Origin: Umbilicaria muhlenbergii
Lineage: Eukaryota; Ascomycota; Lecanoromycetes; Umbilicariales; Umbilicariaceae
Reading direction: 5' to 3'
Length of the DNA: 64,000 nt
NCBI GenBank assembly: GCA_000611775.1
Contig: KK106982.1
Span: 1,782,643-1,846,642, forward strand
The notes under the pieces were generated by a model. The model was not told where the DNA came from, did not search any database, and saw only the letters and a list, made by a program, of their open reading frames with translations. Made by a program: the position numbers and the translations under genes. Positions 1 to 64,000 of this stretch are shown piece after piece (the first letter of the stretch is position 1; every line of letters begins with the position of its first letter).

Positions 1-541
1 TTGAAAACCCCATACGTGCATTGCCAACATGGCAGTGTCTTTTTCTGAGTACTACTTTACGTAAAAGATGGACCTTGATGGCCGGACTGCTAGGTATTGA
101 TGCTTTTCCTTATTGTGTTTGGAATCTACCGATGATGTTCTTCTCCTCTCTGCTTTTTCTTGTAAAGCGATTTCACGCGGCGGCCAAATGTTCCCATTTG
201 GCAGTAAGGTAGCTGAAATGAATGACGGCCGACAGCAATATCGGGATCGCGCATTGCTCTGATGTTGTTTACCATATGATGCTAAGAAACGTGTGTGCGG
301 GGATAAAGTTCGTACAGATATGGTAGTGGTCGTCTTCTTCCCCGCCTTGGTGGAAGCTTCCCTAGAGCCGCGACTACGGTAACCTTCTCGTGCTTCCTAA
401 GGTAGTCTCGTAGTGTGCCGAATGCCAAGATTTCGATCGTCGCCTTTGAGCCTTATGACTATCCTCTAGCGCCGACAAAAGTTCACCTCAACTTCAAGCG
501 CCCATAATGATCCTGCATCTCCCAACTAACGCTTCCTTAAA
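1..541. other. Intergenic, upstream of DBP9
   Basis: No gene supported. Short open frames here have no recognisable protein character. The last 100-200 bases before position 542 presumably hold the DBP9 promoter and 5' leader. Confidence 0.5.
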
Positions 542-2610
542 ATGAAGCGCAAACTCAACGAGGATAATGTGCCGACCACGGGTATACACGGCGGCCCTAC
601 ATCCTCAACTACTGCTTTCAGCGACTTGGGGCTTGACGCTCGACTACTACAAGCCTTGGTAAAAGAGAACTTCTCAAAGCCAACACCGGTGCAGTCGAAA
701 GCGATTCCTCTGGCACTAGAGGGCAAAGATATACTTAGTACTACCAGCAACTAATTTCAAGTGATGCGGGCCCTACTGACTTTAATAGCACGCGCGAAGA
801 CTGGGTCTGGCAAGACCGCCGCATATGTCCTACCCATTCTCGAAGGCATCCTCCGAAAGAAAGCAGTACGCTTCTTATCCTAAAGCAATCCTCTACCAAT
901 GCTAATTTAAAGCTCAGTCAAACACCAACGACAGGTCTACCTCCGCCTTGATCTTAGTACCTACCCGGGAACTCGCCGAACAAGTGTCTAAAGCATTTTC
1001 AACCTTCTCAACCTACTGCGCCAAAGATATTCGCATCCTCAACCTTACGCAAAAGATACCCGAGGCCGTACAACGTTCCTTGCTGGCAGACTTACCCGAC
1101 ATCGTCGTTACAACTCCTGCTCGTGCGTCCCTCAACCTCAACACTTCGGCTCTCTCCTTGCAGAATCTAGCATATCTAGTGGTCGATGAGGCGGATCTCG
1201 TCCTATCGTACGGATATGACGAAGATCTACAAAATGTTGCGAAGGTCATACCGAATGGTGTCCAGACATTCTTGATGAGCGCGACGCTGACGTCGGAGGT
1301 CGAAACGTTGAAAGGCTTGTTCTGCCTCAATCCAGTACTGCTCAAGTTGGAGGAGACGCAGGATGATGGCGGCGGTGTGAGCCAGTACGTGGTGAAGTAT
1401 GTATGCTTCTAATTGGAACTCGAAGATGCCTGCTAATGGTTCGTGAATCCATAGATGTGCCGAGGATGAGAAATTCCTGCTTATCTACGTCATCTTCAAG
1501 CTCAAACTGGTCAAAGGCAAATGCATCATCTTCGTTGGCGACATCGACAGGTGTTACCGCCTAAAGCTATTCTTGGAGCAGTTCGGCACAAAGAGCTGCG
1601 TGCTCAATTCCGAACTTCCAGTTAATTCACGCATACATGTGGTGGAAGAATTCAATAAGAACGTCTATGATATTATCATTGCTTCAGATGAGCACGAGGT
1701 CCTGGGCGATGAAGAGGATGGTCGGGTACAGGAACATGGAGCCAAGGTGAAAGACAAGCAACAATCGAACGTCTCTGGAAGCGCAGATTCTCAGCCAGCC
1801 AGTCAGGACACCAGATCATCGCCGCCTCCAGGTGGAGACGGGGCGACCGCGGATGTCCCCATTGGAGAGAGTACAGTGGAGCCCCGCAAGAAAAAGCGGA
1901 AGAGCGCGAAAAGGGACAAAGAGTACGGCATTTCCCGCGGAATAGATTTCAAGAATGTCGCCTGCGTGCTGAACTTCGACTTACCAACCACTTCAAAATC
2001 GTACACGCACCGAATCGGGCGGACCGCAAGGGCAGGCAAGAATGGCATGGCTCTTTCCTTTGTTGTGCCGGCAGAATTTTACCGCAAACATAAGCCGACT
2101 TCTATAGCCACAGCGGAGCATGACGAAGAGGTCTTAACGAAAATAATCAAACAGCAAAGAAAGAAAGGCAAGGAAGTCAAGCCGTACCACTTTGATATGA
2201 AGCAGGTAGACGCTTTTCGATACCGCATGAGCGATGCACTGCGAGCAGTTACCCGTCTCGCTATTCGTGAAGCACGAACGCGGGAACTTAGACAAGAATT
2301 GTTGAAGAGTGAAAAGTTGAAAAGGCATTTTGAGGAGAATCCTGGCGATCTCCACCATCTCCGTCATGATGGCGAGCTGAGGGCCGCGAGAATGCAGCCA
2401 CATCTGAAGCACGTACCTGACTATCTGCTGCCAAGCAATGGGAAAAGGGGCATAGCCGCGGGAGATATTGGCTTTGTAGGGATAGGAAAAACGAGTGAGA
2501 ACAGGATCAGAAAGGCACGGATGCACAACAGGATGAAAGGCAGAGGCAGGAATGCTATCGGGAAGAAGTTAGATCCTTTGAAGACGTTCAATGCCAAAGG
2601 GCGGCAGTAG
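542..2610 (+). CDS. DBP9: ATP-dependent RNA helicase Dbp9 (DEAD-box), 60S ribosome biogenesis
   Basis: DEAD-box RNA helicase; the yeast family member acts in the nucleolus on 27S pre-rRNA during large-subunit assembly. My model has exons 542-737, 789-865, 918-1396 and 1455-2610 (introns of 51, 52 and 58 bp), joined in frame to 635 residues, close to the usual length. Visible in order: a Q motif (KPTPVQ), Walker A (AKTGSGKT), PTREL, the DEAD box (VVDEAD), SAT (MSATLT), a second RecA domain interrupted by an acidic, low-complexity insert near residues 280-345, then [10 protein letters not shown]. The C-terminus is Lys/Arg-rich, as in this family. The insert plus the 'DIDR' and 'CVLNSELP' stretches distinguish Dbp9 from other DEAD proteins. 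The start at 542 follows a short leader and gives the expected N-terminus. Confidence 0.93.
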
Positions 2611-2877
2611 CTCGTGCATGGCGACAAGCTATGTGTTTCCCTGCCTGTGCATAGCGGCATTCTGCTCGCATTTTTTTTGTTCAAACTCCTCCAGCGTTCT
2701 CATTGTGCCGTGCGTGACAAAGTGGACACCGGGCCAATTGATAAGAGTGCATAGGTCCCTCTTATGTTTCTCTTACAAGTGACGATCTGTTTCTGAGGTT
2801 AAGTACCCTCTTTGAGAGCTCGATTGACGGCGTAACTCAGAGTAAGTGATCAAGAGCACGAATACCGTTATCGAAGG

Positions 2878-5800
2878 ATGACTGGCAGACAACCTCTCCA
2901 TCCACAAAAGGGGTCATTCAAAGATACTCTTGCGGCTGCCTCCAGCGCGTCGAAGCCTGCATCTAGTCCACCGAAATCAAAGGGTAACCATCCCAAAGAA
3001 AAGACCAGCAAAAAAGCTTCCCCAAACTGCGCCAACTCCAGAGCAAATCGGTCAAAGTGTCACCACTCCACCAATCGAGCCTCCGGAAACTACAACTGGT
3101 GTTGCTGCAGAAGCAGTCTCAGCTCAGAAAAGTAGGACTGAGGGAATTGAGCAGGTTGAGAGCGAACCAACCGATCCAGGAGTGCCACCAGGCCCGGATA
3201 TTTGCGTTCAAGTGTCCACAATTCTTGGTACTAACCTGTATTCCCTCTCCTCTGATGTCAAGTTTTGGAAATACAGCTTGGAGTGTACGAATGCCAATGT
3301 ACTGACAAAACAAGAGCGACGGTGGGCGGAGAATGCTTTTCTGAAGGAGAACAAGATCCATCTCCTTAGCGAGGATCTAGCTGCTATCGACGGACATACA
3401 TTCATCGCCGCACGCCAGTACGAGTTCCTTCAAGATCAAGGCTATATTGGTAACATCGTTCGGCGACCTGAAAGGCAGGATGCATCCTTCAAGCAAGTCT
3501 TTCTCGGTAAGGACCAGAATGCGAACCGCAAAGTTATCAAGGCGTGGAGTTGTCTAATCCTTGATCCTGGACGCGAGGACTACTTACGAGTTCGGCATCA
3601 ATCCTACGGCCAGAGCTCAGCTGAGAAAGTCCGCCTACGTTTCTGTGACTGCGTTACTCTTCCAGTACTCGTGACTTGCGATGTGTTCCCAGTATCGTTC
3701 GAGCCTCTGTCTCCTCCGGGTAATGAAGTCGCCCTCCTTGCACGAACGCTCAACAATATCCCCGTAGCTAAAGATCCCGCCAGCATAGTTCAAAAGGAGA
3801 GTGAGGAGGCGATCCCTCACGTTGTCCACGGCAACAAATTCTTTGGCTTCTCCGGCGCCGGAGATCAGCTAGGTCACGGCTTGGAGTATCGTCATGGCAT
3901 TGCTAAGTCGATCAGCATCACCAGTGACGGCTTAGGCCCGGTGCTGCAACCGTGCGGTCGCGCGTTCTTCAGCCACATGAAGGTTTCCGATTTGTGGCTT
4001 CCTACCTTCCTGGGCTTCCGGGCTCGGATGATTGGCTCTTGTTAGAGAAACTACTTCGTGATCTTCGAATCAAGGTTGATCAGGGCTTTGGACGGTTTCG
4101 AATTGCCACCATCAGTGGAATGAGCTCGACTCCGCCTGCGCATACGTCATTCATTCTAGTCCGTGGAGAGCGTACGGAGGAGATCACGGTGGAAGCGTAC
4201 TTTACGGGTAAAAATCCCCCCTGCTGGATGTGGTCCTATGGTGTCAAGGGATACAAACTAGGTGCGTCCAGGGAAGCACATGTCCCTCACTCACCCCGCC
4301 CACCCTTGCCTTATCGTCGGTTCTTTGGAAAGACCTCAGTTTCTTCCCACGTGTGTTTGTGATATCCTTCCCGGTCAAAGTTTCCGTCACGTTCTGCCTA
4401 CTGCCGCTTCCGCCCGACTCGGAAATTTATCTCAAGCCAGAAGAAAATGCATTCCCCTATACAACCTCCCCAAGGCCCTCGATCACTCACCAGATCCCAA
4501 AGCTCCCAACATCTTCAAATCTCTTACTCCCAACCGTGTTCTTCGAACTCTGGCCGCCAGTCATGGTACTCAAGTTCGTGCATTGAAATTAACAAAATCC
4601 TTGGTCCATACTCAGGGTCTGAAGGAGGCGTACACTGTACGTCCCTTCATGGTCTTTTTCGTTGAAGTCGGCAACGACGTAGATGTGAATACGGAAGCTA
4701 CTATCTTGAAAACCCTCGTGAAAGACGCAGTCGAAGGCCTGCTGATCGACGACACTGGCCCAGCCGCAAGAACTTGCAAGCTCAAATTATGCCAGGACGA
4801 CTCCATATGGTCGAGTCACCTGCAGCTCGTGGTGGACGAAGCCTTGAAAGGCTACAAGAAGACGCAGCCTATACCCCTGATTCTTCCTATCCTAACAAAA
4901 AACCAGCAGTCGGCCTACAAGAGATTGAAGAAGCTTTGCGATATTAATGTCGGCTACCACAGTTGCTGCATTAATGTGTCTACGCTACGGAATCATCATA
5001 ACAAAGATCCGGACATGGGTCTCGATACTTACACATACCATGTTCTTCGTAGGATCTGCGCCAAGATCGCTCCAGAACCTGCGTTCTCAAAGGTGACGAA
5101 CCAAGTGTCTCTATCTATTGGGGTTCATATTGCTCTTATTCAGCCACTAGAGGGCGAACATTATATCACAGCATCGAGAGGACCGCATTTTCTTATCAGC
5201 ATTGCGTCCAAGCCACTTGGTGCAACTGGGTGGTATCGAAGTACCACTTACCTGAGGGAACACAATGCAGTGGTAAGTACATTGCCGTACTCCTGGTCAG
5301 TAGGGGAGGGATCTGACCGTCGAGTGTAAAATTGGGCTGGACTGGTGCGGGACCATCTTCGTAAGGAGCACGGTCGATTCAATATGGACTCACTCCTGTG
5401 GGCAGTTCTGTACCATTCGAGTTCTTCAGACCATATTATTCCTGAAAGTACTCCGGATGATAGGCTCCGCGAAGCACCCAACATCGACAGAACACTACTC
5501 GGTTCGTCTCAGTTGACCGCCGTAGCCGTAGCCATGTCCAAATCCTCGAGCTCTCAAAGTGCAGATAGCACGCTAGGGGAATCCATAGAGTCTCTGGACA
5601 AGGGAAAAAGCTTTGAAACAGGGAACGGAGGCCCTCGACCTTCAAAATTGTCTTCGCAAGTGAACCAGGAGACCTCATTTCGTGGAAATATCCAAAGAGA
5701 ACGCAAACCAGACCGCAATGACCGCTCCAAAAAACAGCAAGATACACATGCGCAGTTAAAACAAGCTCTTGTCCAGCTCGAAACGGTCGAATTCGCTCAA

Positions 5801-6412
5801 TCTAATCAGAGCTATAACGCATCTCTCATACATATTGCTGTAGGCCGCAATACAGGTGTAAGATTTTTCGGCAGTAAGGACAAGAAGCTTCCAGAGAATC
5901 AATGTCCGGGATCAAGGCCACGCCAAATTGTTGGCTATATTGCATGCGATGGAGTGAGTCAAGCTTTGTCTAACAGGCATATATTGATTGCTTATGGATT
6001 CAGGTCACCCATGCAGATGAACATGACTTCTATCTACAGAAAGACCTGTCCGACAAGCAGGTGACACAACCCCTACATCTAAGGGTCGTAGCAGGCTTGA
6101 AAGATGAGATGCAGCTGAGGCAGATCAAGAATGATGTGAGAAACCCTACTACACATCTAAGATTCCCAATATTAGTTCATCCGCAGGAGCTAACTTGCTG
6201 AATCATCAACATGCTAGGCATTCGAGGCTTCTTACGACTATCCGCCAGGGCTTGCCAGCGGCAACACGGTTGCACCACTCTACTTTGCTCGTCTAGCTGC
6301 CAAACGGGCACTGTTGTACATGGAGAGACCTGAGCCGAAAGACACTGCAGAGAAGGGATGGGCATTACTCAAGGCTCACAAAATCCTGGAGAACTCCTTG
6401 TACTACATCTAG
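2878..6412 (+). CDS. Argonaute family protein, apparently without slicer residues
   Basis: Argonaute proteins bind small RNAs and guide silencing. Model: exons 2878-2983, 3042-3982, 4048-4207, 4272-5272, 5366-5953, 6004-6135, 6218-6412, in frame, 1040 residues. The acceptor near 5365 is doubtful and the donor at 3983 (GTTTCC) is weak; the rest look canonical. Seen in order: low-complexity N-terminus; N domain with the AIDGHTF element; linker 1 (GHGLEY..SISITSDG..AFF); PAZ-like segment ending EAYF; linker 2 (PCLIVGSLERPQFLP, then PGQ); MID-PIWI with YKRLKKLCD; C-terminal PLYFARLAAKRALLY, matching the usual YYA..RAR end. By eye the catalytic DDH positions are changed: the GiDvtHP motif reads GVHIALIQP, the YRDGVS motif reads YHSSSSDH, and DFYLxSH reads DFYLQKD. 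A Ser-rich, charged insert of about 120 residues splits PIWI. Likely a small-RNA binder that does not cut. Confidence 0.8.
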
Positions 6413-6835
6413 GGCGATTGTGGAGACTTTGCTCACTTCTGGTACTAGGTTTCGTAAAGGGTTTTGTCTGGATGAGCGGTTGCTCTTGCGCGGTGTAATG
6501 TCTCTTTTACATTTAGAATTCGTAACAATAAACCGCGCTGATTTTAGAGGAAACTGGTAATCTCATCCCTCAGCTCTTTAAGCACAGTAGACTGGAGCTC
6601 AAGTGAGTGGGGACAGAATCGCATCACGTATGTTAGATATGGAAGAACACCACGTAGTAGGGGGTCGTTGTAGTTGCCACCGTGAATCTTGGGCCTGTAC
6701 CTCGTCTTCACCTTGTTGGAGTCAGCCCACCCTACTTCTCTCCACCTCTCCACCTCTCCATCCCTGACCCCGTTGCCATAGTACAGTATTAGGGCCAACT
6801 TCCAAACCCATATCTCCTCATAACCTAGCGGTTTC
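6413..6835. other. Intergenic between Argonaute and the 568-aa gene
   Basis: Holds the 3' end of the Argonaute transcript and the promoter of the next gene, including a pyrimidine-rich stretch (about 6735-6770) just upstream of the ATG. No gene supported. Confidence 0.5.
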
Positions 6836-8542
6836 ATGCCCAAGAAGCACTACAACGCGCAATTCAGTAAACCAGCAAGCTCAGTCCATCCTTCACTCTC
6901 GTCTTCATTTACTCCTTCCAAAAATGTCGCCGGCGCAAACCAAGGCTCAGGCAGCTCTGTCAACGACCTTATCAACCACCTCCGCCGCAGTCAAGCACCA
7001 TCTGCGGCAGACAGACCCCACGATGATCTCAATACACCAACGGTACACCCCTCGCTGAGAGCCATATTTCAAGTCCCAGAGACACCACCACCTCGACCAC
7101 GACCCGGAATGCAACTTTCTAGACGGATGAGAGGCCCAGCAGGCCCGCCACCGCCACGAAGCTGGCTTATCGACAGCGTACATGCGCCCGCGGGGTCGTA
7201 CAAGAAGCAAGAATCGCAGCGAGAGACTAGATTGGTGGTACCAAGTCGACTTGACCGATTACCGGGTCTACGCCTCCCAGATGAAGGGACTCTACTCCAC
7301 CTCACCCTCAAAGAACTGGCGGGAAATTGGCACTGGCATGTAGCCTACGACCAACATTATCTTGCCACCCTACCGATCCGATACAAAGAGGTCCTCTTAA
7401 GCTACATTGCCGTCTACAACAACCACAGCAACGGAGGCATCGGAGCGCTCGGCCTGGAAACCCTCTTCCTCGATGACACCGAGCTAGAGGATGCCACGGG
7501 AAGCGACTCGCTCACTCACCTGGATCTGGCCTGTTCCATCAGCACGGCTTCCAGTTTCAGACAGCTAGACAACTACATGACCAAGACCATCACGACGGCG
7601 GATGTTGCGCCCTCCGCAGACGACACCTACAACGACTCCGTACCTGACCGCGACGACGGCGAAGTCCTCGACGACTGGGAAACCGAGGCCGACGCCAGCA
7701 ACACCATCCCTCGATCCATAACCCAACCCCGCTTCCCAAACCTGACGCACCTCTCCCTTTCCCATCCCGACTCCACCACACCCGCATCTTGGCGTCAACT
7801 CCTAGCATCAACGCCGCACCTGGCCACACTCACGCACCTCTCCCTCGCCCACTGGCCCGTCCCTTCCCTAACCCCCAACGCCATAACCGCATCCACGACT
7901 TCCCCCCGAGGTAAAGTCGACTACGGCGCCAGTAATTTCTACAGCGCCAGCGAAGGCGACTGGAAAGAAGCCGCCGGTATACTAAGAAGACTGAGCAAAT
8001 CCACCTACTGCCTAAAGTGGCTAGACCTCGAAGGATGCGGCAATTGGATCGCAGCGCTAGCATGGGAAGACCCAGACGGCAACCTCGGCGGAGTGGAGTG
8101 GAACGGCGGATGGCGAGGCGTGGAAGTTGTGAAAGTCGGTCAAGGCTGGCTTCCCGAATGTCTAGAAAACCCCGGGGATAATTGGCTGGGTGTCTTACGA
8201 GGGCACGGAAAGGACGGTCGCACAACAGATCCGCTCTCGAGCCCAGCCCGTATTAGGTTCATCGAGTCGCCTCCAGATACAGCTGACGCGGTTCGAGATG
8301 CGCTCGGAGATTGGGACCCGCAGGTCGAAAGGAGGAATTATGCGCTGAAGCTGGAATTGCAGCGTTGGGTGCTTGTCGAGCAGGAGATTGCGAAGGTGGA
8401 GGCGGCGGTGAGGAAGAAGCGGACGGGTGCGGGTGGGAAGAAGATTCTGTTTGAGAAGGGGTGGGAGGGGTGGTGGATTGAGGAGGCGGTGAAGGTGCAG
8501 GCTAAGAGAGTTGCTTCGGCGCAGTTGGAAATTTATCTTTGA
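6836..8542 (+). CDS. Hypothetical protein with leucine-rich-repeat-like segments
   Basis: One uninterrupted 568-residue frame; not a family I can name. The first 140 residues are Ser/Pro-rich and disordered. Three segments resemble leucine-rich repeats: LTHLDLACS (about residue 228), FPNLTHLSLSHPD and LATLTHLSLAHWP (about 300-345), and LKWLDLEGCGNW (about 395). The C-terminal 80 residues are basic and helical. Such spaced LxxLxL segments suggest a protein-binding LRR fold, but repeats are few and spacing is irregular, so function is open. Coding looks real: the frame is long, codon use is biased throughout, and the coding strand shifts from C-rich to G-rich near 8330, as in several other genes here. 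Confidence 0.75.
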   Translation: MPKKHYNAQFSKPASSVHPSLSSSFTPSKNVAGANQGSGSSVNDLINHLRRSQAPSAADRPHDDLNTPTVHPSLRAIFQVPETPPPRPRPGMQLSRRMRGPAGPPPPRSWLIDSVHAPAGSYKKQESQRETRLVVPSRLDRLPGLRLPDEGTLLHLTLKELAGNWHWHVAYDQHYLATLPIRYKEVLLSYIAVYNNHSNGGIGALGLETLFLDDTELEDATGSDSLTHLDLACSISTASSFRQLDNYMTKTITTADVAPSADDTYNDSVPDRDDGEVLDDWETEADASNTIPRSITQPRFPNLTHLSLSHPDSTTPASWRQLLASTPHLATLTHLSLAHWPVPSLTPNAITASTTSPRGKVDYGASNFYSASEGDWKEAAGILRRLSKSTYCLKWLDLEGCGNWIAALAWEDPDGNLGGVEWNGGWRGVEVVKVGQGWLPECLENPGDNWLGVLRGHGKDGRTTDPLSSPARIRFIESPPDTADAVRDALGDWDPQVERRNYALKLELQRWVLVEQEIAKVEAAVRKKRTGAGGKKILFEKGWEGWWIEEAVKVQAKRVASAQLEIYL

Positions 8543-8800
8543 TCGTGAGCGTTATGGGTTGTAGGGTGGAAACGGGGTATGGGTTGGATCCCTGATGCGG
8601 TTACGGTGTCGGCCGGTTGGGATCCTCTTGTAGATCTGGCGTAGTGTTGAACATGGAGGTTACGCTGACGAGAATCCGGTATTATGTCTACTAGAAATCA
8701 CCGTATGCATGTTGTGAATGGAACTATTTTCAAATGAATTCCCAAGACTGTCAAACTACACGCTCTGTCTAATCGCTGTCCCAAAAAGGTCCAATCTCAT
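8543..8800. other. 3' flank of the LRR-like gene
   Basis: G-rich just after the stop codon, then unremarkable. No gene seen. Confidence 0.4.
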
Positions 8801-8837
8801 CCGAGTATCGTACTCGTAGCCAAAACAAATGAACACA

Positions 8838-9275
8838 GAACCCAAAAGTACCACAACCCAGATGTACCAGCACTCAAAAGTACCAGAACGCAAAAGCACA
8901 AGAACTCAAAAGTATCCGAGCCCAACAGGTAACCAGAACGTACCCGAACCCAAAGTACCAGAATTCTAGAGTACCAGAGTCCAAAAGTACCCCAACCCAA
9001 ACATACCAGAACCCAAAAGTACCCAATTTCTAAAGGTACCGAAACCCACAAGTACCAGAGTCCAATAATGCCAGAGTCCAAAAGTACAGAACCCCAAAGT
9101 ACTCAATTTCCAAACGAACCAAAACCCACAAGTACCAGAGTGCCAAGTATCAGAAACCAAAAAGTACCAGCAAGCCGAGGTACAAGAAGCCAAACATACC
9201 AAAACCACAGAGAACCAAAACCCACAAGTACCAGAACCCAGAAGCCAAAAGTACCGAATCCCCAGAGTACCGATC
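8838..9275. repeat. Degenerate tandem array of a ~16-bp unit (core GTACCAGAACCCAAAA)
   Basis: Around 25-30 imperfect copies of a unit near 16 bp, most carrying AGTACC followed by AGA/CAA and an A-rich tail. A higher-order repeat is visible: the stretch from about 9016 to 9063 (CCAATTTC, then AACCCACAAGTACCAGAG) recurs with changes about 85 bp later. Open frames on the minus strand across it (rich in W, F, L, G) follow from the repeat and are not believable proteins. Confidence 0.85.
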
Positions 9276-9358
9276 CCTCCGAACGATCCCCTTAGGATCA
9301 ATACCAGAGACGAAAATCCAAAAAGTAGCAACTGCTAGACCCAAAACCGCAGCGACAG

Positions 9359-9530
9359 AACTGCTGCGCACGCGAAATAAAAACCCGAAAGCCGAATCCA
9401 TCCTCCTCTGTATCACAGGGAGATGTCGATCCAGTCCCACCGTTCACCGACAGGACAGCTGCACACGCGAACCAACAAACCTGAAAGCCAAACTAATCCT
9501 CCTCCGTATCCCAGGGAGATGTCGATCCAA
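9359..9530. repeat. Direct duplication of ~75-80 bp, 97 bp apart
   Basis: Segments 9359-9433 and 9455-9530 align along their length; both hold CTGC(G/A)CACGCGAA near the start and CAGGGAGATGTCGATCCA at the end. A third partial copy of the CCTCCTCCGTATCCC part lies near 9559. It sits just downstream of the stop codon of the minus-strand 975-aa gene. Confidence 0.75.
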
Positions 9531-9682
9531 CCAAGTCCCAACCTCCTTACCCAGAACATCCTCCTCCGTATCCCGTTCAGATACTGCTCCAGCCCCACCC
9601 TGCTCCATCCTCCATCCAAACCCGATCCTCCTTCCCAAACCCCGCTTAATCTTCCTATTCTTCTTCTTCTTCCTCCTCCCTC

Positions 9683-12610
9683 TCATCTCCCAAGCGTCGT
9701 CCGACCCGAACCCTTCCTCTTCGCGACCTCATCGAAAGTACGGCCAGAAGACTTCCTCCCGGCCCCCCCATCCATCATCTTCCCCGACCCATTCCTCCCC
9801 AAAACCCTCTCCTTCATCTGTCTATACCTCGTACTCAAACTATCCCTCCCTCTCCACCTCCCAAGGAGTTCTTCCTGGCGATCAAGTTCCCATTGCCGTT
9901 CACAAGCTTCCGGATCGAAATCCAGCTCCCATTCCGCACTGTCGGCTTCGGAGACGGCGGCTTCAACAGCAGCAGGGGTGGGTGTGCGTCTCGACCGTAT
10001 CGCCATCGGTCTACGGAGCGTAGCCGAGGCGGCGCGGATCTGGTTCCGGAGTTTGGAGATCCTGAGACTCCCGTACATGCGCGACGGTGCTGGTTTCAGC
10101 GGCGAGCGGGTCTCTACCGCTTCTGCTTCGCTTGCTTCGCTGATGGTGGAGATGCGACTGTGGGATGGGTCGCGGCGATAGCTAAGCGAGGTCTCGCGGA
10201 TTCTGTCTCGGAGTTTGGAGATTTTGATACTCCCATAAGTGCGTGACGGTAGTGGTTTCAGTGGCGAGGGATGCTCTACATGTGCTGCATCTACTTCGCT
10301 TGCGACATCAGTGGTGAATCTGTGACTGTGCGATACTTCACGCCGATAGCTGATCGATGTTTCGCGGAATTTGCGGATCATTTCGGCTATAGAACGAGGG
10401 CGGGCGTCGGAGTCGGTCGTGTGGTGTGAGCGAACGGGAAGTGCTTCACTCGGGGGCAAGTCTTGCTCTTCTGCTTCTGGGTTCTCCAGGATAGACCAAT
10501 GGTTTGCAGGTCTCGCGCCAAGTAATTGACCCCTTGAGGCGTCTCGACGTTTCGTTCGAAGTTCATCGAGTATGCGGCCGACATGGGCGGTCGGACGTGG
10601 ACGGGAACGAGGAAGGGGACCGCATAAGGAGAATCGTGATGGAAATGATGATTGGCTGCTCCGACTGGATGTTTCCAGACTGATGGCCGCGCGGGTTTTC
10701 CACGCAGCGAGATTTGTGAAGGAATTGGTATCTTCGGAATTAGTTGATTCGCGAGTGCCCTCTGTTCTTTGAGCGGCGTTGGAGAGGTGGCGCTTCTTTG
10801 CCAAAGCAGATTTGAGCTGTTTCTCGAGTTGGTCAGCTGCTTCGGGAGATAATTCAGTATATGGAGATAGTCTGATCACGTCATTCATCAGAGCAGGGAG
10901 GCGTGGAGCAATGTCAAAAATCGTCGTGGGAGTACTCTGAAGCATCGACGATTGCTGGTCGTCACTTTCGCTCGGAGTAATATCATCCGGGGGGTTGATG
11001 TTCCTAGAAAGGGTGGAGGTTCCCTGAAGAGCAACTTCATCACCTGATGAGAGCTCATGGTCCGCAACATGTTCTTCCAGTGTGATGTATCCCCCGGGGG
11101 TGGCATATCCGGAGGGCTTGATCGTCCCAGGAAGGGTGGAGATCCCCTGAAGAGCAGCGCCATCACAGGGGGTAACGTTTCCAAAAGGCTCGATGCTCCC
11201 AGGAGGGGTGGAGCTTCGCTGGAGAGCAGAGTCAACACCAGATAAGAGGACTTCAGGGTGAGCGATGTGTTCTTCTGGAGTGGTGCATTCCTCGGCGATG
11301 AATTTTCCAAGGGGCTTGATGCTACCAGGAAGAGTGGAGGTTCCCTGGACGGCAGAGTCACCGCCGGATGAGAGGATTGTATGGTAAGGAATGTTCTCTT
11401 CTGGAGTGGTGCATCCCTCGGGGATAAATTTTCCGAGGGGCTTGATGCTACTAGTAGGAGTGGAGGTTTCCTGGACAGCAGAGTCACCGCCGGAAGAGGG
11501 GACTTCATGGTAAGGGATGTTCTCTTCTGGAGTGATGCATCTCACTGGGTGGAAGTTTCCGGCGGGCTTGATGTTCCTATGAAGGGTGGAGGTTTCATGA
11601 AGAGCAGCGTCATCACAGAATATGAGGATTTCATGGTCGGCGATGTGTTCTTCTGGAGTGATGCATTCCCCGGGAATGAAGTTTGCGGATGAAGCGATAC
11701 GTTCTTCTGGAGTAACAGAACCTCCGAGAGTGACGTTTCCGAATGAAGCGATGCTCTCAGGAAAAGTGCAAGTCTCATAGAAGGATGCTGATGGCCCTTC
11801 TTGTTCAGGTCCTTTTCCGGACGTGAAGAGCTGCGACTGAACCGCCCTGTTTGTCTCTGCACTTTCGGCAGCAAATACTCGAGATGTGCCTTGCGGAAGT
11901 CGGCGCCTGCGGATTGTGCTGACCGCGGTCGATGACGCGTTGAAAAAATTGTTCATGGCTATTCCTGTCCTCGTAGTACAGGTTCCTCGTTCAATCCCAT
12001 CGACCTGCCATGAGCTTACCCTTGCTGTTTGGTGCAGCTGGTTGGTGTCAAAGGGATGCGAAGGTCGGATCTCGTCGGAGTTGTGAAATGGGTGTGATTG
12101 CATCAGGCCTTTTTCAGCATCCCCCAATTGATCCCGGTTCCCTCCTGTCATAAGGGCCAAGGAGCCATTTCCGTGGCTCCTCATCCAACGCGGCAGATGA
12201 CGCAACCATGTGCTATTTCTTTCCTCGTAAAACTCCGCTTTCTTCGATCCGTCAGGGTCCCAAAATATCCAGCTGTAATCGGCTCTGGTAGTTTTCCAAA
12301 CAAACATGCTCCGGACTTTCTCCCTCACCTCCTTCCGCTTCTGTTTACGGCGATCGACCTTCTCCCGCTCGGTGAAACCATGCCAGGTCTTGATATAATG
12401 CTTCCGGTCAGCCTTTGAATTATCGGTTACCTTCCATCTGCCAAGATTGTTAATGCAACCCCAGATCCACCATATAATGAACGGCAAGCATAAGACAAGG
12501 ATGGCGAGCATAGCGAGTTCTATAAACAGCCTCTTGTGAGACGCATCTGCAGGGGAAGCGGGTTTTTTGGGGCCTGATAGCCCCTGCAGGAGAGAATGCC
12601 ACTGGCCCAT
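9683..12610 (-). CDS. Large repeat-rich protein with one N-terminal membrane segment
   Basis: Single-exon frame of 975 residues; no family recognised. A hydrophobic stretch at about residues 30-52 (ELAMLAILVLCLPFIIWWIW) could be a signal anchor, followed by a basic segment. Residues about 290-560 hold seven or so degenerate repeats of 35-40 residues, each with TPEE(H/N)I, then SSGGDSAVQ-like, TSTL and SIKPLGKF-like parts (DNA about 10960-11720). Near the C-terminus a second repeat of about 55 residues occurs roughly three times (SKLRDRIRETSLSYRR, then SPLKP.PSR.YGS). The rest is Ser/Arg-rich and likely disordered. One possibility is a membrane-tethered scaffold or a surface protein; this is inference from composition only. 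Confidence 0.72.
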   Translation of the reverse strand: MGQWHSLLQGLSGPKKPASPADASHKRLFIELAMLAILVLCLPFIIWWIWGCINNLGRWKVTDNSKADRKHYIKTWHGFTEREKVDRRKQKRKEVREKVRSMFVWKTTRADYSWIFWDPDGSKKAEFYEERNSTWLRHLPRWMRSHGNGSLALMTGGNRDQLGDAEKGLMQSHPFHNSDEIRPSHPFDTNQLHQTARVSSWQVDGIERGTCTTRTGIAMNNFFNASSTAVSTIRRRRLPQGTSRVFAAESAETNRAVQSQLFTSGKGPEQEGPSASFYETCTFPESIASFGNVTLGGSVTPEERIASSANFIPGECITPEEHIADHEILIFCDDAALHETSTLHRNIKPAGNFHPVRCITPEENIPYHEVPSSGGDSAVQETSTPTSSIKPLGKFIPEGCTTPEENIPYHTILSSGGDSAVQGTSTLPGSIKPLGKFIAEECTTPEEHIAHPEVLLSGVDSALQRSSTPPGSIEPFGNVTPCDGAALQGISTLPGTIKPSGYATPGGYITLEEHVADHELSSGDEVALQGTSTLSRNINPPDDITPSESDDQQSSMLQSTPTTIFDIAPRLPALMNDVIRLSPYTELSPEAADQLEKQLKSALAKKRHLSNAAQRTEGTRESTNSEDTNSFTNLAAWKTRAAISLETSSRSSQSSFPSRFSLCGPLPRSRPRPTAHVGRILDELRTKRRDASRGQLLGARPANHWSILENPEAEEQDLPPSEALPVRSHHTTDSDARPRSIAEMIRKFRETSISYRREVSHSHRFTTDVASEVDAAHVEHPSPLKPLPSRTYGSIKISKLRDRIRETSLSYRRDPSHSRISTISEASEAEAVETRSPLKPAPSRMYGSLRISKLRNQIRAASATLRRPMAIRSRRTPTPAAVEAAVSEADSAEWELDFDPEACERQWELDRQEELLGRWRGRDSLSTRYRQMKERVLGRNGSGKMMDGGAGRKSSGRTFDEVAKRKGSGRTTLGR
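10960..11720 (-). repeat. In-frame degenerate repeats of ~110-115 bp inside the 975-aa gene
   Basis: About seven diverged copies encoding the TPEE..H-D-SAVQ-TST-SIKP pattern. Copies differ by many substitutions and some by small in-frame length changes, so the expansion is old compared with the NLR array at 32.9-34.7 kb. Confidence 0.75.
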
Positions 12611-15600
12611 GATTCCTGGGTTGCAGCGAAGATGCTACCACAAACACTTCGATAGCCGGTACTGCGGGGTCGGCGTTAGCATCGGTCTAGCTTTCATCCT
12701 TTGATGGGAGGGAAGCCAACCGCAGACGTCTAGCCAGTACTCGATATGAGGCGCTCGTACGAGAGGTACCTCTGTAGGCGAAGTCTGTATGTTCCGTTCT
12801 TCCGTAGATTGGGCGTTTCCCAGTCGTCCGGCACGCGTATAATAAGCTCAGGCGGACAAGAGCACAAGGCCACCAGCAACTGTACAGAGGTCAACAATCA
12901 AACCATTTCCTCGATCGCCCATCCAACATACAGTATTGTCAGCCACAATGGCTTGCGTTGGTAGCAGGAAAGTCGGATAAATGTAATGCAACCAACAGAG
13001 AGAATGCTTTAATGCGTGATGATGGATTGTTGATGAAGCGAAGATGTTTTGTTTCGCTTGCTACCTTAGACTCCAAACTGACATGCTTTTCCATAGTGAG
13101 AAGCAACGAGAGGGGGATACGAGAACGGCAAGTACACACCACAATCCACCAAATCGAGGTCCGGCAGAAACAGTGAGCTCTGCGTCAATTTCACGCCATC
13201 TTTACAGACTGCTCTAACAGCGCCGACTCAAGGTAAGAAGCATCATCCGACGATGAGGCAGCAGTAGTACCATCGCTACGCTTCCACATTTCCAGCGGCT
13301 TGTTTGTTATGAGACATAAACTGCACCTTCGGTCATTGTTGCTTAAGGTGGGAGGAGGTCGACTCCAATGGTGGTGGACGCATCTGAACAGCAACGATAT
13401 AGTCCGATATCGTTTCGCCTCGATCCTAAGAAGTCCTCGTGGCTATTTCAAATTGACCACTTTCCTGGGAGGACTTGGGCAAGCCACCGCATTCCGCATC
13501 ATAGCCTCTCTACGTATCTTCTCAGCTACCATGTCGATGCAGAGTTGGAAATGTACGTCCCATGGTCACAGTCGAGAAAGCATATTGCCGTCTCATGACT
13601 TCATGGAGCCGTTGTCAGACCTAAACGGTGGTGGAGGCGCAAAGGCGTCGTTGCTTCTACCTCGGATGATGTTCGCCGTCCAATCGCGCGAATCATGCTG
13701 GCTCACCTCCACCGCGACGCGAGATGGCTCCCCCGTCGCCAACGTAGTGCTTGCAGCCATTCCAGATTGCGACATGAACGGCCTCTTATAAGTAATTGGA
13801 ATTATGCACGATCAACGTTCTTGGCCTCGCGCGGACACGTTCGGAGGATCAGCGCGACGAACCTTGGTTCGCTAGAGCATCCGAAGCAGATCTGACAGAT
13901 CGCTTAGTGCTAGATGAAGATTGATAGACATGGCTTTCCCATCGTCCCAAGGATCGCCGGCCCTGCCGCCGACCGGGTAGCGTGCGTCGTGCGTGCGATG
14001 CTCATGGAACGGCTGCCGTTGCCCTACTGGCCGAGACCCAGTCGATCCTGTGTCACGGCGACTACATGCCGATGTGATCTCCAAGCATGTTCGACCCCCA
14101 TCTGGTTAATGTGGACCTGCCAATCTGCCATGATGAGATCGACTCTCCGGTATGTTCTGCGTTGAGATCTCAACCATGGCTGGGTGGGGGAAGCGGAAGT
14201 TGAGGCGTCTGCGAGCAGCAAGCGAATGCAAGCGAATGCAAGCCTTCAGCCAGCATCGGTTGGTTCGGAGACGCTTCTCCCATCAGCCAAACAGCTGTGG
14301 CGTACTCAAAGGCCCAGGCGCTCTAGCTTTGGTCTTCTACGGTGATGTCCAGAACAGGGGAAACGAGGAAGTTCAGGTCTAAATAGGTGTGGTGTAAACG
14401 ACAAGCATGATGCAAAGTGTGCAACAACACCCGGAGGTCGATACGTCTGACCTCCAGATGCGCCCGGCATGGGCTTGCGGAGGCTGGTTTTAGAGGTCCG
14501 AAACCATGGTTCTGGTGATCGTTGAAGAGAGTAACGTATAACGGCGTTTGGCTATATAGACCCGTCTCCATGCCGTTGAACAAAATATATACTTCACAGA
14601 GAGGCTTGGGATGGGGATAAGGGGCTGCCTACTTTTGACCTTGCCATAACAACTACTGCTCTCAACGTCTCTGCCTATCCGATTCTGTTCAAGCTTGGCC
14701 GCCGATAGAGCACCGTTACCCACAGAAGGACTGAGTAAGCCAAACGGTAAGCTGAACTTGTCTGGGCCCCTCACCGTCCCGAGACCCATACCTACCCTTC
14801 CCCGCCAACTGTGCTGGCGTATGCTTCGTAAGGAAAACTTATACCTAGGACTTCAACGAAGTCGCATTTTGTCAAGTGCGATATTGACAAACGAAAGGGC
14901 TCTCGGTAACCAGATTTCAGTCCGGCGCAGCTTCCACTTCCTTTGTTCGACTATAGCCTGACTTCAGTGGACTAAAGCGGGTCTCCCGTTCGAGCGCCCA
15001 CGCCTGACGATACGTCGTACCTCCTCCACTTCCGGATATTTATGCATCCAAAACAGTGCTTCTCACTTGGCGAGTCGACCACTAATAGTCTCGAAGCACT
15101 TTCGTTAGATCCAGACTATCTGGATCGATCTCTGACAACCCGGTCTGATCGGTCCCGTAAGTCACTATATCCTCCACAATCATTTGAAGTCCGATGCTGA
15201 CTACCAGCTACCAGCTCGGCTCGACTCCAATTGTGACCGGTGTGAAATCGCGAAGAAGGTGAGTCGTCGAGCTTTGGCAATTTTGAAAGCCATGTGCTAT
15301 TGATCATGCTTCCTTCGATGCATTGTGTTGTTTGCTACATTACCTTGTCGATGATGTTGCAATCTGCATGTTGTCATGCTGCATCGTTTTTGGTGCTTCC
15401 TGCATGATCGGCTTGTGGTTAGGCGAGCCGTCCCGAGTACCTGGATTTGGGGAATGCAGATGCAGCAAATGCACGCCTGCTTTCCCGAAGCGCCCCCGTT
15501 GGGAATGTCGATCGTGCCCCTTCCGGAATTTCTGCAGTGCCGGGGCCAGTTCATTGCCAAGTTTCATGGCAGTTTCATGGCAGGTACCCGAGCAGCATAC

Positions 15601-15930
15601 CGAGCAGCACAGCGAGCATCACGTCCTTTCTTGCGCATGCCACGGCCATGTATTGGCATCTTCCGAGTCGCGATGTCGATGGCCTCCACTGGAGGAAATC
15701 GCCACCCAACGCGCACGGAGCCTGTTTCAGACAGGTTGAATCTCCAATAGAGTTGATTTGGCATGATTGCGACAACGCAATCGCACCAGCACAACGTGCA
15801 GTTTTTTCTCGCCTCAGAGAGCGTTATTTCTGGGTGCAATGCAAGACCAGTCCTGAACACAATAACAAAATGCGTCGATACGGTCTTGAGCTTCGCTAAC
15901 GGTTTGGCTGCCATCTAGGACATCCCCCAG
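12611..15930. other. Gene-poor 3.3-kb stretch, no gene firmly supported
   Basis: No exon chain could be assembled. Two spots look faintly protein-like. At 13368-13800 two adjacent frames read like coding sequence (QIDHFPGRTWASHRI and VANVVLAAIPDCDMNGLL) but lie in different frames with no clean intron. At 15043-15750 there is an ATG frame, a canonical GTAAGT donor at 15156, and Cys-rich stretches (CDRCE; ECRCSKC; ECRSCPFRNFC) in separate frames. These may be decayed genes or chance. Confidence 0.35.
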
Positions 15931-16934
15931 ATGCCAAGGGGCAGAGGCCGGCGCAGAACATCAAGTCAAGGCCAAAATTCCAGGAATAACTCCAGATCTA
16001 GTCGAGGACGCTCCGCTTCGAGTACCGATTCGAGAGTTAGCCGGCCGGCTCAAAGGCGATCGGCTCGTATTCTAAACCTTGAAACAACCAGTGAAGAACC
16101 AAATTCAGCACAGGAATTTTCATCGCGTCGCCGTTCTGGGAGTCCACAACAGCAGCAGGACTATAGTATTCGAAACGACAGTCTCCCCACATCGGCACAA
16201 CACCAGCGACAAGACTATCGGCATCAGTGGACTCCGGAAGTAGATACAACAGATCAATACGCCGAATTCGAAGAAAGCATTGGGGCTGTCAACGCAGAGC
16301 CCATTCAACCGATCAGAAACCTGACGCCTCCGTTGAACGGTAGCGATAACGGTGCCGGAAAGATGTTCGACATGAATATCGTACTCGAACCGGCAGCAAG
16401 TGTTCGCCCTGGGAATGTACTCCGCCCACCTATGGTCATCAAATTGAACCACCGCAACGGGGTGAGTAATGTCGGTGGTAGGCAACAGGACTATGCCCAC
16501 TTGTGGGCACTGGCATCTATAGTCTCGGAAGAAGGAACGACGGCCTTGGCACCACCGCGAACCGACCTCCTCTTAGGCACTCCGGTGAACTCGATTCATA
16601 AAGCGGCACGAAGTGGCAACGATGAGGAAGTCGGATATGTATGCTTCTCTGACCTGGCAATTCAGCAGCCTGGCAGATACCGGATCAGAGTCTCTTTGAT
16701 CAGGATGGAAGGTCTCGGTGGCTCGACTGCCTCTTCGGTACAAGGTGGAGCCAACCTGCAGAGTGTAGTCAGTCGGATCATCCATGTTGACGCAGCTGCA
16801 ACAGTCTCTTCATGCAGTAAGTACTTTCGTAGTGAGGTGATGACTGCACCTGACCAAGCATAGGTACCAGTGAACAGGCGATTCTAGACGATCTCTCGAG
16901 GAAGGGCATTCCCGTACCAAGGAGAGGAAGTTGA
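15931..16934 (+). CDS. Velvet-domain protein (divergent)
   Basis: Velvet proteins are fungal transcription regulators that link development with secondary metabolism; the domain binds DNA and dimerises. Model: exons 15931-16816 and 16864-16934 (47-bp intron, GTAAGT..ATAG), 318 residues. The first 140 residues are Arg/Ser/Gln-rich. The velvet part starts near residue 145 (FDMNIVLEP..SVRPGN..RPPMVIKLN), continues with DLLLGTPVNSIHKA, then YVCFSDLAIQQPGRYRIRVSL, then QSVVSRIIHVD, and ends with LSRKGIPVPRRGS, matching the (L..QG..I.IRK) end of the family. It is diverged: the usual 'VYSAKKFPGM' segment reads IHVDAAATVSSC. Closer to VosA/VelC-type than to VeA by layout, but I would not assign a symbol. 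Confidence 0.8.
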
Positions 16935-17785
16935 CAATACGTATGGCATTCCAGGTCCTATGCTCAGTCTGTATCATTTCTTTACCTCGCTGGGTTCACA
17001 TTATCATTAGCAGTAATAGGCTGGTTGGGAAACAGGTGTCTGGCGTTGCTGGCCAGTGTAGTTTCGCTTAGTGCAACAATATAAGGTAACGACAATATGA
17101 GGTAACAAGCATACAACATCGAACGTGAACAACAAGGCCCTTGTAATCTGTTACAGTAACGAGCCTTGGATGCGAGTGAACCGGAAAAGGTGTGATCCGC
17201 CTCAGCCTTATCATGCAATCCAAAACGCCAACCGAGACTTGCCGATTCGCTGAGAGAGCCAGGCAGCAGCAACATGGATGATACGAGCCATTTCATCCAA
17301 CTCTCGGACTTCAGTGATAAGACTGATGTAGTAAACACTATCGCATCAGCACCACCATTAGCCTTAATATGAAATAGCCTACAAGGTCAAGCCGCAATCA
17401 GGTGACCATCATCCGCATTGCCACAACGTTACGAAGCTCAGATCACGCTAACTCCTTGCAACGGAGCGTGTGACTCAACCCCGCAAGATGGCTCACCATG
17501 GATGAATCATCTGAGCTCGGAGAGACAAATAGCGAGGCACACCATCTTCAAGTCCATCATGTAGGTTCTTCTGGAATGTCCGGCTTTTCTAATCTTGTCA
17601 GGCAGCAGAAGCTTGTTACCTGTGAAGAATGGGGCTCAGCCTGATGTATCTTGAAGGCCTCCATATGGCCTTGGCTTGACCTCTTTTCGCCTCAGAGTGT
17701 CTCAGAAGGATAGCTGTCACATGCGACATGATCGCCCACAAATGTGGAGCAGCACGAGGCTCTGCTCTTCGAGTCATCGATATGA
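16935..17785. other. Intergenic, no gene supported
   Basis: A minus-strand frame at 16982-17338 has no recognisable features and no codon bias. Probably the velvet 3' end and upstream sequence of the next small gene. Confidence 0.4.
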
Positions 17786-18562
17786 ATGGAATCTTATATG
17801 CAGCATGTGCTCCTTTTTGATCACTTCTGCATCCTCTTTCTATTCCTTTGGCCTCTTGTTCTCGTTGTGTATTCTTTCCTTCTACACAGTCGTTATCGAA
17901 GATCCAGCAGTCAAATCCCCCCTCCGCTCATTTGTTTTCCAAACCCTGTGCTGCTCGAAGGGAGCTGTTTAAATCTCCGACAAATGCCATTTCCCGCGTT
18001 GCATAGACGCCACTCGTGGCCGCCTTTCAAAACATTACACACAACCTTTGGTGCAGGCGAGCAGATTGATGATAACCCCTTCGCATACTTCATTTCCCCG
18101 GTCGAAGACCAGGACGTGTTTGTTGAGAGTCACCTGACTGCAGGCATCACCCAACAGCCTCGCACACGCTCGCTCTCGCCTTTCCGTTGCCACTTTCGCG
18201 ACTCATCACTGTCCCCTCCACCAGAATGGACACCTTTGGTTATTTTACGAAGATTGATTCGCAGGCTCGAAGCGCGTCGATACGCTACCCGTCGGGAGCT
18301 ATCTCCATCACAACCGCAAACCCGAGCTCCACCTCCGCCAGAAATATACCTGCAACCCCCAGCTTCGCCAGCGTCACCAAGATCTCCACAAGTCTCACCT
18401 AGGATCCGGGGTCGAAAAGACCTCCCGTCAAGCGTGGGCTCGAGTCAGATAAGAGAAGTGAGGAGTCATTCAGCGCGACCGCGTATATGGAGAGAACCTA
18501 GCGAGGATTTATGGCCTCTTGCCGAGGAGAGTGAGGATGTGGGATTAGGCATCACTACCTAG
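17786..18562 (+). CDS. Putative single-pass membrane protein, hypothetical
   Basis: Frame of 258 residues without an intron. Residues about 7-33 form a strong hydrophobic segment (HVLLFDHFCILFLFLWPLV) followed by basic residues (HSRYRR), as in a signal anchor with the C-terminus in the cytosol. The remainder is Pro/Ser/Arg-rich and likely disordered, with a stretch of PPPPE and SPASPRSP. No family recognised and no neighbouring gene clarifies its role. Small fungal proteins with this layout are common and poorly conserved, so existence is plausible but not certain. Confidence 0.5.
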   Translation: MESYMQHVLLFDHFCILFLFLWPLVLVVYSFLLHSRYRRSSSQIPPPLICFPNPVLLEGSCLNLRQMPFPALHRRHSWPPFKTLHTTFGAGEQIDDNPFAYFISPVEDQDVFVESHLTAGITQQPRTRSLSPFRCHFRDSSLSPPPEWTPLVILRRLIRRLEARRYATRRELSPSQPQTRAPPPPEIYLQPPASPASPRSPQVSPRIRGRKDLPSSVGSSQIREVRSHSARPRIWREPSEDLWPLAEESEDVGLGITT

Positions 18563-19531
18563 GTTTTTCGCTCCGCACGTGTTCCACGCAATTGTCGCTA
18601 TGTCAGAGCCATTCGGGTGTATACATGAAAAAGCGGCGCGAAGCTGGTCACACACTCTCGGCCTCGAGAATAAGATGGGGTTTTAATACCGAGGAAGACT
18701 CCATTTGCTCAAGTACAATCATCACGGCGCGATTTGCAGGCTACGACGTTATCCTCAAGCCGAGAGACCAACTGGATTCCGTCATGCGCGGTGCCAGCCG
18801 CAGTGTACGCGGCACTACTGGCTTAGCTGCTCTAGCCGGTTCTGTACGGTACTGCTCCCACAGCGACGTAACATTGTAATCCTTACCTCGACTCACCCAT
18901 CGGTGACGGACGATAGCCACACCTCGAAACCTCAGGAACACGCATGGCGATGGGAACACTATTATCCGGATAGTGTTCAGTCGTTTTTCAACTACTTTGC
19001 GATGGGGTTACTTCATGGATGCGCAGGAGGTAGTGGATTGGCAGGGGGTTAGCTTGATCTGTAAGATTGTATACTTTACCATAGGATGATGGAGGAGGGG
19101 TAACACAAGGAAGGCATTTGGTAGGAAAGGTATCTTACCAGTACCTTATCTTACAAACATGGTTATATCTGCATTTGAAAGAATGAGAGGTGATCGGAAT
19201 TGTTAGAGTTACAATCAGTAGACGGCTCCCAGACTTTCTCGCATTTGTTTCATAGCACATGGTTTTCGTCTATGTATGTACATAACATGAAATCGTACGC
19301 ACCCGGGAACTTGACAATGTAGGTCAACACGAAGTCCAAGAGAACTGATTGCTTGAGCTTTAATCCTTCATAGGTTGACTCTTGGTGGAAAGCGGCTGCG
19401 CCACAAGCCCTACCACCGACTAATCGTAACCCGGTACGCCGTCGGATGCTGCCCCTCTCTGTCCCCATAACACAGAATATTTGCTGGAAGGGCAGATAAT
19501 ATGATACAACCCCTAAGAACGTTCCTACCAT
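18563..19531. other. Intergenic, no gene supported
   Basis: Several short overlapping frames at 18592-19052 lack introns, motifs or bias. The right part is the 3' flank of MRPL31. Confidence 0.4.
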
Positions 19532-20015
19532 CTAGAAACCCGGAGGATTGACTCTCTGACTGACTCTCGTCCACTTTGGCAGCTCTGTCGCACCCACAAA
19601 TCAGTCATTGCCAAACATCGCAACCACAGCCATTGCTTCTCTGCCCCAGACTGAGCGTAGAACAGGGGTAGACTCACTATGCACCCCCTTCCTATACTTC
19701 TTCTCCTTCCGATCAAACATCGTATATTTGTCCCTCGGTACCATCTCCTCCTCCCTCGGCATCTCCTGCTTCCACCGCTCCACCGCCTTCGCTGAAACCC
19801 CCTTTTTCGCTAATGCGTTGTCAACCACTGAGATCACGTTGTCCACCATGCGCAGGCGTTTGCGTTGACGGGCTTTCTGAGGGCGCGAGAGTCGCCAGGG
19901 AATTTTCCTTAAGACGAGTTAGCGCTTGGAGAAACTCGTGAGGGGGAACCGCGAGAAAAATATACCATAATAGGCCGCCTGATAGCGCGGACGTGGGTTT
20001 GAAGGCGCCGAACAT
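19532..20015 (-). CDS. MRPL31: Mitochondrial large-subunit ribosomal protein Mrpl31 (mL60)
   Basis: Fungal mitoribosomal protein of the large subunit. Exons on the minus strand: 19966-20015, 19678-19907, 19532-19584, with introns of 58 and 93 bp; they join in frame to 110 residues, the usual length. The N-terminus (MFGAFKPTSALSGGLLW), the basic KIPWRLSRPQKARQRKRLR, the middle DKYTMFDRKEKKYRKG and the end KLPKWTRVSQRVNPPGF match this family closely. The basic N-terminal third serves as mitochondrial import signal and rRNA contact. Shares a 195-bp divergent promoter with TRS20. Confidence 0.94.
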
Positions 20016-20210
20016 GGTGGTGAGGGTGGAATGGAGGTTGATGGGAGCTCGAGGATTAATGCGATTCGAGCTGCGCTAGGGTAAAGAAAGATATGGCCAA
20101 TCGGAGTGCTTATCGCTTAGGCGGTCAAGGCAGCCTTGTATTCTGCCCGTTACAGCTTGGAAACTCATTCAAAGACGAGGTACACAACGTTCAACCTTTT
20201 ACATGTTACG
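20016..20210. promoter_or_regulatory. Short divergent promoter MRPL31/TRS20
   Basis: Only 195 bp separates the two start codons, so core promoters must be here for both genes. No specific site recognised. Confidence 0.6.
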
Positions 20211-20976
20211 ATGTCGTACTACTTCTGCATCATCGGTACAAAAGACAATCCACTCTTTGAACATGAATTCGGCACCTCGAAGCAGGGTGGTGATGGCATT
20301 GCGCGCTTCCCTCCGGAAGCTCGACACATGAATCAATTCATCGTCCATAGCAGCCTGGATATTGTGGACGAGGTGCAATGGCTCAATAATCAAATGTGAA
20401 ACCTTCCTCCCACGCTGTTCCCTAGAGACTCTGCTCTCATATTCTTCCGTCGATATATCCCGTCCACGGGCACGGTCTATCGTCGTTCGAACGTCACCCT
20501 ACGTCTTGTTACCAAGCCACATTACGAGCGCGAAACGGAGAAGCGCAGAGGTACTAACGGTGTTTCTCCGCAGGTATCTCAAAGTTATCGACAAGTTCTC
20601 CACCTCCCATATCTCCTGCTTCCTCACCCCCACCTCCGTCAAATTTCTCCTCCTCCACCTCCCGCATCCACCCAACACCCCTCCTCCCGCCAACAGCACC
20701 ACATTTCCCTTCACCTCCAGTTCCGCACCCTCTACCAATACCTCCACTTCCTCCCTCTCTCGATCCTCACTATCGTCCTCGTCATCCTCGACTTCCACTT
20801 CGATTGCGACGAATCCTACGAGTCCGCAGACGGAAGAAGCGATACGACAATTCTTCACGGAGGTGTGGGAGGTTTGGGTCAAGGCGACTATGAACCCGTT
20901 TTATCATGTCAATGATCCGGTCAAGAGTCCTGTCTTTAGGACGAGAGTTGCGGCGGCGGGGCGAAAGTATCTATAG
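20211..20976 (+). CDS. TRS20: TRAPP complex subunit Trs20 / sedlin, with Ser/Thr insert
   Basis: Sedlin is a small core subunit of the TRAPP tethering complexes at ER-Golgi and endosomal membranes. Exons 20211-20395 and 20574-20976 with a 178-bp intron give 195 residues. The start MSYYFCIIGTKDNPLFEHEF and HMNQFIVHSSLDIVDEVQW, then YLKVIDKF and the end FYHVNDPVKSPVFRTRV..GRKYL are typical longin-fold sedlin. Between TSVKFLLLH and EEAIRQFFTEVWE lies an insert of about 65 residues of Ser, Thr, Pro and Asn, making the protein longer than the usual ~140. Such loops are known in fungal sedlins but this one is long. Confidence 0.93.
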
Positions 20977-22091
20977 GAGAAATGCTACGAGGGGAACAGG
21001 AAACAAAGGAAAATCTTTGTTGCCATCTTTGACGAGCTCGCACGATTGTTGTACAGCCCGATGATGGGCTAGACCATCGAGGCTACACTGTACTCCAAAC
21101 CCGAGAACTCGGTAGGTGAGCTTGCCATAACACTCGTACGCTCACACTCTTAACGTTGGTTCTATCAGGCCCTTCAACAGCTCAACAGGTCGCGAACCCA
21201 ACGCTGGACCATCTCAGTTTGTGCAGAGCTTATACATCCATCGAGAGAGAATTCGAGAGATAGGAAGCGTCTTGGCTGCAGGCAGAAATGTCTCTCAAAG
21301 ATCAAGGTGACCAAAAACCCGGTCCAGGTTTTCAATTTTCACTGAACTTCCAAGTTAGCACAATTGATACGGTATTAGAAGGACGAGTTCTGCACGCCTA
21401 CGCAATAGCTACTTCAAATTTGGAAAAAGTAGAGGGAGGCACTCATTGAATTACCATTGACTTTGGTTCCCTGGCCATCACTATCAGTGTCCGTGGACTG
21501 CAAGGAGATCGCAAACGGCCTCGCGATCTTTCTCGGAGGATATCGGGTAATTTCTAGCCATAGCGACACACGACCAGGCCTGACTTTAACCCAAATCACA
21601 ATCAATTCTCTAAAAGTGTTTATGTACGAGTACAAGCCTTTCGCCGAGTGCGCCAGGGGCGGGAGGGCGCCATCGATGTGGGCTGGGAATAGCTTGTCCA
21701 TTGGTAAGCGAATCAGACGGTTTGACAGGCAATCGGTATCTTGGACATCCCCAAACATCCCGCTCGCAAATTATATGACCAATCCCAACCCCCGTACCGC
21801 AGATAAAGATGCGTCGCATCACTGCGCTGCAACGCCTAGATAAGCACTCGGTCACAGTGCTCGTACCTTGCCATACTAATGTACCCCTCTGGGGCTCCAT
21901 GTACAAAGACGGAAGGTGCATAATGCTCCTCTTGCTGGTGCGGGCGTCCGCCAGCGCCAGTGCCGCAATCTGGACCGGGTCGACTGCAGCCCTGGAGTTG
22001 GGGACATGATATAGCAATCTCGTCCGTTACTCTAGTCCTTGTCTCTCTCTTTTCCGTCTTTCATTCTGTTCCAGTGTCCCAATTGACCACC
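20977..22091. other. Intergenic, no gene supported
   Basis: Frames on both strands at 21414-22017 overlap one another and show no family features. Right end is the permease promoter and leader. Confidence 0.4.
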
Positions 22092-23838
22092 ATGGCGACC
22101 GAAAAGCAGGCTTTCGCCGACGAGACCAAGGAGGATGCGATCCTCGAGAAGCTGGGATACCAGCAAGAGCTAAAACGCTCGTTCGGCCTGCTGGGCATGA
22201 TCGGGTTCAGTTTCAGTATCGTGACGAGTTGGACGGCGCTGGGTGGGGTCTTGATTGTTGGAGTCGAGTCGGGAGGGCCTCCGGTCATGATCTATTCGTG
22301 GATTGGGGTCTCGATTTTTACGTTGGCGGTCGCCTACTCGATGGCGGAGATCTGCTCGGCGTACCCGGTTGCTGGTGGACAGTATTCTTGGGTGGCAGTG
22401 CTGGCGCCTCCGAATATGGCGAGGGGTTTGTCGTATGTTACAGGGTGGTTTATGCTTACTGGTAGGTTGGAGACGGTACCGCAGGGTCAAGGCATAATTG
22501 ATTGATGATGATTATAGGTATACTGGCTATGGGAGCTACCAACAACTTCATCGGAGCCAATTTCATCCTCGGCCAAGCCAACCTCGCATTCCCGTCATAT
22601 GTAATCGAGCGTTGGCACACCGTCCTGTTATCCTACCTCATAGCCCTCATGGCCACTGCCGTCAACATTTACGGGCCCCACCTGCTCGACCGCATATCCA
22701 AAGGAATCCTGATCTGGAACATCACCTCCTTCGTCGTCGTCGTCATCGTCATCCTTGCCACCAACCATCACAAGCAGCCCGCCAGCTTCGTCTTCCATGA
22801 TTTCCAGAACTTCACCGGTTTCGGCACCGCCTTCACCGCTATCCTGGGACTGCTGCAGAGCGCTTTCGGAATGTGCTGTTATGACGCGCCGGCGCATATG
22901 ACTGAGGAGATGAAGAATGCCTCGCGCGAAGCTCCGAAGGCTATTATTATGTCTGTGTATATTGGGGCGATTACGGGCTTTATCTTTTTGATTTCCATCT
23001 GCTTTTGCATCGGCGATATTACCTCGACCGCTCAGTCCACGACCGGGGTTCCACTAATTCAGATCTTCTACGACTCGACGGGTTCTGTGGTTGGAGCTTG
23101 TTTCCTCGCCTCACTTATCACCGTCATCGTTTTGGTGTGCGCCAACGCATTGCTGGCGGAGGGGTCGAGGAGCTTGTATGCGTTCGCCAGAGATAAGGGC
23201 TTGCCGTTTTCGAGCATCATCGCCAAGGTGGAGCCGAAGAGGCAGGTGCCTGTTTACGCGATATTATTGGCGTTGGCGGTACAGATGGCTTTGAACTCGA
23301 TCTACTTTGGGACTTTGACGGGCTTTAATACCGTCATTGCCATTGCTACCGAAGGCTTCTGTAAGTTCTTCTCTCAATTCAGCAGCACCAGCAACTTTAC
23401 GATGCGATTCACCTACTGACGCGACGATAAAACCCAGACCTCTCCTACGCCATGCCCCTCCTCGTCCGCATCATCGCGCGCTTCACCGGCCATGCCAAGG
23501 TGCTCCCAGGCCCGTACACGCTCGGTCGGTATGGCATCGTGCTCAATATCATTGGTCTCGTCTTTCTGCTTTTCACATCCATCACTTTCAATTTCCCCAC
23601 CGTTAATCCGGTCGATTATAATAATATGAATTATACGAGCGCGGCGATTGGAGTGATTGGATTGATTAGTATTGTCACTTGGTTGACGACGGGGAGGAAG
23701 CATTTTACGGGGCCGGGGACGGGGGTTAGTATTGTGGGGAGGGGGGTTGGGGGGGAGGATGGGAGTGATGGGGTGGCTGTCGGGGCTGTGGGGAGGGGTG
23801 AGAAGGGAGCCGAGGGATTCGATATGAAAGATCTTTGA
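22092..23838 (+). CDS. Amino acid/choline-type permease (APC superfamily)
   Basis: Plasma-membrane transporter for amino acids, GABA or choline. Exons 22092-22461, 22518-23360, 23438-23838 (introns 56 and 77 bp) join in frame to 537 residues, with about 12 hydrophobic segments. The start ELKRSFGLLGMIGFSFSIVTSWTAL is the TM1 signature of the fungal GABA/choline branch; YPVAGGQYSWVAVLAP and the EEMKNASREAPKAII loop are also typical of this branch (Uga4/Hnm1-like). The C-terminal tail is Gly-rich. Substrate cannot be told. Each exon runs from C-rich to G-rich on the coding strand. It is convergent with the kinase-like gene downstream. Confidence 0.9.
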
Positions 23839-24122
23839 TGCTGAGGGTTTAGAGAGTCTATATATCTGTATATTGACCCAGAACCTACCACGTTGTATCA
23901 AACTGTTGCTTACAAACCACACCAAATCTTCTGTTGCTCCTAAGCCCATCCCAAAGGATTCTCATGAACCAATTTTGGGTATGCAGTTACAATTCTAATT
24001 TTCAAAGCGCTAATCTGCCGACTCCGTTATCCGACTCCATCCTTATATCCGTTTTCTTCCATCTCCAGCAACCCTCTTGCGGCATGTACTTCCTAACACA
24101 ATTCCACCCTCTTAACACAATC

Positions 24123-24953
24123 TCAAGACCCCAAACCCAGCATGCACGCCTCGACAATCCCCCTCACCTCCTGATACACCTCCTCCTTCGCCCGCCGACA
24201 ATCCACCTATTCCACATCAGCGACCTTCAAACCAAAAAGCTCAATTGACACCTCACCTTCACCAGTCGCCCCCGCTCCTCAAACATCCCAATAACCGGCC
24301 CACTCAACCCCTCAAACCGCTCACTCCGCCGCCGAAAATCCTTCGCATTATCTTCCGCCCTCCCAGACACCTGTCCCCTCCCCACGACCCGCTCGCGCCT
24401 CGTGTGCTCGGGGGCTTCGAACAGCAACATCAGCAGACCCGGGCCAACCTGTAGCATACACATGTCAATCAACACCATCTACCCCTCGTTCTCGTCTCGA
24501 TCTTGTCTCGTTCTCGTCTCACTCCCACTCAGCTCGGCCACGAACCTTCCTCTCGAACTCCTCCGCCTGGCCCACAGACCGCGGAAACCCATCGAGAACA
24601 AACCGCCGTTGCCCCTGCGCGCAGCACCACTCGATGTGCTCTTTAAGCAGCTGCACGGACAGGTCGTCGGGCGCTAGATTACCCGGACGGTCTGGGTTAT
24701 TGGGCAGGTGGGCGAGGCAGGAGTTGGGACGGGCTCGTTCGGCGCGTTGGAGGTCGCCGAAGGAGATGTGCGTTAGGGAGAGGTCGAGGGCGAGGTGGGC
24801 GCATTGGGTGCCTTTGCCTGCGCCGGGGGGGCCTGCCAGAGGGGGGTTAGTGGAGGGGGGTCTGGGGTTTTGGGGGGTTGGAAGGGGGGGGTTACCGATT
24901 ACGAAGATGAATTTGGGGGCATCGGGTTGTGGGGGGGCGGGATTGGGTTCCAT
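24123..24953 (-). CDS. UMP/CMP-kinase-like (adenylate kinase family) protein
   Basis: Nucleoside monophosphate kinase fold: transfers phosphate from ATP to an NMP. Exons on the minus strand: 24896-24953, 24546-24832, 24257-24448, 24123-24206; introns 63, 97 and 50 bp; 206 residues. P-loop GPPGAGKGTQC is split by intron 1. Then SFGDLQRAE in place of the usual SAGDLLR, FVLDGFPRS (NMP core), FEAPEH, and GRGQVSGRAEDN (lid: TSGRxDDN-like). The lid is short, as in UMP/CMP kinases and short adenylate kinases. Differences from the norm in the NMP-binding region suggest a changed substrate or a weakly active enzyme; inference only. An upstream Met frame at 25072 leads into a different frame, so I start at 24953. 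Confidence 0.83.
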
Positions 24954-27091
24954 TGCTGGGTTGGACTGCTGGGTAGGTGGAAGCCTTGGGGGTGCTGGCA
25001 GGCTTCGGGAGTAGAGATTGTGGGGTTGGAGGAAGATGGTGAGATGGGTTTGAGGGCGTCATTGGAGGAGGCCATTGTCGGTATTTATGCTTGGGGCGGT
25101 CTTCTTCTTACTCGGTCGTGGAACAGAGAGGATGCAATGGTATGTTCTTGACCATATGTGCGTGTTCGAGTTCGAGGTCCGAGAGTTGTTGTCTCAGTTT
25201 GTGGTGTCTTGCTTTCTTTGTCTGACGTATCAGGAAACAATGCAACGCGGAACAAGGTAGAATGTAAAGATGTTGGTTTGAAATTGTCTCCCCCCAGGTA
25301 ATCGAGGATGGCTTTCAAGCAAAGGCCCAACTGAGACAAATGTCACGACGGTGTTCCATTCTTGGCCACGTCTTTGGCGTTGAGAGCAGAAAAGAAAGAT
25401 TCTGGGACCTCATCCGGAAGACGGCAGTAACAGCTAAGGAGATAGCACAGTACCTACGATTGTAGCAGGCACCAGACTCTATGTCTAACAAACAACATGT
25501 AAGACAGATCGCAAAAGCTCGATCTGACCTGAAGCGGAAGCAGAACTCAGCAGAACTTGACAAAACCGACACTCAAGCCAGTTGGAAAGCAGCTGAAAGC
25601 CATAGACGCAAGGGTTCTGCGCGGGCGAAGAAAAGAGAAGGAAATTCCATTCCCCGACTCCATGCGATTGCACCACTGCAGTATGGCATGGAGCTGCTGA
25701 CGTGGAAGCTCTAGGGCTCGCCTCCAGTAGATCAGCTTGAGATAACCACTCTGAATCCAACAGGGGTATGTATGTAAGCCCATGAAGGTTATCGGTTGCG
25801 TAGCACGATCAACAGGGCATTCGCAGGCAATATGGATTCTGAAAATCTATATAGTATTACAATAAGAAAAAAAAGGGTCCAGCGGGAAAACGCGGAAGCG
25901 ATTGGCTGAGAATGAGCCTTGGCCGTGTCTCAATGATTTCAACCTTTGTAGCCTGACGCGTCCGTACACATCACTGTAATGCTACTGAAAATCACTGAAC
26001 AGGCCTGAACATGGCCTCATCTATATAGTGTTTTGGCGTTGTTGCATGATTCTAATCGACTACACGTAGGGGCCTCAAAATCTGATCTCTTCACAAAGAA
26101 ACACTTCACATTGCGTCTGCAGAGTTCCGAATCAGGCCGGAGGCCGAAGGTCGTTGGCCCTGAGGAACTCCCAGTACTCAGATTGACCTGATGTTTTCAC
26201 TGAGAGGGAGGTTCCGGGGGTCTCCCCAGAAAATCTGAATTCTCAACGGGAAACTCACTCATAGTATCACTCAAGCCAAAACCAGGCAAAAGGCAATCGC
26301 GGCCAGTGCGAGGTAGCTGTCTTGTAATACTATGCAAACACCATATCATGAAAAGCAGACAACATCCCCCGGATGTTATTAAATGTGATCCGCAAGCGTC
26401 TGCCAGTTGGTACTAAGAAATACGCTACAGGCTGCAGATTTCAGCATTGCCTGCTCAGGGAGCTAGGGCGCCTCGCTGTCGAGGTGGCAGTACTACTAAG
26501 GTAGTCAATACAGATGATATGAGCGTACTAATTCTACCGCGTAACGATAGCTGCAATGATAACCGATACGCACTGTTAAAGCAGTATGGAATCGGTATGT
26601 CGTCCTCTCTCTCACTTCAGAAAGGCTGATTGATACATCGCACCGTCGGCAGAGAAGCAGGAAGTGGATACCTTACTCACCCCGACTTCAGGCTAAAACT
26701 ACCTTGGAAATGCACGTGATTAGCCGAGCTTTTCTCGCTTACCTATGTACGACATTCAGCCCTATCCGACTTTGTGTGCAGACGGCATTGCACGATTACA
26801 ACCCAGTATTTACGAGGGTAGTGGTGTTGGAGCGGGACGTCACGTTGCTGTGGTTTTATCTTCTGTTCGCTATGTGTCAAGATGGGGGCTATAATCTTGT
26901 GCTGCTGACGCCACGATGATTCCGCTGGAAAGCAACGCTGGCTCTCAAGTAGCTTTTTCTCTAAAAGATTGAAACATAGGGCAAATTCGTTTTTCAGCTT
27001 GGCTCCATCGCCTCCTGCAGACGTTCACCTTTCCCCATTGGGTTCTGTTTCATAGCCGACTATCATTCATACCTATTAGCTGCAGCTAACC
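24954..27091. other. Intergenic 2.1 kb, no gene supported
   Basis: No exon chain found. A 78-codon plus frame at 25481-25714 is Lys/Arg-rich but isolated. Two-thirds of the region is AT-neutral, without repeats that I can see. Confidence 0.4.
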
Positions 27092-28607
27092 CTACGTCGT
27101 GAACGCTTGATATTGCCCATCAGTCAGCGGCCGACTAGCCTGAACAAACCGCCCGACCAGCCGCGCCACTTCCAGCGGCCGATCCTCCATCGGATAATGA
27201 CCCGCACGCTCAATCCACTGCCCGCCCAGCGCATGTAATTGCAGACTCGGCTCAATCGTATGCACCAAAACATCCTTAAAATCCACCAACAGCGGATCAT
27301 TATGCCCGAACGCCACCATCACCTGCGGCCGCATCTCATCCTGCAAGTTTTCAGATGACTCTGCCCAAAAAGATCGGACGAATCGGTTGCGTTCCGCGAG
27401 TCGGGCTTGCGCGGTTATGTTCGTGAAAGTTTGGGGGTCGAGGAGGCCTTCGACCATTCGCCATAGATAATGATCTCGGAGTGATAGCGCAAAGTCGGGG
27501 ATACCGGGCACGATATGGGCGAATCTGCTCACACTTGCCTTTGTTGCTGGTCCAGCTGTGAAGGGCGCACAGTAGCCGTCCATGATTCTCGAGGTCGTCT
27601 GGGGGGACATGTAGCGCATCACGGCCGACTCGGGGAGGTAGCCATCGAAGATGCCGGTGCTGAAGAACCAGATGAGGTAGAGCATATAAGAATGGATGGT
27701 GATGTCGGTTGGGCGGGGTGGGAAGAATGTGTTGAGGAGGAAGACGCTCGTGCAGATTCCTGGCGTCAGGTCTGGTAACGTGGAGAGTGCAACACATCTG
27801 TTTCACTCAGCGTTGTTAGCCAATTCCCCCTCTGTGCACCCTCTGCCACGTTGGTGTACTTACCCTCCCCAGTCGTGTGCGACAATGCAGCAATTCGTGA
27901 TGTTGAATTCCGCCAACAAAGCCCGTAATGTACGCATGTGAAGCTCGAATGAGATCATGGACGGCTGGGATGGTTTATCGCTAAGTCCATGGCCAATCCA
28001 ATCGAGAGCATACACCTCATGGCCTTGCTGCGTGAGGTGCGGGATTACCTGCAAACAGGAGTCAGTTTCGTGGCTTCCGTGGGTCCCAGATGGCAGCTGG
28101 AACACTCACATTCCTCCACATGAAAGACCAGCTCGGATTTCCGTGCAGAAGCACAACGGTCCGCCCTGTGGTCTTCTCCGGCTTCTCATGGACAACACCC
28201 ACATTTGCACCGCAAACAGAGAATCTCTCGGTATTTGGCGACCAATGCGCTTCACGAAGACATCTCCTCACATCGGTCCGGAAGATTTGTCCCTCGTGGA
28301 AGAGGACGCAACTTCCATCGTACTGCCTGCGCGCCAAGTCTTCTTCCCGCGCTCTTTGCTGATCAGACTCCTTGACCAGCTGTTCCCGGCCGCTCGGTGT
28401 TAGCAAAAGTTGGCAGCTGTTAAAGATACTTGGCAGTGCCTCGACGGTTTTGACGAGTATATATGCTGGGAGTAGGTAGATCAGGGCAATCGTCATGCGC
28501 ACAGTGGTAGAGGAGAGGATGAGAACGCATAATCGGAATACAGGGCGCAGGACGATGTCTCGGTATGATTGAGGCGTATGTGTTGAGGCACCCGTATGCT
28601 TGGTCAT
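27092..28607 (-). CDS. Alpha/beta hydrolase, haloalkane-dehalogenase/epoxide-hydrolase-like, membrane-anchored
   Basis: Exons on the minus strand 28110-28607, 27864-28048, 27092-27797 (introns 61 and 66 bp), 462 residues. Hydrolase motifs in order: HGNPSWSFMWR (oxyanion loop), DWIGHGLSDKP, VAHDWGG (nucleophile Asp), GHNDPLLVDF (region of the acid), and AGHYPMEDRP (catalytic His). The Trp after the nucleophile and the HGNP motif fit haloalkane dehalogenases as well as epoxide hydrolases. A hydrophobic segment near residues 25-60 (MTIALIYLLPAYILVKTVEAL) suggests a membrane anchor that soluble bacterial dehalogenases lack. Start chosen at MTKHTG; another in-frame Met lies at 28631. Substrate unknown; lipid epoxides are a reasonable guess. 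Confidence 0.85.
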
Positions 28608-29245
28608 TGTGTCCAAAACCGTACAGCACAAGAGAAGAAGGTTGGTTTCGAATCATGGGTGCAGGCTGAATGCTCCCAATGTTTGATGACTTTGAGATGG
28701 CATGTGAATTGACGACGTCATTGTTGACGCGACGCCGCTGGATAGGATTTTGGACGGCAATATCCATGACGCTTGTAGGCCTGCAGGTGGAGACTGGGAA
28801 AAAGTTGTCGATGATGATCTTCCGTTCTGGCGATCTTCATATGCAAACAGCGGCCAATATCAACCACATCAATATTAGTGCATTGGCCACAATACTCGGC
28901 TGAGGCCTGTTGTCCGCTTGCAGAACACGGGTTCCCAGCCGAGCCAGCCTTATTGAATGCCAAGCTTTGTAGCGGGGGCGTGGCTCCCCTGCCAATGGAG
29001 TAATCGAACTAATGATGAGATCAACAACAATTGCCATTGTAAAGACAACACACCCACCATCGACAACGACAGCGACTCGAAACACACACGACGCGGACGC
29101 TCGCGCTTGTTACGTACCATGCGACCGTCAAGAGGAGGAGTCTAGCGCAAGCGGGATACTTCCCAGGATTCTACACGACCACCCCCATCGAGTCTCGACG
29201 ACAACAGCACCGAAAGACTCGGACATCTGCGACATCAACTGACGC
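28608..29245. promoter_or_regulatory. Divergent upstream region, hydrolase / NudE
   Basis: Promoters of both genes lie here, and probably the first NudE exon, which I could not place. A frame with FYTTTPIESRRQQHRK at 29160-29250 reads like protein but does not join the NudE frame without an unseen intron. Confidence 0.4.
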
Positions 29246-31743
29246 AGTTTCACCGACACCACGGCTTCCAGTCCTTCCAGTCCCGAGCGTCGGAGGCTGT
29301 TTGATCACAAGCATCAACAGCCTCCGACCTCACCCTCCTTCGCACACAGTCCACTTAGCCATATCGCTGCCTTTGGGCGCCTTCCACCGACCCTGGGGTC
29401 AGTCGAAGAACCTCCATCCTCGCCAGCAGCCCCAAATGCATTCACATCAACCGAAGATGCGCTAGCGTACTACAAGTCACAATACGAGCTGCTAGAGGCC
29501 GAACTTGCCGACTTCCAAGCCTCAAGTCGAGAGCTAGAGGCTGAGTTGGAGAAGGACGTGGAGGCTTCAGAGAAAAGGGAGAGACAGCTCCAGGAAAAGG
29601 TCGAAAGCCTTGGGTTTGAAGTAGACGAATGGAAGGTGTGTTCAACTAGTCTGCTATAGTGGAGATAGAATCTGGCGTATGATCTTTGATGCTAATAGTT
29701 CCCAAATAGTCGAAATACAAGCAATCCAAGGCAGAAGCGAATTCGGCTCAGAATACGCTCCAGAAAGAGATTACTACCTTACGGGATACCAACAGGACAA
29801 TACAGCTGAAGCTTCGTGATATTGAAGTGGCGAACGATGATTTCGAGCGACAAGCTAGGAATACGACTTCGTCGCTGGAAGATCTGGAATCAAAGTACAA
29901 CGTCGCCATCGAGCGTGCGGTCATGCTGGAGGAGGAAATCAAATTGGGTGAGCAGGAGAGGGAGGCTCTAAGGATCGAGACGCAGCGACTGCGCGACGAG
30001 CTATCCGATCTCAAGGTGGAAGCAGAGATTATGCAGGACAAGCTACACCACGCCGGAGCAGGGTCGAAGCGCCAAGTCAGAAAACCTACAGTTCTTGGCC
30101 CAGGTATCCCCCGACCGCAATCGCCTGTTTCGGAAAATTCAGCCGGAACGACCACGTCCTCTCCCGTTCTCGCTACGCCTCCGACCAAGTCAGCGTCTTC
30201 GTCAACCTCAGATGCGCCAACACCACCATCGCCTCCTATTTCTAATTCCTCCATCCCTGCGAGCTCGAAGAATACAGCTCTACCTCAACCGAAATCACGC
30301 TTGTCCATCTCAGACTCGAACTCCACACCACGACCTTCGCACTACGCCTCGCGGCCTCCGCGTCATTCTCGAGGCCCCTCGATACCGGTCAGCAACGGCG
30401 GATTAACCCCATCCATTCCCAGGCGGACTACGATCAACCGGCCCGATGGGCCACAACAGCAATCCCTCGGCCTCCCACATTCCGGCTCTCTCCATCAAAT
30501 CCGCGGTCTAATCGGCAAGATGAAAAACCTCGAACAACGCGTGCACTCCGCGCGGTCCAAGCTCCCCGGCCCAACAATGACACCCCCAGGCGCCTCACCC
30601 CGCAGCGGTTCCTCCTTGGGGCAATCTCACATCCCTGCGTCGGTGACAGTGCGCAGCCATAAGAAGCGCACCGGCGACAGCAACATCAATGGTTCCCTCT
30701 TCAAAGAGTCTGGCACTGAGTCAACACTGATGAGTAAGCGGAACTTTAGCCGCCTCTCCTTCGGCCCTTCGACAGCAACACCCACTCGCGACAACAGGCC
30801 CGAGAACACCAACAACAGCACGCACGCCAGCAGACCCAGCTCTCGAGCCAGCCTCTCCAGTCGAAGCTCTATCTCCCAGCTAACAGGCGCGTACGCCCCC
30901 ACCGCCTCCTCCAACAACCGGCCCAGCAGTCGCCAGGGCCAAGCCACGGCATCATCGGCCAACAACCGACCCAGCAGCCGTCAAGGCTTCACCACGGCCC
31001 CGACTTCCACCACCCGCTCAAGCAGTCGTCAAGGCTATCCTCCCGTCTCCTTCAACAACCGACCCAGCAGTCGCCAAAGCTACTCGGAAGCCCCCACATC
31101 CACCACCCGACCCAGCAGTCGTCAAGACCACTCCACCGCCGCCCCCACATCCACCACCCGCCCCCCCAGCCGCCAAGGCTACCCCCTCGTCGCCTCCTCC
31201 GTCAACCGCCCACCCAGTCGCCAAGACCACCCCTCCGCAGCCCCCACATCCACCACCCGCTCCCCCAGCCGCCAAGCCCGCCCNNNNNNNNNNNNNNNNN
31301 NNNNNNNNNNNNNNNNNNNNNNNNNNNNNNNNNNNNNNNNNNNNNNNNNNNNNNNNNNNNNNNNNNNNNNNNNNNNNNNNNNNNNNNNNNNNNNNNNNNN
31401 NNNNNNNNNNNNNNNNNNNNNNNNNNNNNNNNNNNNNNNNNNNNNNNNNNNNNNNNNNNNNNNNNNNNNNNNNNNNNNNNNNNNNNNNNNNNNNNNNNNN
31501 NNNNNNNNNNNNNNNNNNNNNNNNNNNNNNNNNNNNNNNNNNNGGGGTGGAGGGAGGGGGGTAGAGGGGAGTGCGATTCCGACGCTGAAGGGGGCGGGGA
31601 GGAGGGGGAGTGGTGTGGGAATGGGGTTAGGGGCTGGGGTAGGGAGGAGGGTTAGTGCGGCGATGGGACCGCCGGAGTGGAGGGGGGGTGGAGGTGGGAG
31701 GAAGGGGGTGGGTGGTGGGGGTGGGGTTGGGGAGAGTTATTAA
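29246..31743 (+). CDS. nudE: NudE-type dynein regulator (coiled coil), partial by assembly gap
   Basis: NudE binds LIS1/NudF and dynein and is needed for nuclear migration in hyphae. Coding is clear from about 29246 to 29635, then after a 74-bp intron (29636-29709) to 31743. The coiled coil ([20 protein letters not shown], then [18 protein letters not shown] and MQDKL) is the conserved NudE N-domain. The C-terminal half is Ser/Pro/Arg-rich. From about 30900 it holds repeated RPSSRQ-type units, up to the gap at 31284-31543; after the gap the frame is Gly-rich and ends at 31743. The first exon with the start codon is not resolved, and gap length may be arbitrary, so continuity across it is assumed. 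Confidence 0.82.
30900..31283 (+). repeat. Coding minisatellite in NudE (RPSSRQ-type units of ~16-18 codons)
   Basis: Eight or nine units, each with (N/T)RPSSRQ or RPPSRQ followed by about 10 variable residues, often APTSTT or SSVN. The array runs straight into the assembly gap, which suggests it was too repetitive to assemble. Confidence 0.8.
31284..31543. other. Assembly gap (260 N)
   Basis: Run of N. It lies at the border between C-rich coding strand on the left and G-rich on the right. Confidence 1.
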
Positions 31744-32677
31744 GAGGGTTATTTGGGTTTTCGGGCGGTACCAGCTGGCTGGGTGTTTGGCTTGGGGTTT
31801 GAGGAGTGCGGTTGCGAGGGTATGTTGAATGGATTTTTCTTGATTTGCAGAGGAGCTAGTTGGTGGTAGGGTAGGGTAGGGTAGGGGTTGAGCCGGTTTG
31901 TATATATTGCTTGGTGGTCTTACCGCAGATTTATTTACAGATTATGAGGTTGATTCGAGGGCTTGGGTTTTCCACTGTGTAGGTTTTATAACCGCCCTAC
32001 TTTGCCCACTGTTCGCTGATGCTTTCCGCACGGGGTGAGCTCTCCGCTGTTGTTTTGTCTTTCTGTCGTTTGGTGTGTTGAGCTGTCGTCATCCTATCTA
32101 TCATCGAACGCCATTCTTGCTCTTACTCCGCCCATAAGATGTTAGTTACCGCAAGAGATGAATACTCTCTTTCAGCTCAGCTTTTAAACTCGATCTCATG
32201 ATTCGTTAACAGATACTATAGATGCCGCCGAACTCCAATATATTCCACTAGAAATGAAAATCTATGGACGCACTAACTCTGAAAAGGAAACTCGTGAAGC
32301 TGAATAGAAGCCAGACGCGCATTCTCTGTACCCACTTGAGCCTTGTTTGATCTGTCCGACGCAGTGGAGGCGGTGTGGGGTTGCTAGATTGGGCTTCTGG
32401 CGGGCGATTTGCTTGGTTGAAGCGACAACGCTGGGATTCTGGTTTGAAAATGGATGCTCGGTGTGCTACATGGAATCCTCGACTTGGTCGGTGCGGTGCC
32501 TCCTGAGCGTGATGGGGGCGTTGTCTGTGAGGAAGGGGTTGGTGTGTCTAGTTTAGGCGGGATATGATATGATGACAGGCGAATTGAAACGACGTACCCA
32601 TTGCGATTCGGCAAGACTTAAGGGCGGAGTGTTGACAGATTCAGAGGCGTCCTGGAATCAATGGGAAGAAAGAGGTC
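31744..32677. other. Intergenic between NudE and NLR, convergent 3' ends
   Basis: Starts G-rich with a short TAGGG pentamer run near 31866-31887. No gene seen; the frame at 32347-32556 has no support. Confidence 0.45.
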
Positions 32678-35600
32678 CTAGGTAAGCTGTGTTGGTTCCT
32701 CGGTAATAGGTGGGGAAGCTGGAGGAGGTTGGGACTCCATCGCTGATTCTAGCAGTTGAATTACCGCCTTAAACGAGGATTTGTGTCCTGATGCCCAAGG
32801 TTCCGTCTCGCCTTTTAATGCCGCCTGCAGTGCAGTGCCATACTTCCCACCTTTTACATGAACATCTGCCCCCTCCTTCAGCAGCAGCTGCACCACTGCC
32901 TCAGAGCCCCTGTATGATGCTGCCTGCAGTGCATTGCCAAAATCTCCACCTTTTGCATGAACATCTGCCCCCTCCTTCAGCAGCAGCTGCACCACTGCCT
33001 CAGAGCCCCTGTATGATGCTGCCTGCAGTGCATTGCCAAAATCTCCACCTTTTGCATGAACATCTGCCCCCTCCTTCAGCAGCAGCTGCACCACTGCCTC
33101 AGAGCCCCTGTATGATGCTGCCTGCAGTGCATTGCCAAAATCTCCACCTTTTGCATGAACATCTGCCCCCTCCTTCAGCAGCAGCTGCACCACTGCCTCA
33201 GAGCCCCTGTATGATGCTGCCTGCAGTGCATTGCCAAAATCTCCACCTTTTGCATGAACATCTGCCCCCTCCTTCAGCAGCAGCTGCACCACTGCCTCAG
33301 AGCCCCTGTATGATGCTGCCTGCAGTGCATTGCCAAAATCTCCACCTTTTGCATGAACATCTGCCCCCTCCTTCAGCAGCAGCTGCACCACTGCCTCAGA
33401 GCCCCTGTATGATGCTGCCTGCAGTGCATTGCCAAAATCTCCACCTTTTGCATGAACATCTGCCCCCTCCTTCAGCAGCAGCTGCACCACTGCCTCAGAG
33501 CCCCTGTATGATGCTGCCTGCAGTGCATTGCCAAAATCTCCACCTTTTGCATGAACATCTGCCCCCTCCTTCAGCAGCAGCTGCACCACTGCCTCAGAGC
33601 CCCTGTATGATGCTGCCTGCAGTGCATTGCCAAAATCTCCACCTTTTGCATGAACATCTGCCCCCTCCTTCAGCAGCAGCTGCACCACTGCCTCAGAGCC
33701 CCTGTATGATGCTGCCTGCAGTGCATTGCCAAAATCTCCACCTTTTGCATGAACATCTGCCCCCTCCTTCAGCAGCAGCTGCACCACTGCCTCAGAGCCC
33801 CTGTATGATGCTGCCTGCAGTGCATTGCCAAAATCTCCACCTTTTGCATGAACATCTGCCCCCTCCTTCAGCAGCAGCTGCACCACTGCCTCAGAGCCCC
33901 TGTATGATGCTGCCTGCAGTGCATTGCCAAAATCTCCACCTTTTGCATGAACATCTGCCCCCTCCTTCAGCAGCAGCTGCACCACTGCCTCAGAGCCCCT
34001 GTATGATGCTGCCTGCAGTGCATTGCCAAAATCTCCACCTTTTGCATGAACATCTGCCCCCTCCTTCAGCAGCAGCTGCACCACTGCCTCAGAGCCCCTG
34101 TATGATGCTGCCTGCAGTGCATTGCCAAAATCTCCACCTTTTGCATGAACATCTGCCCCCTCCTTCAGCAGCAGCTGCACCACTGCCTCAGAGCCCCTGT
34201 ATGATGCTGCCTGCAGTGCATTGCCAAAATCTCCACCTTTTGCATGAACATCTGCCCCCTCCTTCAGCAGCAGCTGCACCACTGCCTCAGAGCCCCTGTA
34301 TGATGCTGCCTGCAGTGCATTGCCAAAATCTCCACCTTTTGCATGAACATCTGCCCCCTCCTTCAGCAGCAGCTGCACCACTGCCTCAGAGCCCCTGTAT
34401 GATGCTGCCTGCAGTGCATTGCCAAAATCTCCACCTTTTGCATGAACATCTGCCCCCTCCTTCAGCAGCAGCTGCACCACTGCCTCAGAGCCCCTGTATG
34501 ATGCTGCCTGCAGTGCATTGCCAAAATCTCCACCTTTTGCATGAACATCTGCCCCCTCCTTCAGCAGCAGCTGCACCACTGCCTCAGAGCCCCTGTATGA
34601 TGCTGCCTGCAGTGCATTGCCAAAATCTCCACCTTTTGCATGAACATCTGCCCCCTCCTTCAGCAGCAGCTGCACCACTGCCTCAGAGCCTCTGCATGAT
34701 GCCGCCTGCAGTGCATTGCCATAATGTCCACCTTTTGCATTGACATCAGCCCCTTCCTTCAGCAGCAGACGTATTAATTCAGTCACCTCATTTAATGACC
34801 CATAGTACAACGGATTCGCGATCTCCGCTATTTCCCTATTCAAATCAAAGCGCACCCGTCCTAGATCAGGGTCGTAAAATCGGTACCAATTAACATAGGC
34901 TTCTCTACGAACCAGGCATAATTCTAGAATGAGCATCCTGATAGGATCGAGGTTTTTGCCGACTACTCGTGTGTGTTGCATCCAATATTCTGCTGCGTAA
35001 GGGGCTAGCGGAAAGTCCTCAATAGTTTTCGAGGTCAAGGAATCATGTTGATCGAATTGAAGAAGATATGCGAGACAGGCCGCAGCTATGAACTGGTGTG
35101 CCTCTATCTCTTGTATAGCATATCTAGCAGTAGCAGCCGCTTGGTCTCGGATCCGCTCCGACACAAGATACTCTTTGACAGAGAAATGCGCAAGTCTGAC
35201 TGCCTGGTAGCTCTTCTTCTCTGGACTGTATGGAACGTCTATTATAACTTCCTCGGTGGTGACCAGGCTAGAACACAAAGCCAATATGTCTTGCTGCTCG
35301 TCAAATCGCCCGTCGCAGTCAAACCATGGACTGCCGTCTACGTTCACAGCAAATATCTCAGCAAGTTCTTCAAGCCGCAGCGGCCGTGCCGAATAGGCAA
35401 GCCATTGCAAAACCTTAATCGCGTAATCGCTGTGTTCTTCGGGTATCTTGCAAAGCATTCGAGCGTACGTCTCGTCCAACGTTTTCGGCAGGGATTTCAA
35501 GGCTGTTCGAAGCATTGGAAGGTTGAAGCAAGTTCGCAACACATCAAGTTGACATACTGCCCAACGAAACCTAAACATGAGATCTATCAGCTCCATTGCA

Positions 35601-37091
35601 GTTTTTCAAAGGATGAGTCCAAATATAATCTTACATCCCGTCAGCTTTTTGCATCAACGTTGTCTCTATTTCTTCCTGCACGCTAGGCTTTTTGTCCCAT
35701 CTTTTCAGATGGCGATCAGTCTGCAACCTCGCGCGAACGTAGGTCTTAATGTCAGCGTTAACCAATGCGCTGTCTATACATATCTTGCTGCGAGGATCGA
35801 TCAGGGGCTCAAGGCTCTCTTCGATATCTATGAGCCTTCGGCTTGTGATCAGCATGTGGAGATGCCGGAGGTTCCAACCATGTAACTGATCGACAATATC
35901 CAGGAGGCTTTCCTTATCGGAGCACTCATCCAGTGCGTCGAGGATGATGTACGTTTCATCAAAGGCTTCCACTGCCTCTTTCAAGACTGGCATAAGCCTT
36001 TCAACTTCCGGTTGCCGGTCTCCATTGTTGCAAGAAGAGAACAATGATTCCAATTTGTTAAGCTTCTTCGTGGATTGTCCGGAGAGCTGGGTAATAAGTG
36101 ACTGAATCATTTTATCCGACTTCTGCTTCTCAACATCATTGAAGTCGAAATAGAAGTACGCCACAGCCATTCCATTCTTGAATTGAGGCTCCTGGAGGAC
36201 TTCATTGATAATGGTGGAAGATAGTACGGTCTTTCCACATCCAGCTTTTCCGTGCAGCCAAAGAAGTGAATTTTGCTCTTGCTCTTTCCAATGGGTGAAC
36301 ATCTCGCTTTCCAGGAACCATAAGCCGGTATCTGCTTGTCGACTACGGGAAGCACGGTTGTGATTCGTTGAAGGGTCTGGGGCTGAGAGCCATTTATAGA
36401 TCCTTTCTCGTTCCATGCCTTGGTGTATATCAAGTGTTACATTCTTTGTTGATTGAAGGTCCCTATGCATGTCCAATGCAATACCCTTTATCGAGCAGAC
36501 GTCTCCCTGTGTGCCCAAGACAATATCATTTACTGATAGAGATAGCTTTTGAATTGCCATGATTAATGTCCTACGTAGATGATAAGCACTAGCCAGCGTT
36601 GATAGAATAGAAGACAAAGAATCAAGAGCTTACGCTTCATCAGCCGTGATGGCCAAGGTCAAGGTGCTTTTGTATCGGCCAATATTTTCAAGAGCTTTCA
36701 TCGTCTCTGATCTATTCAACGGCCATCGCAAGGCTTGTATGATTGCTTTCCGCTTCGGTCCAAACCCGTCACTCCAGCTCGGAGTCTTGAGGTTCTCGTC
36801 GAGACGTGTGACTTCGTTCAAGCAATATTGCAATAGGCCTTGGGATCCACAAAGTAATTGGAGAGTGGGCAATCGGGTCCCTGCAGTTGAGCTCGCGACT
36901 TCGGCTTGCTTTGCAAGTGGCTGAAGTCTCTGAAGCACATCTCGCAAGCTTTCCATTTCGGCTCTGACTTGAGACAGTTCCCATGGAGCGTCCTTGGCGG
37001 CAGCGCTGTAGTCATAGCACACGTTGATAACAGAATTGGTGATCTGAAGGACCGCAAAAATGCTTGCAGCGAGAGCGAGGCCTTCCGCCAT
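32678..37091 (-). CDS. NLR-like protein: HeLo-like/Fungal_N domain, NACHT NTPase, ankyrin repeats
   Basis: Fungal NLRs sense non-self in heterokaryon or other recognition; the N-domain is the effector, NACHT the switch, repeats the sensor. Exons on the minus strand: 36634-37091, 35635-36570, 32678-35570 (introns 63 and 64 bp), 1428 residues. N-terminal helical domain (MAEGLALAASIFAVLQI, about 1-150) resembles HeLo-like/SesA-type domains. NACHT follows: Walker A GKAGCGKT, Walker B YIILDALDEC, then MLITSR; the winged-helix part includes LAYSARPLRLEEL. The C-terminus has ankyrin repeats of 33 residues (GNALQAASYRG..VQLLLKEGADVHAK), about 20 in total, at least 18 nearly or fully identical. Ends with one diverged unit. 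Repeat identity indicates recent amplification. Confidence 0.92.
32884..34745 (-). repeat. Tandem 99-bp ankyrin-coding units, 18 apparently identical copies
   Basis: The landmark TGTATGATGC occurs every 99 bp from 32911 to 34594, i.e. 18 times. As far as I can read, units are the same at nucleotide level. A flanking unit on the right (34693) has several changes, and one on the left is diverged. Because 99 is a multiple of 3, all six frames are periodic, which leaves long open frames on the plus strand. Confidence 0.95.
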
Positions 37092-37996
37092 AATCAACAA
37101 GACAGCTAGAACAAGTCTGAGGGGTGATAAGCTTGAAGAATGCGTCGTTCAAGAGAGCTTGAAATTTCCAGTAATTAGGAGAGCGGACAGCTTAAGAGGC
37201 TTACGAGCAAGGCGAAAACGGGCTGTGCGACTGTTGCATACATCTCAGCCTGATCAGCCTCGTGTGCCACATTCCGCCCATCTCTCGATACATCAGGCTG
37301 GTGTAACATAACCATCTTTAGCCGCGAGGCTCTCCGAGGCAGCGAGGCAGTGTCAGCCACGATTGGGTGCTTGTTCTTACGTATGCGCAGGTGATGCAGG
37401 AGCGGCAGGGCGAACCGTCAAAACAAGTGGCAGTCTTCCGACCAGGAGGGGCCCACCCAGTGTTCTTGTCAGGGAGGCCATTTCGAATTAGATCGATGCG
37501 CAGATGCTGAAAGTTGAAGTCCATCAATTCTAGCCCTATACTTCTTTCTTTACTTCAGGAAGACCAGCTGTTCACTGTTGTTTTGCTGCAGAGGATTGTC
37601 CGGGTTTCTCAGCTCTAAAACTGCCACTTACTTTGATGAAAATTTATGGCAATATGTCACGAGGCGCGAACCGTGACTGGAATCAAACTCAAGTCTCCTC
37701 AGTCCTTCTTTACGCATAGCCGGCGAAATTGTCTCCCTCCTGTGCCGTATGTAGATACCCAACCACGTATTTATTCGGATAGGCATCCACATATCCATTT
37801 TCTCACATGACTACCCAAACCGACCGCACAAAAAACAAAGAACGATCAATCCAATCATAATATTCAATAACGAAACGTTGAAATGTCCCTTTAGCACTCC
37901 AACACAACATCTCCAAACCCCCCATCCTATCCCCACTCCCTTATACCAAAACCCGAAAACACCAGACCCCCTCTCCCCTCACCCACAACCTCCCCC
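37092..37996. other. NLR promoter and 3' flank of the RING gene
   Basis: Short frames only. The right 100 bp are C-rich on the plus strand, continuing the G-rich 3' end of the minus-strand RING gene. Confidence 0.45.
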
Positions 37997-40861
37997 TCAA
38001 TCCCAATAATTTCCCGGCACCAACCCCCCCCTCCCACAATACCTCCCCATCCACCAATCCCCATTAACATCCTCCGCCTCCACCACATCCGCCCCCTTCG
38101 GAAACCCCAACTCATCCTCCACGCCCTCCCTCGGCCAAAACGCCCACCGGGCCCTAACCCGCATGCCCGCCCCCCCACTGGGCGGAAAAGGTATATCGGC
38201 CAAAAGCATCGGCGGCGCCAACGCTCCCTTCCCACCCCCCACCTCAGCCGCTCTCCCCGCCCGAGCAGCAACATTCTTCGACACGAGCATCGAGCCCTCC
38301 CCCCCCCGGCCGTCCCGCCACGTCCACAACTCGTCGCCGACTTCGGGCGCGGGCCCGCCTTCGCGGAGGTTCCAGCCGCCGAGGCGGTCTTTGACGACGA
38401 CGCGGCGTTGGCCCTTGGGGGTGTCTTCGAAGCCGACGATGAGCATGCGGTGGCCGCGGAGGCAGCGGCGCCAGCCCTTGTCGCCGTTTTCGGGGCTGAT
38501 GCGGGCGGAGGAGACGAGTTTGAGGTAGCAGGGGGTGCAGATGTCGGAGGCGTGGTCGTCGCATTGGGGGCAGTGGAAGCGGGTCGAGGATGGTTGGATG
38601 GGGTAGCGGCAGAGGGAGCAGGTGGATGAGAAGGCGAGGGGTTTGTGGGCGTCGGGGGAGGTGAGGGAGGTGGAGGTCGATCGGGGGGATGGTTGTTGAG
38701 TGGTGATGTTTTGAGCTCTGGGTTTTGTGTCTAGGGTTTCGATGATTGGGAGCAGAGGATGGGTACAGCATTTACCTTGGTTGACGCAATGGGTACAGAA
38801 GCCCCATTCGCCTTCGTTGCAGGTATCACATTTCCAGAAACAGTCGTTACTGAATGCGGAACAATTTGAGCAGAAGAAGCCGGCTTGAAGGCGCTTGGTG
38901 GGATCGTCGGATGTAACTAACGGCCTGTTTGCTTGTGAGTCTGGTAACTGAATACTCTCCGCTTTCGGTTTTAGATAGCGGTGTCCAGTGAGGCTATGTG
39001 GATGGGTTCGATTCGGTGGATAGCCATCACTACGTAATTGCCGTTCGTAGTTCATCCATGCTGCGTTACCAAAGCCAAACCAATGAAGACATCCAAGGCC
39101 AATGCGGTAACAGCGAAGACATAGGTTGAAGTTGCCGTCTTTACAAGCAGAGCAATTCATATGGAGCTCATACTCAATTTTTGTTTTGCCGCAACGATCG
39201 CAGGCTACCGACGGCTCTGGATAGAGCAAGGGCCGAGGCCTGGATGTTACAAGTGAGGATGATGAGGTTGTGGGTCTCGATGAAGGGACGTCTTGCGGAT
39301 GGAGAGCTCGCTGTGCACTTGGGTTTTCGGCTGCTGTACTCATAAGTGGCGGCGGTTGACCAGATAGTCGAGAAAGTGCGGTAGGATCAGTTATGCCCGA
39401 TAAACTTGTACTGCGTCCTGTATCCGTACGATCAGGAACACGGAGAGCCGGGACGTCTGATCTTAGCTCTGCATGGATTACAGGGCGCCGTCCCGAATCA
39501 CTGTCGCGACGACGTCTCTGTGGCTCGGTAGTTCTCCTACCTTGACTCGACAGACCTCTTGGACGGACTTGATCAGCTTGTGACGACCTTGGTCGATCTG
39601 ACAAATCTGTCGCTGAGCGAGCCCCTTGTCGTTGAACTTCGGAGGACGATCGACGTGAAGATCTTCCTGGCTCCGGTGAGGGTGGTTGCCTGGTACCACT
39701 TGATGTTCTCCGCCTATGACCTGATCTAGCAGGGTATGCTTCGAGTAGGTGTGGTCTCGATACTGGGGGATGGGACGAAAACATGCCCTGCTCCGTCGCA
39801 CCCGAAGGTCTTGCCTGGTGACGCTGCCGTGGTTGACGTTCGTCTGGTCTCTGCGAGCGGCTCGTAACAGCCCTTGAGTCTTCGCTACGAGCATCTTGTG
39901 ACCTCCGTCGTTGCCCATGGCGTCGACGATATGCGTCAGCGATACGCTCACTAAGCTCGTCTTCTTGCGCAACGTTCATATTATTTAGGTCAATGCCGTC
40001 CAGTAGGCCTTCGTCCATGATTTGTCGTAGTATTTCTTCTTGCATTTCCGCGGAACTACCCCCTGAACCGCTGAGCAACGACCGCAGACTCGACTGGTGC
40101 TCGATCTGCCGTGCTTGTGATCGCCTGTCCACGTCCCCCATTGCGCTACCAGAGTCACCGCCCACAGCCATTTGGCCCTCACGCCGACGCCTTCGCGCCT
40201 CGTCAGTCCTCCTGCGCTGCCTGGCATCCTCATCTCTTGTGTCCCGATCCCTTGGCCTGCCCCCGTGCCGTACCCTGCTCTCGTATGAACCACCACCCTG
40301 TACCCCTACATCCCTCAAGCTCAGCTCCCTGACCTCTTCCATCATCCGCCTGTCCGCCTCATCCTCACTATCTACCATCTCCATCTCCAACTTTGGCATC
40401 ACGCTATCCCCAGGCTTGTATTTCTGCCTTATCTCCTCTTTCTCCTCTACCGTCTTCCCTCGACTCGGGTTCGCCTGAAGGTACATGTCCAGCAACGTGG
40501 TGACTGTAGCATTTGGTCGAGTCTCCCGCACCGAGGCACGACAGGAGGGGCAAGTGTAGGGGTTCGAAGTCGCTGCCTGTGCCTGAGAGGCCTGCCATGA
40601 GAACCATTCTTTGAGGCATGAGCCGCAAAATGTATGTAGGCAGTCAAGGAGAGTGAGGGGTTGGTAGAGAACATCTGTGCAGATCTAGGTGAGTATGTTA
40701 GCAGTGTGTACTTTGTGTTGGAGACGTGAACAAGTGTCGTGCCAACCAAATTATCACTGGATGCACAGTGGGTTGATCTGCTTGGCGTGCGGCGGTAGAC
40801 TCACAGAACATGTCAGCTCTTTCTCAAGGTCGAGTAATCCTGGGTTCGGTGCTTCAGCCAT
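37997..40861 (-). CDS. RING finger protein with Cys-rich modules and C-terminal SH3 domain
   Basis: Likely E3 ubiquitin ligase. Exons on the minus strand 40805-40861 and 37997-40684 (120-bp intron), 914 residues. The RING spans the splice site: LTCS-IC, CLHTFCGSCL, CPSC (about residues 17-68). Next, a charged low-complexity region of about 400 residues rich in Arg, Asp, Ser and Gln. Then three Cys-rich modules in about residues 470-690: CDRCGKTK..CSACKDGNFNLCLRC, CSNCSAFSNDCFWKCDTC, and CSLCRYPI..CPQCDDH..CTPC, resembling ZZ or degenerate zinc fingers. The last 60 residues look like an SH3 domain: RARWAFWP, DELGFPKGADVVEAE, DWWMGRY, GLVPGNYW. RING with SH3 in one chain is uncommon. Start from the RING exon (MAEAPNPGLLDLEKELTCS). 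Confidence 0.85.
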
Positions 40862-41256
40862 ATTATGTCGCGATGCGTGGGACTGTTGGGGGTTGTTACA
40901 AACATCCTAACAGCAACCATAGTTGTGGCGGACTACCAAAGCCCCTGCAGCAAGTGGTGTCGGAAATCCAGCTTATGTCGCATACAGTTTAGGGCTTACA
41001 GTAACTATTCACGCGACCATGATCACTTTCCTGTCGCTATTCGCATATTCCATGTTGTTACGACACAAGTAAGCTTTTCAGCTAACAGCAAATCGGTTAC
41101 CCTCTCGTATGTTAAGCTTGTTATCAGTCACACAGACCCGCACACCATGCACATCTCTGTAGACGCCCATCAAAGCAATTCAATGACCCGTTCGGGATAC
41201 GCATGATAGGGTGATCGATATTCCTCCCGAAATCTTGAGGCAGAAGCCACAGTCTC
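40862..41256. other. RING promoter and phosphoketolase 3' flank
   Basis: Nothing recognised. Confidence 0.4.
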
Positions 41257-43994
41257 CTAATCAGCATAGCCAACGTCCCTGTGAACCGAGCCCTTGCCAT
41301 CGAATGCAGGCGTATCATAGGTACCTTCAGGATCTGATCGAGATCAGCTTCTAAACGCGCCATAACGAGGATCAAGAACATACCCTTGCTGTTGGTCATG
41401 ATGTACTCCTGCATCTTGGAAACTTCGTGTCGGATACCACTCAGCAACTCGTGCATATCAAGTCTGATCTTCTCATTTCGCTGCGCCCCTCCCTTGATCG
41501 CAGCCTCCATCACATGATATCGACTGACGCGGTTCCGCAGCATCATATCGAATGGCGTTGTTGTCGAACCCTCCTCGGCGTAAGCTTCGATACTGATGCG
41601 TTGCAAGTTTGGTCGCCCAAATAGTAAACCCTTCAGTTCATTGGGGTATCCGTGGTAGTTGAAATGGATGGGCCGATCAGCAGTGAACAGAGCGTTAAAA
41701 TCGTCATGTGTCAAAGAGTGCGGATGTGAACCTTCAAGGCCAAGGACCATCAAGTCAGTGACGTTGACAACACGGATGCGAAGATCGGGTGTTCGTTTGC
41801 GGAGCATGGCTGCCGCTTCAATGACCTCGAACGTGATTTCTGCACCAATACCAACAAGCACTACATCGGGATCAAGACCGTCATCAGTGCTCGCGAACTT
41901 CCACACAGAGGCGCCTGCCCGGCAGTGCGAGTCCGCTTCGTCAGCCGAGAGAAAGACTGGTTGAGGTTGCTTCGAGCCAACCATCAGGTTGACGTAGTTT
42001 TTGGATCGGAGGCAGTGAGCCAACGTGGACAAGAAGGTGTTCGCATCAGGAGGCAAGTAAACGCGGGCGGCGCCTGGCTTGAGGTTGAGGACAGCTCCAA
42101 TGAACGAAGGGTTCTGATGACTGAAACCGTTGTGCTCCTGTCGAGTCCACGTACTTGTCTCAAGATAGTTGATGGAGGATATGTCTTTTCTCCAAGTAGT
42201 TTCGCGCGCCTACATCGCAGGCGGTTAGCTATCGTCGAGGATGTGGAAATTAGAACTCACCATTTTGTTGAACTTGCTGTACTGCACCATCATGGTATGA
42301 ACGATGCCAAGGAAGCTCTCATAAGACGGGAAGAGCCCCGTCCCTCCTGTCATGGTGTAGCCTTGAAGGAAGCCTTGGCAGGTGTGCTCGGAAAGGATTT
42401 CTATCACCCTCCCGCCTCTCGCATTGGAGAACTCATCCCACTGGAAGTCTCGGCCAGTATGACGGAACACTGCGTCGAGTTTGTTGCTGACCAATTCATC
42501 AGGTGAAAATATCCTTATACTATGTGGATTATCAACCAGGATCTGATCGAGGAGTTCGCCTATTGTTGACATGCAGCTAGCTTGTTCTCCTCTCTTGACG
42601 GAGTATTTCTGCCAATCAGGGATTTTCAGAACTTGGTGAGCGCCATACGTATGGATCTGTTGGCCAAGCTTCTTGCTATCATCCTTAGGAATGATACGTT
42701 CAATGGCCTCATGGATGGACCCGTCCTTCGAGAACAACTCTTCGGGCTTGTAGCCTTGAAGCCAATCTTGAAGCTGCTTCAGCTCTGTTTGGTCACTCTT
42801 GGCCTTCATTAGGGGTACCTGGTGAGCACGGAAAGAACCCTCCATAATCTCTCCTTCGACTTTCTTGGGCGCTCCCCATCCTTTCGGAGTCCGCATTATC
42901 AAAACCGGCCATCGAGGTTTCATTATGGGCTTCCCAGATCGTGCAGCCTTCTGGATTCGGCGGATTTCTTGGTAAGCCCACTCCATGGAAGCACCGAGGT
43001 CTGCATCAATGTTCTCAAGATCCTCCACGAAGCGACATTGGTAGCCATAGCCAGTGAAAAGAGACACCATTTCTTTATCGTCCATGCAGCCGTAGATGGT
43101 TCTCTCGCTGATCTTGAAGCCGTTCACGTGCACAATTGGTACGACACCGCCTGACTCTTTAGGATCGATATATTTGTATCCATGCCACGCAGTCGCTGTA
43201 GGCCCACTCTCCGCCTCGCCATCACCGACGACGCATGTTACGATGAGGTCTGGCTTATCCATAACGGCTCCGAAGGCGACACTAAGTGCATACCCTAGCT
43301 CTCCACCCTCGTGAATAGCTCCTGGGGTTTCTGCACTCACATGGCTGAAAGTAAATTAGCCCCAAGCTCCTAAATCAGGGCAGGGTTGACGTCAATCTGT
43401 ACGCATACCTAGGGAAGCCACTCGGGGTACTGAATTTGGTGATGAGGTTGTGCAATCCTTGTTTATTCCTACCCACGTTTGGGTAGAACTTCTCCAAGGA
43501 TCCCTCCAACCACAACGACGCAAGGATCGCTGGAGCTCCGTGTCCTGGCCCGACGACATATATCGAATCGAAGTTGTACTTGCTGATCAGCAGGTTGAGG
43601 TGCGCGTAGACAAGAATTAGCCCGGGACAGGTACCCCAGTGGCCTATGTTGCGTTGTCAGTGGTCATGGCCCGGAAGTCGTGGACTGTACCTACCCAGTA
43701 GTCTAGGTTTGATATCGTCAAATGTCAGCTCTCTCTCGAGAAGAACGTTGTCGCCCAAGAAGATCATAGCTATAGAAGTAATGTCAGCCACGGGCTAAGT
43801 GGACTGCGGCAGGATTGAGCTGGAACTTTACCTGCAGCTATGTAGTTCGCGGCGCGTCTGAACTCTTGTAAGCCTGTGGCAGTGGACTCATCGAACTTCG
43901 CGTTCTCCAGCTTGACGGACAAGCTGAGAACATCTTCGGGTATATTAGAAGCAAGTGGCTGCGGGTTCGGTCTATCGATGACTTCTCCCGGCAT
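41257..43994 (-). CDS. Xylulose-5-phosphate/fructose-6-phosphate phosphoketolase
   Basis: Thiamine-diphosphate enzyme that cleaves xylulose-5-P (or fructose-6-P) with phosphate to acetyl-phosphate and glyceraldehyde-3-P (or erythrose-4-P). Exons on the minus strand: 43832-43994, 43695-43769, 43409-43643, 42261-43344, 41384-42209, 41257-41324; introns 51-64 bp; 816 residues, the normal length. Hallmarks: GHWGTCPGL, GPGHGAPAILA, SAETPGAIHEGGELGYAL, GDGEAESGP (ThDP/Mg motif), EHNGFSHQ, and the C-terminal FNYHGYP. The end reads DTPAFDGKGSVHRDVGYAD. Divergent from acetate kinase across 730 bp; the pair forms the phosphoketolase-acetate kinase pathway known in fungi. Probably cytosolic; no targeting signal seen. 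Confidence 0.96.
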
Positions 43995-44724
43995 GTTTGC
44001 TGTTACTTGTCTGTTTGTGACTTGTTAATGCAATTGAGTAAGATGTGACGTTGACGAAGTGGGCAGGTAGTTGAAGATGGGTGTTCTGCCTCAAGGCAGG
44101 ATTTGGAGCTCGGTGAATGATGCAGCCATGAACTCGGAGCTAAGGTAATGTCAGGGTCCAGCGAATGGAACGGATTGTTCGGAGCGGCTAGGGTAGGGGT
44201 CCATGGTATGTTCAAGACACGTAACCTATCAGCATGCCTGGAGGAGAGTGTGGACAAGTATGGCGTGGAGCTTTAGTGCTATGTGCCGTGTTAATGCTTC
44301 TCATTTGGTGTGTCGTAACGGCTCTCGCGGGCGAGAGTACATGAATGCAGCGGCGATGATCCCTTAGCGCTTGGGCACAGGTTCCAAGTACGACAGCAGA
44401 TCTCGATCTGAGTCCGCTGGACTCTAGTCACCGAAAGGGGTCGGTCTATTCGGTCAATTCGGTCTATTCTGTTCTATCTCTTGCCTGCTCAGCATCAGGA
44501 AGAGTGCCGGCGTCTCGTTGGAGTCCCCACACATTCCGAAGCTTCCGCTTATCGATAAGAGCTTCCCAGCAATTGACGTCATTGCTTCCTGGGGGTCTAT
44601 CTCAGACCATCAAAATCCTACAAAGTCCAGACGGCATCGAACAGCTCTGGTTATGACCAACACTAATTCATCTGCGTAGAATACGCGGGGAGCTATAGCT
44701 ACTCTTCTTGGCGGGGAGTCGATT
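43995..44724. promoter_or_regulatory. Shared divergent promoter, phosphoketolase / acetate kinase
   Basis: 730 bp between start codons. Contains a 9-bp unit three times in tandem (CGGTCTATT at 44442-44450, CGGTCAATT at 44451-44459, CGGTCTATT at 44460-44468), and GCGGGGAG twice (44686-44693 and 44711-44718) just before the acetate kinase ATG. The latter fit the CreA/Mig1 consensus SYGGRG; CGG triplets at 9-bp spacing fit Zn2Cys6 factors. Both are matches by eye. Confidence 0.6.
44442..44468 (+). repeat. Three tandem 9-bp units (CGGTCWATT) in the shared promoter
   Basis: Two units are identical and the middle one differs at one base. Possible binding site array for a zinc-cluster factor. Confidence 0.7.
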
Positions 44725-46168
44725 ATGGCGAAGGTTATCTTGGCCATCAACGCCGGTTCTTCGTCCGTCAAGATCTCTGCTTACAAGGCCGAAGAGACAG
44801 GAGAAGCGCCAACACAAATTGCTGATGCCCAAATTGCGGGCTTAACAGCACCTCCAGCGGCCCTGACTTACGAACGGGGCTCCGAGAAGATCAAAAATCA
44901 GAACATCAAGGATGTCAACTCGCAGGAAGACGCATTTGAATATCTACTGAACCATCTTATTAACGACAAGGGCCTCACTGAGATTTCAAACAAAGAGAAC
45001 ATCACACACGCCTGTCACCGCGTGGTACATGGAGGAGACTACCCAGAGGCTCATGTGATTGACTCGGATACATATCACCATCTGGAAGATCTCACCGACC
45101 TCGCACCGCTACACAATGCTAGTGCCCTTGCCATTGTCAAAGCATGCACGAAGGTACTCCCCAAAGCAAAGAACATTGCTTACTTCGACTCGTCATTTCA
45201 TGCCACCATCCCCGAAGCCATCCGAACATATCCCATTGATCCCGAACATGCCAAGAAGAACAAGCTGCGCAAGTACGGGTTTCACGGGATCAGCTACGCC
45301 TTCATAACGAGGGCCGTGGCGGAGTACTTGGAGAAGGACCAAAGTAAAACCAGTATCATTGCATTACATCTAGGTAGCGGCGCATCAGCAAGCGCCATCA
45401 AGAATGGGAAGTCGTTGGATAACAGTATGGGACTCACACCGTTGGCTGGTCTTCCGGGAGCGACAAGAAGTGGTAGCCTTGATCCAAGGTAAGACACCTC
45501 TGCGCCAGCGGAAAGTCTTTCCACACAAGAAAACTCGGAACGCTTGACTTTTCAAATGTACAGGATTAATCTTGTGTAGTCTGATCTTTCATTTCACCCA
45601 TGACGCGGGAAAGCCTAGCCCTAGCAGTACCAAGGAGATGCACATCAGCACAGTATGACTCAATTGACCGAGCTGATCCAAATATGTGTACTTACTAAAA
45701 TCTAGGCCGAAGACATTCTTAACAAGAAGTCTGGCTGGAAAGCATTGACGGGAACCACAGATTTCGGCAAGATCTCATCATCAGATGAACCACAATGCAG
45801 GCTTGCATTCGACATTTTCGTCGACCGCATAGTGGGCTATGTGGGCAGCTACTATGTCAAGCTAGAAGGTCAAGTCGATGCTCTAGTGTTCGCAGGTGGG
45901 ATAGGAGAGAAAGGAGACTTGTTACGTTCTAGAGTGGTCGACAAGTGTAGATGTTTAGGATTTGACATTGACGATGCGAAGAACCACAAAGCAGTAGAAG
46001 ACGTAGTCCAGGATATTGGGAAGGACGGAGCTAAGCACCGAACGCTGGTGTGCCAAACGGATGAACAGGTAAGCCTATGTAACATTTGCCATACGTTCAG
46101 GTGCTGATAGTTCTTCGCAGTTTGAGATGGCTAGGGGATGTGCAGCGAATCCGAAGTTGTTCAACTAA
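44725..46168 (+). CDS. Acetate kinase
   Basis: Converts acetyl-phosphate and ADP to acetate and ATP (reversible). Exons 44725-45488, 45580-45652, 45706-46068, 46121-46168; introns 91, 53 and 52 bp; 415 residues, typical length. ASKHA signatures: AINAGSSSVK (ATP-binding phosphate 1), HRVVHGGD, FDSSFHATIPEA, YGFHGISYAFI, LHLGSGASASAIKNG (phosphate 2), SMGLTPLAGLPGATRSG, DPSLIFHF, HISTAED and FAGGIGEKG (adenosine). The first intron ends at the TGTGTAG acceptor rather than the nearer CAG, which would bring a stop. Works with phosphoketolase; a CreA-like direct repeat lies just upstream of the ATG. Confidence 0.95.
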
Positions 46169-46682
46169 GTACTCCTCCAGACTAGTCTAGTCCCTCACAA
46201 ACAACAAAAAGAAGAACCAAAGATCACAAGAGTAGATGTCACTCTTGACCCCAGCGCTGTTGATATTCTCTGGATAATCATAATGATAGATTGGCAAGCC
46301 TTTGATGAGTTTATGGAATCCTCGAGTGGCGGGTTTTGATGCCATGGTGGTAGGCCTAGTGGCTGTGAGGCGCATGCAAATCTGGGGTAAAGCAGAGACC
46401 GAGGCTTGTAGCGGGATGACGTCGGCCTCATCCGGGCCAAGGTTAAGTGGCCCGCCATCTCCTCTCCACTTCCACGAGATGGCCGTGCTTGTACCAGAAC
46501 TAACATCGTCCGACGTACTTCATTCAGATGGCTGTCCTATCCCGCACCGTCTAGGGGTTCAACCCCACTGAATCTACGGCTCTCCTACCGACCAAAGCTT
46601 GATCATTGCATCTCTCATCATCTTCACTGCGGATCGTGGAATTCCATTGACATCAGCTCCAAGACGTAGAGAGGGTATCAAA
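46169..46682. other. Intergenic, no gene supported
   Basis: 3' flank of acetate kinase and promoter of the carrier gene. A T-loop-like GGTTCAACCCC near 46555 does not fold into a tRNA. Confidence 0.45.
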
Positions 46683-48633
46683 ATGACCAACGTCTACAAT
46701 AGCCAGCGAGTGCGTTCTTCATAGCAGCGTCGTTGTCAAGAGCGGTAATACTAAGTCATGGCAGGATGCGTTCTCTCTCTACCACAAGGTGCAGGAGCGG
46801 GACTCGAGTATTATCGGTCCCGCTCTTCCCGCCCTCGGCCATGCCATTGCTGGTGCAACAGGCGGAGCCATCTCCAACGTCTTCACTTATCCCTTGGACC
46901 TCATAATCACACGTCTTCAAATCCAGCGTCAGCTGCGTAGAGACTCCTCCTCGCCAGACTCCGCCGAGTACAAAGGCATTCGTGATGCCGCCCAGAAAAT
47001 CTACACCCAGGAGGGTGGTGCCCTTGGTTTCTATCAGGGCATCCTCGAAGATACAACCAAGACGGTCGCCGACTCATTCCTCTTCTTTCTCGCCTACAAC
47101 TTCATCCGAAATCAACGCCTCCAAGCACACAAATCTTCCAGGTCACTTCCAGTCATCGACGAGCTAGGCGTTGGATTCCTCGCTGGCGCCTTCTCAAAAC
47201 TTCTCACAACACCTATTTCCAATATTGTGACGAGGAAACAGACAGCTTCTATGATGTCCAACCGCTCCGGTTCGGCAGTGGAACCCAGCGTCAAACCAAC
47301 GTCTGCCAGAGCCATTGCCCATCAGATCTACGGCGAGAAGGGTCTTGCTGGCTTCTGGTCCGGCTATTCAGCCTCCCTGGTCCTGACCCTTAACCCGTCT
47401 CTTACATTCTTCCTCTACGAAACCTTCAAAAGGTCTCTGCTCCCGAGGTCTCAACGCGACCACCCTCCGCCCTCCGCCACCTTCCTGTTGGCCGCCGTCA
47501 GCAAAGCTATTGCATCTACAATCACTTATCCTTTCTCTCTTGCAAAGACTCGAGCACAAGTCGCTTCGGAGAAAGTCGATGACAATGATCAGGAGATAAA
47601 AGAAAGTCTAGAAAATGCACCAGGTCCAGGCATGCAGACCACCGAGCGGGAACGGAAAGCCGCCAGAATGACCGTCTTCAGCACCATCCTGCACATTGCT
47701 AAGACCGAGGGCATAGCTGGCCTCTACGAGGGCCTAGCCGGAGAAGTCCTAAAAGGCTTCTTCAGCCACGGCATCACCATGATCGTGAAGGAAGCCGTCC
47801 ACAAACTCATCATCAAACTCTACTTCATCATCCTCAAAGTGATCAAGAGGATCCCCAGCCCCCAAGCACTGGCCCAACAAGGCAAAGATCAAGTCACGTC
47901 TTCAGCCGAATACGTGCGCGACGGAGCTTCCAATGCCATCACCCAGGGCCAGAACATGGCGAAGAGCGGATACAACCAGATCGGCGAGGCGTACCAGGGG
48001 ACTAAGGCACGAGCTACCAACTTTGCAGAGTCAATCAGCTCAACAGCGTCGAAGGCAACCGATCAGGCGTCAGAAAGTGCGAGCCAGACTTATGAGAAGG
48101 GAAAAGAAATTGCGGTGGGGTCGGCACAGTACGCCTCAGACACTACAAGCCAAGCCTACCAAACAACCAAAGACGCAGCCACGGTGTCCGCACAGTACGC
48201 CTCCGACACGACTACCCAAGCCTACCAAAAAACCAAAGACGCCGCAGCGGCATCAGCGCAATATGCTTCCGACTCGACAAGCCAAGCCTACGCGAAAACC
48301 AAAGACGCAGCCACGGCATCCGCCCAATACGCCTCCGACACCAGCAGCCAAAGCTACGCCAAAACCAAAGACGCAGCACAGTACGCCTCCGTCACCGCCA
48401 ACCAAGCCTACGAGAAGAGCGCCGGCGCAGCCAGTACTGCGGCAAACAGCGCCAGCGAGACTGCCAGTTCGGCATTCGAGAAGGGGAAGGGCGTCGCCGA
48501 TAGCACGGTCGCGAGGGCGGGTGATGCGAAGGATGGTTTGGCGGAGAGGGTGGGGAGGACGATTGAGGGGGCGGGGAGGGCGATGAGGCCTGGTAAGGGG
48601 GAGGGGGAGGGGGAGGGGAAGGGTGGGGATTGA
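46683..48633 (+). CDS. Peroxisomal adenine-nucleotide-type carrier with LEA-like C-terminal repeats
   Basis: Mitochondrial carrier family member of the PMP47/Ant1 type, which exchanges adenine nucleotides across the peroxisomal membrane. My start is the ATG at 46683: a 9-bp exon, an intron 46692-46764 with a TACTAA branch site, then one long exon; 625 residues. An upstream-less reading would start at a GTG at 46789. Carrier part (about residues 15-370): LPALGHAIAGATGGAIS, YPLDLIITRLQIQ, TTPISNIVTRKQ, NPSLTFFLYETFKR, YPFSLAKTRAQ, and a final pair of hydrophobic helices (HKLIIKLYFIILKVI). After residue 380 comes a soluble tail with five 22-residue units (SAQYASDTT.QAY..TKDAA). The tail looks like group-3 LEA or apolipoprotein-like amphipathic helix. 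The last 20 residues are Gly/Glu-rich. Confidence 0.85.
48118..48440 (+). repeat. Five in-frame 66-bp units in the carrier tail
   Basis: Units start near 48121, 48187, 48253, 48319 and 48376; the fourth is shortened. Encodes SAQYASD..(S/T)QAY.(K/T)TKDAA. Confidence 0.88.
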
Positions 48634-49238
48634 CAGTAGCGGGGGTAAGATATATGTGGGATGGATGGTGTTCGGCTTTGGGGGGAGAGGGGGGTGGTTG
48701 GGTGTGTGGATTGCGGGGGGTTGTATATATGGTGGTGGGGGTAGATTGTTCATATTTTACGATTGAGCGGAGGGATCGATGGGCATGATGGGGAAATATA
48801 TAGCGTGGAGTTGGAGGTGGGGAGTTGTATATGATTCGTATGGCAACTGTTTTGGATCATGTGCCGCGTACTGTGCCATGTCTCGTGGATGTGTCAGTCA
48901 TGTCGAGAATGAGCTCGGGGTCTGGCAGATGCACAAACCCATGTTGCGAAAGGGCAGAGGCAATATACCGTCTTTGCTGGAGAAGAGGGTTCTTCATCCT
49001 CGAGGCGTTACGCGGCTTTGATGAGGGTAAGCAGCGACACGACACTAACACTGAAGTTTCAACAGTAGTCCCATTCAATCATATCCAGCACCTGCCCCTG
49101 CACCCGTATCATATAAGCTACCCGTCCGCAACCCCGGTACACAACCCCCCTCCAAACGCCAGTAGTATCGTCACCCTCGTCATTCCCGCAAACCCCTCTT
49201 CTCCCCCCCCCACCATCTACTCAGCACATCCAAACAAT
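48634..49238. other. Convergent 3' region, carrier / histone H4
   Basis: G-rich on the left (48634-48760, 3' side of the plus gene) and C-rich on the right (about 49085-49238, 3' side of the minus gene). No gene seen in between. Confidence 0.55.
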
Positions 49239-49982
<744 letters not shown>

Positions 49983-50860
49983 CTCGAATGATACTTTGTG
50001 TGTAAAGGGATGAGATGTCTATTCTCTTCTGCTGAAAATCGATTCGTGGTCGACAAGATCGATGAAACTAATCTCCTCGTTGATGAAAACCCGTGGTATT
50101 TTCCGACGTTGTAAATGTCAGGAACGAAAGCGAGTGGGAAAATGGAGTTTAAGTAGGCTCCAAAGCGAGAGAGTGATTTGGACGGATCAACTTGGGCCGC
50201 TAAGCGTTTTTCGGTTGTGGGCTGTGACGATTCGACGAGATTTATGACTTTGCTGTGCGCGCTGGAGCCTGCCGGAAAATGGAGCTTGAAAAGTGGTGGA
50301 AAGGACGCTGGCTAAGGGCGCTGCGGATTTGGCCTGCGCTTTGCTCGCCGTGGTGATTGATAGCGTCGTTGCGCGAGTGGCAGCTGATGGCTGCCGGAGC
50401 TTGGGGTCATCACGGTCATCTACGCGAGCATGAGAACGCGGCGTGCGCGGGTATTTTGACTTTTCAATTACTAGCGTGGATGGACTGGATGATCCATAAT
50501 GTACATCTTCAAGACGCTTTGGAATCCTTGCTATACTGGAAACGCTGGAATCACTTCTACACCTGGCCCTGACGGCGTGTACTGATTTCTCCTGCTCCTC
50601 CTCGAACAGTGTTAGTCTGATCGACTGAACCTGATTGATAATCGTTATTTGGATGGACTATCGTGGCATTCGCACTGAGGCGGTACACTGATCTTGCGCT
50701 TGCGATGAAAGACGGTCCTGCTACAGGTTCTGCCATGCACCGCTGACTGCATCGGACCAAGACAGCTACCATTCTTCGGTGAAAGCTTGCAGTGGCCCTG
50801 TTGGGTCACGTATCACCATGGACGTGGGCTTGCTCATGGAAGGCAGCCAATTTGGTGATC
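49983..50860. other. Intergenic upstream of histone H4
   Basis: H4 promoter region on the left; the right end is the 3' flank of the DUF3605 gene. No histone H3 and no other gene seen. Confidence 0.5.
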
Positions 50861-51591
50861 TCAGGCGCTCCCATTCAAGCTCCCTTTTGATTTTCTCTCT
50901 CCCGTCCAGCGGAATATGATCTCGTCTGGTACATCCCGTACCAGGACATGTATGTGTTCCAGTCCTCTGACGCTTTGCAGCTGGGCCCAGTTCTTGAACC
51001 ATAGCACGCTGTCCTCGGCACGGCCGGTCCGGCGGAGTTCGTCGATGAAAGTCTTTTCAATAAAGTCCTCGACCCTGCGCCTAGACTCGGGGGTCAGGTC
51101 TCCTGTTGCTTCATCGACGGGTATCCTATTCTTCAGCCAGACCACTAGATGTGTTACGTCCGGTGTCCACCCGTATGGCCAGTCATTGCGCAAGATTGTG
51201 TAGTCGTCACTATTCGCAAAGGGAATTGGAGCATTGTAGGCGAAGACAGGCCCTGTCTCGGCGGATGACGAAGGGAGGGGCTCCCAGTGTAATCTTTTTT
51301 GGCAGATGAAGTTGGTGATGGATCCAAACGCGGCTTTGGTCTGACTTGACCATGTTACGTAGCGAACCAAATCCGATGGTTTCCGTTGGAGAATGGAGAG
51401 ATTGTTGTCGGCTGCAAAGCATTAGCATCCTGGCAAGATGGGAAAGGGTTTTCGTTTCAAAGACCAATGATTCGTTTCGATTCATCCCATGTCTGCAGAT
51501 GAAACTCCTCATCTGTCTGGGCAAGGATTTGACGATCCATGTCATTGAGCTCGAATGGCAAGGGGCAGGTGTATGGGGTGTGTGCTGGCAT
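50861..51591 (-). CDS. DUF3605 protein (N-acetylglucosamine-induced protein 1 type)
   Basis: Fungal family of unknown biochemical role; one member was named for induction by N-acetylglucosamine in yeast. Exons on the minus strand 51465-51591 and 50861-51411 (53-bp intron), 225 residues. Conserved features: LNDMDRQILAQTDEEF at the start, IIADNNLSILQRKPSDL across the splice, TKAAFGSITNFICQKRLHW, DVTHLVVWLKNRI, ETGDLTPESRRRVEDFIE, and WFKNW then LEHIHVLV near the end. Start at 51591; an upstream Met at 51675 is less likely. Divergent from the b5 reductase with 402 bp between. Confidence 0.85.
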
Positions 51592-51993
51592 CTTGGATTC
51601 GTTTTTCAGCCACTGAATCTCCCTCCAATGGCAGACAGGGTGCGATTGAATAGCTTTTACGCGTGGTACCTGCATTGCATTGCATCCTCGGTGCGATCGA
51701 GTTAGAGTATGCGTAACCGAATCGGCAGGCTTATCGATAAGCCAGATGGCGGCGAAAGAGGACTAGCTCCGCCTGCCTCGCTAGCTTACACCCGTAGCAT
51801 CCCCAGCGGGTCTGAGGTCAGGCGAACTTTGCCGCATAGGGTTTTTGCGTCCTCGGGGAAAGTACAGCAGAAAGCCAGGCCTCCCCCTTCACCACCCCCC
51901 CTCCACAACAGCTTCTCCCTTCTTCAAGAGGCCTGTCTGCGAATTCATACAACTCCCATTCTCGTCCAATTGATCCGGACGCAATCTGTCAAC
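51592..51993. promoter_or_regulatory. Divergent promoter, DUF3605 gene / cytochrome b5 reductase
   Basis: 402 bp between start codons, with pyrimidine-rich stretches (about 51885-51930) before the reductase ATG, common in fungal promoters. Confidence 0.5.
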
Positions 51994-53149
51994 ATGGCTA
52001 CAGCTCATAAAGTCAGACCCACGTCCTACCTATCGCCCCAGTACATCAACGGCATTTACATACCTTCCGGCCTTCTGTTAGTTGGCGTTGCCATTGTCAA
52101 GATTGAGTGGCTGCCATATGCTGCGGTCGTAGCATTGGTTTTGGGCGCGTGGAAGGTGTTTAATAATCGTGAGTTGTCCTGGGCGGTTCAGGCTGAGTGC
52201 ATTGTCCCCAGAAGCTCTTGGCCGGTATTCCCCGAAGAGCCCCGCTGACCAAATCTGCTGCTACAGAAGCCAAGAAAGCCTTAAAGCCAGACGTTTTCCA
52301 AGAATTCCCACTGAAGGAGAAGACGGTCCTCTCACACAATGTAGCCATGTCAGCTTCCCCGGTCCTCTCAATTCCCAAAGCATCTGCTGACAAGCCCTAG
52401 TTACCGCTTCAGCCTCAACAGTCCAACCGATATTCTAGGCCTTCCAATCGGCCAACATATGTCTGTAGCCGCTACGATAGACGGGAAAGAAATTGTCCGC
52501 TCATACACGCCCATCTCCGGCGATGAAAACCCGGGCTACTTCGAGCTCCTTATCAAGTCCTACCCCACCGGCAACATCTCCAAGCACATGGCACAAATGA
52601 AAATCGAGCAGACCCTCAAGGTCAAAGGTCCCAAGGGTGCTATGGTCTATACCCCTGGGCTAGTCAGACGTTTTGGCATGATTGCAGGGGGAACGGGCAT
52701 TACGCCTATGCTACAAATCATCAAGGCAATCGTTAGGGGCCGACCAAGGAATGGTGGACAGGACACGACCGAAGTGGACTTGATCTTTGCGAACGTCAAC
52801 CTGGAGGATATACTGCTGAAAGAAGATCTGGACGCATTGGCAAAGGAAGACCCTCACTTCAGGGTACACTACGTTCTTAACAACCCGCCAGAGAAATGGG
52901 ACGGCGGCGTCGGGTTTGTTACGCCTGACATCATCAAGGTGAGTTGGAGTCGATATGCGTTCGGACAACGAAACTGGTCTTTGCTGACACTTCTTCTAGG
53001 CGAAACTACCCGCACCTGCACAAGATATCAAGATCCTCATCTGCGGCCCTCCTCCCATGGTCAGCGCGATGAAGAAGGCGACAGAGTCTCTGGGCTACGA
53101 GAAGGCGAAACCAGTGAGCAAGCTTGTGGACCAGGTTTTCTGCTTCTAG
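51994..53149 (+). CDS. CBR1: NADH-cytochrome b5 reductase (microsomal/outer-membrane type)
   Basis: FAD enzyme that passes electrons from NADH to cytochrome b5 for sterol synthesis and fatty-acid desaturation. Exons 51994-52168, 52267-52348, 52401-52938, 53000-53149; introns 98, 52 and 61 bp; 314 residues. An N-terminal membrane segment ([21 protein letters not shown]) anchors it. Then [18 protein letters not shown] (FAD: RxYTxxS), [15 protein letters not shown] (NADH), [13 protein letters not shown], and the C-terminal DQVFCF, typical for this family. An extra stretch after the stop, open in another frame, is the 3' flank. Confidence 0.94.
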
Positions 53150-54007
53150 GCATGGCCGGCGTTTGCAATCGAACTGCAAGGAATCCGCAAGATTTAAAGA
53201 AATTTCTGGAGAAGAATGAGTGGCGTTGTCAGATAGGGGGTTAACGTGTCTAAAAGCTATCGTCTCGTTCCTCTGTAATGTAAAAAGAGACGACCCAGCT
53301 ACTCTCACCACGTTGCATTTGAAAATCATATAATAAAGATCCGTCTATTATCAACATATGTGTGGCTTCTCTAGCACCTACTGTAACGTCGGAATGTAGC
53401 GATAGCGAACAACAATGACCAAAGATTTAACACACAATATCAAACTATTGCTCTACTTTTTGGGCTTTTGTGATTGAGCGTAGTCGTTCCAACGAGCGGT
53501 CTTCCATTTGAGAAGACCAGATATCCCGCAGTACTTGCTTCCAGAAACATGCCTTCAATCAAAGGTCTTGACAATGGCTCGTTGGACTCAGCCACTGTTG
53601 TCTCCACATCGAGTTCGGCATGCTCGAGGAAGCAGTCTACGAACCCTCGCCGAATTTGGCACTACCGTGCCGGTGATGCTGCAAATTCTTACCCGTAACC
53701 CGTCGCGGCTTTCTGGCCGCTTGACATAAGACAATGGTCCGGTCTAGGCCTTGAGTAACACGTGCGTGGCAGACCCCCGTTAGCAAGTGCGTGACATTTG
53801 GATCGATACCGCTCTTTTTTATACAATCCATGCGTCCATATCCTCATCCAACCCCGGGAGATAAACGCCGAAGTCTCCAGATGCCAAATGTCGAAAGATT
53901 GGAGAAGCGTCGAACAAAGCTCCCTCTTGCATTGTCGACACTCTCTAGACCATCGCGCCCTACTCCGTGCCCCGGCGCAAGAAGCTTGAGCCGCAGCGTC
54001 GAAGCCA
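53150..54007. other. Convergent 3' region, CBR1 / SND2
   Basis: Overlapping short frames on both strands (53474-53831, 53791-54147) without family features. Confidence 0.4.
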
Positions 54008-54594
54008 TCACCGATATTGCACCTTCTGACCTCCTCTCTTCTCCATCTTCCTCTGGCGATTACTCGTCGCACCTCCATTTGCCATCCCCTCTTCCCCATT
54101 CTGTCCCGCAAGCCCACTCATACCTTTCCTCACACTGCCAAAGGTAGTGTACGCTAGCCATGCACCATAGATCGGGATCACAGTCCACAGCCACCACCCT
54201 TTATTCCCGAGAAAGGTTGCAGCAGCGACGCAGCCCCATGTCCAGTACAGAACGTCCCACATGAACTCAGTCAAGCCCTTTGCCTCGAGATCTTCGCCAG
54301 AGCGCTTGAGCTCCCCATTCGCGGCGTGTGTGGGGCGCCCAATACGCTCGAGCCAGAATTCGATAACGAGCGCCGGGAGGGAGAGGAGGATGTAGGGGAG
54401 GAATGTCGCGCGTATGCTGGAGCTACGGAAGATGAGAAGGCGGAGGAGGATGAAGAGGAGATTTATTCCGAGGGAGATGGCGTGCGCGCGGTTGAGGATG
54501 GTCGTGTTGCGCACTGCTAATTGTTTGGCTGCTTTCTACTGACTGTTAGTTTGAAACCTCACTGAAAATATCCCCGGTATAATACCTGCGCCAT
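54008..54594 (-). CDS. SND2: Snd2/Env10 (TMEM208), SRP-independent ER targeting
   Basis: ER membrane protein of the SND pathway that helps target proteins to the ER. Exons on the minus strand 54586-54594 (9 bp: Met-Ala-Gln) and 54008-54535 (50-bp intron), 178 residues. Start MAQKAAKQLAVRNTTILNR is diagnostic for the family. Hydrophobic segments follow: ISLGINLLFILLRLLIF, ATFLPYILLSLPALVIEFWLE, DVLYWTWGCVAAATFLGNKG and WWLWTVIPIYGAWLAYTTF. The C-terminal tail is basic and polar. Divergent from CDC27 with 600 bp between. Confidence 0.9.
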
Positions 54595-55195
54595 GATAGT
54601 GATTGGATTGCGAACCGTAGTTGCTATATCGAGAAATTGGAGATTCAAATTCTTCCAGTCGAAGCTGTAGCAACTCGCAAGCGCCGCCGTTGCCTTACTT
54701 TAGCGCTAGGGCGGAAATAACAGGGGTGGTTGGAGCGCTCAACTCTCTACCAAAACATCACGATACTCACCCACGATCTTCTCTGATCACCGAGCTCGTT
54801 CGTTCTTTGTAAGGGCATGATCTCGCTTGCTGCCCATTCACTTTAACTGTCAATATGTTTATTACCAAGCACTCTTAAGTCCTGAGCTGCCCCGGCGAGG
54901 AGGCTGTTGTCAACAAAGACTTAGCAACGGGAACCTCAATTAAGGAAGAAGTCGCACAAGAGCCGCTTCTAGCGCTATCTTGAACCCATCGCCACTGCAG
55001 CGACTGAGTTGACTGTACTGTGGACTTCTCAGGTTTTACAAAGCTGTACCGGAAGATCTTTCGCACAAAACACCCGTTCAGATGAGCGTCCGGCGAATCG
55101 CTCCGTCGACCACCTAACCTTTCAGAACACCCCCAGCTCTCCTCCATCCGTTCGCAGTCTCTCTCAACTTCCTCTGAGTAGGCCGAGTCGCTACG
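54595..55195. promoter_or_regulatory. Divergent promoter, SND2 / CDC27
   Basis: About 600 bp. No specific motif recognised. Confidence 0.45.
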
Positions 55196-57928
55196 ATGTC
55201 GCCCGTCAATCCCCACGTTGTCAACCAGTTACGTCAACTCATCTACTACCACCTCGACTGCAACCTCCTTCGGAATGCTCTATTCCTGGCTGGGCGCCTC
55301 CATGCATACGAGCCACGAGCATCCGAAGCTGGATATCTACTGGGACTATGTCACCTACGGCTAGGGCAGATCAAGGCTGCTTACGACGCAAGCAAGCAAT
55401 CTGGATCGAGAGGAACACATCTGGGATGTTCATACGTCTATGCACAAGCTTGCTTGGGGTTGGAGCGATACATAGAGGGTATTACTGCGTTGGACAGAAG
55501 TAGAGGCTTGTGGGCTACACGGAATAGCTGGAGTACGTGGAGGGCTCTCATGTGCATCGGGTGTTGTGAACACTGGCTAACGTTATGGGCGTTCAAGACA
55601 AACACAGCGACTCTCGGAGACAACATTTACCAGATGCTGCCGCGGTGCTATGTCTACAGGGCAAGCTATGGCACGCTCACGAAGACACGAACAAGGCGAT
55701 CGACTGCTATGCCGAGGCGCTCAAGCTTAACCCGTTCATGTGGGATGCGTTTCTGGGTCTTTGCGACATTGGTTTGTGATCTTCGGCAAATCGATTACCC
55801 ACTTGCTAATATCGTTCAGGTGTAAACGTCCGGATACCGAATATCTTTAAGATGACCCCGGAGATGATGAGCATTCTAGCAGCGCCTTCGAACGATGAGA
55901 TATCGCTTGGAGTACTAGATGAATTTCAGCCTTCGAATGGTCCTCTGCAAACACAAATGAGTAATAGTAATAACATTCAGCTACCATCGAACCACGATCC
56001 CTTCAGCATCTCGAGAAACAAGGCGAATGGAGATGCGAGCCTCAATTTCGGTAGCTCGGCGCTTTTTGAAAAATTCAATGGGAGTACAATCGCCGTGACG
56101 CCAGTTGCTGGAGGGGGAGGCATCGATTTCGAGGCACTCGAGAGTCCTCCAGGATTTGGTGATAGCATCGACAGACGTGTCCTTGCAGGCAAGGATATTG
56201 AAGTAGGAGTAGTCGCTGGAGGTCCAATAACTACCGAGCCGCCGCATGCACCTGTCAGAAAAGCACGGACTTTGCAAGGAATCGGAATGGACTTTAGTGT
56301 CGATGCTCCGCCGAAGATGAGTTCGACCTCTGTGAGATCGAAGAACAGAAGCAAAGGCGACTCGGAAGAGGCGGATGCTGCTACTGTCAATAGACTCCTC
56401 ACGTTGAATACTGGCAGAGACCAACGAAAGCGAACAGTTTCTGGCCAGGCGGCGCCTCCAGTATTGACTGCTCCAACCGCAAACCTCAGTACACATGCAG
56501 AGGACCCCTCAGCGCCGCAGAGAAGAAGTGTCAGGCTGTTCAACCAGATTCGACCTGCGAGTAGCAAATTCTCATCCTCTACTGGTACCATGAGCTTAAA
56601 AGAAGGGAGGGAACTTAAGAAAGTCAAAGCCACAGGTACTAAAGGTCGGAGTGCGAACCCATCTACGGTCGGCCGAGTGGTTAGCGGAAACCGGAAGCAT
56701 GGTGATCCAATGGACCTTGATGGTAAAGAGCCACGAGCATCCACCAACGCCGTCGAAATACCCCAACCTGCAAACCAGAAACCGGCCGTCAACGACAAAG
56801 TCAAGCAGTACGAGAGTCTGCAAACGCTTCTGGATCTTCTAAAGAGCCTTGGGAGCGGCTATTTCGCCTTGAGTCATTATCAGTGTCAAGATGCCCTCCA
56901 AATCTTCAACTCCATTCCATCTCAACAACGAGAAACACCCTGGGTCCTTGCGCAGATCGGTCGAGCACTCTACGAACAAGCCAACTACGCCGAAGCAGAC
57001 AAATACTTCGCCCGGATAAGAACCATGGCGCCATCCCGACTCGAAGACATGGAAGTCTACTCGACCATCCTCTGGCACCTCAAACGCGACGTCGACCTCG
57101 CCTACCTCGCCCACGAACTCATCGACATCGACCGCCTGCACCCCTCCTCCTGGTGCGCCATCGGCAACTCCTTCTCCCTGCAACGCGACCACGACCAAGC
57201 CCTCAAATGCTTCAAACGCGCCACCCAGCTCGACCCCAACTTCGCCTACGCCTTCACGCTGCAGGGCCACGAACACGTCGCCAGCGAAGAATTCGACAAG
57301 GCCCTCTCGGCCTACCGCGCCGCCATCGCGGCCGACTCCCGCCACTATAACGCCTGGTACGGCCTCGGGAAGGTGTTTGAAAAACAGGGGAAGTTCGACA
57401 TCGCCGAACAGCACTACCGCACCGCCGCGGCTATCAATCCCACCAATGCCGTCCTCGTCTGCTGCATCGGCGTCGTGCTGGAGAAACTCAAGAATCCCAA
57501 GGCGGCGCTGCTGCAGTATACGCGGGCGTGTGAACTGGCGCCGCGGTCGGCGTTGTCGCGGTTTAAGAAGGCGAGGGTGCTGATGGCGGCGAAGGAGATG
57601 CAGCTTGCGCTTGTGGAGTTGCGGGTCTTGAATGATATTGCGCCGGATGAGGCGAATGTGCACTTTTTGTTGGGGAAGCTTTATAAGGGGATGAGGAGGA
57701 AGGGGGAGGCGATTCGACATTTTACGGCGGCGTTGAATTTGGATCCGAAGGTACGTGGTATTTCTCTCCGTGTGCTCTGGGGCGAGGGATTGGGGGGGGG
57801 GGGGGTTATTGTATGAGGGTTTGGGGAATGTTTGCTGATGAGCGTGTTGGCGGTAGGCGTCGCATTATATCAAGGAGGCGATGGAGCAGATGGAAGATGA
57901 GGACGACGAGGGGGATGACATGCAGTAA
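55196..57928 (+). CDS. CDC27: Anaphase-promoting complex subunit 3 (CDC27/BimA), TPR protein
   Basis: APC/C subunit that binds Cdh1/Cdc20 and drives mitotic exit. Exons 55196-55532, 55598-55771, 55820-57750, 57857-57928; introns 65, 48 and 106 bp; 837 residues. N-terminal TPRs (LRQLIYYHLDCNLLRNALFL, LLGLCHLRLG), then a Ser/Pro-rich central linker (about 205-510), then a C-terminal TPR superhelix: LAQIGRALYEQANYAEADKY, WCAIGNSFSLQRDHDQAL, AYTLQGHE-like repeat, WYGLGKVFEKQGKFDIAEQH, and others. The end DDEGDDMQ is short and acidic. C-terminal third passes from C-rich to G-rich third positions near 57480. The last intron contains a run of 14 G. Confidence 0.93.
57788..57804 (+). repeat. Poly-G run in the last CDC27 intron
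   Basis: About 14 G in a row within the 106-bp intron; could form a G-quadruplex in the RNA. Confidence 0.8.
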
Positions 57929-58827
57929 CGTTGCTCTGACGCTGAGCCGAGCCGAGCTCAAGTCGAAGCAGAAGCGTAACGGTTTGGCATTCGCGGACGA
58001 GGGAATGAGCGCTCTGGTCCCCGCTTACTTTCTTCTTGGGCCTTCCCCGGAGACGGAGGAAGTGACCGACTTGGAAGAGGGACGGATTAGAGGATTCGCG
58101 TTGTGGTTATCGTTTGCATAGCACGGCGTTCTCTGTCTTGTTTCCATGCTGCGAACGCCCCATCCCTCCTATGGAAGAATACCTATGGCATGCAGCGGGG
58201 CGTTTCTCTTTTTTCTCTTGGGTTTGCGCTGGGGGCAGGACGAAATGATGGATGGATGGATGGATGGATGGGTTCTATCACGAAGGAATGAACGAAGGGC
58301 GGGGCGGTGGGGATGTATAATAGCGGTTTCGGAGAACTTTGTATCCCTGTACTGATAGGATTGAATGGATACATGCATCGGGTTGACATCACTGGAGTTT
58401 TGGAATCAAGATTGAAAGTAATGGGTTTGGTTCATGCTATGGGAGACGGATATCTATTGATGCGGAATGAGGCCCCTGGTTGAGGAATCTTGCTACCCCG
58501 AATGCAGGTAATGGTGTATGTGACTATCGTGTGAAGGGTATAGGAGGTAGGAAACATCACACCACCCCACTCTAATTCGATGCAACTCTTCCCCGTTTTC
58601 GAGTCGGTGCTGCCTACCCGCTGAAATCATTCCACCTAGATGGGTGCAAATGACCAGCTGATTCCCCCTTCGTTTTCTTCTTCAGCAATGTAACGGCGCG
58701 CACGCCTCTGCATCCCACTCAACCCTCCCTCTCCTCCCCAAAGCTCCTCTTCCTCCCCGAACCCCGTACACATCTCTGTGCAACTCCCCAGGCCACAACC
58801 CCCCCCCTTGCCCCCCGTACGAAGCCA
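57929..58827. other. Convergent 3' region, CDC27 / acyltransferase
   Basis: A short ATGG/GGAT tetranucleotide run is visible at about 58248-58270. The right end is C-rich on the plus strand. No gene. Confidence 0.5.
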
Positions 58828-59956
58828 TCACAGCACATCTCTAACCTTTCCCGTATCGGCCCCACTCGTCTTCGCAGCCCCATCGGCGTGTAGCTTATTC
58901 TGCAATACAACCTCCCGAGGATCTTTAGGGGTCTTGTATCGGATAGACTGCTGGGACGGAAGGTGGGAAGACGAGGGCTTGCGGCCGTGTTGAGCCGCTT
59001 GCCCCGCGGGGGTTTGGGTCAGGAGTTGGAGTTCGCGCAGCATGAGGTCGCGGGTAGTGCGGGTGAGGTCGTCGACGTCGGCGGGGGTGAGCCCTTTAGT
59101 CGAGATGGGTGGGAGGACTATTCAAACCAACGAATTAACGGATGTCTTTCCCGTAGAACCCCCCTCACCCCCCCCCCAGCAGGAAGACCCCTCCACAAGG
59201 ACTAAAGGGACAGAAAACCCCATGGAAAAACTCACCCTTCACCGGGATCCTCCCCCCCTCAAACCTTCTCGCGCTCGGACTCATCACCCCCGCATAAACC
59301 CCCGCCACAACCGGCACGACCTCCACCTGCGCCTTCACCGCCAGATGAAACGCCCCCTTCTTAAACGGCAGCAACTCCGCCTCCTGCGCATAACTCCTTG
59401 TCCCCTCCGGAAAGATAAACACGCTCTGCCCCTCCCGTCTCATCTCCTCCGCCGCCCCATCAAACGCCCTGACCGCCGTCTCCCGGTTCGCGCGGTCAAT
59501 AAACACCGTCCCGCTGAGCCGCATAAACCACCCGAGAAAGGGCACGCGGGCGAGCGATTTCTTCGCCGTGACGGCGCAGTGCGGCGGGAACACCGCGCCC
59601 AGCAAGAGCACGTCGAGTTCGCTCTGGTGGTTCGCGACGAAGACGGCGGGGCGCGTGGCGAGGTGTTGGGCGCCGGCGACGACGTCGAAGCGCACGCCGG
59701 TGAGGAGGCGCATGCTCCATTTGAAGGCGCGCGCGACGGTGTGTTGCGTGCTGCGGTGGTGGCCGGCGAGGCGGAGGGCGAGGGCGGCGAGGACGCCGTA
59801 GGCGGCGCAGAGGAGGAGGCAGAGGTAGGAGGAGAGGCAGCGGGCGTAGAAGGAGGGGAGGGGGTGGTGGAGGAGGAGGGAGAGGGCGTGGAGGGTAGGG
59901 ATGGAGAGGAGGGCGAGGAGGAGGAGGAGGAGCGGGTAGAAAAGGAGGGGGTGCAT
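58828..59956 (-). CDS. 1-acyl-sn-glycerol-3-phosphate acyltransferase (PlsC family)
   Basis: Makes phosphatidic acid from lysophosphatidic acid at the ER. Exons on the minus strand 59236-59956 and 58828-59093 (142-bp intron), 328 residues. N-terminal hydrophobic segments (residues about 4-65), then VANHQSELDVLLLG (the HX4D catalytic motif), KSLARVPFLGWFMRLSGTVFIDR, FIFPEGTRS (lysophosphatidate-binding EGTR), FKKGAFHLAV and PVVAG. The C-terminal tail of about 80 residues is polar and variable. I start at MHPLLFYPL; the frame stays open further upstream but that part is Pro/Ser-rich and unlikely. Same orientation as ACC1 upstream. Confidence 0.93.
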
Positions 59957-60633
59957 TGGTGGTGGTGGTGTTGTGGGGGTTCGAGGTGAGGGAAATGAAA
60001 GGGAGGAGTGGGAGGGAGGGATGGTGGATGTTTGCGAGGGGGCCGCGATGTCGGAAGCCGAGTGCCGAGGCTGGGTGGAGTCGAGTCTGGAGGGAGACGG
60101 GTTCGAGCTGGTTATGATCGTAGAATCATGGTCGAGTATGTGGATATGTGTGTAGAGAGCAGTGTATGTCAGGAGCGCCGGGTGATGTTGATGGGGAGGA
60201 CGGGGTGGGAGGATGATAGGTAGCGTGTGACCGCCCAAGCAAAAACCGACAGTAGCCCCCACACCATCGCCGAGCCCCCGAGGCTCGTTCTTCGGCACAG
60301 GCATCATGATGGTGACGCTCCCTGCACGCCAAAATGTCTTTCTTCGGACCTGTTGCTACATACATCGACCTTGCGGATAGCTACCTAGTCACCTTACGCA
60401 TTCGATGAGATGCTGCATGGCATGCGAAAAGCTGGTCTTTGAGTCCTCCAAATTACTGCTTGGGCTATCAAGCACGCGAGTTCTTACGGCCAATCATGTT
60501 AATAGAACTTATGTGACGCCGGGATTCGCATTGCTATTCTCCAGAAAATGTACAGATGTCAAACGAGCATAGAAAGATTGTAGAATTACCACGCTTAACC
60601 GCCGGAAAGCATTGCCCGAAACTCTCCGATCTT
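59957..60633. other. Acyltransferase promoter and ACC1 3' flank
   Basis: Purine-rich stretches on the plus strand at 59957-60060. Nothing else seen. Confidence 0.45.
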
Positions 60634-63600
60634 TCATGCACTGGTCAAATACTTCATCACCTCTTCCCTCTCTGCCACGGGCAACATTTCCAGAACCTGC
60701 TTCACCCCCTTCAATCCTCCGTCCTTGTTACCCCTCAGCAATGCAGCCACGTCAAAGGCTACGCCGTCGACCCTCATCGCCTCCACCTTGGCATGCACCG
60801 ACTTCTTGTTCTCCTCATACCACGTGGCAACTGCCCTGTCATCTGACTCAAACTCCGTGATACCGGTCCAGCTCTGCAGCGTCACCAGGTTCCGCTCACG
60901 CGCAGTGGGACCGCGGGTCGACGATGTGGCCATTTTCTTCAGGATCGATTCCTCGTCGAGACGTCGACGCAGACGCCAGTAGAAGAATCTTCGTGCATTC
61001 TTCCATTGCAGCGGATGTCTGATGGTGCCCTTAGCTTCCATTCTACCCGCCCGGTCATGGAGGTCTGCAAATTGGAGCGAGATTTGACTATAAACAGGCA
61101 ACAGAAGCTGTTCCCGCTCGGTCAATTTAACCTTGATGTCCGACTGCTGATCCTGCGAAAGGGACGGATTGGCCAGTGACCGCTTCAGCTGGGCGTATGT
61201 AGCATCCAAGCGTGCCATGGTCTCAAGCTGTTTGTCGCGGCGGAATTTGATGTTAACAATGCCTTCAGGCTCAAGTACACCGCCACGAGCGTCTTCGTCC
61301 GCGTACATTTCCATACAATCTGGATTGATGGTAGGATCGACGACGACCTAGAGAATGGATCAGTATAGGTCGTTAGAGCATGGGGAAGAATGCTATATAT
61401 GACTCACCCATGAGCCACCTCGAAGTTCACCAAACGGTGGGATGTATACGAAAATTGGCTGCTCGTATTTCACAAGCGCATCCACGATGAACGATCCATA
61501 CTTCAAGACTTCGTTATACATGTCCTTTTGACCACCGGAGAAACCACGCCAGTTAGCCAGGATCATCAGCGGTAGTTGCTCGCCAACGTTGAAATCCCGA
61601 ATAGCCTGTGCGGTCTTGAAGGCGGAATTAGGGTACCAGACACCACCGGCTTCATTCGAGATCTGTTCCGTAGAGTCCGGGTTGGCAGGGTCGGCCGGGG
61701 TAACGTTCTCGACAGATCGTGTCTCGACCGCAATCACACCCATGGGAATGCCGCCTAGACGTGCGCGTCCGACAACCACGGTCTTTGCCCACCCGCCAAG
61801 AGACTCCTGGAACGAGTCTTTGTCGAACAAGCCCGACAAGAAGCCCTCGTCGTCCTCTTTCCCAGTGATCATACATCTGACGTCAGCACCCTGCTTGGGG
61901 GGGTAGTAATCTATACTACGGTCCCAAGGATCGGTATGAGGTGCAATCGGGATAGGGCTGTTCTTCTTGTCTGGTACAAACGACATCCATTCAACAATCT
62001 TCGAGACGCCCTCGAAGTCGTCGTTGGCTGTCATGTGGGAAACACCATTCTTGTACATAATCTGCGTGCCACCTAATTGTAGGTTTGAGGTGTAAACTTC
62101 GCGACCGAGCACCTTGTTGAGAGCCGGAGCACCAGTCAGAATTATCGGTTGTCCTTCAATCTGGATGGCGCGCTGACCCAAGCGAACAAGATAAGCTCCG
62201 ATACCTGTCTTTCGTTAGAGTGATTCAACATTTAGACAACCAGGGAAACCCACCAACAGAGCGGCACGTCACTAAAGTAATGGTGAATATGTCTTCGTAA
62301 GCCCTCGACGTTGCACCGGCGATAAGTCCAGAACCTTTCAAACATTCAACACCGAGACCATCTTGAGCTCCGATGATAGCAGTGATCTTGTGCCTCTCTT
62401 CGCCATCTTCATTGACAGGCTCTGTGATCACGCTTCTAGTCTTACCATCCTCGAAGCGTTTTTTAGTCTCTGGTGTAAGGTAGAGATATTTGAAGCCAGC
62501 CTCGGGTTTTGAGACATCATTCCATGCCGCAGAAAAGTGTGGAAGAAGCTCTTCAGCTAGACCGATACGAGCGCCAGAGTTGGCTGAGAGATATATTCTT
62601 GGTATGCCCAGCTTTCTTGCGAGTTCCGTGCATTTGAAAAAGAACTTGTCTTCGGTTGGACCGAAGGAGCCTATCTGGTAAGTAATATCGTTGGCGACGA
62701 TGATGAACCTTCGGCCTCGGGGATATTCAGGGGTCTTGGCCGTTACGAGCCAGCCTACCATCCCGTGCGTGTTCGTTCCCGGCTCTCGTGAAACTTCCGC
62801 TAGATTGTCGTTGTCGTCGAGTATGAGCTCGCTGTATTCCATACACTCTCCGGGCTCTGGTCGCTTGTCTAGTAGTGCAGAGTTCTTTGAGACAGCCTTT
62901 GACCAGCTGTTCTGGAAGGCTTGACGGAATAACTCAGGGAAGTCGTAGACGAATTGAGTGCCCATCACATGGGCTTTGTACCGCCTGGGTTGCAAGGCCT
63001 CCTTGGTCGGATAGGGTGTGGAGACAGGTCTCAAGTGCATGGCGCCTATCTTTGTAGTACCACCGATGCTGTGGAAGATCCACTCGCCACCCTTGTCTGA
63101 CTTCCTCTCCGCATAGAGTTCGACCTGGATGACATATCCAGAAGTGTTGGTGATCACCACACGTAGTGGATATGGCATCCCTGTCGTTGGTTCTGTGCAT
63201 ATGATACGAATCTCAGCACCAGTGACCCGTAACCGCCATGCTCGCCGACCGAAACGATCCAAGAATCCCGCCAAGGCCTCTTCGACCTCTTCCGGTCGTA
63301 GAGGGAAGACCTGAGAAAAGTTGATGAAGATGTGGTTCATGTCAGAGTGATTGTTACCAATAATCTCCAAGGCGTCCAAAATATCGTTCATCAGTCTGTC
63401 CGCCTCTGAGATGAGATACTCAGCAGTGGGGATTTCTTCCCGGAGACGTCCAGGCCGTACAACAGCACGCGTGAAATAACGCTTGTCAACGGCCTTTTCT
63501 ACACCACGCTCAGGGGTCTTTCCAATCGCTTCGTAGACGTGGATGTTCCTGTTTTCGGTGAAGACTGGCTTGATACGGAACTTTGACAGCCGGCCGAGCT

Positions 63601-64000
63601 CGAGCTGGAAAGCCAGGGCGGGCTCGATATGTCGGATGCTGTCATCCTCTGCATATGTAGGCCCTCTAAAAGTGAAGTAGCCAGGATATGTGCCGTCCTT
63701 GTGGCCGCAGATGAACGTCAGTCTACGTACTCTGCGTGCCACCATCTCTTCTTTGTAGTCGGCCACAATTTGGGTGATGCGCTCGAGGATTTCATTGTCA
63801 TCGGAGGTCTCCGCGTCACGGATGGCAATGTTACAGACGCTGGTGAGTTCGTCATCGTCAACTTTTGGCTGAGCCGGTTTCCTCTTCGCAGCTAACTCAG
63901 GAATCAAGCCACCACTAGGGCGCTTCTTTGGACCGACCGATGGGAAGAGCTCCAGCGCTCTCATCAGGTATTCTTCGGCCTCGTCAAGATACTGCACGGG
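60634..64000 (-). CDS. ACC1: Acetyl-CoA carboxylase, C-terminal part (5' end outside window)
   Basis: Biotin-dependent carboxylation of acetyl-CoA to malonyl-CoA, first step of fatty-acid synthesis, in the cytosol. Minus-strand exons in the window: 62254-64000 (runs off the end), 61408-62204, 60634-61347; introns 49 and 60 bp. About 1085 residues present. The first 250 residues are the central domain linking BCCP to the carboxyltransferase ([30 protein letters not shown]). The carboxyltransferase domain follows: [64 protein letters not shown], then [23 protein letters not shown]-like core and [11 protein letters not shown]. End [17 protein letters not shown]-like. The gene lacks the C-to-G switch of its neighbours. 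Confidence 0.95.

Follow-up and report, generated by a model that had tools for sequence, protein, structure and literature searches.

In the sampled DNA of Umbilicaria muhlenbergii, exons mostly start C-rich and end G-rich on their coding strand, and this skew tends to drop back at introns. The exon pattern is real and extends beyond the window (the whole stretch of 64,000 nucleotides analyzed here, at C2:1782643-1846642 in a genome of 34.79 Mb and 7 contigs), and the reset from one exon to the next is real as well and depends on the intron. Along exons, C and G are exchanged independently of neighboring bases and to an extent that goes well beyond what amino-acid content accounts for. From these observations we tentatively infer that the pattern reflects mutation rather than selection, with transcription as the probable driver and splicing itself as the likely agent of the reset.

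Sample and Gene Models

The sampled DNA amounts to ~350 kb and comprises the window, 24 stretches of 10 kb placed at round coordinates on all 7 contigs, which were unselected and served to test the pattern outside its place of discovery, and 18 stretches carrying relatives of a permease gene of the window. Gene models come from a home-made exon-intron finder that took this DNA as its training set; they are uncurated and shift slightly from one training round to another. The first gene set holds 89 genes and 186 exons, and the final one, with all permease stretches added, 112 genes and 269 exons with a median intron of 62 bp. Exon trends were counted on the coding strand, from C-rich to G-rich, in exons of at least 180 bp, and the jump at an intron is the skew in the 120 bp after it minus that in the 120 bp before it. 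Genes cut by an edge were left out where complete genes were needed, which leaves 66 multi-exon genes for the regression of exon against gene position.

Pfam supports the identities of the permease, adenylate kinase, NudE, ankyrin repeats, RING, mitochondrial carrier, acyltransferase, and Sedlin (TRS20) genes; SH3 fell under the cut-off, and the LRR-like gene had no Pfam match. The names DBP9, CBR1, ACC1, CDC27, H4, phosphoketolase, and acetate kinase were taken over from the original prediction and matched by place, and these identities are presumptive. One segment of the presumed ACC1 found no relatives in genome_contigs or viral_contigs, and whole-genome pattern counts (13 for the C version, with 19 for the reversed control, and 5 for the G version, with 3 for the control) were too few and not clearly above control.

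A Saw-Tooth in the Window Permease and Neighboring Genes

The window permease (22092-23838, + strand) and the convergent gene beyond it are laid out as follows:

22092..22461, + strand: permease exon 1, with third-position skew by quarters of +0.22, +0.22, +0.33, and +0.88
22462..22517, + strand: permease intron 1, where skew falls by 0.58, at a column common to the C1 paralog L002
22518..23360, + strand: permease exon 2 (AA_permease_2, Pfam E 2e-36), with third-position quarters of -0.56, -0.33, -0.21, and +0.29
23361..23437, + strand: permease intron 2, where skew falls by 0.40
23438..23838, + strand: permease exon 3, with third-position quarters of -0.52, -0.53, +0.80, and +0.71
23850..24122, no strand: convergent intergenic stretch, where + strand skew flips from G-rich to C-rich
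24123..24953, - strand: adenylate kinase gene (ADK, Pfam E 1e-20), which passes from C-rich to G-rich on its own coding strand
24833..24895, - strand: kinase intron of 63 bp, a multiple of 3; the gene finder read through it, and it was placed by hand from the sequence

The saw-tooth score of the permease is 2.26, which none of 2000 synonymous-codon shuffles reached (maximum 1.25). The original prediction held that every permease exon goes from C-rich to G-rich and that the pattern resets after the introns. The resets are borne out by the drops of 0.58 and 0.40, and so is the direction of change in exons 2 and 3; in exon 1, third positions do rise, but their first quarter is not C-rich and the all-site difference between the two halves is nil (-0.03). 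The G-rich block of exon 3 extends beyond the stop codon, to about 23900. The closest paralog of the gene, on C1, is 95% identical in amino acids over exon 2 and 83% in DNA, and both introns and the skew profile are common to the two genes over the aligned 1.7 kb.

The convergent adenylate kinase had been expected to show the same pattern on the minus strand. It does rise, with a score of 0.77 that 6 of 2000 synonymous shuffles reach, but the reset is absent at the two introns tested (+0.08 and 0.00). Moreover, a C-to-G run along a strand is its own reverse complement, so the convergent gene brings no independent evidence for a coding-strand rule. Joined across the 63-bp intron, the frame of this gene reads GPPGAGKGTQ, a P-loop motif.

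Among the other genes of the window, four are referred to by position below:

20211..20976, + strand: TRS20 (Sedlin_N), with an intron drop of 0.81 and exon changes of -0.04 and +0.90
58828..60307, - strand: acyltransferase, with exon changes of +0.69 and +0.50 and an intron drop of 0.97
27092..28607, - strand: alpha/beta-hydrolase-like gene (Pfam just under the cut-off), with exon changes of +0.45, +0.18, and +0.42 and drops of 0.42 and 0.44
28957..31743, + strand: NudE (NUDE_C), with a C-rich exon body leading to a G-rich block and intron jumps of -0.53, +0.56, and -0.40

The pattern had also been claimed for a series of these genes, and it fits well in TRS20 (drop 0.81), in the acyltransferase (drop 0.97), and in the gene at 49323-49790, perhaps the histone H4 of that series. 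The carrier and the LRR-like gene do rise (+0.23 each), but the intron needed to test a reset is absent or has a flank of only 27 bp, and the pattern is mixed in CDC27 and the RING/SH3 gene. NudE is mixed too, with two introns that drop and one that rises by 0.56; its G-rich block has a skew of about 0.7 to 0.8 at 31501-31900 and runs past the stop codon. The alpha/beta-hydrolase-like gene runs from C to G in all 3 of its exons. Some genes had been declared exempt, and phosphoketolase and ACC1 indeed show little, with acetate kinase mixed; the exemption fails for DBP9 (exon changes +0.57 and +0.11, jump -0.35) and for CBR1 (exon changes +0.76, +0.34, and +0.46; jumps -0.51, -0.16, and -0.10), both of which carry the pattern.

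Rise within Exons

At all sites, 140 of the 188 exons of at least 180 bp in the final set rise, 47 fall, and 1 does neither, the rises being distributed as 33/41 in the window, 68/93 in the 24 stretches, and 39/54 in the permease stretches; at third positions, 136 of the 188 go from C to G. The first gene set gave 99 of 136 exons at third positions (29/37 in the window and 70/99 at other loci), with a mean change of +0.276 (p 2e-10). The trend is strongest in exons of 350-600 bp, where skew taken by tenths climbs from -0.29 to +0.36 (n=42). Exons longer than 2 kb have no net trend (4 of 11 up), and exons of 90-180 bp that follow an intron start at a skew of +0.08 and are not C-rich there. The original prediction would have been abandoned had G-to-C and C-to-G exons been equally numerous, or had the trend been lost after amino-acid control, and within the sample neither is observed.

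Reset at Introns

Of 90 introns examined in 60 genes, 74 show a fall in skew, with a mean jump of -0.211 (19/23 in the window, 29/38 in the 24 unselected stretches, 26/29 in the permease stretches). Among high-confidence canonical introns, with the nearest 15 bp excluded, 41 of 47 drop, and pseudo-introns placed inside exons show the opposite mean change at third positions (+0.074). An annotation-free scan for intron motifs yields 150 changes down and 99 up (n=251), compared with 181 down and 166 up of 349, and 148 and 135 of 285, in controls with broken motifs. With 60-bp flanks, the introns beside short exons go down in 41 of 58 cases (mean -0.11), and those between exons of at least 150 bp in 55 of 75 (mean -0.25). 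The flanks are almost antisymmetric about introns, with ~200 bp of G-rich sequence before and ~200 bp of C-rich sequence after, and the introns with large drops go from +0.21 before, through -0.08 in the intron core, to -0.26 after. With its intermediate skew, the core gives no support to a switch located exactly at the 5' splice site. The jumps within a gene are not significantly alike (p 0.17), and across 53 genes jump size is not significantly related to GC3, C3, length, or exon number.

Is the unit of this gradient the exon or the gene? When the skew of 30-bp bins was regressed on gene position and exon position in the 66 complete multi-exon genes (146 introns), the slope was 0.182 for exon position and 0.025 for gene position; taken singly, the two explain 0.083 and 0.030 of the variance. 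The exon slope reached at most 0.099 in 500 runs with random cuts and at most 0.114 in 500 runs with permuted exon orders, and with the last 300 bp of each gene removed it was 0.139, the gene slope being -0.104. As the exon slope far exceeds the gene slope, the gene-long gradient is, in this sample, mostly the sum of exon-long ones.

The permease family allowed the presence and absence of an intron to be compared at the same codon column. Beyond the window gene and L002, 20 permease relatives stand behind 23 matches; stretches were taken for 18 of them and the other 2 were left out, as were L039 and L043, which have no predicted gene of more than 900 coding bases. In the 18 aligned family genes, window gene and L002 included (14 genes in an earlier round), skew drops at 26 of 29 columns where an intron is present, with a mean of -0.265, whereas the same columns without an intron drop in 28 of 105 cases and rise on average by +0.141. 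The paired test of presence against absence gives p 1e-7 (n=28), for family members that are not independent of each other, and flanks of 90 and 150 bp agree. That intron-less paralogs seldom drop at the same column indicates that protein content is not the cause, and the recurrence of several intron columns across several permease genes supports the intron calls.

Bases and Sites That Change

Fourfold sites hold C at 0.42 and G at 0.20 within 100 bp downstream of introns, C at 0.27 and G at 0.39 from 200 to 100 bp before introns, and C at 0.27 and G at 0.32 in the last 100 bp before them. Their skew goes from +0.08 to -0.36 across introns (100 bp on each side), with a GC content around introns of 0.58-0.66, C and G being swapped and A and T moving little. 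The shift is weaker at codon positions 1 and 2 (+0.13 to -0.05). By gene, fourfold skew is -0.29 in the first 100 bp and +0.37 in the last 100 bp, where G stands at 0.42 and C at 0.19 before the stop. The exchange is alike whichever base follows and also when C, G, or T precedes, and no neighbor-context mutation signature was seen. The change in AT skew along exons at third positions is -0.128, opposite in sign to that in GC skew. Immediately ahead of introns, other third positions have an AT skew of -0.34, T being gained over A.

Synonymous shuffles retain 0.084 of the 0.198 seen along exons and -0.081 of the -0.212 seen at introns, and none of 200 reach the observed values; amino-acid content can therefore be rejected as the whole cause, since it accounts for only about 40% of the size. 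Several other candidates were rejected as well: cytosine deamination or a RIP-type C-to-T process, since GC is steady and C and G are exchanged with no context preference; replication-origin skew, since the sign flips every few hundred bases; and clustering of G-quadruplexes or G runs, since GGG is found 1123 times, fewer than the 1304 in shuffled exon ends.

At the 5' end of genes, skew is about -0.15 (about -0.13 after the start), and just before the stop it is +0.38. Upstream of the start the coding strand is C-rich, with -0.18 at -20 and -60 and zero by about -380, and promoters, tandem intergenic stretches included, have on average no G-rich left side. Past the stop, the 3'UTR begins at +0.29 and the G excess continues until about +140 to +180 bp, in agreement with the prediction that the G-rich part often runs past the stop codon, and this may mark the end of the transcript near +140 to +180 bp. 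An excess of G that extends into the 3'UTR does not stem from translation alone.

Drops away from Introns

Of 89 strong drops within gene bodies, 38 have a called intron no more than 60 bp away, versus 17.6% of positions, as do 8 of 143 strong rises, from which it follows that introns attract drops and repel rises. The other 51 drops lie farther off, and some of them may come from introns that were missed or from wrong gene ends. The five that were inspected sit in open frames (L007:9564, L013:5104, L013:6144, L016:4833, and window 38761), and they could mark introns that were lost, uncalled introns with a length divisible by three, borders of another kind, or faulty gene models.

Long uninterrupted exons are also organized in blocks of skew, correlated over about 150 bp. 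In exons of at least 600 bp, the autocorrelation of G minus C is 0.48 at 30 bp and reaches zero at about 300-360 bp, compared with 0.11 throughout after codon shuffling, and for A minus T in long exons it remains near 0.15 and does not decay in this way; in 22 E. coli genes the G-minus-C correlation is about 0. Unfiltered intergenic DNA gives 0.40 at 30 bp (0.18 when shuffled) and, under a strict non-coding filter, little block structure. We prefer the unfiltered result, as a strict filter disfavors skewed sequence, which tends to lack stops.

Possible Origins of the Exon-Long Gradient

The explanation that we tentatively retain, with a confidence that falls a little short of even, is a transcription-linked C/G bias restarted at introns, splicing being its likely agent. 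A strand-biased pressure would swap C for G along transcribed segments, favoring C on the coding strand after a start, be it that of transcription or an intron, and G before an end, be it an intron or the end of the transcript. Each intron would restart the cycle and thereby turn the gene-long gradient of fungi into a saw-tooth with one tooth per exon. The pressure itself may be a bias in transcription-linked mutation or repair, with a sign set by the state of RNA polymerase II and its nascent transcript; co-transcriptional splicing would return this complex to a state resembling early elongation, and the late state would then be rebuilt across a few hundred bases, as far as the following intron or the 3' end. 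The original prediction, which knew of no name for the pattern, had suggested a transcription-linked mutation bias, R-loops, or recombination; of these, transcription does fit as the source, the interpretation as a whole being supported in part. Transcription is favored by the 3' end (+0.38), which far exceeds the 5' end, and by promoters that lack a mirrored G-rich side. Counting against this explanation are the 51 of 89 drops off introns, the antisymmetry, the intergenic blocks, the two kinase introns with no reset, and the one rise in NudE, as well as the weak effects at short exons and jumps that are neither significantly alike within a gene (p 0.17) nor significantly related to GC3, C3, length, or exon number.

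Selection on the RNA, by which C-rich exon starts and G-rich ends would aid splicing, elongation speed, or transcript packaging, would account for the tie to introns and for the shift at codon positions 1 and 2. We rank it second but hold it to be unlikely, given that the effect is largest at fourfold sites, extends some 200 bp inside exons, far past splice signals, and goes with G runs that are rarer than in shuffled sequence. The two flanks of an intron show no specific pairing with each other (n=85, p 0.84), and neither do the start and end of an exon (n=123, p 0.3), although pairing at the level of composition is possible. The sign of the skew cannot by itself tell which strand is transcribed, since C-to-G is its own reverse complement, and a two-sided DNA process at introns and gene borders, leaving G-rich sequence on the left and C-rich sequence on the right whichever strand is transcribed, is therefore possible. 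It could involve DNA poor in nucleosomes, breaks that are repaired on exposed single strands, or a strand-dependent C/G gene conversion, and it would suit the almost antisymmetric profile with its intron core midway. A context-free exchange restricted to C and G would suit a process with unequal treatment of C:C and G:G mismatches. Yet promoters show no mirror image, 3' ends are far stronger than 5' ends, and breaks are not known to be an established feature of introns, which makes this process quite unlikely.

The order of events might also be the reverse, introns having been gained or kept where DNA already ran from G-rich to C-rich. The drops with no called intron and the ~150-bp skew blocks of long uninterrupted exons lean that way, but the intron-less permease paralogs, distant as they are, rise on average (+0.141) instead of dropping more weakly, and we consider a skew that came first highly unlikely. 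A last rival would put the pattern down to an artefact, whether from protein content or from the home-made gene finder, or to chance. The shifting of uncurated models between training rounds and the share of about 40% of the effect held in amino-acid content speak for it; against it, synonymous shuffles, the motif scan, high-confidence introns, intron columns shared by paralogs, and separate stretches all agree, and its probability is close to negligible. Under the transcription-linked bias, splicing might even leave a heritable footprint in DNA, strand composition recording the positions of introns, past ones included, an idea that we regard as conceivable but somewhat improbable; the drops inside uninterrupted exons would then be traces of lost introns.

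An exon-long unit with a reset at introns offers a sharp test of the cause of the gradient, in which intron gains and losses act as natural experiments, and any explanation must involve splicing or something else sited at introns. The bias also shifts amino-acid and codon use along exons, which in fungi is of consequence for evolutionary rates, for gene finding, and for work on codon usage. Should the pattern prove to be mutational, splicing would shape the mutation spectrum of the genes on which it acts.

Relation to Known Strand Asymmetries

A study of 2004 reportedly linked strand asymmetry to transcription and splice sites, mainly in animal introns. In fungi, a C-to-G gradient along whole genes has been described in almost all species examined, filamentous ones included (McLean and Tirosh 2011, PMC3315797). 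Its proposed causes were mutation dependent on the phase of transcription or, for gene ends, an avoidance of C linked to scarce CTP, and the choice between mutation and selection was left open there. The gradient reported here resembles it in its C-biased gene starts and G-biased ends, in its presence at fourfold sites and in promoter and 3'UTR, and, at fourfold sites, in a change carried by C and G, with little from A and T. The two differ in their unit: open reading frames were pooled whole in bins by McLean and Tirosh, in whose accessible text the word exon occurs 0 times and intron once, whereas here the unit is mainly the exon, introns reset the skew, and a whole-gene unit is not what we observe. 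They also differ in that a positive correlation of GC and AT skew is given in the available part of that paper, whereas the two change in opposite directions at third positions here.

Other systems are alike at single points. The C bias at plant and fungal transcription starts has a counterpart in the C excess that we see just upstream of the start codon, but that work concerns starts, and the word intron is absent from its accessible text (Fujimori et al. 2005, PMC555766). In Leptosphaeria maculans, the C skew of promoters likewise appears as a C excess, which peaks about 50 bp upstream of start codons, but the context there is T-DNA insertion sites, and the available sections describe no gradient along exons or introns (Bourras et al. 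2012, PMC3411245). The proposal of splicing as a brake on transcription-associated mutagenesis shares with our reading the idea that splicing alters transcription-linked mutation, but it deals, in the portions at hand, with topoisomerase I cuts and short deletions and not with base skew (Niu and Yang 2011, PMC3118952). A reset of skew at introns was not found in the literature searched, a coverage that leaves most subscription journals outside. Set beside these systems, the gene-long gradient of fungi is what was known, and the exon-long unit, with its reset at introns, is what appears to be new.

Skew drops outside called introns

Along the coding strand, strong drops in GC skew from G-rich to C-rich were found within open reading frames that carry no called intron, both in the window and in stretches sampled elsewhere in the same genome (stretch:position):

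L007:9564, G-to-C drop
L013:5104, G-to-C drop
L013:6144, G-to-C drop
L016:4833, G-to-C drop
window 38761, G-to-C drop

These positions are candidates for sites of lost introns, for missed introns, or for wrong gene models. One intron of the adenylate kinase gene is strongly C-rich, has a length that is a multiple of three and contains no stop, and gene finders may read through it:

window 24833-24895 (-), kinase intron, 63 bp

Extended G-rich blocks

Third-position skew stays at about +0.6 across three of the four quarters (about 2 kb) of the following feature, with no reset:

window 32678-35570 (-), ankyrin-repeat region within an NLR-like gene

Among the strongest skew blocks observed is one at the end of the NudE gene (window 31501-31900), where GC skew stays at about 0.7 to 0.8 for 400 bp and the block continues beyond the stop codon.

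Comparison across the genome

Four sampled stretches are AT-rich and possibly represent mutated repeats: L011, L022 and L023, with a GC content of 32-37% against mostly about 52% in the remaining stretches, and L015, grouped with them, with about 41% outside its 2136 withheld letters. Their G/C block structure is weaker, the correlation of G-minus-C counts at 30 bp being 0.17 versus 0.45 in long exons. The window permease has a close paralog on another contig:

L002 (C1:6887840-6891189), permease paralog

The two share 95% amino-acid identity over exon 2 and the same introns, and their skew profiles are much alike.
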